Assembly: GCA_012523405.1 (NCBI GenBank)
Contig: JAAYIN010000094.1
Location: 1-38,146 of the forward strand
Origin: Clostridiales bacterium
GTDB taxonomy: Bacteria; Bacillota; Clostridia; Christensenellales; Aristaeellaceae
Direction: 5' to 3'
DNA length: 38,146 nucleotides
In this document: positions 1 through 38,146 of the stretch, one piece after another
Layout of the letters: each line of letters begins with the position of its first letter
Numbering within the stretch: the first letter of the stretch is position 1
Position numbers and translations under genes: made by a program
Notes under the pieces: generated by a model
What the model saw: only the letters and a program-made list of their open reading frames with translations
Told to the model about the DNA's origin: nothing
The model's database searches: none

Positions 1-57
1 GGAGTTTCCGCTCGTTGCTTGAAGCATTGCTATGTTTTCTTCAGCTTTTCCTTTCAT
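1..57 (-). CDS. 5' end of an unknown gene, cut by the window edge
   Basis: An ATG at 57 on the minus strand opens 19 codons without a stop and runs off the left edge; the visible peptide begins MKGKAEENIAMLQ. The product cannot be identified from so little. The case for a real gene is its upstream region: a sigma-A promoter (-35 TTGACA, 17-bp spacer, -10 TATACT) points at it and a Fur-like palindrome sits at the expected transcription start. The ribosome binding site is weak (AAAG about 5 bases before the ATG). If the palindrome is a Fur box, the gene should be iron-responsive. An internal ATG at codon 11 is possible but has no better ribosome binding site. Confidence 0.45.
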   Translation of the reverse strand, partial: MKGKAEENIAMLQATSGNS

Positions 58-78
58 CTTTACTTTACAGTGCCATTG

Positions 79-107
79 AAATTGAAAATGAATTTCATTT
101 TCAATTT
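79..107. promoter_or_regulatory. Fur-like operator palindrome
   Basis: Two perfect 13-bp arms (AAATTGAAAATGA and its complement) flank a 3-base centre. The central 19 bases match the classical Fur box (GATAATGATAATCATTATC) at 14 positions by eye. It lies directly downstream of the -10 box of the left-edge gene, a normal place for a repressor site. A role as a transcript hairpin is the alternative. Confidence 0.5.
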
Positions 108-110
108 GGA

Positions 111-139
111 AGTATAGATCGTTTTCATGAAATTGTCAA
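111..139 (-). promoter_or_regulatory. Sigma-A promoter of the left-edge gene
   Basis: Reading the minus strand, TTGACA (139-134) is followed by a 17-bp spacer and TATACT (116-111). The predicted start of transcription is near 104, inside the palindrome at 79-107. Confidence 0.7.
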
Positions 140-217
140 TAGTAGAAACAAGAAAGATTGATGATCATAACATATAATAATAGTGATATTTATAGATGAA
201 AACATCCATTCTAATGC

Positions 218-246
218 TTGACAAATACGTGAAACGCGTGTATAAT
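218..246 (+). promoter_or_regulatory. Consensus sigma-A promoter of tRNA-Trp
   Basis: TTGACA (218-223), exactly 17 bp, then TATAAT (241-246): a perfect match to the sigma-A consensus, ending 14 bases before the mature tRNA. Such strength is typical of stable RNA genes. Confidence 0.9.
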
Positions 247-260
247 TCATACTCGTGCGA

Positions 261-334
261 AGGGGCATGGTGTAATGGTAACACGTGGGTCTCCAAAACC
301 TTTGTTGAGGGTTCGAGTCCTTCTGCCCCTGCCA
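261..334 (+). tRNA. trnW: tRNA-Trp (anticodon CCA)
   Basis: A full cloverleaf can be folded. The acceptor stem AGGGGCA (261-267) pairs with TGCCCCT (324-330), the D stem GTGT pairs with ACAC, and the anticodon loop CTCCAAA (291-297) gives anticodon CCA at 293-295. The T arm GAGGG/CCTTC encloses loop TTCGAGT. Discriminator G331 and an encoded CCA tail (332-334) complete it. The only weak pair is T-T at the base of the anticodon stem. It has its own consensus promoter and a terminator directly behind it, so it is a monocistronic tRNA gene. Confidence 0.97.
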
Positions 335-335
335 T

Positions 336-364
336 AAAAAGTCCAGTTTGACTGGACTTTTTTG
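336..364 (+). terminator. Rho-independent terminator of tRNA-Trp
   Basis: Stem AAAAAGTCCAG / CTGGACTTTTT with loop TTTGA, ending in a run of six T, two bases after the encoded CCA. Confidence 0.88.
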
Positions 365-407
365 CTATTTGCACTTATTGTCGGTAGCAGGAAAGTGGGT
401 GAGTGTC

Positions 408-995
408 ATGTCAGTTCTATATCATGGTAGCGATCAAAAAGGGCTAGAACGAATCATACCGCAGTTATCCACACATGGAAAAAGATATGTCTATGCAACA
501 AAATATCCAGCGATTGCCTTATTGTTCTTATGTCGATGGAATGATTACTTATTGACGCTTGAAACAGCCATGAAAGAGGATCGTTTGCAGATCAATCTTG
601 TGGAGCGTTATCCGAATGCCTTTGAAGAAATTTATGCCGGGAATAAAGGATACATATATACTTTGAAGGCAGAACAGTTTATTCATGATCCAAGCTGCTG
701 GGATATGGAATTGGTTTCAGAACATGAGGAAATGCCGATTTCGTGCACAGAGGTTAGTGATGTGCTAGCAGCACTGAAAACGCTTGAAGGATATGATGAA
801 ATAAGCTTGTATCATTATCCAAAGAGACCAAAGAGCATTCCCGATGATGAGTCTGATCTGATTGATAAATCAATTGAGCTTTATCAACTAAATGGCGATC
901 TTTACAATGCTAGGTATTGCATCGAAAAATTCCCGCACCTGAGGGACCGCCTTGCCTATAGGTTTAAGAAAGAGTTCAATATCGATAGTTTATAA
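408..995 (+). CDS. Conserved-looking hypothetical protein (195 aa)
   Basis: Soluble protein without signal peptide or membrane segment. I chose ATG 408 (MSVLYHGSDQ) because GGTGAG lies 4 bases upstream; GTG 399 behind AGGAAAG is an alternative, and a start near 348 is unlikely because it lies inside the tRNA terminator. The N-terminus carries a YHGS motif, then HGKRYVYAT and a run of small and hydrophobic residues. This Y-H-G-S ... Y-x-Y-A-T arrangement recalls small ADP-ribosyltransferase-fold families of DUF3990 or KptA type, but that is only a resemblance. The C-terminal third is rich in Asp, Glu and Tyr. No promoter of its own was recognised; the gene lies 44 bases behind the tRNA terminator. 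Its 3' end overlaps the antisense 3' end of the Cys-rich gene by 40 bases. Function unknown. Confidence 0.75.
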   Translation: MSVLYHGSDQKGLERIIPQLSTHGKRYVYATKYPAIALLFLCRWNDYLLTLETAMKEDRLQINLVERYPNAFEEIYAGNKGYIYTLKAEQFIHDPSCWDMELVSEHEEMPISCTEVSDVLAALKTLEGYDEISLYHYPKRPKSIPDDESDLIDKSIELYQLNGDLYNARYCIEKFPHLRDRLAYRFKKEFNIDSL

Positions 996-1522
996 GTAAA
1001 AGGAAGCAAACGCATAATTGTTTGCTTCCTTCGTTTATTTGTCGCACCATATCGCTTTTTTGTAGTGGTTGCATTATCAACTGTGATGACGCCCTTACCG
1101 ATGTATTCTACGCAGCGACTGTCCACGAACAGGATGTCGATGGGTACGTCGATCTTACAACGCACACGGGCGAAGCAAGGGCGGTCGCAAAGACGCTCGA
1201 CTGTTAGGTTGCGGATAACACCCTCTGTGGTGGTAGAGCGGCAGCTCTCAAATGTAATGGGGGTAACGGGGGCAGAGGTGGGGGTAACGGTTTCCGAAGC
1301 ATTGTCTTGGCAACCGCAGTTGCATCCACAGTTGTTACCGGCAACCATTGCGTAACTAGTGATGGTGATTTCTTTGTCGTCAAGCTGCTCCTGTTGAAGG
1401 CAACTGTCGTATACACGCTTAAGCTGCACACAGATTTTCTCTTGCAAACCGTCCAGTGCGCTACCTGAGATGGTACCCGGGCAGGAACAGGGATTGGCGT
1501 TTTTGTAGCTGAAAAATGACAT
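956..1522 (-). CDS. Cys-rich protein, presumed spore-surface component (188 aa)
   Basis: The start is ATG 1522 (MSFFSYKNANPCSCPG), 7 bases after AAGGAGG; the GTG two codons upstream is too close to that site. Features in order are an N-terminal CSC pair, a segment containing VQLKRVYDSCLQQEQLDD (about residues 32-50), a cluster NCGCNCGC (about 66-73), and a beta-rich part with ESCRSTTTEG and RLCDRPCFARVR. From memory, Clostridial proteins with this VQ-K-RV-DSC ... SCRSTTT ... LCDRP layout are uncharacterised and often continue further after the CVE-G segment. Here the protein changes character at about residue 155 and ends in a basic tail that reads through a terminator hairpin, so a C-terminal truncation is possible. 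A sigma-K-like promoter at 1600-1626 supports late mother-cell expression. Spore-surface function is inference. Confidence 0.7.
   Translation of the reverse strand: MSFFSYKNANPCSCPGTISGSALDGLQEKICVQLKRVYDSCLQQEQLDDKEITITSYAMVAGNNCGCNCGCQDNASETVTPTSAPVTPITFESCRSTTTEGVIRNLTVERLCDRPCFARVRCKIDVPIDILFVDSRCVEYIGKGVITVDNATTTKKRYGATNKRRKQTIMRLLPFTYKLSILNSFLNL
1001..1036 (+). terminator. Hairpin terminator between convergent genes
   Basis: Ten perfectly paired bases (GGAAGCAAAC, 1002-1011, with GTTTGCTTCC, 1020-1029), an 8-base loop and then TTCGTTTATTT. It serves the 408-995 gene. On the minus strand it falls inside the open frame of the Cys-rich gene. Confidence 0.75.
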
Positions 1523-1599
1523 TGGCACGCCTCCTTCTATGTGTCGGTCTTGTAGATGATGACCTTGCTTTGAATCATCCCTTATTGACCGCTCACTGT

Positions 1600-1626
1600 T
1601 ACATTATGACGGGAGAGGCATTGTGT
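1600..1626 (-). promoter_or_regulatory. Sigma-K-like promoter of the Cys-rich gene
   Basis: On the minus strand, GCAC ends in AC at 1626-1625; 16 bases later follows CATAATGTA (1608-1600). This fits the sigma-K pattern (AC in the -35, 16 bp, CATA-N3-TA) at every defined position. The 5' leader would be about 70 bases, ending in a strong AAGGAGG. Confidence 0.55.
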
Positions 1627-1827
1627 GCAAAAGTTGTGGCTGACAATTTTAATTTTTTTGATTCTTTCGCTTTTGGGCTGCGGTAATGATGCAAAACGAA
1701 CGTCATATGAGATGGGCTAGCACAGGAAATGGTCATTCTATGGAAGGAAGAACCTGTAGAAATGGAGGAGAACAAGAAGATTACGTTTATACATTTTAAT
1801 ATCAATGGTATAAATATCGATGATTAA
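1625..1827 (+). pseudogene. Decayed lipoprotein gene fragment, frameshifted
   Basis: GTG 1625, 6 bases after GAGAGG, opens a 31-codon frame that reads as a lipoprotein signal: a hydrophobic stretch then the lipobox LLGC followed by GN. It stops at TAG 1718-1720. The adjacent frame, entered at 1717, continues for 36 codons (LAQEMVILWKEEPVEME..., ending at TAA 1825-1827) with coding-like composition, as expected if one gene was broken by a frameshift. The N-terminus resembles lipoprotein solute-binding proteins, but too little is left for a family. A genuine 31-residue lipoprotein is a less likely alternative. Confidence 0.45.
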
Positions 1828-2158
1828 TTCAACACTATCCCAGCCAGGAAGATCATAGGGCAGCTGGATTCTCTGCTCCAAGCCGCGTACTATGTGTCAT
1901 GTACATGCGTTGTGCTCACGCCAAGGAGCAAGCCCGTTCATCTCGCTTGGTGACGTTGTCTGCACCTTCCAATAAGCTGCAATAGCAAATACCTCCATAT
2001 GATTTCTGGTGAAATATCATACGTGGGTAAATCGTTGGATGATTGCTGGCTATCTTATTACATGGCTTCAATGCCATGGGTTGATTCTTTTGATAGATAG
2101 TATGCCGCGACATTCCGGTGGTTTATGAGGACACTTTTAAACAGTTACAATTTAGCAG
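1828..2158. other. Non-coding or decayed stretch
   Basis: No convincing gene on either strand. Short plus-strand frames with coding-like residues occur (for example LSYYMASMPWVDSFD near 2050-2095), separated by stops, consistent with further remnants of the broken gene upstream. A minus-strand open frame of 65 codons here has no ribosome binding site and odd composition. Confidence 0.35.
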
Positions 2159-2159
2159 T

Positions 2160-2187
2160 TTGCATCCTAGTTTGTGTGTGATATAAT
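2160..2187 (+). promoter_or_regulatory. Sigma-A-type promoter of the cotH operon
   Basis: TTGCAT (2160-2165), 16 bp, TATAAT (2182-2187), 64 bases before the cotH start codon. An imperfect palindrome GGTATCATATGACC lies about 20 bases downstream and could hold a regulator. Confidence 0.55.
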
Positions 2188-2251
2188 ACCACTATGTGTG
2201 CTTGGGTATCATATGACCTAAGCACTCAACCCATGAAAGGAGGTTCCATGC

Positions 2252-5200
2252 ATGCAGTATAACACGTCACAGCAACAGGGCTCGCCCAAAAGGCCGACAA
2301 AAAACTATGAGCCGCGCAAACGTAAGAGCCAAGTTCAGACCACGCTCCCAGCTTTGCTGTTGTTTGTGGCTTTGCTGGTAGTCATGTACTTGATATTCCC
2401 AAAGGAAGCTGGAAGGCATATTGGCACAAGTAAATATGATGGTCTGGTGATAAGCGAAGTAATGGCTGCGAACTCTTCGGCAGTGCCCGATGAAAACGGC
2501 GAATTTAGTGACTGGATGGAACTGTACAATGGTACGGGCGAAGATCTGGATATGGAAGGTATTATGATTACCAACCGAACAGATCGAATTACATTTCCGT
2601 TTCCGAGCTATTTGCTGAAGGCAGGGGAAAGGGTTGTCATTTTTGCTTCGGACAGTTATCAACTGGAGACGAGCAAACCCTTTCACGGCAAGTTCAAAAT
2701 ATCATCTGCAGGGGATCACTTATACCTGTACGATCCCAACATGTACCTGATTGATGAACTGGCTACGCCGACTCTTACCGCTGATAGCAGTTATGTTCTC
2801 AGCAGTATAGATGAAGATGGAATCAGAAAATACGAGACAACCACCTACTATAGCCCAGGCTATGAAAACACAGAGGATGGTTTTGTTTCTTATCGCGCAG
2901 CGAATGCCAGCGAAGCTGGTGCTTTGGTGATCAATGAAATTTCGCCTGATCCAAAAGTTGGCATACCCGATCAAGATGGAGAAATTGTCGATTGGGTGGA
3001 GCTAAGGAATACCACGGATGAGCCGATTTCTCTGGCTGGGTATTATCTGAGCGATAAAGAGAATAAGCCGATGAAATGGCGTTTTCCTGAAACCGCTGTT
3101 ATCCCTGCAAATGGATACTATCTGATCTATTGCAGCGGTAAAGGCATTTTACAGGATAATGGCATTGCACATACCAATTTCTCGATTAGTGCAGAGCGCG
3201 AAACGATCGTGCTTAGCGACAAATATGGTCGATTGATTGACCGTGCGACAGTTGAAAACGTACCTGAGGATTACTCAATGGGACGGGATGAAAATGACGA
3301 TTGGAAGCAATTCGATCTTTCAACGCCTGGTCAAAGCAATGATGCAAACGGACAGGCAAAAGCGGATCAGCTAATTCGTGCATATAACCCGATTGGTGTG
3401 TATATCACTGAGGTGATGGCGTCCAATGATTCAACTGCTATCGGTGTTTTAGGCATAACGACGGACTATGTTGAGCTCTACAATTCAACCTCAGCCGCTG
3501 TTGACATTTCTTTTTATGGTCTCAGCGACTCTCTTAAGCGCCCGCGTAGATGGCAGTTCCCCTCGGGGACTGTCATCCAGCCGGGTGAGTACAAGGTGAT
3601 TCATCTAGATGGACAAGCTAGTATCTCGACCACTACAGACATTCACACCAATTTCAAAATTGCCCGTGCAGGCGGAGAAACTATTTCTTTTTGTGATCCG
3701 TCAGGTAAAGTGCTGGACCGCATTCCTCTAAAGCTCATTCCAACAGATCACAGCTATGGCCGCACTCATGGCTATAGTGGTTTTTATTACTATGACGTTC
3801 CCACGCCTGGGCAGGAAAACGGCACCGGCTACTATGGCTACGCAATTACCCCTGCCTTCTCCATTCCAGGCGGCGAATATAAAAGCAGCATTCAACTGAG
3901 TATCTCAATTCCTGATAATAGCGATGTTTACTATACAACAGATGGATCAATCCCAACAAAAGAAAATGGAATCTTGTATCAAGGCGACATTTTCGAAATT
4001 AAAACAGTCAAGGCCATTAGAGCTAGGGCATTTGATAGGAGCGGGATGCTGCAACCAAGTGAAATCATCACGCAAACTTATTTGCTAAACCTTTACCATG
4101 CATTTCCCATTGTCAGCCTTGTCACCGATCCCGATGTACTCTGGAACGATGAAACGGGTATGCTGACAATTGGCCCCGATATCGATAAGAGCAGGGGCAT
4201 TCCATTCAAAAACGCCATCTATCGGCAAGTGAAGGATAAGCTTGGCGCTAGCCCCGGCTATGTGGAGATATACACAAAGGAAGGCACCCAGCTTATCAGC
4301 CAAGGGATAGAGTTTAAATTGCAAGGACAAAACAGCTTGGACTATCCGCAGAAATCCTTTAAAGTGAAGGCGAAGGCCAAGTATGGTGCTAAGTACTTTG
4401 CGGCAAGCCTCTTTGAGGATCGCCCCTTCACAGAGTATAAGAGTTTTGCTCTGCGTATCAGCGGCAATGACAGTGCTTGGACGCGGTTTAACGACGGCTT
4501 CCAAGGCCGCCTGATGGATCTGTTCAATGAGGTGACAGACACGCCCACTACCGTCATTCACCAAGCATGGAAGCCTGTGGTGGTGTACCTCAACGGCGTA
4601 TACTGGGGTCATTACAACATGCGCGAGCGCGTTGATCGCTACTTTGTTGCCCAGCATGAGGGACTTTCGCTTGATGAAGCGGACGAAATGGATATTCTGG
4701 AAGCGAGCAGTACAGTTAGCTACGGCTCAAACACAGAGTATAAGGCGATGATCAAGAAGGTAAAGGGGATGTCCCCCGGTACCAATGAGGCGGATTTGCA
4801 GTATATTCTGGACAATATCGATGTCGATAATTACTTTGATTACATGGCATTTGAAATGTTCTTTGGTAACTCTGACCCCGGTAATATCCGTTTCTATAAG
4901 CTCAAGGCAGAAGGTTCAAAATGGAAATGGATATTATACGATGTTGATTACGGATTCTTTAAGAGCGGCTTTGACAGCCCAATGAGTTATCTAAAAGCAA
5001 AGGGAGCTGGCGACAAATATATCGATAATACGCTTATCCTTAAGCTGCTTGAAAACAAGGAAATGCAGAATAAGTTCCTGACGCGTCTTGGTGAGATCTA
5101 TCAGTTATTTACAACTGATTACATGATCAGTGTGTTTGATGAAATGGCTGCAATTCTTGAACCTGAAATGCAAATGCATTTTAGTAGATGGGCAGAGGAG

Positions 5201-5431
5201 AATGACAGGGCAATCAACTCTGACTCGCCGCTCACGCCTGAAGGTGCAATGCGTTACTGGAATACACGTCTTGACTTTACCCATAATGTGCTGAAAAAAC
5301 GCCCCAGATACTTTTATGAGATGGTTCAAGAAAAATTTGAGACTACTGATCAGGAAATGATAGAGTACTTTGGCGTTAAGCCAGAACTTCCCAGTGATGC
5401 TATTTATACGGAAGGCAGAAAGTGGCGTTAA
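2252..5431 (+). CDS. cotH: CotH-family protein with three lamin-tail domains (1059 aa)
   Basis: Membrane-anchored, largely extracellular protein. A basic N-terminus (about 1-30) precedes one membrane segment at 31-49. Three lamin-tail-like domains follow near 64-200, 223-360 and 382-520, each opening with a V/I-x-E-hydrophobic strand and D-W/Y-hydrophobic-E-L-x-N. A chitobiase C-terminal-type domain (about 537-612, VYYTTDGSIPT) precedes the CotH domain (about 615-1000). CotH landmarks are KLQGQNS, SFALRISGND, NMRERVD near 790 and D-V-D-Y-G-F near 895; CotH proteins are atypical kinases that phosphorylate spore-coat proteins in Bacillus. The start at ATG 2252 has AAGGAGG 8 bases upstream. The DUF4956 and VTC genes follow on the same strand, a grouping I recall from other bacteria. 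The substrate is unknown, and the sigma-A-like promoter leaves sporulation-specific use unproven. Confidence 0.9.
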   Translation: MQYNTSQQQGSPKRPTKNYEPRKRKSQVQTTLPALLLFVALLVVMYLIFPKEAGRHIGTSKYDGLVISEVMAANSSAVPDENGEFSDWMELYNGTGEDLDMEGIMITNRTDRITFPFPSYLLKAGERVVIFASDSYQLETSKPFHGKFKISSAGDHLYLYDPNMYLIDELATPTLTADSSYVLSSIDEDGIRKYETTTYYSPGYENTEDGFVSYRAANASEAGALVINEISPDPKVGIPDQDGEIVDWVELRNTTDEPISLAGYYLSDKENKPMKWRFPETAVIPANGYYLIYCSGKGILQDNGIAHTNFSISAERETIVLSDKYGRLIDRATVENVPEDYSMGRDENDDWKQFDLSTPGQSNDANGQAKADQLIRAYNPIGVYITEVMASNDSTAIGVLGITTDYVELYNSTSAAVDISFYGLSDSLKRPRRWQFPSGTVIQPGEYKVIHLDGQASISTTTDIHTNFKIARAGGETISFCDPSGKVLDRIPLKLIPTDHSYGRTHGYSGFYYYDVPTPGQENGTGYYGYAITPAFSIPGGEYKSSIQLSISIPDNSDVYYTTDGSIPTKENGILYQGDIFEIKTVKAIRARAFDRSGMLQPSEIITQTYLLNLYHAFPIVSLVTDPDVLWNDETGMLTIGPDIDKSRGIPFKNAIYRQVKDKLGASPGYVEIYTKEGTQLISQGIEFKLQGQNSLDYPQKSFKVKAKAKYGAKYFAASLFEDRPFTEYKSFALRISGNDSAWTRFNDGFQGRLMDLFNEVTDTPTTVIHQAWKPVVVYLNGVYWGHYNMRERVDRYFVAQHEGLSLDEADEMDILEASSTVSYGSNTEYKAMIKKVKGMSPGTNEADLQYILDNIDVDNYFDYMAFEMFFGNSDPGNIRFYKLKAEGSKWKWILYDVDYGFFKSGFDSPMSYLKAKGAGDKYIDNTLILKLLENKEMQNKFLTRLGEIYQLFTTDYMISVFDEMAAILEPEMQMHFSRWAEENDRAINSDSPLTPEGAMRYWNTRLDFTHNVLKKRPRYFYEMVQEKFETTDQEMIEYFGVKPELPSDAIYTEGRKWR

Positions 5432-5490
5432 TCATTTTGATGAGTAACCATCCAAACTAACCTATAGCGATCTCTTATGCCGTATAAATG

Positions 5491-5519
5491 TTGACAAATG
5501 TCATTGGCTATCGTACCAT
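5491..5519 (+). promoter_or_regulatory. Possible sigma-A promoter of the DUF4956-VTC pair
   Basis: A perfect TTGACA (5491-5496), 17 bp, then TACCAT (5514-5519), a four-of-six -10. It lies in the 184-base gap behind cotH, so the two downstream genes could be transcribed separately as well as from the cotH promoter. The rest of the gap shows nothing recognisable. Confidence 0.5.
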
Positions 5520-5615
5520 GCTAGAGTCAATGAAACTTACATGATCGCAGAATAAATGATTGGTTCATCACTTACTTAGGTAGGTATTGAAAACAACGAA
5601 GGAGGCACCCATCCA

Positions 5616-6314
5616 ATGAAGTTTTCCTCTCTTATGACAAGTACAAGTGCTGCTAGTATTATCAATACAACTGGCTTGGCTGCACAGTTTAAGAGCATTG
5701 TACCAGCTGACCTGTTTATTGCGCTAGGCATTGCATTTCTGGTAGGTCTTATCATTGCATTTGTATACCGTAAAACCTATCGAGGCGTTCTGTACAGCCC
5801 TACTTTTACCCTAACGCTCATTATGCTTACACTGATAACCACGCCTGTGGTTATGTGTATTAAGAGCGATATCGCGCTGTCAATGGGTATGGTTGGTGCA
5901 TTGTCAATCGTTCGTTTCCGTACCGCAGTTAAAGATCCGCTGGATACAGCGTATATGTTCTGGTCGCTGACAATGGGTATTTTGCTTGGTGCAGGCTTAC
6001 ATCTGGTTGCCATCATCGTTGCACTCTGCATTTCAGTGATTATGTTCATTTTGACTTTTGTCAAGATAGGTGAACCCAATACCTATCTGCTTGTTGTGCA
6101 CTATGACGAGTATTGCGAAAGCGCGATCAACTCGGAGATCAAGCGCGGCGTGAAAAACTCTAAGCTTCGTTCCAAGACGTTAACCCGTGCAGGTGCCGAA
6201 ATGACATATGAAATCCGCCTCAATGACCGTCATGAGATCGTTACTCGGATGCTTGATATTGAAGGCGTCCATGATGCAACACTTGTAGCTTGCCAGAGTG
6301 AGGTCGGAGCTTAA
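5616..6314 (+). CDS. DUF4956 membrane protein (232 aa)
   Basis: Integral membrane protein of the DUF4956 family. After a Ser/Thr-rich N-terminus there are about four membrane segments (near 31-50, 66-84, 88-105 and 122-150), with the family landmark SIVRFRTAVKDPLDTAY between them. A soluble C-terminal domain of about 75 residues follows and looks like a small ferredoxin- or ACT-type fold (YEIRLNDRHEIVTRMLDIEGV). The family is typically found beside VTC-domain proteins, as here, and its molecular function is not established. GAAGGAGG stands 10 bases before ATG 5616. Seventy-one bases separate it from the VTC gene, and a shared transcript is likely. A role in passing or accepting the product of its VTC partner at the membrane is a guess. 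Confidence 0.87.
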   Translation: MKFSSLMTSTSAASIINTTGLAAQFKSIVPADLFIALGIAFLVGLIIAFVYRKTYRGVLYSPTFTLTLIMLTLITTPVVMCIKSDIALSMGMVGALSIVRFRTAVKDPLDTAYMFWSLTMGILLGAGLHLVAIIVALCISVIMFILTFVKIGEPNTYLLVVHYDEYCESAINSEIKRGVKNSKLRSKTLTRAGAEMTYEIRLNDRHEIVTRMLDIEGVHDATLVACQSEVGA

Positions 6315-6385
6315 GGACAAGATTGCGGGCCGATGTTTCGTCCTGCAGTTTGCTTTTTGGATATCAAAAATAAGGGGGCTCACTC

Positions 6386-7090
6386 ATGGCGATTTCGGTA
6401 CCTCTTCGGCATGAGCTGAAGTTTTATATCAATCAGTTGGAGTATGAAGTGTTATCGCGCGTCCTAGACCGCGTACTATCGCGCGATCCCAATGGGGATG
6501 AGAACAATGAATACCACATACGTTCTCTATACTTCGATACGATTTTCAATGATGCGGTTTTGGATAAAGTGAACGGTGTGAAAAACCGTGATAAGTATCG
6601 CATTAGAATCTACAACTATTCAGATGAATTTATTCGCATGGAATGCAAAACAAAAGTTGGATCGCTTATTTCCAAGCGCTCTCTCGCCATTCCAAAGCTT
6701 CTTGCAGAGCAGTTGATTGCAGGTGACCCAACAGGTCTTGAACGCACCCATAGCGGGCTGCTGCGGGATGTGTATAGGGAAATGAAGCTGAACCTATTAC
6801 GCCCTGTGGTGATTGTTGACTACGTGCGAGAAGCGTACTTGCATCCTGCTGAGGAAGTTCGTATCACATTTGACAAGCAGCTTCATACAGGACTGGGATC
6901 AACTGATTTATTCAATCCATACATCCCAACCGTATCACCTTTCAATCATAACAATATCATTCTGGAAGTAAAGTACAATCGGGTTATGCCATCCTATATT
7001 CGAGATATTCTATGCACTTATGTACATAGCGCACAAAACAGTGCAATATCAAAATATGTATGGTGCCGTAACTTTGAAGGATTTGAATAA
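6386..7090 (+). CDS. VTC-domain protein, polyphosphate polymerase-like (234 aa)
   Basis: Soluble single-domain protein of the VTC type, the tunnel-fold family that in yeast Vtc4 makes polyphosphate from ATP. Basic and acidic residues expected to line the tunnel are visible: RHELKF near the N-terminus, KYRIRIY (about 72-78), MECKTK (about 90-95), SKRS (about 101-104), VIVDYVREAY, RITFD, and ILEVKYN near the C-terminus. The length fits a free-standing bacterial VTC domain. AAGGGGG precedes ATG 6386 by 8 bases. It ends the cotH-DUF4956-VTC operon at a strong terminator. Whether it makes polyphosphate or another polymer in this bacterium is unknown. Its location beside a CotH kinase suggests a cell- or spore-envelope job. 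Confidence 0.87.
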   Translation: MAISVPLRHELKFYINQLEYEVLSRVLDRVLSRDPNGDENNEYHIRSLYFDTIFNDAVLDKVNGVKNRDKYRIRIYNYSDEFIRMECKTKVGSLISKRSLAIPKLLAEQLIAGDPTGLERTHSGLLRDVYREMKLNLLRPVVIVDYVREAYLHPAEEVRITFDKQLHTGLGSTDLFNPYIPTVSPFNHNNIILEVKYNRVMPSYIRDILCTYVHSAQNSAISKYVWCRNFEGFE

Positions 7091-7100
7091 GTAGACGTTA

Positions 7101-7139
7101 AAAAAGGACAAGCTCGTTGTTTGTGAGCTTGTCCTTTTT
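7101..7139. terminator. Bidirectional terminator
   Basis: Perfect 15-bp arms (AAAAAGGACAAGCTC and complement) around a 9-base loop, with T runs in both directions. It separates the VTC gene from the convergent CapA-like gene. Confidence 0.9.
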
Positions 7140-7156
7140 AATTTTGTAAAATCATC

Positions 7157-8485
7157 TTACTTTAATGCGACAGGTGTACTCTCCATAACCTTTGTGATCA
7201 GGTCATAGCATTTGACCATGACTTTTTGCTGATTGGCATCAACAAATTCAGGATAGGTTCCATCGTTGACCAGCACTCTGTACCTTGTCGCATCATCTTC
7301 CTTGCCGCGCCAAGTGTATATGGGCGTGTAGGTGAGATTATCAAAGGCAACGCTGTCTGTTCCAATATTATAGACAACATCGGTATGCAGCAGTATGCTA
7401 GTAAGGTTTGCACGCGCATCGCGGTTGTGCGTGAATAGATTACCAAGTGAGTACGCACAAAGGGTTGGGTGATATTTGTCATCGCCTCGATTGGCGGTTA
7501 AAATCTCGACTGTTTGAAGTGGGTCGCTGTGGGTGCCAAGGATAATGTCAGCGCCCGCATCTGCGATCTGTTGGGCAAGCTCTTGCTGGGCTTTTGTTGG
7601 GGAGGTGGCGTTTGCCTTGCCCCAGCAAAGGGATACGATGATAACCTGCGCTCCTGCTTGCTTGGCGGCCTTAATATCGGCCGTAATGATTGCAGGGTCT
7701 TTGCCAACAATGGCATAGGCAAGTTCTTCTTTTGAGACCTTCTTTTTGCTTGCTGAACTTAAATCATCTTGATAGTTAAAAAGTGCAACGGATACACCAT
7801 TCACGTTTGTGATGACGGGGGCGTTGCGTTCTGCTTCGCTTGTATGGACGCCATAGGGGAGCATTCCTGCGGATGTAATATTGCTCTTGGTTTGAGCAAG
7901 GCCTTCCATGCCGCCTTCGAGAATGCCATAGTAGCCAACGCTCAACGCATCAACACCAGCTTGACGGATGGCTGACAAAGCGATCTGTGGGATATTGGAG
8001 CCTGATAGCTTATTGTCAGGGATGACATTGTTCTCGAGTGTTGCTATGGTAAAATCCGCATCCATTGCAGTGCCTAGTTGATCAAAGAGCATAGAAAATC
8101 GGTATCCGCTGTCATCACTCAGCGCTTTTTGAACATTGCTGTTGATTTCAATGCTTCCAGCTGCGCATAGCGAAAAGGTGAGTGTGGGGGGCAGGGTTGG
8201 CTGCGCGGGCTGGGCAGCTGTACTGGATAGTGTCAAACTCTCTGGCGGCAGTATGGTTGCCTGAGTTAATGCTGTACTTTTTGTGTTTTTGTCTGCCGCA
8301 GAAATCAATTCTGAGACGGATTGATCAATGGCAACTGCTAGCTCGGCAGCATCAATTCGTACATCGGTATTCCCTGTAAGCTTTGGCAAAATAGCAGAGA
8401 ACCCAATCAAAACAAGCGCTACCAGCGTAAGCATGATGATGGTGCCAAGTGAAATTCCGCGGCGTTTATGCCTGCGTTTATTCAT
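7157..8485 (-). CDS. CapA-like membrane-anchored protein with eroded motifs (442 aa)
   Basis: N-terminal anchor: basic residues 1-10, membrane helix about 12-34, then a Ser/Thr/Pro-rich linker to about 102. The outer domain (about 103-380) follows the CapA / poly-gamma-glutamate synthesis family (metallophosphatase-like). Family landmarks keep their order but lose the usual metal-site residues: AAGS (108-111) where AAGD is common, GYYG (184-187) where NNH is expected, CWG (287-289) for HWG, and GTHS (317-320) for GHHPH. SLGN (346-349) is kept. The fold therefore seems intact and the catalytic site probably is not. GGAGG lies 6 bases before ATG 8485. A weak promoter (TTGACG, 17 bp, TTTATG) lies at 8533-8505 on the minus strand. 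It stands alone between a terminator and a divergent gene. Function is unproven; a binding or structural role in the envelope is possible. Confidence 0.8.
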   Translation of the reverse strand: MNKRRHKRRGISLGTIIMLTLVALVLIGFSAILPKLTGNTDVRIDAAELAVAIDQSVSELISAADKNTKSTALTQATILPPESLTLSSTAAQPAQPTLPPTLTFSLCAAGSIEINSNVQKALSDDSGYRFSMLFDQLGTAMDADFTIATLENNVIPDNKLSGSNIPQIALSAIRQAGVDALSVGYYGILEGGMEGLAQTKSNITSAGMLPYGVHTSEAERNAPVITNVNGVSVALFNYQDDLSSASKKKVSKEELAYAIVGKDPAIITADIKAAKQAGAQVIIVSLCWGKANATSPTKAQQELAQQIADAGADIILGTHSDPLQTVEILTANRGDDKYHPTLCAYSLGNLFTHNRDARANLTSILLHTDVVYNIGTDSVAFDNLTYTPIYTWRGKEDDATRYRVLVNDGTYPEFVDANQQKVMVKCYDLITKVMESTPVALK

Positions 8486-8504
8486 GCATAGCCTCCAAAT
8501 AATT

Positions 8505-8533
8505 CATAAATCAGTGCTGTGGCAAAGCGTCAA
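8505..8533 (-). promoter_or_regulatory. Weak candidate promoter of the CapA-like gene
   Basis: Minus strand TTGACG (8533-8528), 17 bp, TTTATG (8510-8505). The -35 is good, the -10 poor. Confidence 0.3.
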
Positions 8534-8550
8534 GATAGGGGATCTTTTGC

Positions 8551-8579
8551 TTGACCAACCGATGTTGCAATGATATCAT
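8551..8579 (+). promoter_or_regulatory. Sigma-A promoter of the TIM-barrel isomerase gene
   Basis: TTGACC (8551-8556), 17 bp, TATCAT (8574-8579), leaving a leader of about 30 bases before ATG 8618. It is back to back with the weak CapA-side promoter. Confidence 0.6.
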
Positions 8580-8617
8580 ATCAACATCATATATGCAAGA
8601 ATAAGGAGAGACGGCCA

Positions 8618-9421
8618 ATGAAAATTAGCTTTTCAACCCTGGGCTGTCCGCGCTGGAGCTGGCAGGAAATAACCGCAACAGCCTGCGATCTTGGTTATGG
8701 CGGCGTTGAGGTGCGCGGTGTAGGTAAGGATATCTCGGTTCCCAGTATTCCTGCGTTTTCGGAAGAAAACATCAAGCAGACAAAGGCAGATCTGGATCGA
8801 CTAGGTCTTAGTATCCCATGCCTTGATAGCGATTGCTGCATTCATCTACGCGAGAATGAGCAGATGACGAATGCTGAAATCAAGACCTATGTAAAGCTTG
8901 CAAAGCAGCTTGGTGTTCCATATGTTCGCGTGTTCGCAACCGCTCCTGTTCCTCAGCCTATCGGCACGGTGGATGAGGGATATGTACAAAAGCGATTGGT
9001 AGAACTTGGTCATTATGCAGCTGAGCATGGCATCAAACTTCTTGTTGAAACACATGGCGTTTGGAGTGATAGCGAAAAGCTGGCACGACTCATGAGCACA
9101 GTAAGCAATGATGGCGTTGGCGTGCTTTGGGATGTTCATCACCCTTATCGTTTTATGGGCGAAAAGCCTGAAACAACCTATAAAAATCTTCGTCCGTGGC
9201 TATGCCATACTCATTTTAAGGACAGCGTTTCAACCGTAGATGGTTTCCGTTATGCAATGCCGGGCTTTGGCGATCTACCGCTTGAGGAGATTGTAGGCAT
9301 TCTTAAAGCGGGTGGATATGAAGGCTTCTACTCACTTGAGTGGGTCAAACGCTGGGATATCACGCTGGAAGAACCGGGCATCGTATTTGCGCATTACGCT
9401 AACTACATGCATACTCTGTAA
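8618..9421 (+). CDS. Sugar phosphate isomerase/epimerase family TIM barrel (267 aa)
   Basis: Soluble AP-endonuclease-2 / xylose-isomerase-like TIM barrel. The start at ATG 8618 (MKISFSTLGCPRWSW) has AAGGAGAG 7 bases upstream; an ATG 16 codons earlier would sit in the promoter. Metal- and substrate-binding landmarks are visible: GYGGVEVRG near 29-37, VETHGVWSD near 147, WDVHHPYR (about 174-181), CHTHFKD near 198-204, and YSLEWVKRW toward the end. These Glu, Asp and His positions are those that bind the divalent metal in the family, so the enzyme should be active. Substrate cannot be told from sequence; relatives act on ketohexoses, inosose or xylulose derivatives. It is monocistronic, with its own promoter and terminator. 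Confidence 0.85.
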   Translation: MKISFSTLGCPRWSWQEITATACDLGYGGVEVRGVGKDISVPSIPAFSEENIKQTKADLDRLGLSIPCLDSDCCIHLRENEQMTNAEIKTYVKLAKQLGVPYVRVFATAPVPQPIGTVDEGYVQKRLVELGHYAAEHGIKLLVETHGVWSDSEKLARLMSTVSNDGVGVLWDVHHPYRFMGEKPETTYKNLRPWLCHTHFKDSVSTVDGFRYAMPGFGDLPLEEIVGILKAGGYEGFYSLEWVKRWDITLEEPGIVFAHYANYMHTL

Positions 9422-9454
9422 TTGATGATGTATTGAACATCAGTAAATGAATAG

Positions 9455-9502
9455 GCCACCGAATAACATTGCAATAAAAGCAAAGATATTCGGTGGCTTT
9501 TA
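9455..9502 (+). terminator. Terminator between convergent genes
   Basis: GCCACCGAATA (9455-9465) pairs with TATTCGGTGGC (9487-9497) across a 21-base loop, followed by TTTTAT. On the opposite strand the tail is less T-rich, so it best serves the 8618-9421 gene. Confidence 0.75.
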
Positions 9503-9521
9503 TGATGGTCAAATGACGCTG

Positions 9522-11345
9522 CTATGCATATGCCAACTGATCCACACGGTCAAATTGTGCTTTGTAGAGTTCGAAATACACACCTTCGGATTTCATTAGT
9601 TCACTATGCGTACCGCTTTCTACAATTCTGCCATTTTGCATGACAGCAATGAGATCTGCATCTCTAATGGTTGATAATCTATGTGCGATCACAAAGCAAG
9701 TGCGTCCTTGCATGAGCCGCAGCATGGCCGCTTGTATGCTGCGCTCCGTTTGTGTATCAACGTTTGATGTAGCCTCATCGAGTATGAGCATAGGTGCGTC
9801 AAGAAGCATTGCACGCGCGATGGTCAAAAGCTGCTTTTGTCCTTTTGATATGTTCGTTCCGCAATCATCAAGCAATGTCTCGTATCCCTGAGGCAGTGAC
9901 TGAATGAAACGATTGATCTTCGCTGCTTTTGCAACTGCAATGACTTGGTCACGAGTGACGTTCTCATTGCCATAGGCGATGTTATCATAAATCGTTCCTG
10001 AGAAAAGCCAGGTGTCTTGGAGGACCATAGCAAAAGCTTTGCGTAAATCGCCGCGTATATAAGTACGTATATCCTGTCCGTCAATCAGTATTTGTCCTTC
10101 GTTGATATCATAAAATCGCATCAGCAAGTTGATCAGCGTTGTCTTGCCTGTACCTGTAGGGCCGACGATGGCAACTGTCTGACCTGATTTGACTGATAGA
10201 TTGAAGCCGCTAAGCACGGTTTGATTTTCTATATAGCCAAAGGATACGTCTTTGATATCGACTTGTCCGATAACCTTTTCTTTTGGAAACTGGATTGCTG
10301 ACGCATCATCAGCAGGTTCTGAAGGCTCATCAAGCAATCTGAATACGCGCTCTGCGGCAGCCAATGCGGACTGAAGTTCACTGATGATATTGGAAAATTC
10401 ATTGATTGGACCGGAGAACTTCCGCGAATAAAGAACAAAGGAAGACACGTCGCCAAGCGATACAGAACCGTTCATATACAAAATAGCACCGAATATGCTG
10501 ATAAGCGCAAGCGATAGGTTGTTGATGAAATTGATAATAGGGCCAGTTGCCGCAGAAAATGCATCAGCTGCATAGTTGGCTTGGCAAGCGTCTACATTCG
10601 CCTGATCGAATCGCTCGCAGAATACATCCTGTGTATGGTATGCTTTGATGGTTTTTAGTCCGCCCATCATTTCTTCTGAAAAGCTATTGAGCTCACCGAG
10701 GTTAGCGGAACGATCACGGTAGAGCTTTCTGGCTTTTACTGAACGGGATTTGGTAATGATGATAGAAATCGGAATCGTAAAGACAAAGATAAGGACAAGC
10801 GGCGGGGAAATGGTCATCATCATTAAGAAGGAGCCAATGACTGTAATGAGGCTGGCAAGTATTTGCACCAAATCATTGGAGAGGGAAGAATTGATGGTAT
10901 CTATGTCATATGATAGTACGCTCAATAGTTGACCTGTTCCGATTCGGTCAAAAAACGAAACTGGCAGGCTCATCATATGATCATAAACATCTTGTCTCAT
11001 ATTTGTAACCACATTTCGGCTGATTCGAATCATGAGCGCTCGCAGAAAGTAGTTTAAAATCGATGATAGAAAGTAGAATACAATCATCAAGGATGCATAA
11101 TAGAGGATGGTTGGGAAATCAACCTTTCCAGCGCCGGGGTTGATTGCATCAAGCGCATAACCTGAGAGCTTTGGACCAATAAGGGCCAAAAGATTGGCGG
11201 CAATGCTTAGTAATACGGCAAATGCGATGAGCATGCGGTGACGCATCAGGTATTTCCATAATCGCTTGAGTATCGAGGATGAGGTGGCGGTGGGTTTCTC
11301 ATAGGACTTGCCTTTGGGCGTTGGTATGCCATTGTTTTTAGCCAT
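9522..11345 (-). CDS. ABC exporter half-transporter, catalytically complete subunit (607 aa)
   Basis: Type IV (multidrug/peptide-type) ABC exporter with a transmembrane domain (six segments, about 36-320) and an ATPase domain (about 360-600). Walker A is GPTGTGKTT (395-403), Walker B MLILDE (519-524) with the catalytic Glu, and the H-loop reads IAHRLSTI. The signature is NISKGQ (498-503), which departs from LSGGQ. The partner gene shows the opposite pattern, so together they should make a heterodimer of the TM287/288 or LmrCD kind, with one working and one degenerate ATP site. ATG 11345 abuts the partner's TAA; the ribosome binding site GGAGGAGG lies inside the partner's last codons, so translation is probably coupled. 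Third gene of a MarR-led operon. Substrate unknown: drug, peptide or lipid. Confidence 0.93.
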   Translation of the reverse strand: MAKNNGIPTPKGKSYEKPTATSSSILKRLWKYLMRHRMLIAFAVLLSIAANLLALIGPKLSGYALDAINPGAGKVDFPTILYYASLMIVFYFLSSILNYFLRALMIRISRNVVTNMRQDVYDHMMSLPVSFFDRIGTGQLLSVLSYDIDTINSSLSNDLVQILASLITVIGSFLMMMTISPPLVLIFVFTIPISIIITKSRSVKARKLYRDRSANLGELNSFSEEMMGGLKTIKAYHTQDVFCERFDQANVDACQANYAADAFSAATGPIINFINNLSLALISIFGAILYMNGSVSLGDVSSFVLYSRKFSGPINEFSNIISELQSALAAAERVFRLLDEPSEPADDASAIQFPKEKVIGQVDIKDVSFGYIENQTVLSGFNLSVKSGQTVAIVGPTGTGKTTLINLLMRFYDINEGQILIDGQDIRTYIRGDLRKAFAMVLQDTWLFSGTIYDNIAYGNENVTRDQVIAVAKAAKINRFIQSLPQGYETLLDDCGTNISKGQKQLLTIARAMLLDAPMLILDEATSNVDTQTERSIQAAMLRLMQGRTCFVIAHRLSTIRDADLIAVMQNGRIVESGTHSELMKSEGVYFELYKAQFDRVDQLAYA

Positions 11346-13052
11346 TTAACCCACCTCCTCCATTTGAAATGCCGCAATATCGCGATATTCGCTGCACTGT
11401 TCCATCAACTCATCATGCGTTCCGTACCCAATCATTGCGCCGTCATCCAGAACCAGAATATGATCAGCTGAGTGTATGGAACTAATTCGCTGTGCAATGA
11501 TGATTTTCGTGGCTTCAGCAAAGCTTGATTTTAGCGCAAAGCGCAAAGCGGCATCTGTTTTATAGTCAAGAGCGCTTGAGCTGTCATCAAGAATCATAAT
11601 TTGCGGATTGGCAGCAAGGGCACGTGCAATCAGCAAACGCTGCTTTTGTCCGCCGCTGATATCCGCACCCTTTGCAGCAATTTCACCGCTAAATCCTTCT
11701 TGACGTTCGTCAATAAAATCTGCCTGTGCAACCTTTGCGGCTTGTTTGATTTGATCTGGGCTTAAATTGCGTCCAAAATCAATGTTTTCGAAGATGGTGT
11801 CTGAATATAAGAAATCATTTTGGAATACAACGCCAAACATTGTATGCAGTTTAGCATCTGAAATGGATTGGATATTCTGATTGCCGATATAAATTGAGCC
11901 CTGATCAGCATCATAAAAACGGAGCAAGAGTTGTATCAACGTGGTTTTGCCGCTGCCTGTTGCGCCAATGATGCCAAGTGTTTCGCCTTGCTTTAAGGAA
12001 AAGGAAATATCCTTGAGATTCTCATTAACCTTAGCATAAGAAAAGCTCACATTATCAAATCTGATATGAACGGGAGCATCGTCACATGGCAAGTCGCGCT
12101 GTGTCATTTCTTCAGGTGTATCAAGCACTTGTGCGATACGGCGACCACTTGCAATGCCCTTTGAATACATAACGAACATTCTTGTAACCATCATCAAGGC
12201 GTTAAGAATAATCGTAAAATAGCTTAGGAAAGCAACAATGGTTCCGGGATTGGTTTGCCCATTGTTAACGCGATATGCACCAATGACGATCACGAGCGTA
12301 AGACCGATGTTGAGCAAAAAATTCATGGTTGGGTTGGTAATGCTCATTAACATGGAGGCACGGTAATCGTTGTTTGCTACATCGACATTCGCTTTGTTAA
12401 ATTCGTTCTTCTCATATTCTGTCTTGGATAGCGCTTGGATGACGCGTATGCCGGTGATGCTTTCTTGCGCTCTTCTGATCATATGATCAAGGGATGTTTG
12501 TGTTTTACTATAGAGCACAACGCCTTTTCTGGAAATATAGACGACAATAAACCCAAGAATAGGAAGGATTGCAATCAGCACTAATGTGAGGACGGGTTCC
12601 ATAGATAATGTAATCGCTATACCTCCAACGAGTAGTATAGGGGCTCGGACGCCAAGGCGCTGCATACGATCAACCATCATATGAAGGTTGTATGTATCGC
12701 TTGACATGCGAGAAACCAAGGAGGGAATGGTAAACTGATCTGTCTGTGCACAGGATATCTCAGTCGTTTTTGTAAAGAGATCTTGGCGCACTTCACGAAT
12801 GAAATCTCTGGATACCCTCGCAGCCATGCGGTTTGCAACGACGTTGGTGGTTAGTGCAACAGCTGAGCACAGGATCATAAGCGATCCCCAAATAACGATG
12901 CTATGCAAATCACGCTGAACGACGAACTGATCCAAGATGACAGAAAGCATCCATGGTAGCAATAGTTCAACAATGGTTCCTGAAAATTTGATGGTAAATC
13001 CCACGCACATAGCAGGAACCTTAGGTCTTAAATAGTTCCATATTGTTTTCAT
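11346..13052 (-). CDS. ABC exporter half-transporter, degenerate-site subunit (568 aa)
   Basis: Transmembrane domain (six segments, about 15-310) plus ATPase domain. Walker A is GATGSGKTT (363-371) and the signature ISGGQ (465-469) is canonical. Walker B ends LDD (485-490), with Asp in place of the catalytic Glu, and the H-loop histidine is Gln (IAQRISSI). These are the marks of the degenerate partner in heterodimeric exporters: its normal signature completes the active site of the other subunit. I chose ATG 13052 (MKTIWNYLRP) because it overlaps the MarR stop as ATGA, with GAGG 10 bases upstream; an ATG six codons earlier, inside the MarR gene, is the alternative. It abuts the second exporter gene directly. 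Confidence 0.93.
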   Translation of the reverse strand: MKTIWNYLRPKVPAMCVGFTIKFSGTIVELLLPWMLSVILDQFVVQRDLHSIVIWGSLMILCSAVALTTNVVANRMAARVSRDFIREVRQDLFTKTTEISCAQTDQFTIPSLVSRMSSDTYNLHMMVDRMQRLGVRAPILLVGGIAITLSMEPVLTLVLIAILPILGFIVVYISRKGVVLYSKTQTSLDHMIRRAQESITGIRVIQALSKTEYEKNEFNKANVDVANNDYRASMLMSITNPTMNFLLNIGLTLVIVIGAYRVNNGQTNPGTIVAFLSYFTIILNALMMVTRMFVMYSKGIASGRRIAQVLDTPEEMTQRDLPCDDAPVHIRFDNVSFSYAKVNENLKDISFSLKQGETLGIIGATGSGKTTLIQLLLRFYDADQGSIYIGNQNIQSISDAKLHTMFGVVFQNDFLYSDTIFENIDFGRNLSPDQIKQAAKVAQADFIDERQEGFSGEIAAKGADISGGQKQRLLIARALAANPQIMILDDSSSALDYKTDAALRFALKSSFAEATKIIIAQRISSIHSADHILVLDDGAMIGYGTHDELMEQCSEYRDIAAFQMEEVG

Positions 13053-13495
13053 TCTACGGTATCCTCGCATTCGTTGATGAGCTCTTCTGCCCGCTGTGAG
13101 AGCTTTTCCAAAAGAACGGTGAGTGTGTGAACCTCTTGCGCTGTCATTTGATCCGTAATGGCAGCTCTAAAATTAGCGAATATCTTGCGCAGTTCAGGCA
13201 TTGCGGCGTTTAGCTTCTCTTGCGGATAGACTTGTATGCTTCGCTTGTCACTATGACTGCGCTGACGGGTAACGAACCCGTCCTCTTCAAGCAATGCGAG
13301 TTGTCTGGTAACGCTGGAACGATTGACATGCAGCTTTTTGGCAAGTTCGTCTTGCGTGAGTCCGGGATTTCGATAGATGATTGGCAGATAGGGGGCTTGA
13401 TATCCGGTCAAACCACTGTCCTTTAGTTGCAAATCGCGGTATAGCGTTGAGCATCTGGAAATATGATGGATGTGCTTCATAATTCTTGATTGCAT
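13049..13495 (-). CDS. MarR-family transcriptional regulator (148 aa)
   Basis: Winged-helix regulator of MarR type and normal length. A helical N-terminus (about 1-30) leads into LTGYQAPYLPIIYRNPGLTQDELAKKL, recognition-helix region NRSSVTRQLALLEEDGFV, and wing RQRSHSDKRSIQVY. A C-terminal helix serves dimerisation. The start is ATG 13495 with GGAG 8 bases upstream; a GTG 22 codons earlier is unlikely because the operator and -10 box lie there. It is first gene of the operon with the two ABC exporter genes, its TGA overlapping the next ATG. The usual arrangement is autorepression, relieved when a ligand that is often a substrate of the exporter binds. No Cys near the N-terminus suggests redox sensing, so a small ligand is more likely. 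Confidence 0.92.
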   Translation of the reverse strand: MQSRIMKHIHHISRCSTLYRDLQLKDSGLTGYQAPYLPIIYRNPGLTQDELAKKLHVNRSSVTRQLALLEEDGFVTRQRSHSDKRSIQVYPQEKLNAAMPELRKIFANFRAAITDQMTAQEVHTLTVLLEKLSQRAEELINECEDTVE

Positions 13496-13507
13496 AGTAT
13501 CATCTCC

Positions 13508-13531
13508 ATTATAAATAGTTGCGCACGCAAC
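13508..13531 (-). promoter_or_regulatory. MarR operator overlapping the exporter operon promoter
   Basis: A perfect hyphenated palindrome GTTGCG-TG-CGCAAC (13531-13518 on the minus strand) lies just upstream of a perfect TATAAT (13513-13508). No good -35 is visible; TATTGT at about 17 bp is the best. A palindrome in the promoter spacer directly before marR is the expected place for its own repressor site. Confidence 0.65.
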
Positions 13532-13622
13532 AATATAAACATATTGTACTACGGAATGCACGACAATGCAATGCTGCCCAGTGAGTTGCTTTTATGCAAG
13601 GGATTGATTGCGGGATCATGTC

Positions 13623-13651
13623 TTGTTGAAAAAGTGAATATATGCTATGCT
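13623..13651 (+). promoter_or_regulatory. Candidate sigma-A promoter of the ACT-MBL gene
   Basis: TTGTTG (13623-13628), 17 bp, TATGCT (13646-13651), 27 bases before the start codon. Confidence 0.45.
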
Positions 13652-13678
13652 GACTTGGATAATCGATGAGGGGTACGG

Positions 13679-15112
13679 ATGATGAAACAAACCTTTACGA
13701 CAACGATGCCGGATCGCGTTGGTGCTTTCTTGGGCGCGAGCAAGTGTATCTCGAACATGGGGGCAAATATCACGCGTGTAAGTTACAATAAGGCCATTGA
13801 TATGCATATGCTCTTTATTGAAGTGGATGGGACTGCTGAGCAAATTGCAGGCATTGCCACGCTACTCAAAGCGCAGGGTTATTTACCTGAGAATCCGCAA
13901 CAGGGCAGCGTGATGATGCTGGAGTTTAGACTGAGGGATCAGTCTGGTGCACTTCTTCCTGTTCTTGAATTGATCGATCAGTTTCATTTCAATATTTCTT
14001 ATATTAGCTCACAAGAAACGGGCGGCAAGCATCAATATTTTAAGATGGGTCTATTTGTTGAGGATAGTGAAGCGATCAGCTGTTTTATGAGAGAGGTGTC
14101 GCAACTATGCAGAGTCAAAGTAGTTGCTTATGATAAGAGCGAGAAAAATCTTGATAATACGGTGTTTTACTTAAACTTTGCACATGAAGTTGCAAAGAAA
14201 GCAAGCCTTTGCGAAAACGATGAACAACAGCTTATTGTCAATGCCAACCTAGTGATGCAGCTGCTCGATGAGCGGAATAACCCTCCATATAAAACGTTCG
14301 AATACATTGGTCGGTTCGCAGAGCATCTATATGAGCATAAGGATCAAGCGTTTGATGCACGCATTAGCGAACACATGGGAAAGAATGGCGCTAAGATAAC
14401 TGTCATTGAGCCGCCGGCAGGCTGTAATTTGATCATAGTAGAGAAAAATGATCAGGTACTATTTGTGGATAGTGGGTTTGCTTGCTATCGTGATGAAATA
14501 CTGGGTATCTTGGGTAAGTTGGTAACTGATTTTGATCAAAAAACCAAGACGGCTATCATTACACATGCTGATGTTGATCACTGCGGATTGCTTGATTTAT
14601 ATGATGAAGTATACATGAGCGAGAAATGCTATCAGAGCCTACTTTTGGAATCAAAGCATCTTCGTGACTATCGCCAGCAAAACCCAATTCATGCTCCCTA
14701 TGTTGTGATTAGCAAGCTCTTATCTGCGTACCGCCCACCGACCGTAGATCAATTTCATGTGGTTGGCGGATCGGTTGATGGGCAAACGGAACTGCTTGAA
14801 TATATCGGTTTATTTGAGTTTGCTGGTTTGCATTTCGATATGTATGAAGGCTGCGGCGGTCATGTGGCGGGGGAGACGATTTGGATCGAATGGAATGAAC
14901 GAATTGCAATTACAGGAGATCTTTTCTTAAACATCAAAGGGTTTACCAAGTCGCAAGCGGTCTTTAATCAGATCGCACCTTTTCTGATGACATCCGTTGA
15001 TACCGATTCGAAACTCGCTGCAAGAGAACGAGAAGCGCTTTCACAATTGCTTGGTGAGGACGAATGGCTGATCTTGGGCGGACACGGAGCTGCAATGAAA
15101 AAAACAATGTAG
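13679..15112 (+). CDS. ACT-ACT-metallo-beta-lactamase fusion protein (477 aa)
   Basis: Cytoplasmic protein in three parts. Residues about 3-72 and 77-150 are two ACT-like regulatory domains (TTTMPDRVGAFLGASKCIS; EFRLRDQSGALLPVLELID), the type that binds amino acids. After a helical linker (150-235) comes a metallo-beta-lactamase-fold domain (about 236-475) with metal ligands HADVDH (296-301), GGHVAGE (393-399), TGD (412-414) and GGHG (467-470). The ligand set looks complete, so hydrolase or oxidoreductase activity is likely, perhaps gated by an amino acid. ATG 13679 and ATG 13682 are both possible; GAGGGG lies 5 or 8 bases upstream. It is monocistronic between a candidate promoter and a terminator, and diverges from the MarR operon. 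Substrate unknown. Confidence 0.85.
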   Translation: MMKQTFTTTMPDRVGAFLGASKCISNMGANITRVSYNKAIDMHMLFIEVDGTAEQIAGIATLLKAQGYLPENPQQGSVMMLEFRLRDQSGALLPVLELIDQFHFNISYISSQETGGKHQYFKMGLFVEDSEAISCFMREVSQLCRVKVVAYDKSEKNLDNTVFYLNFAHEVAKKASLCENDEQQLIVNANLVMQLLDERNNPPYKTFEYIGRFAEHLYEHKDQAFDARISEHMGKNGAKITVIEPPAGCNLIIVEKNDQVLFVDSGFACYRDEILGILGKLVTDFDQKTKTAIITHADVDHCGLLDLYDEVYMSEKCYQSLLLESKHLRDYRQQNPIHAPYVVISKLLSAYRPPTVDQFHVVGGSVDGQTELLEYIGLFEFAGLHFDMYEGCGGHVAGETIWIEWNERIAITGDLFLNIKGFTKSQAVFNQIAPFLMTSVDTDSKLAAREREALSQLLGEDEWLILGGHGAAMKKTM

Positions 15113-15148
15113 GATCATGAATAGATTCTTACATTCATTGGGAAATAC

Positions 15149-15186
15149 AAAAGACAACGTATCAACATAATGATGCGTTGTCTTTT
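15149..15186. terminator. Bidirectional terminator
   Basis: AAAAGACAACG (15149-15159) pairs with CGTTGTCTTTT (15176-15186). A and T runs on the two sides let it serve both the ACT-MBL gene and the convergent acetyltransferase gene. Confidence 0.8.
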
Positions 15187-15206
15187 CATAGGATGGAAAT
15201 TGTTTC

Positions 15207-15848
15207 TTACGGTTTAATGACCGTGCAGTCTCCGATGATGTCAGGGTAATGAACCATGCTGTCCATCTCGGTAATCTCGCGGATAACTCTGCAGGGGACA
15301 CCAGCAGCAAATGTATTGGAAGGAATATCGTGAGTGACGACGCTTCCTGCACCGATGATGCAGCCATCGCCAATGGTCACACCTCCGCAAATCACCACGT
15401 TTGCAGAAAGCCAAACGTCATTTCCGATTGTGACAGGCTTGGCATAGCATAAATGGCTGGGCTGTCCATTGCCGTCCAGCATTTGTCTGCGCTCGGAGGC
15501 AATTAAGGGGTGAACCGGGGTGACGATGGTGACATTGGGTCCGAAGTTCGCATTGTCGCCAATGATCACCTTGGCATCATCTTGAATGGTCAGGTTATAG
15601 TTGCCGAAAAAATTGTCCCCGATCTCAGTATGTTGACCATAATGAAGAAACACGGGACCTTGAATAAAGCCTCCCTTACCAAGCTTGCCAAGCATTTGAG
15701 GTAATAGGGCTGTTCTTTTCTCCGTTTCATCTTCATATGTATTGGAATACGTCTGACTAAGATTGTGAGACTTGAGCTTCATTGCTCTAAGCTCCGGATC
15801 TAGTGGGTTAAATAAGATTCCTTTGAAAATTTTATCTTCTTCATGCAT
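15207..15848 (-). CDS. Maltose/galactoside O-acetyltransferase-like protein (213 aa)
   Basis: Left-handed beta-helix acetyltransferase of the LacA/Maa group, transferring acetyl from acetyl-CoA to a sugar hydroxyl. The N-terminal helical cap has the maltose acetyltransferase layout (IFKGILFNPLDPELRAMKLKSHNL). Hexapeptide repeats follow (TEIGDNFFGNYN, KVIIGDNANFGPNV, VTIGNDVWLSANV, VTIGDGCIIGAGS). The catalytic His is expected in PVHPL (about 111-115), and the usual AGVPCRVIREI end is present, extended by about 25 residues. The start at ATG 15848 has AAAGGAG about 9 bases upstream. A promoter (TTGCTT, 17 bp, TATAAT) lies at 15911-15883. Monocistronic. The role is probably detoxifying acetylation of sugars, in keeping with the sugar-uptake genes nearby, but the acceptor is unknown. 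Confidence 0.9.
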   Translation of the reverse strand: MHEEDKIFKGILFNPLDPELRAMKLKSHNLSQTYSNTYEDETEKRTALLPQMLGKLGKGGFIQGPVFLHYGQHTEIGDNFFGNYNLTIQDDAKVIIGDNANFGPNVTIVTPVHPLIASERRQMLDGNGQPSHLCYAKPVTIGNDVWLSANVVICGGVTIGDGCIIGAGSVVTHDIPSNTFAAGVPCRVIREITEMDSMVHYPDIIGDCTVIKP

Positions 15849-15882
15849 TGATATGGCTCCTTTTTCGTTTCATCTTTAGCCT

Positions 15883-15911
15883 ATTATAGAGTATAAGAGA
15901 GTATGAAGCAA
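15883..15911 (-). promoter_or_regulatory. Sigma-A promoter of the acetyltransferase gene
   Basis: Minus strand TTGCTT (15911-15906), 17 bp, TATAAT (15888-15883), about 35 bases before the start codon. Confidence 0.6.
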
Positions 15912-16057
15912 TGAGAACTTTGAAAATAAATCGCAACTAAACATTCAATCATACTTAGTTAATATAAAGAATGAAGTATGCTGGTATATAATGACTATTC
16001 TATCGAATTAGAAAATAACAGGCAACATGTACAAAATAAATTTCGACTTTTCGTATA

Positions 16058-16086
16058 TTGACATCAGATAGTAAAAGTGTTATTCT
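16058..16086 (+). promoter_or_regulatory. Sigma-A promoter of the lacI-sugar ABC operon
   Basis: TTGACA (16058-16063), 17 bp, TATTCT (16081-16086). The predicted transcription start falls in the first operator-like site at 16089-16102. Confidence 0.75.
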
Positions 16087-16088
16087 CT

Positions 16089-16148
16089 AGAAAACGATTA
16101 CAAAGCAAATTTGATAATGAAATGATGGGCAATTAGAAAACGATTACT
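16089..16148 (+). promoter_or_regulatory. Two LacI/CcpA-type operator sites as a direct repeat
   Basis: AGAAAACGATTACA (16089-16102) and AGAAAACGATTACT (16135-16148) start 46 bases apart, each inside a 23-base repeat that differs at one position. The first matches a catabolite-responsive element (TGWAANCGNTNWCA) at all but one position. Both lie between the promoter and the LacI-type gene. Either autorepression by that regulator or CcpA control would explain them. Confidence 0.65.
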
Positions 16149-16197
16149 AAGCAAATATGACCTGTTTAATTCAGTTCAAAGGTACGAGGTGAGTGCA

Positions 16198-17226
16198 TTG
16201 GCAACGATTGTTGATGTCGCAAAGCATGCGGGTGTATCGGTTGCGACAGTATCCCGCATACTGAATGGAAAAACCAAAGTACGTGAGGAATTGCGTTTGC
16301 GAGTAATGGACTCGGTCAAATCCCTTGAGTATACACCCAATGCAGCTGCTCGTAATCTGCGACGGAATGAAAGCGGAACAATTCTGATTTTAGCGCCCAA
16401 TATCACCAATCCATACTATACGCACATCATAGCAGGCATTGGTGATGCAGCACATGAACATGGATACAGTTCGTTTTTATGCAATACTGCAAATGACCGC
16501 AGCAGAGAGAAAGAACTCCTCACGCGATTAGAACATCAGCAAGCTGACGGAGCAATTTTACTGGCTACTGAGCTTGGCGCAGAATGGCTGATACCATATG
16601 CTCAGAAATTTCCAATTGTACAATGCTCTGAATTTGACCCCAAGGTAGATATTGTACATGTATCAATCGATAATTACGGTGCAGCAACGGAGGCAATGGA
16701 GCATCTGTTGGCCCTAGGCCATAAACGCATTGGACTGATCAGCAGCTTGAACCACTACTATTCAACCGTGCTTCGTACCAAAGCTTATTATGATGCGCTG
16801 GATCGAGCAAACATCACGGTAAGGGAAGAGTATGCTGGAAAAGCAACCTTTGATTACACCTTTAAGAGTGGATCGGATGTAGCGCGAAGTCTGTTGAGCC
16901 AAGAAGCAAGACCAACTGCGTTGTTCTGCATTTCTGACATGCTTGCACTTGGAGCGATTTCCAGTGCGAAGGAAATGGGATTTAGGGTTCCGGAGGATGT
17001 GACGATTGTCGGATTTGATGATGTTGAGCACACGATGATGTTCCATCCCTATCTCACCACCGTTTCTCAGCCTTGCTTTGATATTGGCTACCAAGCAATG
17101 CAGCAATTATTCAGGCTCATGAGCGGGGAAGAACCTGCTCGTGAACTCATCATTCCGCATAAACTTGAGATTCGTGAATCATCAGCACATCGGTACTTGG
17201 ATCCGCCATGGATTGGACAGCCCTAG
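16198..17226 (+). CDS. LacI-family transcriptional regulator (342 aa)
   Basis: The N-terminal helix-turn-helix is classical (IVDVAKHAGVSVATVSRIL, then hinge region YTPNAAARNLRR, residues about 4-57). It is followed by a sugar-binding effector domain with GTILILAPNITNPYY, GLISSLNHY and VTIVGFDDVEH. I prefer TTG 16198 because it gives the standard LATIVDVAK start 5 bases after GAGGTGA; GTG 16189, three codons earlier, is possible. It is first gene of the operon with the binding protein, ATPase, permease and dehydrogenase, 49 bases ahead of the binding protein. The paired operator-like sites just upstream suggest it controls its own operon in response to the imported sugar or a product of it. 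Confidence 0.93.
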   Translation: MATIVDVAKHAGVSVATVSRILNGKTKVREELRLRVMDSVKSLEYTPNAAARNLRRNESGTILILAPNITNPYYTHIIAGIGDAAHEHGYSSFLCNTANDRSREKELLTRLEHQQADGAILLATELGAEWLIPYAQKFPIVQCSEFDPKVDIVHVSIDNYGAATEAMEHLLALGHKRIGLISSLNHYYSTVLRTKAYYDALDRANITVREEYAGKATFDYTFKSGSDVARSLLSQEARPTALFCISDMLALGAISSAKEMGFRVPEDVTIVGFDDVEHTMMFHPYLTTVSQPCFDIGYQAMQQLFRLMSGEEPARELIIPHKLEIRESSAHRYLDPPWIGQP

Positions 17227-17275
17227 ACAAACGGGCTGAAAATCATAGAAAATAAATTATTAGGAGGAGAAATCA

Positions 17276-18301
17276 ATGAAAAGACTGTTCGCACTGCTAC
17301 TCTCACTTATCATGTTATTTACCACAACCGCCGCACTAGGCGAAGGCATCAAACTGGGTATCGTTACTCCTGATGCAGATCATGGTTTCACTGGTGAGTC
17401 CGTTGCACACGCACGCGCAGAAGCAGAAGAAATGAAAGCTGCTGGCATCATTGAAGATTATATGATGGCGGTTGGCGGAGAAGCTTCCAAGCAGATTCAA
17501 GGTTTGGAAGATATCCTTAACTGGGGACCTGATGCAATCGTTCTTTGGCCTCTAGAAGGCGATCAGCTCCGTAATGCTGCTCAGACTGTTGTTGATGAAG
17601 GCATTCCGCTGATCATCTATGACCGTTTGATTGAGAACTTCACCGGCATGGCTGGCGAAATCATGGGCGATAACGAAATGATCGGCAACATGATGGGCGA
17701 GTATCTCCTAAGCTACTTTAAGGAAGACCTAGAAGCTGGCGAGACTGTCAACTATCTACTCTTCATCGGCGACAGCTCAACTGTTTCCAAGCAGCGCACA
17801 CAGGGCATGCTGGACATCATTGATGCAACCGAGTACAAAGACCAGTTCGTTCTTTTGCAAGACGGTTTCCAGACAGATTGGTCCAACTCCAAGTCCCTGG
17901 AATACATGGAGAACTGGCTCAATACGGCTGATGCAGCAACCATTGCAGATCTAGACATGATCGTTACCCATGATGATGAAATTGTCGATGGTATCATGAC
18001 CGTGATCAAGGACAATGCAGACCTAGAAGACTTGCGCATCATCACATCTGTTGGTGGACGCCGCGAGACATTGGCTACATTTGACGAAGTTGACAAGCCT
18101 GAACTACTGACCTATTTCTTCAGCCCCTCCTATGTACGTGAAGCACTTCGTCTGGCTGTAGCAGCTGGCAAGGGCGAAACCTATCAGGATCAGGCTATTG
18201 AAGGACAGCTGTTCCTCATTCCGACAATCGAAATCGACAAGAACACAGTTGAAGACTATCGCAACAGCGGTGAATATACGGATCGTTACTCCATTAACTA
18301 A
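17276..18301 (+). CDS. Sugar ABC transporter substrate-binding protein, RbsB-like (341 aa)
   Basis: Secreted two-lobed binding protein of the ribose/xylose/galactose class (CUT2). Signal peptide: MKR, then a hydrophobic stretch to about residue 20, with a likely cut after TAALG. There is no lipobox Cys, unusual for a single-membrane bacterium. The mature part opens IKLGIVTPDADHGFTGESVAHA and keeps PDAIVLWPLEGD, GIPLIIYDR and SVGGRRET. GGAGGAGA is 7 bases before ATG 17276. The codon choice is even and rich in C-ending codons compared with neighbours, as for a highly expressed gene. A GC-rich hairpin follows the stop, which would keep its level above that of the ATPase and permease. Ligand unknown. 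Confidence 0.9.
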   Translation: MKRLFALLLSLIMLFTTTAALGEGIKLGIVTPDADHGFTGESVAHARAEAEEMKAAGIIEDYMMAVGGEASKQIQGLEDILNWGPDAIVLWPLEGDQLRNAAQTVVDEGIPLIIYDRLIENFTGMAGEIMGDNEMIGNMMGEYLLSYFKEDLEAGETVNYLLFIGDSSTVSKQRTQGMLDIIDATEYKDQFVLLQDGFQTDWSNSKSLEYMENWLNTADAATIADLDMIVTHDDEIVDGIMTVIKDNADLEDLRIITSVGGRRETLATFDEVDKPELLTYFFSPSYVREALRLAVAAGKGETYQDQAIEGQLFLIPTIEIDKNTVEDYRNSGEYTDRYSIN

Positions 18302-18322
18302 GAATGAAGAGCGTTATAGCTC

Positions 18323-18354
18323 GGGCCGGACGGTTAACCCCGGCCGGCCCTTTC
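18323..18354 (+). terminator. Attenuating hairpin after the binding-protein gene
   Basis: GGGCCGG (18323-18329) pairs with CCGGCCC (18344-18350), then TTTCC. The T run is too poor for a full terminator. Such hairpins between binding protein and transporter genes stabilise the upstream mRNA or cut read-through. Confidence 0.55.
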
Positions 18355-18381
18355 CTTATCCCAAATGAAGGAGGAACAGCC

Positions 18382-19884
18382 GTGCTCACAGAGATGAAGG
18401 GGATCGTGATGGATTTCGGTCCCGTCCGCGCGGTGGATCATGTGGATTTTGCCGTGCAATCAGGCGAAATCGTCGGACTGCTCGGAGAAAATGGTGCAGG
18501 CAAATCTACATTGATGAATGTACTGGCAGGCACTTTTCCACCTACTAAGGGGCAAATCCTAATAGATGGAAACAAAGTTGGTATCTCAAATGCACAGCAG
18601 GCAATGACGATGGGCATTAGGTTTATTCATCAGGAGCTGAACCTGTGTGATGACTTGAGAGTATTTGAAAACATGTACCTTGCTCAAGAATTACTTGGCA
18701 AAGGCGGACTACTCAATAAAAAAGAAATGATAGAGAGCTGCAAGGCTGTCTTTAGGCGCATGAATGTCGAAATCGATCCTTTGAGGAGAGTGGAAACGCT
18801 CCAAACATCCGAAAAGCAACTGGTTGAGATCGCACGTGCACTTTTATTCAAATGTAATTTAATCATCATGGATGAACCAACCACAGCGTTATCAAATCGG
18901 GAGATCAGCAATCTATTTGAGATTATACGTCAGCTGAAGCAAGAAGGCGTCAGTTTCATTTATATTTCGCATAAAATGCCCGAGATTTTTGAAATCTGTG
19001 AAACCTATTATGTCCTGCGTGATGGCAAACTGATCGATAATGGAAAGCTGGAAGACATTACAGAAGAAAGCATCACGGAAATGATGATCGGCCGTACGCT
19101 TGCTGCTGATGATTTTCTGCATAAACCATATACTGGCACAGGCGAAATTGTGCTTGAAGTTGAAAATATAAGCGGAAATAACTTCGAGGATATTTCATTT
19201 AAGCTGTGTAAGGGCGAAGTTTTCGCATTTACAGGACTTCAAAGTTCGGGCAGAGATCAGTTGGCGGATGCACTTTTTGGTGTGATTCCACACAGCGGAG
19301 CCATACGAGTTCATGGCAAGCCGCTCACTAAATATAACATTCATCATTGCATGAAAAATGGCATTGCTATGGTACCTAGATCAAGAAAAGAGAGAGGCAT
19401 TCTCAATGATCTAAGCATTTACGATAATACCTCCATGGGTTTTTATAATACCCGTATGAAATCTTTATTGATCAAGCCTAAAATTGAAAAAGAACGATAT
19501 ATCCGTCAGCAGCAAGCAATGCAGATCAAATCCGACGATCCCAAGAATCCGATTACATCGCTTTCGGGCGGGAATCAACAGAAGGTAATTCTGGGAAGAT
19601 GGCTGGAAACGGATGCTGATGTTCTCATCTTTGATAACCCTACGCAAGGCATTGATGTAGGTACTAAGTTTGAAATTTATCATTTGATCCGAAACCTGGC
19701 TGAGAACGGTAAGGCGATACTGGTCTTCTCATCTGAGTTTGCAGAAATATCAAAAGTGGCTGACAAATGCGTCGTGATGTATAAAGGTCATATCAATGCA
19801 GTGTTTGATCGCGATGAGATGAATGAGAAGAACCTAATGTACTATTCCACCGGATCAAATTTGGAGGGTGTGCAACATGAGTGA
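18382..19884 (+). CDS. Sugar ABC transporter ATPase with two nucleotide-binding domains (500 aa)
   Basis: RbsA/MglA-type tandem ATPase. The first domain has GENGAGKST, signature-region LQTSEKQLVEIARAL and Walker B LIIMDEPTTAL, all functional. The second has the usual degraded Walker A (FTGLQSSGRDQ), a canonical LSGGNQQK signature and FDNPTQGIDVG, where Asn replaces the Walker B Glu. That replacement is not typical of the family and suggests the second site cannot hydrolyse ATP at all. The start is GTG 18382, 7 bases after AAGGAGG; in-frame codons further upstream lie in the hairpin. It overlaps the permease gene by 8 bases, so translation is coupled. It powers the importer with the adjacent permease and binding protein. 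Confidence 0.93.
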   Translation: MLTEMKGIVMDFGPVRAVDHVDFAVQSGEIVGLLGENGAGKSTLMNVLAGTFPPTKGQILIDGNKVGISNAQQAMTMGIRFIHQELNLCDDLRVFENMYLAQELLGKGGLLNKKEMIESCKAVFRRMNVEIDPLRRVETLQTSEKQLVEIARALLFKCNLIIMDEPTTALSNREISNLFEIIRQLKQEGVSFIYISHKMPEIFEICETYYVLRDGKLIDNGKLEDITEESITEMMIGRTLAADDFLHKPYTGTGEIVLEVENISGNNFEDISFKLCKGEVFAFTGLQSSGRDQLADALFGVIPHSGAIRVHGKPLTKYNIHHCMKNGIAMVPRSRKERGILNDLSIYDNTSMGFYNTRMKSLLIKPKIEKERYIRQQQAMQIKSDDPKNPITSLSGGNQQKVILGRWLETDADVLIFDNPTQGIDVGTKFEIYHLIRNLAENGKAILVFSSEFAEISKVADKCVVMYKGHINAVFDRDEMNEKNLMYYSTGSNLEGVQHE

Positions 19885-20881
19885 AATCAATCGTAAGATC
19901 ACGCCGAAAAGCATCGTAAAAAAGCTGTTTACCGATTACAGCTATTTGGTTTCCTTTGTTTTAATTGTTGCAATCGCAGTGATTGTGAATCCTAACTTCT
20001 TTGTCTGGCGTAATGTTACCAATATCTTTGTGCAATCATCCGTAACGGGAATTATTGCCCTTGGTATGACGATGATCATATGTGCAGGGCAAATTGATAT
20101 CTCGGTTGGTGCACAGGTTGCGATCATCTCAGGCTTTGGTATCGATGTGCTTAACTATACTCATAACATTTGGATCATGCTTGTCTTTATGCTCATATTT
20201 GGTGCGTTCATTGGTACATTTAATGGCCTTTTGGTTGCGAAAGGTCGTATGCCGGCAATGATTGCAACATTAGCAGTGCAAACGTCATGCCGCGCGATCA
20301 TTAACCATTTCGGGCAGGGCGGTCCTTTTACCGTTGCTGATGGTATGGCTTCTGAACCGTTTTATCAAACCTTTAGGCAAGTGGCGGCAGGATCTATCAA
20401 TCTCTTTGGCTATAAGCTGCCCTATCCGATGCTTATGTTCATTGGGATGGCACTCTTGTTTGGACTTATCATGCAGCGCACAAAACTTGGCAAACACATT
20501 TATGCTGTTGGTTCAAATGAAGTATCGGCAAAGCTTGCTGGCGTGAATGTGCATGGCACAAAAATCACAGTATTCGCGATTACAGGTGCACTTTGCGGCT
20601 TTGCGAGCTGGATTTATTCATCACGCTTGATGGCAGTTGCAGCAGCAAGTGCTGGCAATTTATTTGAAATGGATGCGATTGCAGCTGTTGCTATTGGCGG
20701 TACATCAATGGCGGGCGGACGAGGGAAGATCATTGGTACATTCCTTGGCGTGATCATGTTTAAAATCATTAACAATATCCTCGTAGCAGCGCAGGTACCA
20801 ACCTTCCTCAATGGCGCAATTAGCGGTGCGATTATTATTCTCGCTGTTCTGCTGCAAAATGTCAGGCACAGCAAGAACTAA
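19877..20881 (+). CDS. Sugar ABC transporter permease, RbsC-like (334 aa)
   Basis: CUT2-type permease of normal length with about 8-10 membrane segments. Family landmarks are GMTMIICAGQIDISVGA, FNGLLVAKGRMPAMIATLA, GSNEVSAKLAGVNV and AIAAVAIGGTSMAGGRGKIIGT, the last carrying the ATPase-contact region. I chose ATG 19877 (MSEINRK) with GGAGGG 8 bases upstream; it overlaps the ATPase stop. It forms the channel of the importer encoded by the two preceding genes. A sugar dehydrogenase follows 22 bases later. Confidence 0.94.
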   Translation: MSEINRKITPKSIVKKLFTDYSYLVSFVLIVAIAVIVNPNFFVWRNVTNIFVQSSVTGIIALGMTMIICAGQIDISVGAQVAIISGFGIDVLNYTHNIWIMLVFMLIFGAFIGTFNGLLVAKGRMPAMIATLAVQTSCRAIINHFGQGGPFTVADGMASEPFYQTFRQVAAGSINLFGYKLPYPMLMFIGMALLFGLIMQRTKLGKHIYAVGSNEVSAKLAGVNVHGTKITVFAITGALCGFASWIYSSRLMAVAAASAGNLFEMDAIAAVAIGGTSMAGGRGKIIGTFLGVIMFKIINNILVAAQVPTFLNGAISGAIIILAVLLQNVRHSKN

Positions 20882-20903
20882 GCATATGATAAGGAGTGAC
20901 AAA

Positions 20904-21947
20904 ATGCTTAAAGTAGGAATGATCGGGTGTGGAAAAATTACAGAGGTTAGGCATGCACCTGAATATTCGGAGAATCCCGAATGTGAGATTGTTGCTTGGT
21001 ACGATATGCTTCCCAATCGGGCGCAGTCATTAGCGGATCAATATGGCGGGCATGTATATAAGAGCATTGATGAGCTTTTGCACAGTGGTGTGGAAGCGGT
21101 CAGCGTTTGCGTAGCTAACCGTGCACATGCGGAGGTAACCATTCAGGCATTGGAAGCCGGTTGTCATGTGCTATGCGAAAAGCCTATGGCAATCAGCTTG
21201 GACGAATGCGAGCGGATGGTAGAAGCGTCTCGTAGATCAGGTAAACGCTTGTTAATTGGTCATAATCAGCGCTTTGCACATGCACATGAGCATGCACGCG
21301 ATATGATTCATGCGGGAGATATAGGGCGTGTTCTGGCCTTCCATACAAGCTTTGCACATCCTGGCCCGGAAGGATGGACTGGGCAGAGCGACAGTTGGTT
21401 TTTCAATCAATCCAGCGCGGTCTTTGGCGCTTTGGGTGATTTGGGTATTCATAAGACTGATTTAATTCACTATTTATTGAATGATCCAATCGTTCAGGTA
21501 TCCGCTTTCATAGAAACGCTGGATAAAAAACATGCTGACGGTACGCCTATTTCTGTTGAAGACAATGCTTTTTGTCTTTACAAGACGATGGGCGGTGTTG
21601 TTGGGCAGATGCATGCTGGATGGACGAACTACGGCCAAGAAAACAATTCAACGCTGATATATGGAACAGAGGGTGTTCTCAAGCTATACAACGATCCTAA
21701 GCATTCTTTGATATTTGAAAAGAAAAATGGCGAAATTGAAAAGTTACAGCTTGACGAATTGACAACCAATAAGGATCAGACGATTGGAAACCGAACCAAT
21801 ACTGGTGTGATTGACCATTTCGTGGGATCGGTTATTCAAAACATACCCTCTACGATCGATGCGGAAATTGCCATTAAGGCAATGCGGGTTGTGTTTGCAG
21901 CGCAGGAATCAGCCCGTACCGGAAAGACCATAACGATAGAGCACTGA
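20904..21947 (+). CDS. Gfo/Idh/MocA-family oxidoreductase (347 aa)
   Basis: NAD(P)-dependent sugar or polyol dehydrogenase. The Rossmann N-terminus MLKVGMIGCGKITEVRH is followed by the family motif CEKPMA (about 94-99) and LIGHNQRF, then a C-terminal beta-sheet domain with GDLGIHKTDLIHYLL (the conserved His and Asp of the active site) and a long substrate-binding part. ATG 20904 lies 7 bases after AAGGAG; earlier in-frame codons fall inside the permease gene. Last gene of the LacI-type operon, ending at a perfect terminator, so it probably oxidises the sugar imported by the upstream transporter or acts one step later. Relatives include inositol and glucose-fructose dehydrogenases; the substrate is not predictable. 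Confidence 0.92.
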   Translation: MLKVGMIGCGKITEVRHAPEYSENPECEIVAWYDMLPNRAQSLADQYGGHVYKSIDELLHSGVEAVSVCVANRAHAEVTIQALEAGCHVLCEKPMAISLDECERMVEASRRSGKRLLIGHNQRFAHAHEHARDMIHAGDIGRVLAFHTSFAHPGPEGWTGQSDSWFFNQSSAVFGALGDLGIHKTDLIHYLLNDPIVQVSAFIETLDKKHADGTPISVEDNAFCLYKTMGGVVGQMHAGWTNYGQENNSTLIYGTEGVLKLYNDPKHSLIFEKKNGEIEKLQLDELTTNKDQTIGNRTNTGVIDHFVGSVIQNIPSTIDAEIAIKAMRVVFAAQESARTGKTITIEH

Positions 21948-21950
21948 ATG

Positions 21951-21992
21951 CAGAAAAACGAGGCAGCGATTAATCGCTGCCTCGTTTTTCTG
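21951..21992. terminator. Strong bidirectional terminator
   Basis: A perfect inverted repeat with 20-base arms (21951-21970 and 21973-21992), containing CGAGGCAGCGAT and its complement, with A5 and T5 tracts. It separates the convergent dehydrogenase and AraC genes. Confidence 0.92.
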
Positions 21993-22004
21993 TGGACTAT
22001 ATCC

Positions 22005-22820
22005 TTAGACGCTAGCCTTTAAGCGTTTCCGATAATGGCTGGGTGTCTCGTTTTGATGCTGCTTAAAGTAACGGCTGAAGTAAAATTGATCACAGAATCT
22101 GAGCATATCTGAAATTTCGCAAATGGATAAATCGGTAAAGAGCAGAAGCTGCTGCGCCTTCTGAAATAACATCGAATCGATATAACTGCCTAATGTCATC
22201 TCCATTTCGATGCGAAAGCGCTTTGTCAAGGTACTGGTTGAGCACCTCATCTCTGTTGCTAGGTGCTGGATGGTTAACTTGGAGGATAGATTGTTTCTGA
22301 TGATGGGGAAGAGCTTTTGAATCATTTCAGAATAAGCAAATGCAGGCTTGGCTTCCATATCGGCTTCTGTAATAAACGCCGCTACATCTCGGTAGAGGCA
22401 ACAGGCGATGGAAAGTGCATCGACCATATCTGGACTGCGATATAGGAGAACTAAACGTTCGATTTCGTTTTTATCAACAGGCAATTCGTATATTTTATTG
22501 CACTGTGAAAACAAGTCGTAGCCATTGGGCTGCGTGATAGTAATATGGAAATAGAGCTGGTCTATTTTTTCATAACACCCATAATCATAATGGAAACCGA
22601 TGGGGATCATATACATATATCCCTCTTTAAAGATGGTCTTGACACCATCGTGATAGGCATAACCATTCCCATGATGAATATAATAGATGCGAGTATAGGG
22701 GCTTCGCACGTCCGTGCGACACCATTCTGTACCAAGTTCGGCATATCCGCTGTCTGTCATTGTGATCTGTAATGAATTGATCCAATTAATCACATGCAAG
22801 TTATTTAACATACTGCTCAT
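22005..22820 (-). CDS. AraC-family transcriptional regulator (271 aa)
   Basis: The N-terminal sensing domain (about 20-150) is a cupin-like AraC type (YYIHHGNGYAYHDGV, YMIPIGFHYDYG). The C-terminal AraC DNA-binding domain (about 175-268) has two helix-turn-helices: LTIQHLATEMRCSTSTLTKRF, and ICEISDMLRFCDQFYFSRYF followed by the usual HQNETPSHYRK end. ATG 22820 has GGAGAAAACGAC in front. It is transcribed away from the big ABC-glycosidase operon at 23162 and is the natural candidate for its activator, responding to the imported oligosaccharide. Its own promoter is clear (TTGCAT, 17 bp, TATAAT). Confidence 0.94.
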   Translation of the reverse strand: MSSMLNNLHVINWINSLQITMTDSGYAELGTEWCRTDVRSPYTRIYYIHHGNGYAYHDGVKTIFKEGYMYMIPIGFHYDYGCYEKIDQLYFHITITQPNGYDLFSQCNKIYELPVDKNEIERLVLLYRSPDMVDALSIACCLYRDVAAFITEADMEAKPAFAYSEMIQKLFPIIRNNLSSKLTIQHLATEMRCSTSTLTKRFRIEMEMTLGSYIDSMLFQKAQQLLLFTDLSICEISDMLRFCDQFYFSRYFKQHQNETPSHYRKRLKASV

Positions 22821-22875
22821 GTCGTTTTCTCCATATTATTGATTGTAAATTCAATACCATGTTTCGATCATGTTG

Positions 22876-22904
22876 ATTATACTATAATATAATGTGATAT
22901 GCAA
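22876..22904 (-). promoter_or_regulatory. Sigma-A promoter of the AraC gene
   Basis: Minus strand TTGCAT (22904-22899), 17 bp, TATAAT (22881-22876). Confidence 0.7.
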
Positions 22905-22939
22905 TTATAGGGAAACAAATCGCCAATTACCGCACTATT

Positions 22940-22979
22940 TTGATTGTTTTTAAGACGACAATATTCTAAATCGATTTAG
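22940..22979 (+). promoter_or_regulatory. Promoter with palindromic operator, ABC-glycosidase operon
   Basis: TTGATT (22940-22945), 16 bp, TATTCT (22962-22967). A perfect 14-bp palindrome CTAAATCGATTTAG (22966-22979) overlaps the end of the -10 box. A CG centre with A/T-rich arms is the style of LacI-family operators. The leader to ATG 23162 would be about 185 bases; no riboswitch or terminator-like fold was recognised in it. Confidence 0.5.
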
Positions 22980-23161
22980 TATCCCGATATGAGCCTTATG
23001 AATACTGAAACAGTGATTGAATGATCTTGTGGGCTTTCTTCATTTTAGCATATTGCAGGCGAGCGAAATTTGGCATCAGGCATTTGATATGGATATTTCT
23101 TGATTTACTGATGGAATCGGTTGCCAATTTTCTACAATAATAAGCGAAAGGAGCGGAAAGA

Positions 23162-25714
23162 ATGAACAAGCGATGGTTAACGATTATGCTTACAGTACTT
23201 GTTTTGGTATCTATGTTCTTTCCATTTATCCAACTACACCCACATACGCAGCTAGAGGCGGAGCTTTCAGCGCAGTTCCCAAGCAGCCTCAGCGGTTATG
23301 AGATCATGCTTTCAGACGTGAAAGCACTGCCTGTGGATTCTATGCCATCACTTTCAATTCTGAGCTTTCAGGGGTGGGCATTTGGTCTCGGTTTGATATT
23401 GATGCTTATCTCCGGCATCTTATATATCATCAATAAGAAATCTACTTTATATATTGCAATTATTAGTGCATTATCATCCGTTCTTGTGCTTTTCTATGCG
23501 TCATTACATCTGCAAAATATCAGCAACACATTGGTTTTTCAATTGTTGCTGACAATACAAGGATGGGCATGGATTCCAGTTGTTCTTGCGGCACTTAATG
23601 CATTTGTTGTGTTTTTGGATTTGCGTCATCATGAGAATGTTAGCATCACGTCCGTTGCCTTCCGCAAAATCGGTGGCGTATTGTGCTTGCTTAGCCTGCT
23701 ATGCATGCTTCTGCCGCATGTTGTTTCGGGAGTCCCGTTAGGATTTGTCGACGATGCAAACAGCGTACAGGCGATGAATCAACAGGAAAACCTATGGACG
23801 AGCATGATGGGGGATAGCCCGCAGCTTTCGACCATTGCGAAGGATAATAATGTATTTGCTGATGTTTTGACAGCAGATTTGGCAGAACTTGAATCACTTT
23901 CAGGCGATGCTACAAATATTAAGGGAATATTCACAATTAAGACGAACACCGCGTCCATTGACATTCTGCTGTTGTTTTCAATTTTGTTGCTGCTTCTTGC
24001 GGGAATCCTCTCGTTTATACCCAAAGTGGATAAGTGGTTTCCATTATCGATCAGTACGATAGGCGTATTGCTGATTGCTATCCGAGTCACCTCATTACTC
24101 ACCATTAACGCCGGTGATATGTTCACAACTGCGGCAAAGCAACTCGCCTATATTGGCGTTGGTCATGTGACGATCGCTCCTATTGTGCTTTTGCTGCTCG
24201 CAATATGTGCTGCACTTAGCCATCTTCTTGGCCTGCAGTATTCTGATTCGCCATATTTCGAGAATCCATTGCCTGAAGGGGTCAGAATTCGCGTGGTTGC
24301 AGCTGCACTAGCGATTATCAGCTTCGTTTTTTTGATGCTGCCAACAACGACTTTTTCGTTCTATAAACCGGGAATGACGAAAGTGCAATCAACGGTCGAA
24401 TTATACGGGCTAGGTACTGTGATTGGACATGAACCAGACAATATTTTGCATCCGACGGATAGTAAAGGCAAGCTTCTCTATCAAGAAGAGGAGAAGGGGA
24501 ATGGTTTCAATGATGCATCTATTGAAACGACAATGTCAGGTTTATTAAGCCAAATTCAATGGGTGACCATCCTCTCTGCCGTGCTATGCGCATTAGGCAT
24601 TATCGCACTCCTCATGAAAAAAGATAAAAGAATCTCCATGACCATGTTTTTAGCGACAGCGGTCCTACGCATTGTTCACTGGCTCATCGTATCCTCTGGC
24701 ATGCCTCAAAATATTGGCACGGCAAACGGTACTGCGCTATTATATGTATCAATAGGTACGCTTGTATTTGCTGCTTTTTTCAGCAATTTCGCGCATATGA
24801 AAGCATTGCCTAAGAAATATCGTTTGTTTTTAATGATGTTGCCATTCTTAGTAGCGGTATTCCTCTTTAGCTATTTACCGCTATATGGTTGGAGCTATTC
24901 ATTCTATAATTACAAATTCGGTTTGCCGATGAGCCAGCAGGAATTTGTTGGGCTCAAGTGGTTTGCTGAGATCTTTACAAACGTGGGCATGCGAAATAAC
25001 ATGATTCGCGTGATGCAAAACACATTTGCGATGAGCGGACTTGGTCTGCTGACAAGCTGGATGCCAATGGTCTTTGCTATATTGCTCAATGAAGTAAGCA
25101 GAGCAAAATTCAAGAAGTTTGTTCAGATTTTTACGACATTGCCTAACTTCATCTCATGGGCATTGGTATTTAGCTTTGCGATGACAATATTCAGTTTGGA
25201 TACAGGCATCTTCAATAAATTCTTGCTATCCATCGGTGCGATTGATCAGCCGATTGCATGGCTCAACTCGGGCAACCATATGTGGCTGAAGATGTGGGGC
25301 TGGAGCACTTGGAAGGGGCTTGGCTGGGGCGCTATCATGTATCTGGCAGCGATTGCTGGAATTGATCAAGAGCTGTATGAGGCGGCAAGGGTCGATGGTG
25401 CAGGGCGTTGGAAGCAGATTCAGTTCATCACGTTGCCGGGACTTCTGCCAACATTCTTTGTATTATTACTTCTTTCCATCTCAAACCTGATTAACAATGG
25501 CATGGAGCAGTATCTTGTTTTCCAAAACAGTATGAACAAGGATACAATCGAAGTGCTGGACTTGTTTGTTTATAATATTACGATTGCATCCAAGGGTACG
25601 AGCCTTTATTCCTTTGGTACTGCGATTGGTATTCTAAAAACGATCTTCAGCGTGACACTGCTATTTGGTGCGAACTATGCATCTAAAAAGCTACGCGGCG
25701 AATCAATCGTGTAA
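23162..25714 (+). CDS. LplB-type sugar ABC permease with large membrane N-terminal extension (850 aa)
   Basis: The last 300 residues (from about 553) are a normal oligosaccharide permease of LplB type: LMMLPFLVAVFLFSYLPLYGW, NNMIRVMQNTFAMSGLGLL and the ATPase-contact loop EAARVDGAGRWKQIQ from 740. The first 550 residues are extra. They fall into three modules (about 1-165, 166-360, 375-545), each with one membrane helix, an extracellular segment (about 45-75 residues) and roughly three more helices, hinting at internal triplication. Usual LplB proteins are near 300 residues. GAAAGGAG precedes ATG 23162. The gene heads the operon with LplC-type permease, binding protein and glycosidases. No ATPase gene is present, as is common when a shared MsmK-type ATPase serves. 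The function of the extension is unknown; the frame is continuous, so this is one protein. Confidence 0.88.
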   Translation: MNKRWLTIMLTVLVLVSMFFPFIQLHPHTQLEAELSAQFPSSLSGYEIMLSDVKALPVDSMPSLSILSFQGWAFGLGLILMLISGILYIINKKSTLYIAIISALSSVLVLFYASLHLQNISNTLVFQLLLTIQGWAWIPVVLAALNAFVVFLDLRHHENVSITSVAFRKIGGVLCLLSLLCMLLPHVVSGVPLGFVDDANSVQAMNQQENLWTSMMGDSPQLSTIAKDNNVFADVLTADLAELESLSGDATNIKGIFTIKTNTASIDILLLFSILLLLLAGILSFIPKVDKWFPLSISTIGVLLIAIRVTSLLTINAGDMFTTAAKQLAYIGVGHVTIAPIVLLLLAICAALSHLLGLQYSDSPYFENPLPEGVRIRVVAAALAIISFVFLMLPTTTFSFYKPGMTKVQSTVELYGLGTVIGHEPDNILHPTDSKGKLLYQEEEKGNGFNDASIETTMSGLLSQIQWVTILSAVLCALGIIALLMKKDKRISMTMFLATAVLRIVHWLIVSSGMPQNIGTANGTALLYVSIGTLVFAAFFSNFAHMKALPKKYRLFLMMLPFLVAVFLFSYLPLYGWSYSFYNYKFGLPMSQQEFVGLKWFAEIFTNVGMRNNMIRVMQNTFAMSGLGLLTSWMPMVFAILLNEVSRAKFKKFVQIFTTLPNFISWALVFSFAMTIFSLDTGIFNKFLLSIGAIDQPIAWLNSGNHMWLKMWGWSTWKGLGWGAIMYLAAIAGIDQELYEAARVDGAGRWKQIQFITLPGLLPTFFVLLLLSISNLINNGMEQYLVFQNSMNKDTIEVLDLFVYNITIASKGTSLYSFGTAIGILKTIFSVTLLFGANYASKKLRGESIV

Positions 25715-25727
25715 GGAGGGGAAAGTT

Positions 25728-26678
25728 ATGGCACAGCCTATTAGTGAGAAAAAAAGAATCTATAAGCTACATAAAAAGAACAAGGTAAAGCTGAGCGGAT
25801 GGGATATTGCTTTTAATGTTTTCAACTATACCATCCTCACCCTTTTTACAGTCGCCTGTATTTTTCCTTTCTACTATTTGTTTATCAATACCATCTCATC
25901 AAATGAATTGGTACGACTTGGCGCAATTCAACTATTTCCCAAAGAAATTCATCTGGAGAACTATATTCAGGTTCTTAAAATCGATGGCATTGCAGAGGCG
26001 GCACTTGTCAGTGTGGGCAGAACGGTGCTGGGTACGATTTGGACAGTGGCGGGTTGCGCGTTTCTTGGCTATTTGGTAACCAAGCGCGAAATGTGGCTCA
26101 GAACACTTTGGTATCGTTTGATCATTGTTACGATGTACTTTAGCGCCGGTCTCATCCCTTGGTACATGAACCTGCGCATGCTCGGGTTTGTTGATAATTT
26201 CTTTGTGTACATTATCCCGGGATTGGTTTCGCCCTACAACGTTATTCTGGTAAAGACATTTATTGAAGGCGTTCCATCGAGTCTTGAGGAAAGTGCAACC
26301 ATTGATGGCGCGGGTTATTTCACAGTGTTTTGCAAGGTCATTGTGCCGCTTATTACGCCGATTCTTGCTACGCTTTGCATCTTTAGTGCAGTGGGACAGT
26401 GGAACTCATTTACAGACACATTGATGCTGATGCCAAGCGGTAACTACTATACGCTGCAATTCCTGCTCTACAAGTATCAGCGCGAAGCACAGAGCTTGGC
26501 AGCATTGGTTCGTACCACACAGGATGTCGGCGCAATTAGCAATTTGGCAATTAAGCAAACTGCGCTGAGCGTTCAAATGACCGTTGCAATGGTGGTTGTT
26601 ATTCCGATTTTACTCGTCTATCCTATTTTTCAGCGTTACTTCGTCAAGGGTATCATGATTGGCGCTGTGAAAGGTTAA
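25728..26678 (+). CDS. LplC-type sugar ABC permease (316 aa)
   Basis: Second permease of an oligosaccharide importer, CUT1/LplC type, with six membrane segments. Landmarks are FPFYYLFINTISS after the first helix, YFSAGLIPWYMNLRMLG, the ATPase-contact loop ESATIDGAGYFTVFCKVIVPL (from about 188) and the typical FQRYFVKGIMIGAVKG end. The start is ATG 25728 with AAGGAGG 9 bases upstream and only 13 bases after the first permease's stop; the in-frame extension upstream lies inside that gene. It pairs with the 850-residue permease to form the channel. Confidence 0.94.
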   Translation: MAQPISEKKRIYKLHKKNKVKLSGWDIAFNVFNYTILTLFTVACIFPFYYLFINTISSNELVRLGAIQLFPKEIHLENYIQVLKIDGIAEAALVSVGRTVLGTIWTVAGCAFLGYLVTKREMWLRTLWYRLIIVTMYFSAGLIPWYMNLRMLGFVDNFFVYIIPGLVSPYNVILVKTFIEGVPSSLEESATIDGAGYFTVFCKVIVPLITPILATLCIFSAVGQWNSFTDTLMLMPSGNYYTLQFLLYKYQREAQSLAALVRTTQDVGAISNLAIKQTALSVQMTVAMVVVIPILLVYPIFQRYFVKGIMIGAVKG

Positions 26679-26737
26679 TTAGATTCAATACTCCGCTATG
26701 CGGTGGGGTTATGATAAAAAACAAGGAGGTTTCCCAA

Positions 26738-28447
26738 ATGAAAAAAATGGCCAGAATTCTTTCGATGGTGCTTGCACTGTGCATGATGGCAAGTATCGTC
26801 ACCATTCCCGCTATTGCGGAAGAGGACTACCGTGAGCCAATCGAACTGACAGTATTCAGTGAACTGGCTAACTTCGCTGGAGAACAAACAGGCTGGTATG
26901 CAAAGGAACTCAAGGATCGTTTCAACGTTACCCTAAAGTTTGTATCCAGCAACCTTGATCCTAACGCATATGCCGCTGGCGTATCTGCCGGCGAACTAGG
27001 CGATATCATCAACCTTGGCGATATGGGCGAGCACTTTGTTGAGTCCCTAAAAGCAGGCTTGCTCTATGACTTGTCTGAACTGGACATGACTCCTTATACC
27101 AACCTTGCCGGAACACTAGAATCACAGGCAAAAGTAACTGAGTTCGCTAAGGGTGCAACAGAACTTGATGGCGTTTGGGGCTTCACATTTGACATCGGCC
27201 ACGAAAAAGACGGTTGGTCAGATCTAACCAACCCAAGCTATGCACTTCAAGTACGTTATGATGCATGGGCAAAAGCAGGCATGCCTGAAGTTGCAACCCT
27301 TGAAGACCTTCCCGCTTTCCTAAAGGCTCTGCAGGATGCAGTTCCTGAAAACGAAGGCGGCGAGAAAGTTTACGCATACGGCGGCTTTAGCGATTGGGAA
27401 GATTGCGTTATGAAGTTCACATGGGATCTGATGACCTTCTACGGCTATCAAGAGTTCGACTTCATGGGCGTTAACTATGCAACCGGCGATATCGTCAATC
27501 CTTTGGAAGACGGAAGCCTATACTACCGCGCACTAAAGGTTAACAATGAGCTTTATCGTCAAGGCTTGTTCGATCCTGAAAGCGTTTCTCAGAACTTCGA
27601 CACCTATAGCCAAAAGCTAGCAGGCGGTCGTTATCTGATGGCTCTTTGGGGCTGGATCATCAACCAATACAACACCAACGATCGTGCTGAAGCTGAAGTC
27701 GGTTTCACCACATTCCTCGTTGGCGATGCAAAACCTGTTATGCAGACCATCTCCACCGCAGGCGGCAACCGCCTATGGGCACTTGGCGCTGACTGCGAAT
27801 ATCCTGAGCGCGCAATGGAAATCATCAACTGGATCGCTTCTGAAGAAGGCATCATTGTTGGCGAATATGGTCCTCAGGGCTTAACTTGGGATTATGACGA
27901 AAATGGCGTTCCTTACATGCTGGACTTCGGTTGGTCTTGCTACGAAGAGCGTAAAGAGACTGAAATGCCCGCAGAAAACGGCGGCGGCACATTCGAAGAT
28001 GGCATGAACGCATTCAACAACACCATCTACAAATTGCACCAGAACGCACTTGGCAAGGAATATTCCTACCATGTTGAAGGCTGGGCCTCCTATGCAGAGC
28101 GTTATGACTCCAACCTGAGCAAGGCTTGGCAGGCAAACTATGCAAACGGCGCTGCAAACGGCGTTGAGCTATATCGTGAGACCGAGCAGGTTTCTATTGC
28201 TCCTTCTGCATCCATCACTTACGCTAAGGCTGCACTATCGGATGATGGCAACGCAAAGCGCGCGATGTTCGCACCTGTTATGAAGCAGTTTAGCTGGCAG
28301 TGCGTTATGGCTGAGACAGAAGAACAGTTTGAAGCACTATGGAACGAAATGGTCACCACATGCAAGAGCTATGGTTATGATGATGTTGCTGCTGAAAAAC
28401 TTGTAGACATCCAGAATTGCTTGGACTTTATCGAAGCAAACAAGTAA
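26738..28447 (+). CDS. Extracellular oligosaccharide-binding protein, LplA-like (569 aa)
   Basis: Large binding protein of the kind paired with LplB/LplC permeases. Signal peptide: MKKMARILSMVLALCMMAS..., with a signal peptidase I type end PAIA before EEDYREP. The Cys at 15 is mid-helix without a lipobox, so lipid anchoring is unlikely. Mature landmarks are YAKELKDRFNVTLKFVSS, GDIINLGDM, and the C-terminal GPQGLTWDYDENGVPYMLDFG stretch common to this group. The start is ATG 26738, 8 bases after AAGGAGG. Codon use is strongly biased (C-ending and CTA, CGC, GTT codons), like the other binding protein, pointing to high expression. A GGGGGAGGCTG hairpin follows it, separating it from the enzymes. 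Presumed ligand: a plant-wall oligosaccharide. Confidence 0.92.
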   Translation: MKKMARILSMVLALCMMASIVTIPAIAEEDYREPIELTVFSELANFAGEQTGWYAKELKDRFNVTLKFVSSNLDPNAYAAGVSAGELGDIINLGDMGEHFVESLKAGLLYDLSELDMTPYTNLAGTLESQAKVTEFAKGATELDGVWGFTFDIGHEKDGWSDLTNPSYALQVRYDAWAKAGMPEVATLEDLPAFLKALQDAVPENEGGEKVYAYGGFSDWEDCVMKFTWDLMTFYGYQEFDFMGVNYATGDIVNPLEDGSLYYRALKVNNELYRQGLFDPESVSQNFDTYSQKLAGGRYLMALWGWIINQYNTNDRAEAEVGFTTFLVGDAKPVMQTISTAGGNRLWALGADCEYPERAMEIINWIASEEGIIVGEYGPQGLTWDYDENGVPYMLDFGWSCYEERKETEMPAENGGGTFEDGMNAFNNTIYKLHQNALGKEYSYHVEGWASYAERYDSNLSKAWQANYANGAANGVELYRETEQVSIAPSASITYAKAALSDDGNAKRAMFAPVMKQFSWQCVMAETEEQFEALWNEMVTTCKSYGYDDVAAEKLVDIQNCLDFIEANK

Positions 28448-28478
28448 GCACCTAATTAGGTACTAAGAGAAACAGATT

Positions 28479-28520
28479 GGGGGAGGCTGCTTTAATACAG
28501 ACAGCTTCCCCCTTATTATT
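28479..28520 (+). terminator. Attenuating hairpin after the LplA-like gene
   Basis: GGGGGAGGCTG (28479-28489) pairs with CAGCTTCCCCC (28502-28512), one G-T pair, then TTATTATTT. As a partial terminator it would give the binding protein more transcript than the glycosidases downstream. Confidence 0.65.
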
Positions 28521-28542
28521 TACCCGGATAAGGAGAAAGGCC

Positions 28543-30015
28543 ATGGAGCGTAAAGACTACTTGGCTGAAATTGACCGTGTCAATCGTGACGGCAAATATA
28601 AGGCCGATTGGGATTCACTTGCGAATCACCCAATCCCATCTTGGTATACAAAACTAAAATTCGGTATTTTCATTCACTGGGGACTATATTCTGTACCAGC
28701 ATATGATAATGAATGGTATAGTCGTAATATGTATGTTCAAGGCTCAAAAGCTTTTGAGCATCATCAAAAGACCTATGGTCATCAAAAGGATTTTGGGTAT
28801 AAGGATTTTATACCGCTATTTAAGGCTGAGAAATTTGATCCTGATTCTTGGGCAAAGCTGTTTAAAGAAGCAGGTGCGCAATATGTAACACCAGTAGCTG
28901 AGCACCATGACGGTTTCCAAATGTATCAAAGTGAACTCTCCAAATGGAATGCTGCCCAGATGGGACCATGCAGGGATATCATTGGGGAGCTAAAGGAGTC
29001 CTGCGAGGCAAGGGGGCTTTGTTTTGGTGCATCGAGCCATCGGGTAGAACATTGGTTTTTTATGGGACATGGCAGAGATTTTGATAGTGATGTGAAGGAA
29101 CCTATGGAGTTGGGCGATTTTTATTGGCCGGCGCAACCAGAAGGTGACCATCAAGATCTTTTCAGCGTTCCAATGCCGACAGATGAATTTTTAGAAGACT
29201 GGCTTCTTCGCTGCTGTGAACTTATTGACAAGTACAAACCAACTATCTTATACTTTGATTGGTGGATCGAGCATAGTGCAGTAAAACCATATTTAAAGCG
29301 CTTTGCTGCGTATTATTATAATCGCGCAGATGAGTGGGGAACGGGTTGTGTCATTCATTATAAGCACGATGCATTTCCTTTTGGATGTGCAGTTGCAGAT
29401 GTTGAGCGAGGACAGTTTGCCCAAGCAAAACCATATCCCTGGCAATCTGATACCGCAATTGCTCGCAATTCTTGGTGTTACACGGAGAATAACGATTATA
29501 AAACCGCTCGTGATATCCTTTGGGATCTGATTGATGTGGTGAGTAAGAATGGCCGCATGCTGCTCAATGTTGGACCGAAATCAGACGGAACAATTGGAGA
29601 CGAGGACAGAAAAGTTCTTGAGGATATTGGACGATGGATGCTGCAAAACGGTGAAGCTATATACGATAGCACGACGTGGCGGCTCTCTCAGGAAGGACCA
29701 ACTGAAATTAGCGAAGGGCAATTTGCTGATGGAGTAGCGAAACGATTCACGAGCAAAGATATTCGCTATACCTGCAAGGGTTCATCGCTCTATGCCATTG
29801 CGATGGTGTGGCCAAGTGATGGACGAGTTGACCTTGAGAGCTTAAGAGAGGCGGACGCAAGCAAATTGCCGCTCTTTCATGGAATGATCAAGAATGTGCA
29901 GATCATAGGACACAATGACTCCGTTGCGTGGAAGCGTGATCAAGAGGCACTGCATGTCAGCGCACCAACAGTCACTTCGGATTTACCTGTTGTTATCAAA
30001 ATCACACTGGACTAA
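28543..30015 (+). CDS. GH29 alpha-L-fucosidase (490 aa)
   Basis: Cytoplasmic alpha-L-fucosidase, no signal peptide. GH29 landmarks are KLKFGIFIHWGLYSVPAY (about 39-56), FDPDSWAKLFKEAGAQYVTPVAEHHDGF (family HHDGF), a Tyr-Phe-Asp-Trp-Trp strand whose Asp (about 239) is the expected nucleophile, and the C-terminal NGRMLLNVGPKSDGTI followed by GEAIYDSTTW. The acid/base residue varies in GH29 and I cannot assign it. Start ATG 28543 with AAGGAGAAAGG upstream; the in-frame part before it is the hairpin. Its place between an oligosaccharide importer and an alpha-xylosidase suggests it removes terminal fucose from imported fragments such as fucosylated xyloglucan, though host or algal fucosides are possible. 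Confidence 0.92.
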   Translation: MERKDYLAEIDRVNRDGKYKADWDSLANHPIPSWYTKLKFGIFIHWGLYSVPAYDNEWYSRNMYVQGSKAFEHHQKTYGHQKDFGYKDFIPLFKAEKFDPDSWAKLFKEAGAQYVTPVAEHHDGFQMYQSELSKWNAAQMGPCRDIIGELKESCEARGLCFGASSHRVEHWFFMGHGRDFDSDVKEPMELGDFYWPAQPEGDHQDLFSVPMPTDEFLEDWLLRCCELIDKYKPTILYFDWWIEHSAVKPYLKRFAAYYYNRADEWGTGCVIHYKHDAFPFGCAVADVERGQFAQAKPYPWQSDTAIARNSWCYTENNDYKTARDILWDLIDVVSKNGRMLLNVGPKSDGTIGDEDRKVLEDIGRWMLQNGEAIYDSTTWRLSQEGPTEISEGQFADGVAKRFTSKDIRYTCKGSSLYAIAMVWPSDGRVDLESLREADASKLPLFHGMIKNVQIIGHNDSVAWKRDQEALHVSAPTVTSDLPVVIKITLD

Positions 30016-30028
30016 GGAGAATGCATAA

Positions 30029-30853
30029 GTGGAACTAGGGATTTTTTTCGATCATGTGCTCGAAGCTGCCAAACAGGAAAACTGCACGATCATTGAAGTG
30101 CTCCAGCATGCTGCTTCCAATGGGATCAAAAATCTAACCATCGATAGTGCTTATTGGATGCAGCATGACCGCGAGATAGATCAGCTGCTGATGCAATCTG
30201 GTATGACGATTCACAGTACATTTGCTCATGCCGACTTGGCTCATGATCATGAGATGGAGAAGGCGGAAAGCGTCATTCGTTTTGCAGCGGATCATGGCGT
30301 GGAGCATGTGCTTTTAATCCCTGGCTTTGTCAAAGAAGGCGAAGAGCGGCAAGTGATCATAGAGCGCATTGCCAAGCATTTGGGCGAACTGGTACAAACC
30401 GCAAATCGGCAATCGGTTATCTGTTCACTTGAAGATTTTGATCATGTGGATGCAACGTTTGGAACGTGGTCTGAGCTAAAGCATTATGCATCCGAAGTTG
30501 CAGGACTTGCCATTACGTTTGACACCGGTAATTTTGCATACTTTGGTCAAGATGCGCTAACAGCACTTGATGAACTGCTTGTATATGTGAAATCTGTTCA
30601 TTGCAAAGATCGCTCCTTCACGCAGCTGAGGGGCGAGGAGGGGCTTGGGTGCCCTGACGGAAGGCGTTTATTTCCATGCGCGGTTGGAGAGGGACATATC
30701 CCTTTTGAGCCAATGATGAGGAAGCTTGTTGCCTCTGGTTACGATGGAAATCTCACGATTGAACATTATGACTGTAATCATCAGTATCAAGCAATGGCAG
30801 ATTCTGCAGCGTACTTAAATAATCTATTACATATGTTGAAAGGTGAAGACTAA
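30029..30853 (+). CDS. Sugar phosphate isomerase/epimerase-like TIM barrel (274 aa)
   Basis: AP-endonuclease-2 / xylose-isomerase-like barrel. GTG 30029 is the start, 9 bases after AAGGAG and 13 after the fucosidase stop. Expected metal-site residues are seen in ICSLEDFDHVDA (Glu, about 135), ITFDTGNFAYFG (Asp, about 171), VKSVHCKDRS (His, about 194) and LTIEHYDCN (Glu, about 248). The protein is unlike the other such barrel at 8618 beyond this frame. Translationally it is wedged between GH29 and GH31 and shares its stop/start border with GH31. It probably converts a released sugar (fucose, xylose or a derivative) for catabolism; which one is open. Confidence 0.85.
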   Translation: MELGIFFDHVLEAAKQENCTIIEVLQHAASNGIKNLTIDSAYWMQHDREIDQLLMQSGMTIHSTFAHADLAHDHEMEKAESVIRFAADHGVEHVLLIPGFVKEGEERQVIIERIAKHLGELVQTANRQSVICSLEDFDHVDATFGTWSELKHYASEVAGLAITFDTGNFAYFGQDALTALDELLVYVKSVHCKDRSFTQLRGEEGLGCPDGRRLFPCAVGEGHIPFEPMMRKLVASGYDGNLTIEHYDCNHQYQAMADSAAYLNNLLHMLKGED

Positions 30854-33076
30854 ATGAAATTCACACATGGCTATTGGGTGATTCGCGAGAACTTTTTGAT
30901 GAACTATGCTCAGCAATGGATTCGCACAGAAGAAAAAGAGAATGCACTGCGGGTGCTCACGGCTTGCCATCCCATCAGACACAGGGGAGACACTCTTGGT
31001 GGCGGCAATTTGGAAATCGAATTCTCTGCACCCAGAAAGAATATTATCCGTGTAAAACTAACGCATTTCAAAGGTCAAAATAAACAGCTGCCTGCGTTTG
31101 AAACGTATGAAGAAGATGTAGCAACAGAAATTCAAGAGACCACTCAAAACGTATCATTTATCAGTGGTCAATTGCGCGCTGAGGTTCAAAAACCAGAAGG
31201 CGGCGATTGGCAGGTTGCGTTCTACGCAGGGGAACAATTGCTGACATATAGCGGTTTTCATGGTATGGCACACGCGCTTGATAAGGAAACCAAGAAAACA
31301 TATATGAGCGATTCTCTCATGCTTGATGTAGGCGAATGCGTCTATGGCCTTGGCGAGCGTTTTGGTGCGTATGTGAAGAACGGACAAACTGTCGACATTT
31401 GGAATGCTGATGGCGGTACGGCAAGCGAACTAGCATATAAGAACATACCGTTTTATATGACCAATCGCGGATATGGCGTGTTTGTCGAAAACACCTCTGA
31501 TGTTAGCTTTGAAGTGGCGAGCGAAAAGGTTGAGCGTGTTCAGTTCTCTGTTGAGGGCGAGAGCCTTACCTATGACATTATCTACGGCGGAACACCCAAG
31601 GGCACACTAGACCTGTATACAGCGCTTACAGGACGTCCTGCACTGCCTCCCGCATGGAGCTTTGGGCTGTGGCTTTCCACAAGCTTTACAACGAACTACG
31701 ACGAAGAAACAACAACGTCCATGATCAATGGAATGGCTGAACGCGATATTCCACTGCATGTATTCCATTTTGACTGCTTCTGGATGAAAGGTCATAATTG
31801 GTGTGACTTTGAGTGGGATGCGGAAACCTTTAGTGACCCAGAAGGTATGCTTCGCAGGTATAAGGAACGCGGTCTGCATATTTGCTGCTGGATTAATCCC
31901 TATATCGCACAAGCCTCGCCTCTGTTTGACATTGGCATGGAAAAGGGCTATTTGATCAAGAAAACCAACGGCGATGTCTGGCAGACCGATATGTGGCAAT
32001 CCGGTATGGGCATCATTGATGTAACCAATCCCGCTGCATGTGAGTGGTACTGCGGTTTCCTTGATAAACTCATGGATATGGGCGTGGACTGCTTTAAAAC
32101 GGACTTTGGCGAGAGAATCCCAGTACGAGATATCGCTTATCACGACGGTTCTGATTCGCTCTATATGCACAACTACTATACCTTCATGTACAACAAAATG
32201 GTATTTGATACCATCAAGGCAAAGCGCGGAGAAGGCGACGCTGTATTGTTTGCGCGTAGTGCAACCGCAGGCGGACAACAATTCCCTGTCCACTGGGCGG
32301 GTGATAACAGTGCAACCTATATCTCCATGGCTGAAACACTCCGCTCAGGTCTTGGCATGAGCCATAGCGGTTTTGGTTTTTGGAGTCATGATATTTCTGG
32401 TTTTGAGCAAACAGCACCTGCTGATGTGTACAAGCGCTGGGTCGTCTTTGGTCTGCTCTCCAGCCATAGCCGTTTGCATGGTTCGACCTCTTATCGAGTG
32501 CCTTGGCTGTTTGATGATGAAGCAAGTGATGTACTTCGCAAATTTGTGAAGCTAAAGTGCAAGCTCATGCCCTATATGTACGGCGCTGCTGTAGAAGCAC
32601 ATGAGCATGGTACGCCGATGCTTCGCCCGATGATGCTGGAGTTTCCTGATGATCCAGGATGCGATACGACAGATCGCCAGTTTATGATGGGCTCGAATTT
32701 GCTGGTGGCTCCTGTCTTTACCAAAGAAGGTGATGTCCAGTACTACCTGCCTGAAGGTTTGTGGACTAACATCCTTGATGATACAGTTGTCAATGGCGGT
32801 GGCTGGCGGAAAGAAACGCATGATTTCATGAGTTTGCCGCTCCTTGCTCGTGAGGGCAGCGTCATAGCTATGGGCGCAAAAGATGATCGTCCTGATTATG
32901 ATTATACCGATGGTGTTGAGCTGCATGTATACAAGCTTTCAGAAGGTCAAAGCAATACCTGTAAGGTTTATGACACCAAGGGCAACCTTGCAGCGACATA
33001 TGAGGTTGCGATGGTTAATGGCAATGCTGAAGTGAAGACCGACAGCCAGAAACCATATACAGTGTTTATCCACTAA
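30854..33076 (+). CDS. yicI: GH31 alpha-xylosidase (740 aa)
   Basis: Cytoplasmic GH31 enzyme close to E. coli YicI, which releases alpha-xylose from isoprimeverose-type ends of xyloglucan fragments. The beta-sandwich N-terminal half includes GECVYGLGERFGAYVKNGQ. The barrel has HVFHFDCFWMKGHNWCDFEWD, the nucleophile Asp 417 in CFKTDFGERIPVRD and the acid/base Asp 484 in WAGDNSATY. WSHDISGF and the C-terminal PMMLEFPDDP then follow. Length and catalytic positions match YicI. ATG 30854 abuts the previous stop, with AAAGGTGA upstream. Last gene of the operon, before a strong terminator. With the fucosidase it indicates breakdown of fucosylated xyloglucan oligosaccharides inside the cell; beta-galactosidase and beta-glucosidase steps are not in this window. 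Confidence 0.94.
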   Translation: MKFTHGYWVIRENFLMNYAQQWIRTEEKENALRVLTACHPIRHRGDTLGGGNLEIEFSAPRKNIIRVKLTHFKGQNKQLPAFETYEEDVATEIQETTQNVSFISGQLRAEVQKPEGGDWQVAFYAGEQLLTYSGFHGMAHALDKETKKTYMSDSLMLDVGECVYGLGERFGAYVKNGQTVDIWNADGGTASELAYKNIPFYMTNRGYGVFVENTSDVSFEVASEKVERVQFSVEGESLTYDIIYGGTPKGTLDLYTALTGRPALPPAWSFGLWLSTSFTTNYDEETTTSMINGMAERDIPLHVFHFDCFWMKGHNWCDFEWDAETFSDPEGMLRRYKERGLHICCWINPYIAQASPLFDIGMEKGYLIKKTNGDVWQTDMWQSGMGIIDVTNPAACEWYCGFLDKLMDMGVDCFKTDFGERIPVRDIAYHDGSDSLYMHNYYTFMYNKMVFDTIKAKRGEGDAVLFARSATAGGQQFPVHWAGDNSATYISMAETLRSGLGMSHSGFGFWSHDISGFEQTAPADVYKRWVVFGLLSSHSRLHGSTSYRVPWLFDDEASDVLRKFVKLKCKLMPYMYGAAVEAHEHGTPMLRPMMLEFPDDPGCDTTDRQFMMGSNLLVAPVFTKEGDVQYYLPEGLWTNILDDTVVNGGGWRKETHDFMSLPLLAREGSVIAMGAKDDRPDYDYTDGVELHVYKLSEGQSNTCKVYDTKGNLAATYEVAMVNGNAEVKTDSQKPYTVFIH

Positions 33077-33084
33077 TACAAATG

Positions 33085-33127
33085 AAAAAGGTGAATGCAA
33101 GAGATTATCTCTGCATTCACCTTTTTT
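33085..33127. terminator. Strong bidirectional terminator
   Basis: AAAAAGGTGAATGCA pairs with TGCATTCACCTTTTT, extended by GAGA/TCTC around a 3-base loop with one bulged A. It lies between the convergent GH31 and GH127 genes. Confidence 0.92.
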
Positions 33128-33140
33128 GTGTTTCAAATGA

Positions 33141-35048
33141 TCATGTCTGCGGCATCCAAACTCGCATAGAATGAAGTCCGCGGTTACCCCATGTATAGTA
33201 AGGGATCAGCGTAATATCACATGGCATGGAGGTTGGAGAATCAAAAGAATAGAGCTTACCGTTATCGTGCATATGCCATCCGCCAACGCTTAATGTAGGC
33301 ATTCCGTCATGCTCGATTTCGGGATGCTCGGTGACGGGTGAATGCTGGTCAATGACTAAGTCAATCACATTATCTGCATTGTCATTCCCTTCAGCGCAGT
33401 ATACCAGCGGTCCGCGCATAAAGGCGACCTTACCACTATTTGCTGAGACTTTCATAGAGGAATAGACGCGCTTTGCGCTCATATCCAATGTCACAACGAT
33501 ATCGTCCTGATCGGTGAATGAACCCTGAAGATAAGCATATCCGTTCGCTACCTCGTATTCTGCCGGATTTCCGTTGCGGGTGATGGAAGTACTATCGCTC
33601 CACGCAGGAAGGCGCACGGCCAGCGTTAAATTCATGGCTGTGCTAACGGGAGCGAATTGATAATGGATCTGATTTCCTTTTGGATAGGTTGTTTGTAAGG
33701 ATATAGTGCCGCCCAACACATCGTTCATTGCGAATTTACCGCTAATAAACAAATGCGAATAAACCATATTCTCCTCCACGCTCCATGCATAGGCACCAAT
33801 GGAGGTTAACAATCTTGCAACGTTTGGAGGGCAGCATGCACATGCAAACCAAGTGGGTCTTTGAGGGAGCGCATGCCGATGCGTGACAGCTTCGCCGGAA
33901 ATTCCGGGGAGAGCTTCAAGTGGATTCACGTAAAAGAAGCGTTTTCCATCAAGCTGCATACCTGCAAGTACGGTGTTGTAGAGTGCGCGTTCCATGATGT
34001 CTGCATACTCATTGCGCTTCTCCAGTGAGAGCATACGCTTGGCAAAGAAGATGAGTCCAATGGATGCGCAGGTTTCCGCGTAGGCGGTATCGCTTGGCAA
34101 ATGATAATCTTTGGTGAAGGCTTCTCCTTCATACGCTGAACCGATTGCACCAGTTAGATACATACGGCGCTGAACGATGCTATTCCATAGGGTTTTGCAG
34201 GCATTATGCAGCGAAGCATCTCCTGTTGCCTTAGCAACATCTGCCATTCCGCAATAAAGGTATACGGCTCGTACCGCATGCCCAACGGCATCCGTTTGTT
34301 CTCTCACAGGTGCCGTTGTTTGTGCATACTCTCGATTGTTTCCGTTTCTGCCCCAAACTTTCCATGGATATCGCTCTGCCTCTTGAACGAAGAAATCAGT
34401 GCCCCTTGCGTCAATAAAGTGCTTGGATAGCTCGAGATACTTTGAGTCACCTGTATAGTCATATAGGCGGATCAAAGCCAGTTCGACCTCTGGATGCCCG
34501 GGAAAACCAGGGGTGTCATCGCAGGTAAAATGCTGATACATGTGATCGGCCATTTTGCACATGATATCTAGCAACTCGGTTTTTCCCGTGCAAGCTGCAT
34601 AAGCAACCGCAGCCTCAATCATATGACCTGCGCAGTACAGTTCATGTGCTTCTTCTAAATTCGTCCAGCGTTTATCAGGCTCCTTCACAGTAAAGTATGT
34701 GTTCAGGTAGCCATCTTTGTGCTGCGCCCTCCCAATGAGTGAAATGATGTCATCTGCGCGGCGTGACAATGCTTCATCAGGCTTAATGCGCAATGAATAG
34801 GAAACAGCTTCAAGCCATTTTGCTACGTCACTGTCCTGAAATACCATGCCGTAGAATTCGCCGCCGCAATGACCTGATTCAAGCATTTGCGCTGCCATTT
34901 CAAAATTCGTAATGGCATGGCTTTTTTCAGCACCCTCGATTTCATCTCGAAGAGCTTTTTCCTGATAAGGAATGACAATATCAATGACGAGTTTTTCATA
35001 CCGTTTGAAAAACCCCTCGTCTGTATGAAAGTGCATCAAGCTATCCAT
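33141..35048 (-). CDS. GH127 beta-L-arabinofuranosidase (635 aa)
   Basis: Cytoplasmic GH127 enzyme; the family type is HypBA1 of Bifidobacterium, a zinc-cysteine enzyme that releases beta-L-arabinofuranose. The zinc set is visible: Glu 325 and Cys 327 in AYAETCASIG, and Cys 405-Cys 406 in CACCPPN, of which the first (405) should be the nucleophile. Other landmarks are YLNTYF, LEEAHELYCAGHMIEAAVAY and the GHAVRAVYLY helices of the alpha/alpha barrel. ATG 35048 has a weak GGGA about 8 bases upstream. Last gene of the ROK-MFS-GH127 operon, 74 bases after the MFS gene. It suggests use of arabinofuranosides, for example from plant hydroxyproline-rich glycoproteins or arabinan. Substrate inferred from family only. 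Confidence 0.93.
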   Translation of the reverse strand: MDSLMHFHTDEGFFKRYEKLVIDIVIPYQEKALRDEIEGAEKSHAITNFEMAAQMLESGHCGGEFYGMVFQDSDVAKWLEAVSYSLRIKPDEALSRRADDIISLIGRAQHKDGYLNTYFTVKEPDKRWTNLEEAHELYCAGHMIEAAVAYAACTGKTELLDIMCKMADHMYQHFTCDDTPGFPGHPEVELALIRLYDYTGDSKYLELSKHFIDARGTDFFVQEAERYPWKVWGRNGNNREYAQTTAPVREQTDAVGHAVRAVYLYCGMADVAKATGDASLHNACKTLWNSIVQRRMYLTGAIGSAYEGEAFTKDYHLPSDTAYAETCASIGLIFFAKRMLSLEKRNEYADIMERALYNTVLAGMQLDGKRFFYVNPLEALPGISGEAVTHRHALPQRPTWFACACCPPNVARLLTSIGAYAWSVEENMVYSHLFISGKFAMNDVLGGTISLQTTYPKGNQIHYQFAPVSTAMNLTLAVRLPAWSDSTSITRNGNPAEYEVANGYAYLQGSFTDQDDIVVTLDMSAKRVYSSMKVSANSGKVAFMRGPLVYCAEGNDNADNVIDLVIDQHSPVTEHPEIEHDGMPTLSVGGWHMHDNGKLYSFDSPTSMPCDITLIPYYTWGNRGLHSMRVWMPQT

Positions 35049-35122
35049 ATATAATTCCCTTTCGAGTTACTGATTGATGATTGTGGTGTGGATACTAAGC
35101 GCGGATCGGACATTTAGATGAT

Positions 35123-36298
35123 TTACTTAGCATTTGCTTGAGCCTTTACTTTGCGATTCACATACTCTGAACAAAAGAACATAAGCCCCGCAAGGAATAA
35201 AACACATAATGGGATGAGCCACATGCCAACAGCTTGTGCAATCGTTCCGAATAATGGAGGAAGAAGGGTTGCACCGACGTATGCAAAAGCCATTTGGATA
35301 CCCATAACGCTCTGGGAGGCTTTGCCGCCGAATGTTTTTGGTGTTTGGTGGAGCATAGAAGGATAAATTGGCGCAAGCCCAAGCCCAACCACAAAAAATG
35401 CAAAAGGAAGGACCCAAGTTGGCAGAGGCAAAAAGACCAAGATTGCGCCAATACCTGCTAGTGTAATGCCTAATTTGATCATCTGATCTGAACGAAGTTT
35501 TTGCGACAGAAAGCCAGAAACCAGCCGACCGCCAGTGATGCCAAAGAAGAAGACCGAGACCCAAGCCGCCGCTACTTCTTTTGCAATACCGCGTGCACCA
35601 ACTAGATAGCTAGCGCCCCAAAGGTTCATCGTGCTTTCTGCACCACAGTATGCGCAAAAAGTAATGAGTACCGGAATGGCAAGCGGAATCTTGAGCACAT
35701 CCCTGACTTTGAGCGCAACGATTTCCTCCTCTGGAAGCGCATCGCTTTTTGAAGTGGCTTTGCGCCAAAGGGGAATAGAAATAAAAATAATGGCAGAAAG
35801 AACACATTGCATAATGGCGATCCATGAGTATGCGCTGCGCCATTTCCCTGTCAAGCTTAAGATGACGCCGATGAGCGCTGGACCGATGGTTGCACCAATG
35901 CCCCAAAAGCAATGAAGCCAGTTCATATGCTTGACTTCGTAATGAACTGCAACGAAGTTGTTCAGTGCAGCATCTACAGCACCGCCGCCAAGTCCAAGCG
36001 GGATGCAAAGCAGTGCCATGAGAACAAACGATTGATTGAGACTGATGCCAACAAGCGCTAACGCAGTCATTAAGACGCTAAAGGCTGTGACCTTAGCAGT
36101 TCCATAGCGAGCGATCAACTTAGCACTGAACAGGCCTGAAATCACCGTCCCTGTGCTGATGATGATGGAGAGTACACCTGCATAGGAGACGGGTACCCCA
36201 AAATCGATGTGCATAGCTGGCCATGCTGATCCAAGAAGTGGATCGGGTATGCCTAAACTGATAAAAGCAACATAAATAATGATTAAGATAGTGGTCAA
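35123..36298 (-). CDS. MFS sugar-type transporter (391 aa)
   Basis: Major facilitator protein with about 12 membrane segments in two halves around a short central loop (about 185-200). Landmarks include SLGIPDPLLGSAWPAM after helix 1, SAKLIARYGTAKVTAFS in the 2-3 loop region, FFFGITGGRLVSGFLSQKLRSDQMIKLG and FVVGLGLAPIYPSMLH. This is the layout of FucP/YfkF-like sugar MFS proteins. The start is TTG 36298 (MTTILIII), with AAAGGATG about 9 bases upstream; no in-frame ATG fits better. It lies 14 bases behind the ROK gene and ahead of GH127, so import or export of the arabinoside or released arabinose is the likely task. Confidence 0.9.
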   Translation of the reverse strand: MTTILIIIYVAFISLGIPDPLLGSAWPAMHIDFGVPVSYAGVLSIIISTGTVISGLFSAKLIARYGTAKVTAFSVLMTALALVGISLNQSFVLMALLCIPLGLGGGAVDAALNNFVAVHYEVKHMNWLHCFWGIGATIGPALIGVILSLTGKWRSAYSWIAIMQCVLSAIIFISIPLWRKATSKSDALPEEEIVALKVRDVLKIPLAIPVLITFCAYCGAESTMNLWGASYLVGARGIAKEVAAAWVSVFFFGITGGRLVSGFLSQKLRSDQMIKLGITLAGIGAILVFLPLPTWVLPFAFFVVGLGLAPIYPSMLHQTPKTFGGKASQSVMGIQMAFAYVGATLLPPLFGTIAQAVGMWLIPLCVLFLAGLMFFCSEYVNRKVKAQANAK

Positions 36299-36312
36299 GA
36301 GAATCCATCCTT

Positions 36313-37302
36313 TCAGAAGTTAGATTGTTTGGGGAGGAGAGGGGAAAGAGCAAGCTTTGTGATGCCGAGCATGTAGTCTCTTTCTAGTGATTCATCCGCA
36401 ATGATTTCAGGTAGGGAATGATGGTTTTGACAAGTTTTTTTGATGGCTTTGGATAAATGACTTTGATTGAGATTTTCGCGGTACACAACAATCCTATCGG
36501 GAGCAAGCAATGCGTTGATTATTTGGATAAACAGTGCAATGATCTCTTCAATAGGTTGATCGGGCTTTTTCCAATTGACAGATATGGGTAAGGCGGAAAT
36601 CTCGCCAGCCATTCCCATTTTGCCTCTAATCAATCGTTGTCCCAATAAAATGCCCCCGCCGGGCGGCATTCCCATTGGGAAATAAATGGACACGGTACAT
36701 TCGTTGTCGTGTAAGCAAGCTCGATCTGCATAGCCATATACCGCAGCATTCATGTCATTTTCAATCATGATTTCTTGTTTTGTTGCGGTCTTAAGCATTT
36801 CATAAAGAGAATCTCCAACCAAATCTGCAACATCACAAAAGAGAATGTTACTATGAAGCGCTTGACCTGGTATGCCTACTGAGATTGATTTGATTAATGA
36901 ATCATTCTGACATTTTTCTTTGGCTATGGCGACGATTTGATTTCTTGCTTCGCTCTCAAGTATTACGCACTCGCAAGTTAAGATTTTACCTTGAAGATCA
37001 ACGGTGATGGTATATAGCATATATACTTGATTGGTTTGCAGCACATATAGACCAAGAGCGTGGGCATAGTCAGCATTGAAGCGATAGACCTGTGCGGGTC
37101 GGCCGCCGCGGGAGGGCATAAGCTTGTCGACTGTCACTTCGTTATTTAATGCCAGTTCAGACATGAGCGAACCAAGCGTTACGGTGCTTAACTTACTTTC
37201 GTTTGCCAGCTGTGTTTTTGTTGCGGTACTGAACTTGCGCATTAGTTTGCGTATATGATTAAGGTTTCTTTGTTTGATTTGTTGACCGGGCAACTCAACC
37301 AT
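36313..37302 (-). CDS. ROK-family (NagC/XylR-type) transcriptional regulator (329 aa)
   Basis: An N-terminal winged helix (about 10-70, IKQRNLNHIRKLMRKFS...KTQLANESKLSTVTLGSLMSEL, then SRGGRPAQVYRFN) precedes a ROK sugar-binding domain (about 75-320). The phosphate-binding and sugar motifs are eroded compared with ROK kinases: IENDMNAAVYGYA is kept, GGGILLGQRLIRGKMGMAGEI lacks the usual Gly-Ala end, and the zinc-binding CxCGxxGC segment is missing. The protein is therefore a regulator, not a kinase. GGAGG precedes ATG 37302. First gene of the ROK-MFS-GH127 operon, directly behind a consensus promoter with a 44-bp palindrome, so it very probably represses its own operon until a sugar such as arabinose binds. 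Confidence 0.92.
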   Translation of the reverse strand: MVELPGQQIKQRNLNHIRKLMRKFSTATKTQLANESKLSTVTLGSLMSELALNNEVTVDKLMPSRGGRPAQVYRFNADYAHALGLYVLQTNQVYMLYTITVDLQGKILTCECVILESEARNQIVAIAKEKCQNDSLIKSISVGIPGQALHSNILFCDVADLVGDSLYEMLKTATKQEIMIENDMNAAVYGYADRACLHDNECTVSIYFPMGMPPGGGILLGQRLIRGKMGMAGEISALPISVNWKKPDQPIEEIIALFIQIINALLAPDRIVVYRENLNQSHLSKAIKKTCQNHHSLPEIIADESLERDYMLGITKLALSPLLPKQSNF

Positions 37303-37319
37303 CTTTACTCCTCCTTTGT

Positions 37320-37363
37320 CATATATAATTAAGAGACTTAATAAAGTCTCTTAATTATATATG
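37320..37363. promoter_or_regulatory. 44-bp palindromic operator before the ROK gene
   Basis: Perfect 20-base arms (37320-37339 and 37344-37363), core ATTAAGAGACTT, around a 4-base centre AATA. The distal arm contains the -10 box of the ROK promoter and the other arm ends 17 bases before the ATG, so bound repressor would cover the -10 and the transcription start. Confidence 0.8.
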
Positions 37364-37382
37364 CGGTTGCCTCATCTGTCAA
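37354..37382 (-). promoter_or_regulatory. Consensus sigma-A promoter of the ROK-MFS-GH127 operon
   Basis: Minus strand TTGACA (37382-37377), 17 bp, TATAAT (37359-37354): a perfect match. The -10 lies inside the palindromic operator. Confidence 0.9.
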
Positions 37383-37469
37383 TAGAATTTTTGAGAATAT
37401 TTGTAAAGAATACTAGCATTATCGTCAAATGATCATGCCTGCGCTCTTATTGTTTGGCAACAAATTGTA

Positions 37470-37496
37470 ACGTGAGTGGTTTGATAGCATAAAGTG
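37470..37496 (+). promoter_or_regulatory. Sigma-K-like promoter of the Cys-repeat gene
   Basis: AC (37470-37471), 16 bp, CATAAAGTG (37488-37496): matches AC / CATA-N3-TA at all but the last base. The leader would be about 88 bases. Same layout as the promoter of the other Cys-rich gene at 1600-1626. Confidence 0.4.
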
Positions 37497-37590
37497 ATCG
37501 TAGCAGGAGAGGAGAGCATTAGCGTTTGCTGCACCATGTGGTGAGAATGCTCATGTCTTGCTAGCAAGATCGATTGAAAGGTGATTTATA

Positions 37591-38146
37591 ATGCGATCAA
37601 ATACTTGTATAAATAATAACTTGGCCGATGCTAATGGTTTCATTCCTATTACAGCTTCAACGGAGAATACGACATGCACTAATTGCGGTTGCGGCTGTGG
37701 ATGTACAGGAACAAGAAATAGCTGCGGTTGCAATACATGCAGCAATTGTGCTGTGCTACGCTCAGGTTGCAGCACATGCGGATGCAATGATTGCGATAAC
37801 AACTGTACAACATGCACAGCAACCCGCTCTGGGTGCAACAATTGCGGCTGTAACGACTGCGATTGTGATTGCACAACATGCACAGCGACGCGCTCGGGTT
37901 GCAACAATTGCGGCTGTAACGACTGCGATTGTGAGTGCACAACATGCGGAACAACTCGCTCGGGTTGCAACAATTGCGGCTGTAACGACTGCGATTGTGA
38001 TTGCACGACATGCGGAACAATGCGCTCTGGGTGCAACAATTGCGGCTGTAACGACTGCGATTGTGATTGCACGACATGCGGAACAACTCGCTCTGGCTGC
38101 ACAACCTGCGGCTGCAATGACTGTGATAACAACTGCGCGACATGCA
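37591..38146 (+). CDS. Cysteine-repeat protein, open at the window edge (185+ aa)
   Basis: ATG 37591 follows GAAAGGTGAT by about 5 bases and opens a frame without stop to the right edge. The first 27 residues are Cys-poor (MRSNTCINNNLADANGFIPI...), with no signal peptide. A Cys-Gly stretch follows (CTNCGCGCGCTG), then from residue 57 six 22-residue repeats, the last cut by the edge. By direct count 50 of 185 residues are Cys; Asn, Asp, Thr and Gly make up most of the rest, with no Lys at all. A full repeat has Cys at positions 4, 7, 9, 12, 14, 16 and 19. The composition fits a metal-binding (metallothionein-like) or disulfide-crosslinked protein. A sigma-K-like promoter and the lack of a signal favour a spore coat or exosporium protein comparable in style, not sequence, to Clostridial CdeC/CdeM. 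A repeat-type peptide precursor cannot be excluded without the downstream genes. I recognise no named family. Confidence 0.8.
   Translation, partial: MRSNTCINNNLADANGFIPITASTENTTCTNCGCGCGCTGTRNSCGCNTCSNCAVLRSGCSTCGCNDCDNNCTTCTATRSGCNNCGCNDCDCDCTTCTATRSGCNNCGCNDCDCECTTCGTTRSGCNNCGCNDCDCDCTTCGTMRSGCNNCGCNDCDCDCTTCGTTRSGCTTCGCNDCDNNCATC
37759..38146 (+). repeat. Tandem 66-bp in-frame repeats (six visible)
   Basis: Units start at 37759, 37825, 37891, 37957, 38023 and 38089, exactly 66 bases apart, each beginning with codons for Arg-Ser-Gly-Cys. Units 2 to 5 are nearly identical in DNA, including silent positions. Units 1 and 6 carry Asp-Asn-Asn where the others have Asp-Cys-Asp or Asp-Cys-Glu, and so have six Cys, not seven. 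The array continues past the window. Confidence 0.95.

Follow-up and report, generated by a model that had tools for sequence, protein, structure and literature searches.

A Cys-rich repeat frame at the contig end

The window, by which we mean the whole 38,146-nucleotide stretch that was analyzed, is an entire contig (G000:C66) of a 3.56-Mb genome that is 96% complete and assembled in 130 contigs. At its end lies an open reading frame on the forward strand (37591-38145) that begins with ATG, encodes 185 amino acids of which 50 (27%) are Cys, and has no stop codon up to the end of the contig. These values were recomputed from the frame and agree with an earlier note made on this DNA. The sequence AAAGGTGA before the ATG was judged by eye to resemble a ribosome-binding site. 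The features of this region are as follows.

36313-37302, minus strand: ROK-family regulator, divergent neighbour of the Cys-rich gene (domain scan of neighbours)
37320-37363, no strand: 19-bp inverted repeat, its arms 6 bp apart, located between the Cys-rich gene and the ROK regulator (by eye)
37470-37498, plus strand: candidate sigmaK-like promoter, AC, 16 bases, CATAAAGTG (core layout of the relatives, modest matrix score)
37591-38146, plus strand: 5' part of the Cys-rich repeat ORF (185 whole codons, open at the contig end)
37591-37758, plus strand: N-terminal region with a GFIPI motif as in some cotJ fusions, then an irregular Cys-rich stretch (NCGCGCGC...) (profile match, weaker with Cys masked)
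37759-38146, plus strand: repeat array with five complete units of 66 bp (22 residues) and a truncated sixth (unit comparison)

Tandem Repeats Finder at its default score reported the in-frame 66-bp array as the sole array in the window (37807-38127, 4.9 copies, 90% matches, no indels, score 465), and comparison of the units placed their starts at 37759, 37825, 37891, 37957, 38023 and 38089. In each of the four middle units, seven Cys follow the pattern C-x2-C-x-C-x2-C-x-C-x-C-x2-C. The first unit and the cut last unit have six, with the same one absent from both. When the five full units were compared and all pairs summed, we counted 46 synonymous versus 35 non-synonymous codon differences, and 67 of the 109 base differences fell at third codon positions. 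Adjacent Cys residues were absent from the frame (0 CC pairs seen versus 13.3 expected). The complement of the frame is likewise open (197 aa), as had been remarked before. The structure prediction that the earlier note had proposed as a check was uninformative, since AlphaFold2 run on the single sequence gave a mean pLDDT of 37.1 and no confident fold.

The inverted repeat upstream of the gene is perhaps the operator of the ROK regulator. When the 16 other genomes of the genus were searched, none gave a match to this regulator with an E-value of 1e-40 or lower, and regulator synteny was absent.

Cys-armed cotJ fusions in related genomes

Searches with the window protein itself returned no convincing relatives. 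No Pfam or NCBIfam family matched the frame up to E 1, and none was found among plasmids, phages or the sequences of solved structures (PDB). A peptide pattern matched 41 stretches in viral_contigs and 355 in genome_contigs, none of which passed tblastn, where the low-complexity filter may hide relatives. A search of 60 genomes gave a match in one, the source genome itself. Fifteen further genomes with weak matches (E 4.2e-4 to 0.075) were obtained from 308 family genomes; we rejected these as chance because the Cys-containing frames in the fetched stretches were by eye unlike the window frame. A DNA search of the source genome for a second copy or a continuation of the repeat on its other contigs yielded only matches of 15-32 bases.

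We also searched the 308 family genomes for the codon pattern of the peptide CGCNDC and found it in six, namely six times in the source genome and once in each of five others. The matches in G100, G143, G252 and G294 were rejected, as their frames are only 22-66 residues long and contain no repeats of this kind. The fifth foreign match, in a congener (G006), fell in a Cys-rich frame open at a contig edge. The repeat of this frame reappears with 93-98% identity where a second G006 contig begins, and we infer from the common repeat that the two contigs adjoin. On the second contig the repeat frame runs on into a CotJA-like segment and closes with a CotJB domain; cotJC (Pfam Mn_catalase, E 1.3e-55) is the gene that follows. 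A single open frame composed of a Cys-rich arm, a CotJA-like segment and CotJB was present in six congeners besides G006 and in a second genus of the family. Pfam detected CotJB in the three fusions scanned (E 4.2e-17, 1.6e-14 and 7.4e-17), while CotJA was above the cut-off in one of them (8.9e-6) and below it in two. A match of an NCBIfam adhesin model to the G014 fusion was considered spurious (22.3 of 999 bits, far under the cut-off).

CotJC was found in 13 of the 17 genomes of the genus. All 13 also have the CotJA-CotJB tail, of which G010 has the CotJB part only; G000, G005, G007 and G012 had neither. Twelve of these 13 have a CotJA-CotJB fusion as the frame preceding cotJC, with the CotJA-like segment recognised by eye in most and Pfam run on G014, G016 and G006. 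Seven of the 12 fusions have a Cys-rich arm, six on single contigs (G014, G016, G001, G009, G002 and G011) and one on two contigs (G006), while five lack it (G013, G004, G008, G003 and G015). Across the family, the CotJB profile (PF12652) matched 50 of 308 genomes, 49 of them above the cut-off. We inspected 33 CotJB-like loci, many of them chosen for long frames, and 23 had at least 19 Cys in the frame: seven in the genus of the window, 15 in genus g70 and one in g15, with three of the 23 (G006, G237 and G238) cut by contig edges. The 17 CotJB-match genomes left out of the 33 had open frames of at most 151 aa, save one below-cut-off match (975 aa). Such a Cys-rich frame was present in 15 of the 16 g70 genomes with a CotJB match, the frames of G237 and G238 being cut at contig starts within the repeat. 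The sixteenth g70 genome (G244, L092) has a CotJA-CotJB fusion with a long N-part and only 3 Cys in the frame; its Cys arm may have been lost or replaced.

In genome_contigs, the tail was matched by 70 loci, which overlap the family-genome set (e.g. L122/G014, L123/G016 and L127/G006), and 18 of these have a long Cys-rich N-part, defined as at least 60 residues with more than 6% Cys. All 18 are MAG records titled Clostridia or Clostridiales, and the titles of 10 name a site, in each case a part of the hindgut (cecum, colon or rectum) of a deer, goat or sheep. Four other loci (L156, L160, L161 and L165) resemble the fusions in having a Cys-rich N-terminus on CotJB; there, however, the N-part is a short leader of only 38-47 residues with 6-7 Cys (15-17% Cys). 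Among the matches listed from open-licence papers, none describes in its title or opening abstract lines a CotJ protein that is fused or rich in Cys.

The arms themselves differ widely. For the relatives with more regular arms, autocorrelation gave best periods of 19, 18, 30, 45, 34, 30 and 26 residues, as against 22 in the window, and it gave no clear period in several others. The arms of 17 relatives contain 12-22% Cys, and CC pairs in the pooled 17 were rarer than expected (16 seen versus 69.5 expected). Since Cys richness is kept and adjacent Cys are avoided despite the differing arms, it is a large number of spaced thiols that is retained rather than a sequence, and the arms vary from one species to another. 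The earlier note had named a lack of homologues keeping the Cys pattern as grounds against its reading, and this applies by half: the same 22-residue pattern was absent from all relatives found, but their Cys richness and avoidance of adjacent Cys parallel the window frame.

The cotJC gene is split in three congeners, by ~10.8 kb in G001 (L104, 6126-17585), by ~9 kb in G016 (L103, 1600-11337) and onto two contigs in G009 (C107 and C16). In G001 a serine recombinase lies beside the second cotJC half (Resolvase E 2e-22, Recombinase E 1e-27) and CTTGCAGCAGAG was seen by eye at both junctions; the insert is a candidate skin-like intervening element. No paper on intervening elements among the literature matches listed mentions cotJC.

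Probable placement of the window gene among the cotJ fusions

We take the sense (plus) frame as the coding strand because the Cys-rich frame of the relatives leads straight into the CotJ domains, and the earlier view that the frame is a real gene is likewise supported by relatives with Cys-rich arms fused to CotJA/CotJB beside cotJC. It is extremely unlikely that the frame is an assembly or chance artefact or that the gene lies on the opposite strand: the frame does stand at a contig edge with both strands open, but the array is in frame with a third-position bias, and relatives on single contigs carry the CotJ domains in the same frame.

The N-terminus may link the window gene to this family. 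When 3396 distinct N-termini were ranked with a profile built from those of G014 and G016, the window gene came immediately behind a training protein (E 1.8e-4), with other cotJ fusions ranking behind it, and a profile of 17 proteins placed it directly behind the 17 family entries (E 1.2e-4). With six members and no masking, the profile scored the window below one CotJB that has a short Cys leader and is not a long-armed fusion; the composition correction of HMMER was off in all unmasked runs. When Cys was masked and the correction was on, the window ranked fourth with the two-member profile (E 0.25) and sixth with the six-member profile (E 0.18), with only family members ahead in both, while with the 17-protein profile it ranked 25th (E 4.9) with seven unrelated N-termini ahead. 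The test is partly circular because the small training sets were picked after the motif had been noticed by eye. This motif, GF(I/V)P(I/V), and the Cys-rich stretch are present in the window; several Cys-armed members do not have the motif.

The CotJB domain (PF12652) is not in the window frame, which is cut before the expected place of the domain, and the place that corresponds to cotJC, directly downstream in congeners, is beyond the contig end. The contig breaks inside the repeat, as it does in G006, G237 and G238. The source genome encodes the coat gene SpoIVA, while CotJB, CotJC and the CotJAB tail were not detected in it by the genus searches or the PF12652 profile, nor did it give a match when six genomes were searched with PF05067. 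This is expected if the break falls inside the window gene; it could also be a real loss, since three other congeners are without both genes and no such break is shown there.

We also compared promoters. Each of the 17 relatives whose start could be placed (start codons picked by eye) has one CATANNNTG located 54-94 bases upstream, and in 15 of the 17 an AC lies exactly 16 bases before it, the spacing being taken from the printed sites. Passages of one study state that the sigmaE and sigmaK promoters of C. difficile have a very similar -10 and that the -35 of sigmaK is AC (PMC3789822). The two cotJ-like operons of that species are described as sigmaK-dependent (PMC8745062, PMC3789822), and the layout in the relatives fits sigmaK. 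In the window, the core AC-16-CATAAAGTG has two matches on both strands of the 38 kb, one of them the candidate at 37470. Its CATA is 103 bases before the ATG, outside the 54-94 range of the relatives. The full 17-relative matrix ranked the site 102nd of 76,220 positions, a score reached in 179 of 2000 shuffles, and with the g70-only matrix 37 of 2000 shuffles reached it. The genus-only matrix favoured another site and did no better than shuffles (1032 of 2000). A sigmaK-type promoter for the window gene is therefore compatible with these data but not proven.

Taken together, the comparisons make it likely that the window frame is the 5' part of a cotJ-type spore-coat gene, of which the CotJ tail, sigmaK timing and disulfide chemistry would be predicted parts. 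Its product is probably the N-terminal arm of a longer fusion and not a stand-alone protein.

The main alternative is a stand-alone Cys-rich protein of the coat or exosporium, comparable to CdeC and CsxA, which would have no CotJ tail and would share with the fusions only its composition and perhaps a sporulation promoter. We regard this as fairly unlikely. In its favour, no tail is visible in the window frame, masking Cys leaves little likeness at the N-terminus, several spore formers are known to have Cys-rich coat proteins that are unrelated in sequence (PMC7333573), and the upstream neighbours differ from those of cotJ loci. As to these neighbours, a GH127 gene near the window gene has 49-57% identity to the gene directly downstream of cotJC in G014 and G016, where it is placed on the opposite side of cotJ relative to the window gene; the eight other window proteins of the nine compared had no match in cotJ loci. 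Against a stand-alone protein, the sole other genome with the codon pattern in a Cys-rich frame has a cotJ gene, although such searches could miss stand-alone proteins, and there is no CotJB elsewhere in the source genome. The 5' part of a cotJ fusion remains our preferred reading of the frame.

Proposed role of the Cys-rich arm

CotJA, CotJB and CotJC are inner-coat proteins encoded by one operon in B. subtilis, and the relatives resemble this system in their CotJB domain, CotJA-like segment and directly adjoining cotJC. They differ from CotJA and CotJB elsewhere in being one protein with a long, species-variable N-terminal Cys arm; the window gene would carry its CotJ part beyond the contig end. 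We know of no assigned role for CotJA. The function of CotJB is given as 'nd' in a table of PMC8745062.

We propose that the missing 3' half of the window gene encodes CotJA-CotJB with cotJC behind it, and that sigmaK would transcribe the gene late in the mother cell. The protein would be seated in the coat next to CotJC by its CotJ tail, and the arm, in which roughly every fourth residue is Cys, could be oxidised to disulfides within and between molecules and so form a dense covalent mesh. The arm would act as a crosslinking brush, by analogy with Cys-rich coat and exosporium proteins. Among these, CsxA, ExsY and CotY are Cys-rich and their arrays dissociate only with harsh reduction and boiling (PMC7333573), and CdeC has been suggested to be a crosslinker (PMC9542656). 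The window gene is like CdeC, CsxA, CotY and ExsY in its Cys-rich, presumably spore-surface nature and proposed disulfide crosslinking (PMC7333573, PMC9542656), and unlike them in the tandem repeats and 27% Cys of its frame and in the joining of its relatives' arms to CotJ domains. The frame matches no solved structure and, up to E 1, no family in Pfam or NCBIfam, libraries that may or may not include proteins of the CdeC, CsxA and CotY type. The spore-surface role guessed at in the earlier note is supported by way of the relatives, and the disulfides would be a prediction.

If crosslinking calls for numerous thiols at intervals but for no set sequence, the units would be free to be replaced or duplicated between species. 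Speculatively, the arms might make up a polymer that diverges fast, is particular to each species and is coupled to CotJC's peroxide chemistry. The fusion would set a flexible brush of thiols beside this catalase-like enzyme, so that surface oxidation hardens the coat when the spore of the anaerobe encounters oxygen and repeat turnover re-tunes the mesh density for each gut lineage; we offer this with low confidence.

The arm could instead be metallothionein-like, in line with the dense metal binding also guessed at in the earlier note, its CxC and CxxC thiolates binding Zn, Cu or Mn, for example for storage or for supply to CotJC, which would be compatible with a cotJ-type gene. We consider such an arm doubtful. 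In the window frame CxC or CxxC takes in 49 of the 50 Cys, and there are one aromatic residue, no His and no Lys; this spacing and the scarcity of aromatics are metallothionein-like features. In the 17 pooled relatives CxC was commoner than in shuffles (92 versus 68.8, z 3.3, a value inflated by the repeats). However, no metallothionein profile or other family matched the window frame up to E 1 and no relative with a solved structure was found. The relatives, moreover, contain aromatics and mostly also His, and their spacing is not conserved, CxxC being barely enriched (76 versus 68.6 in the pooled 17); therefore, no fixed metal site is evident. It is highly improbable that the frame encodes a precursor of a modified peptide product: a short Cys-poor leader is followed by repeated Cys-rich cores and the downstream side is outside the window, but the relatives are fused to CotJ coat domains with cotJC next, and no modifying enzyme was among the few neighbours scanned.

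Under the cotJ-type reading that we favour, the natural fusion of CotJA and CotJB to a Cys-rich arm beside cotJC suggests that both position crosslinking material near the catalase-like CotJC. The Cys-armed cotJ fusions would be a little-noticed group in gut Clostridia that may stitch the spore shell together. Since standard searches gave nothing for this protein and assemblies break in the repeats, spore crosslinkers of this kind may go unnoticed.

Two other observations were made in the window. A CotH-kinase protein with lamin-tail domains is encoded at 2252-7090 (plus strand), followed by a DUF4956 gene and a VTC-domain gene. At 956-1528 (minus strand) lies a gene for a Cys-containing protein (NNCGCNCGC) with no Pfam or NCBIfam match. 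Of all sites in the window, the one upstream of this gene at 1608 best fits the cotJ-fusion promoter matrix, scoring 20.5 versus 12.8 for the next site with all 17 relatives, 19.6 versus 10.6 with the genus only and 14.3 versus 13.3 with g70. This gene is perhaps a second sporulation gene.
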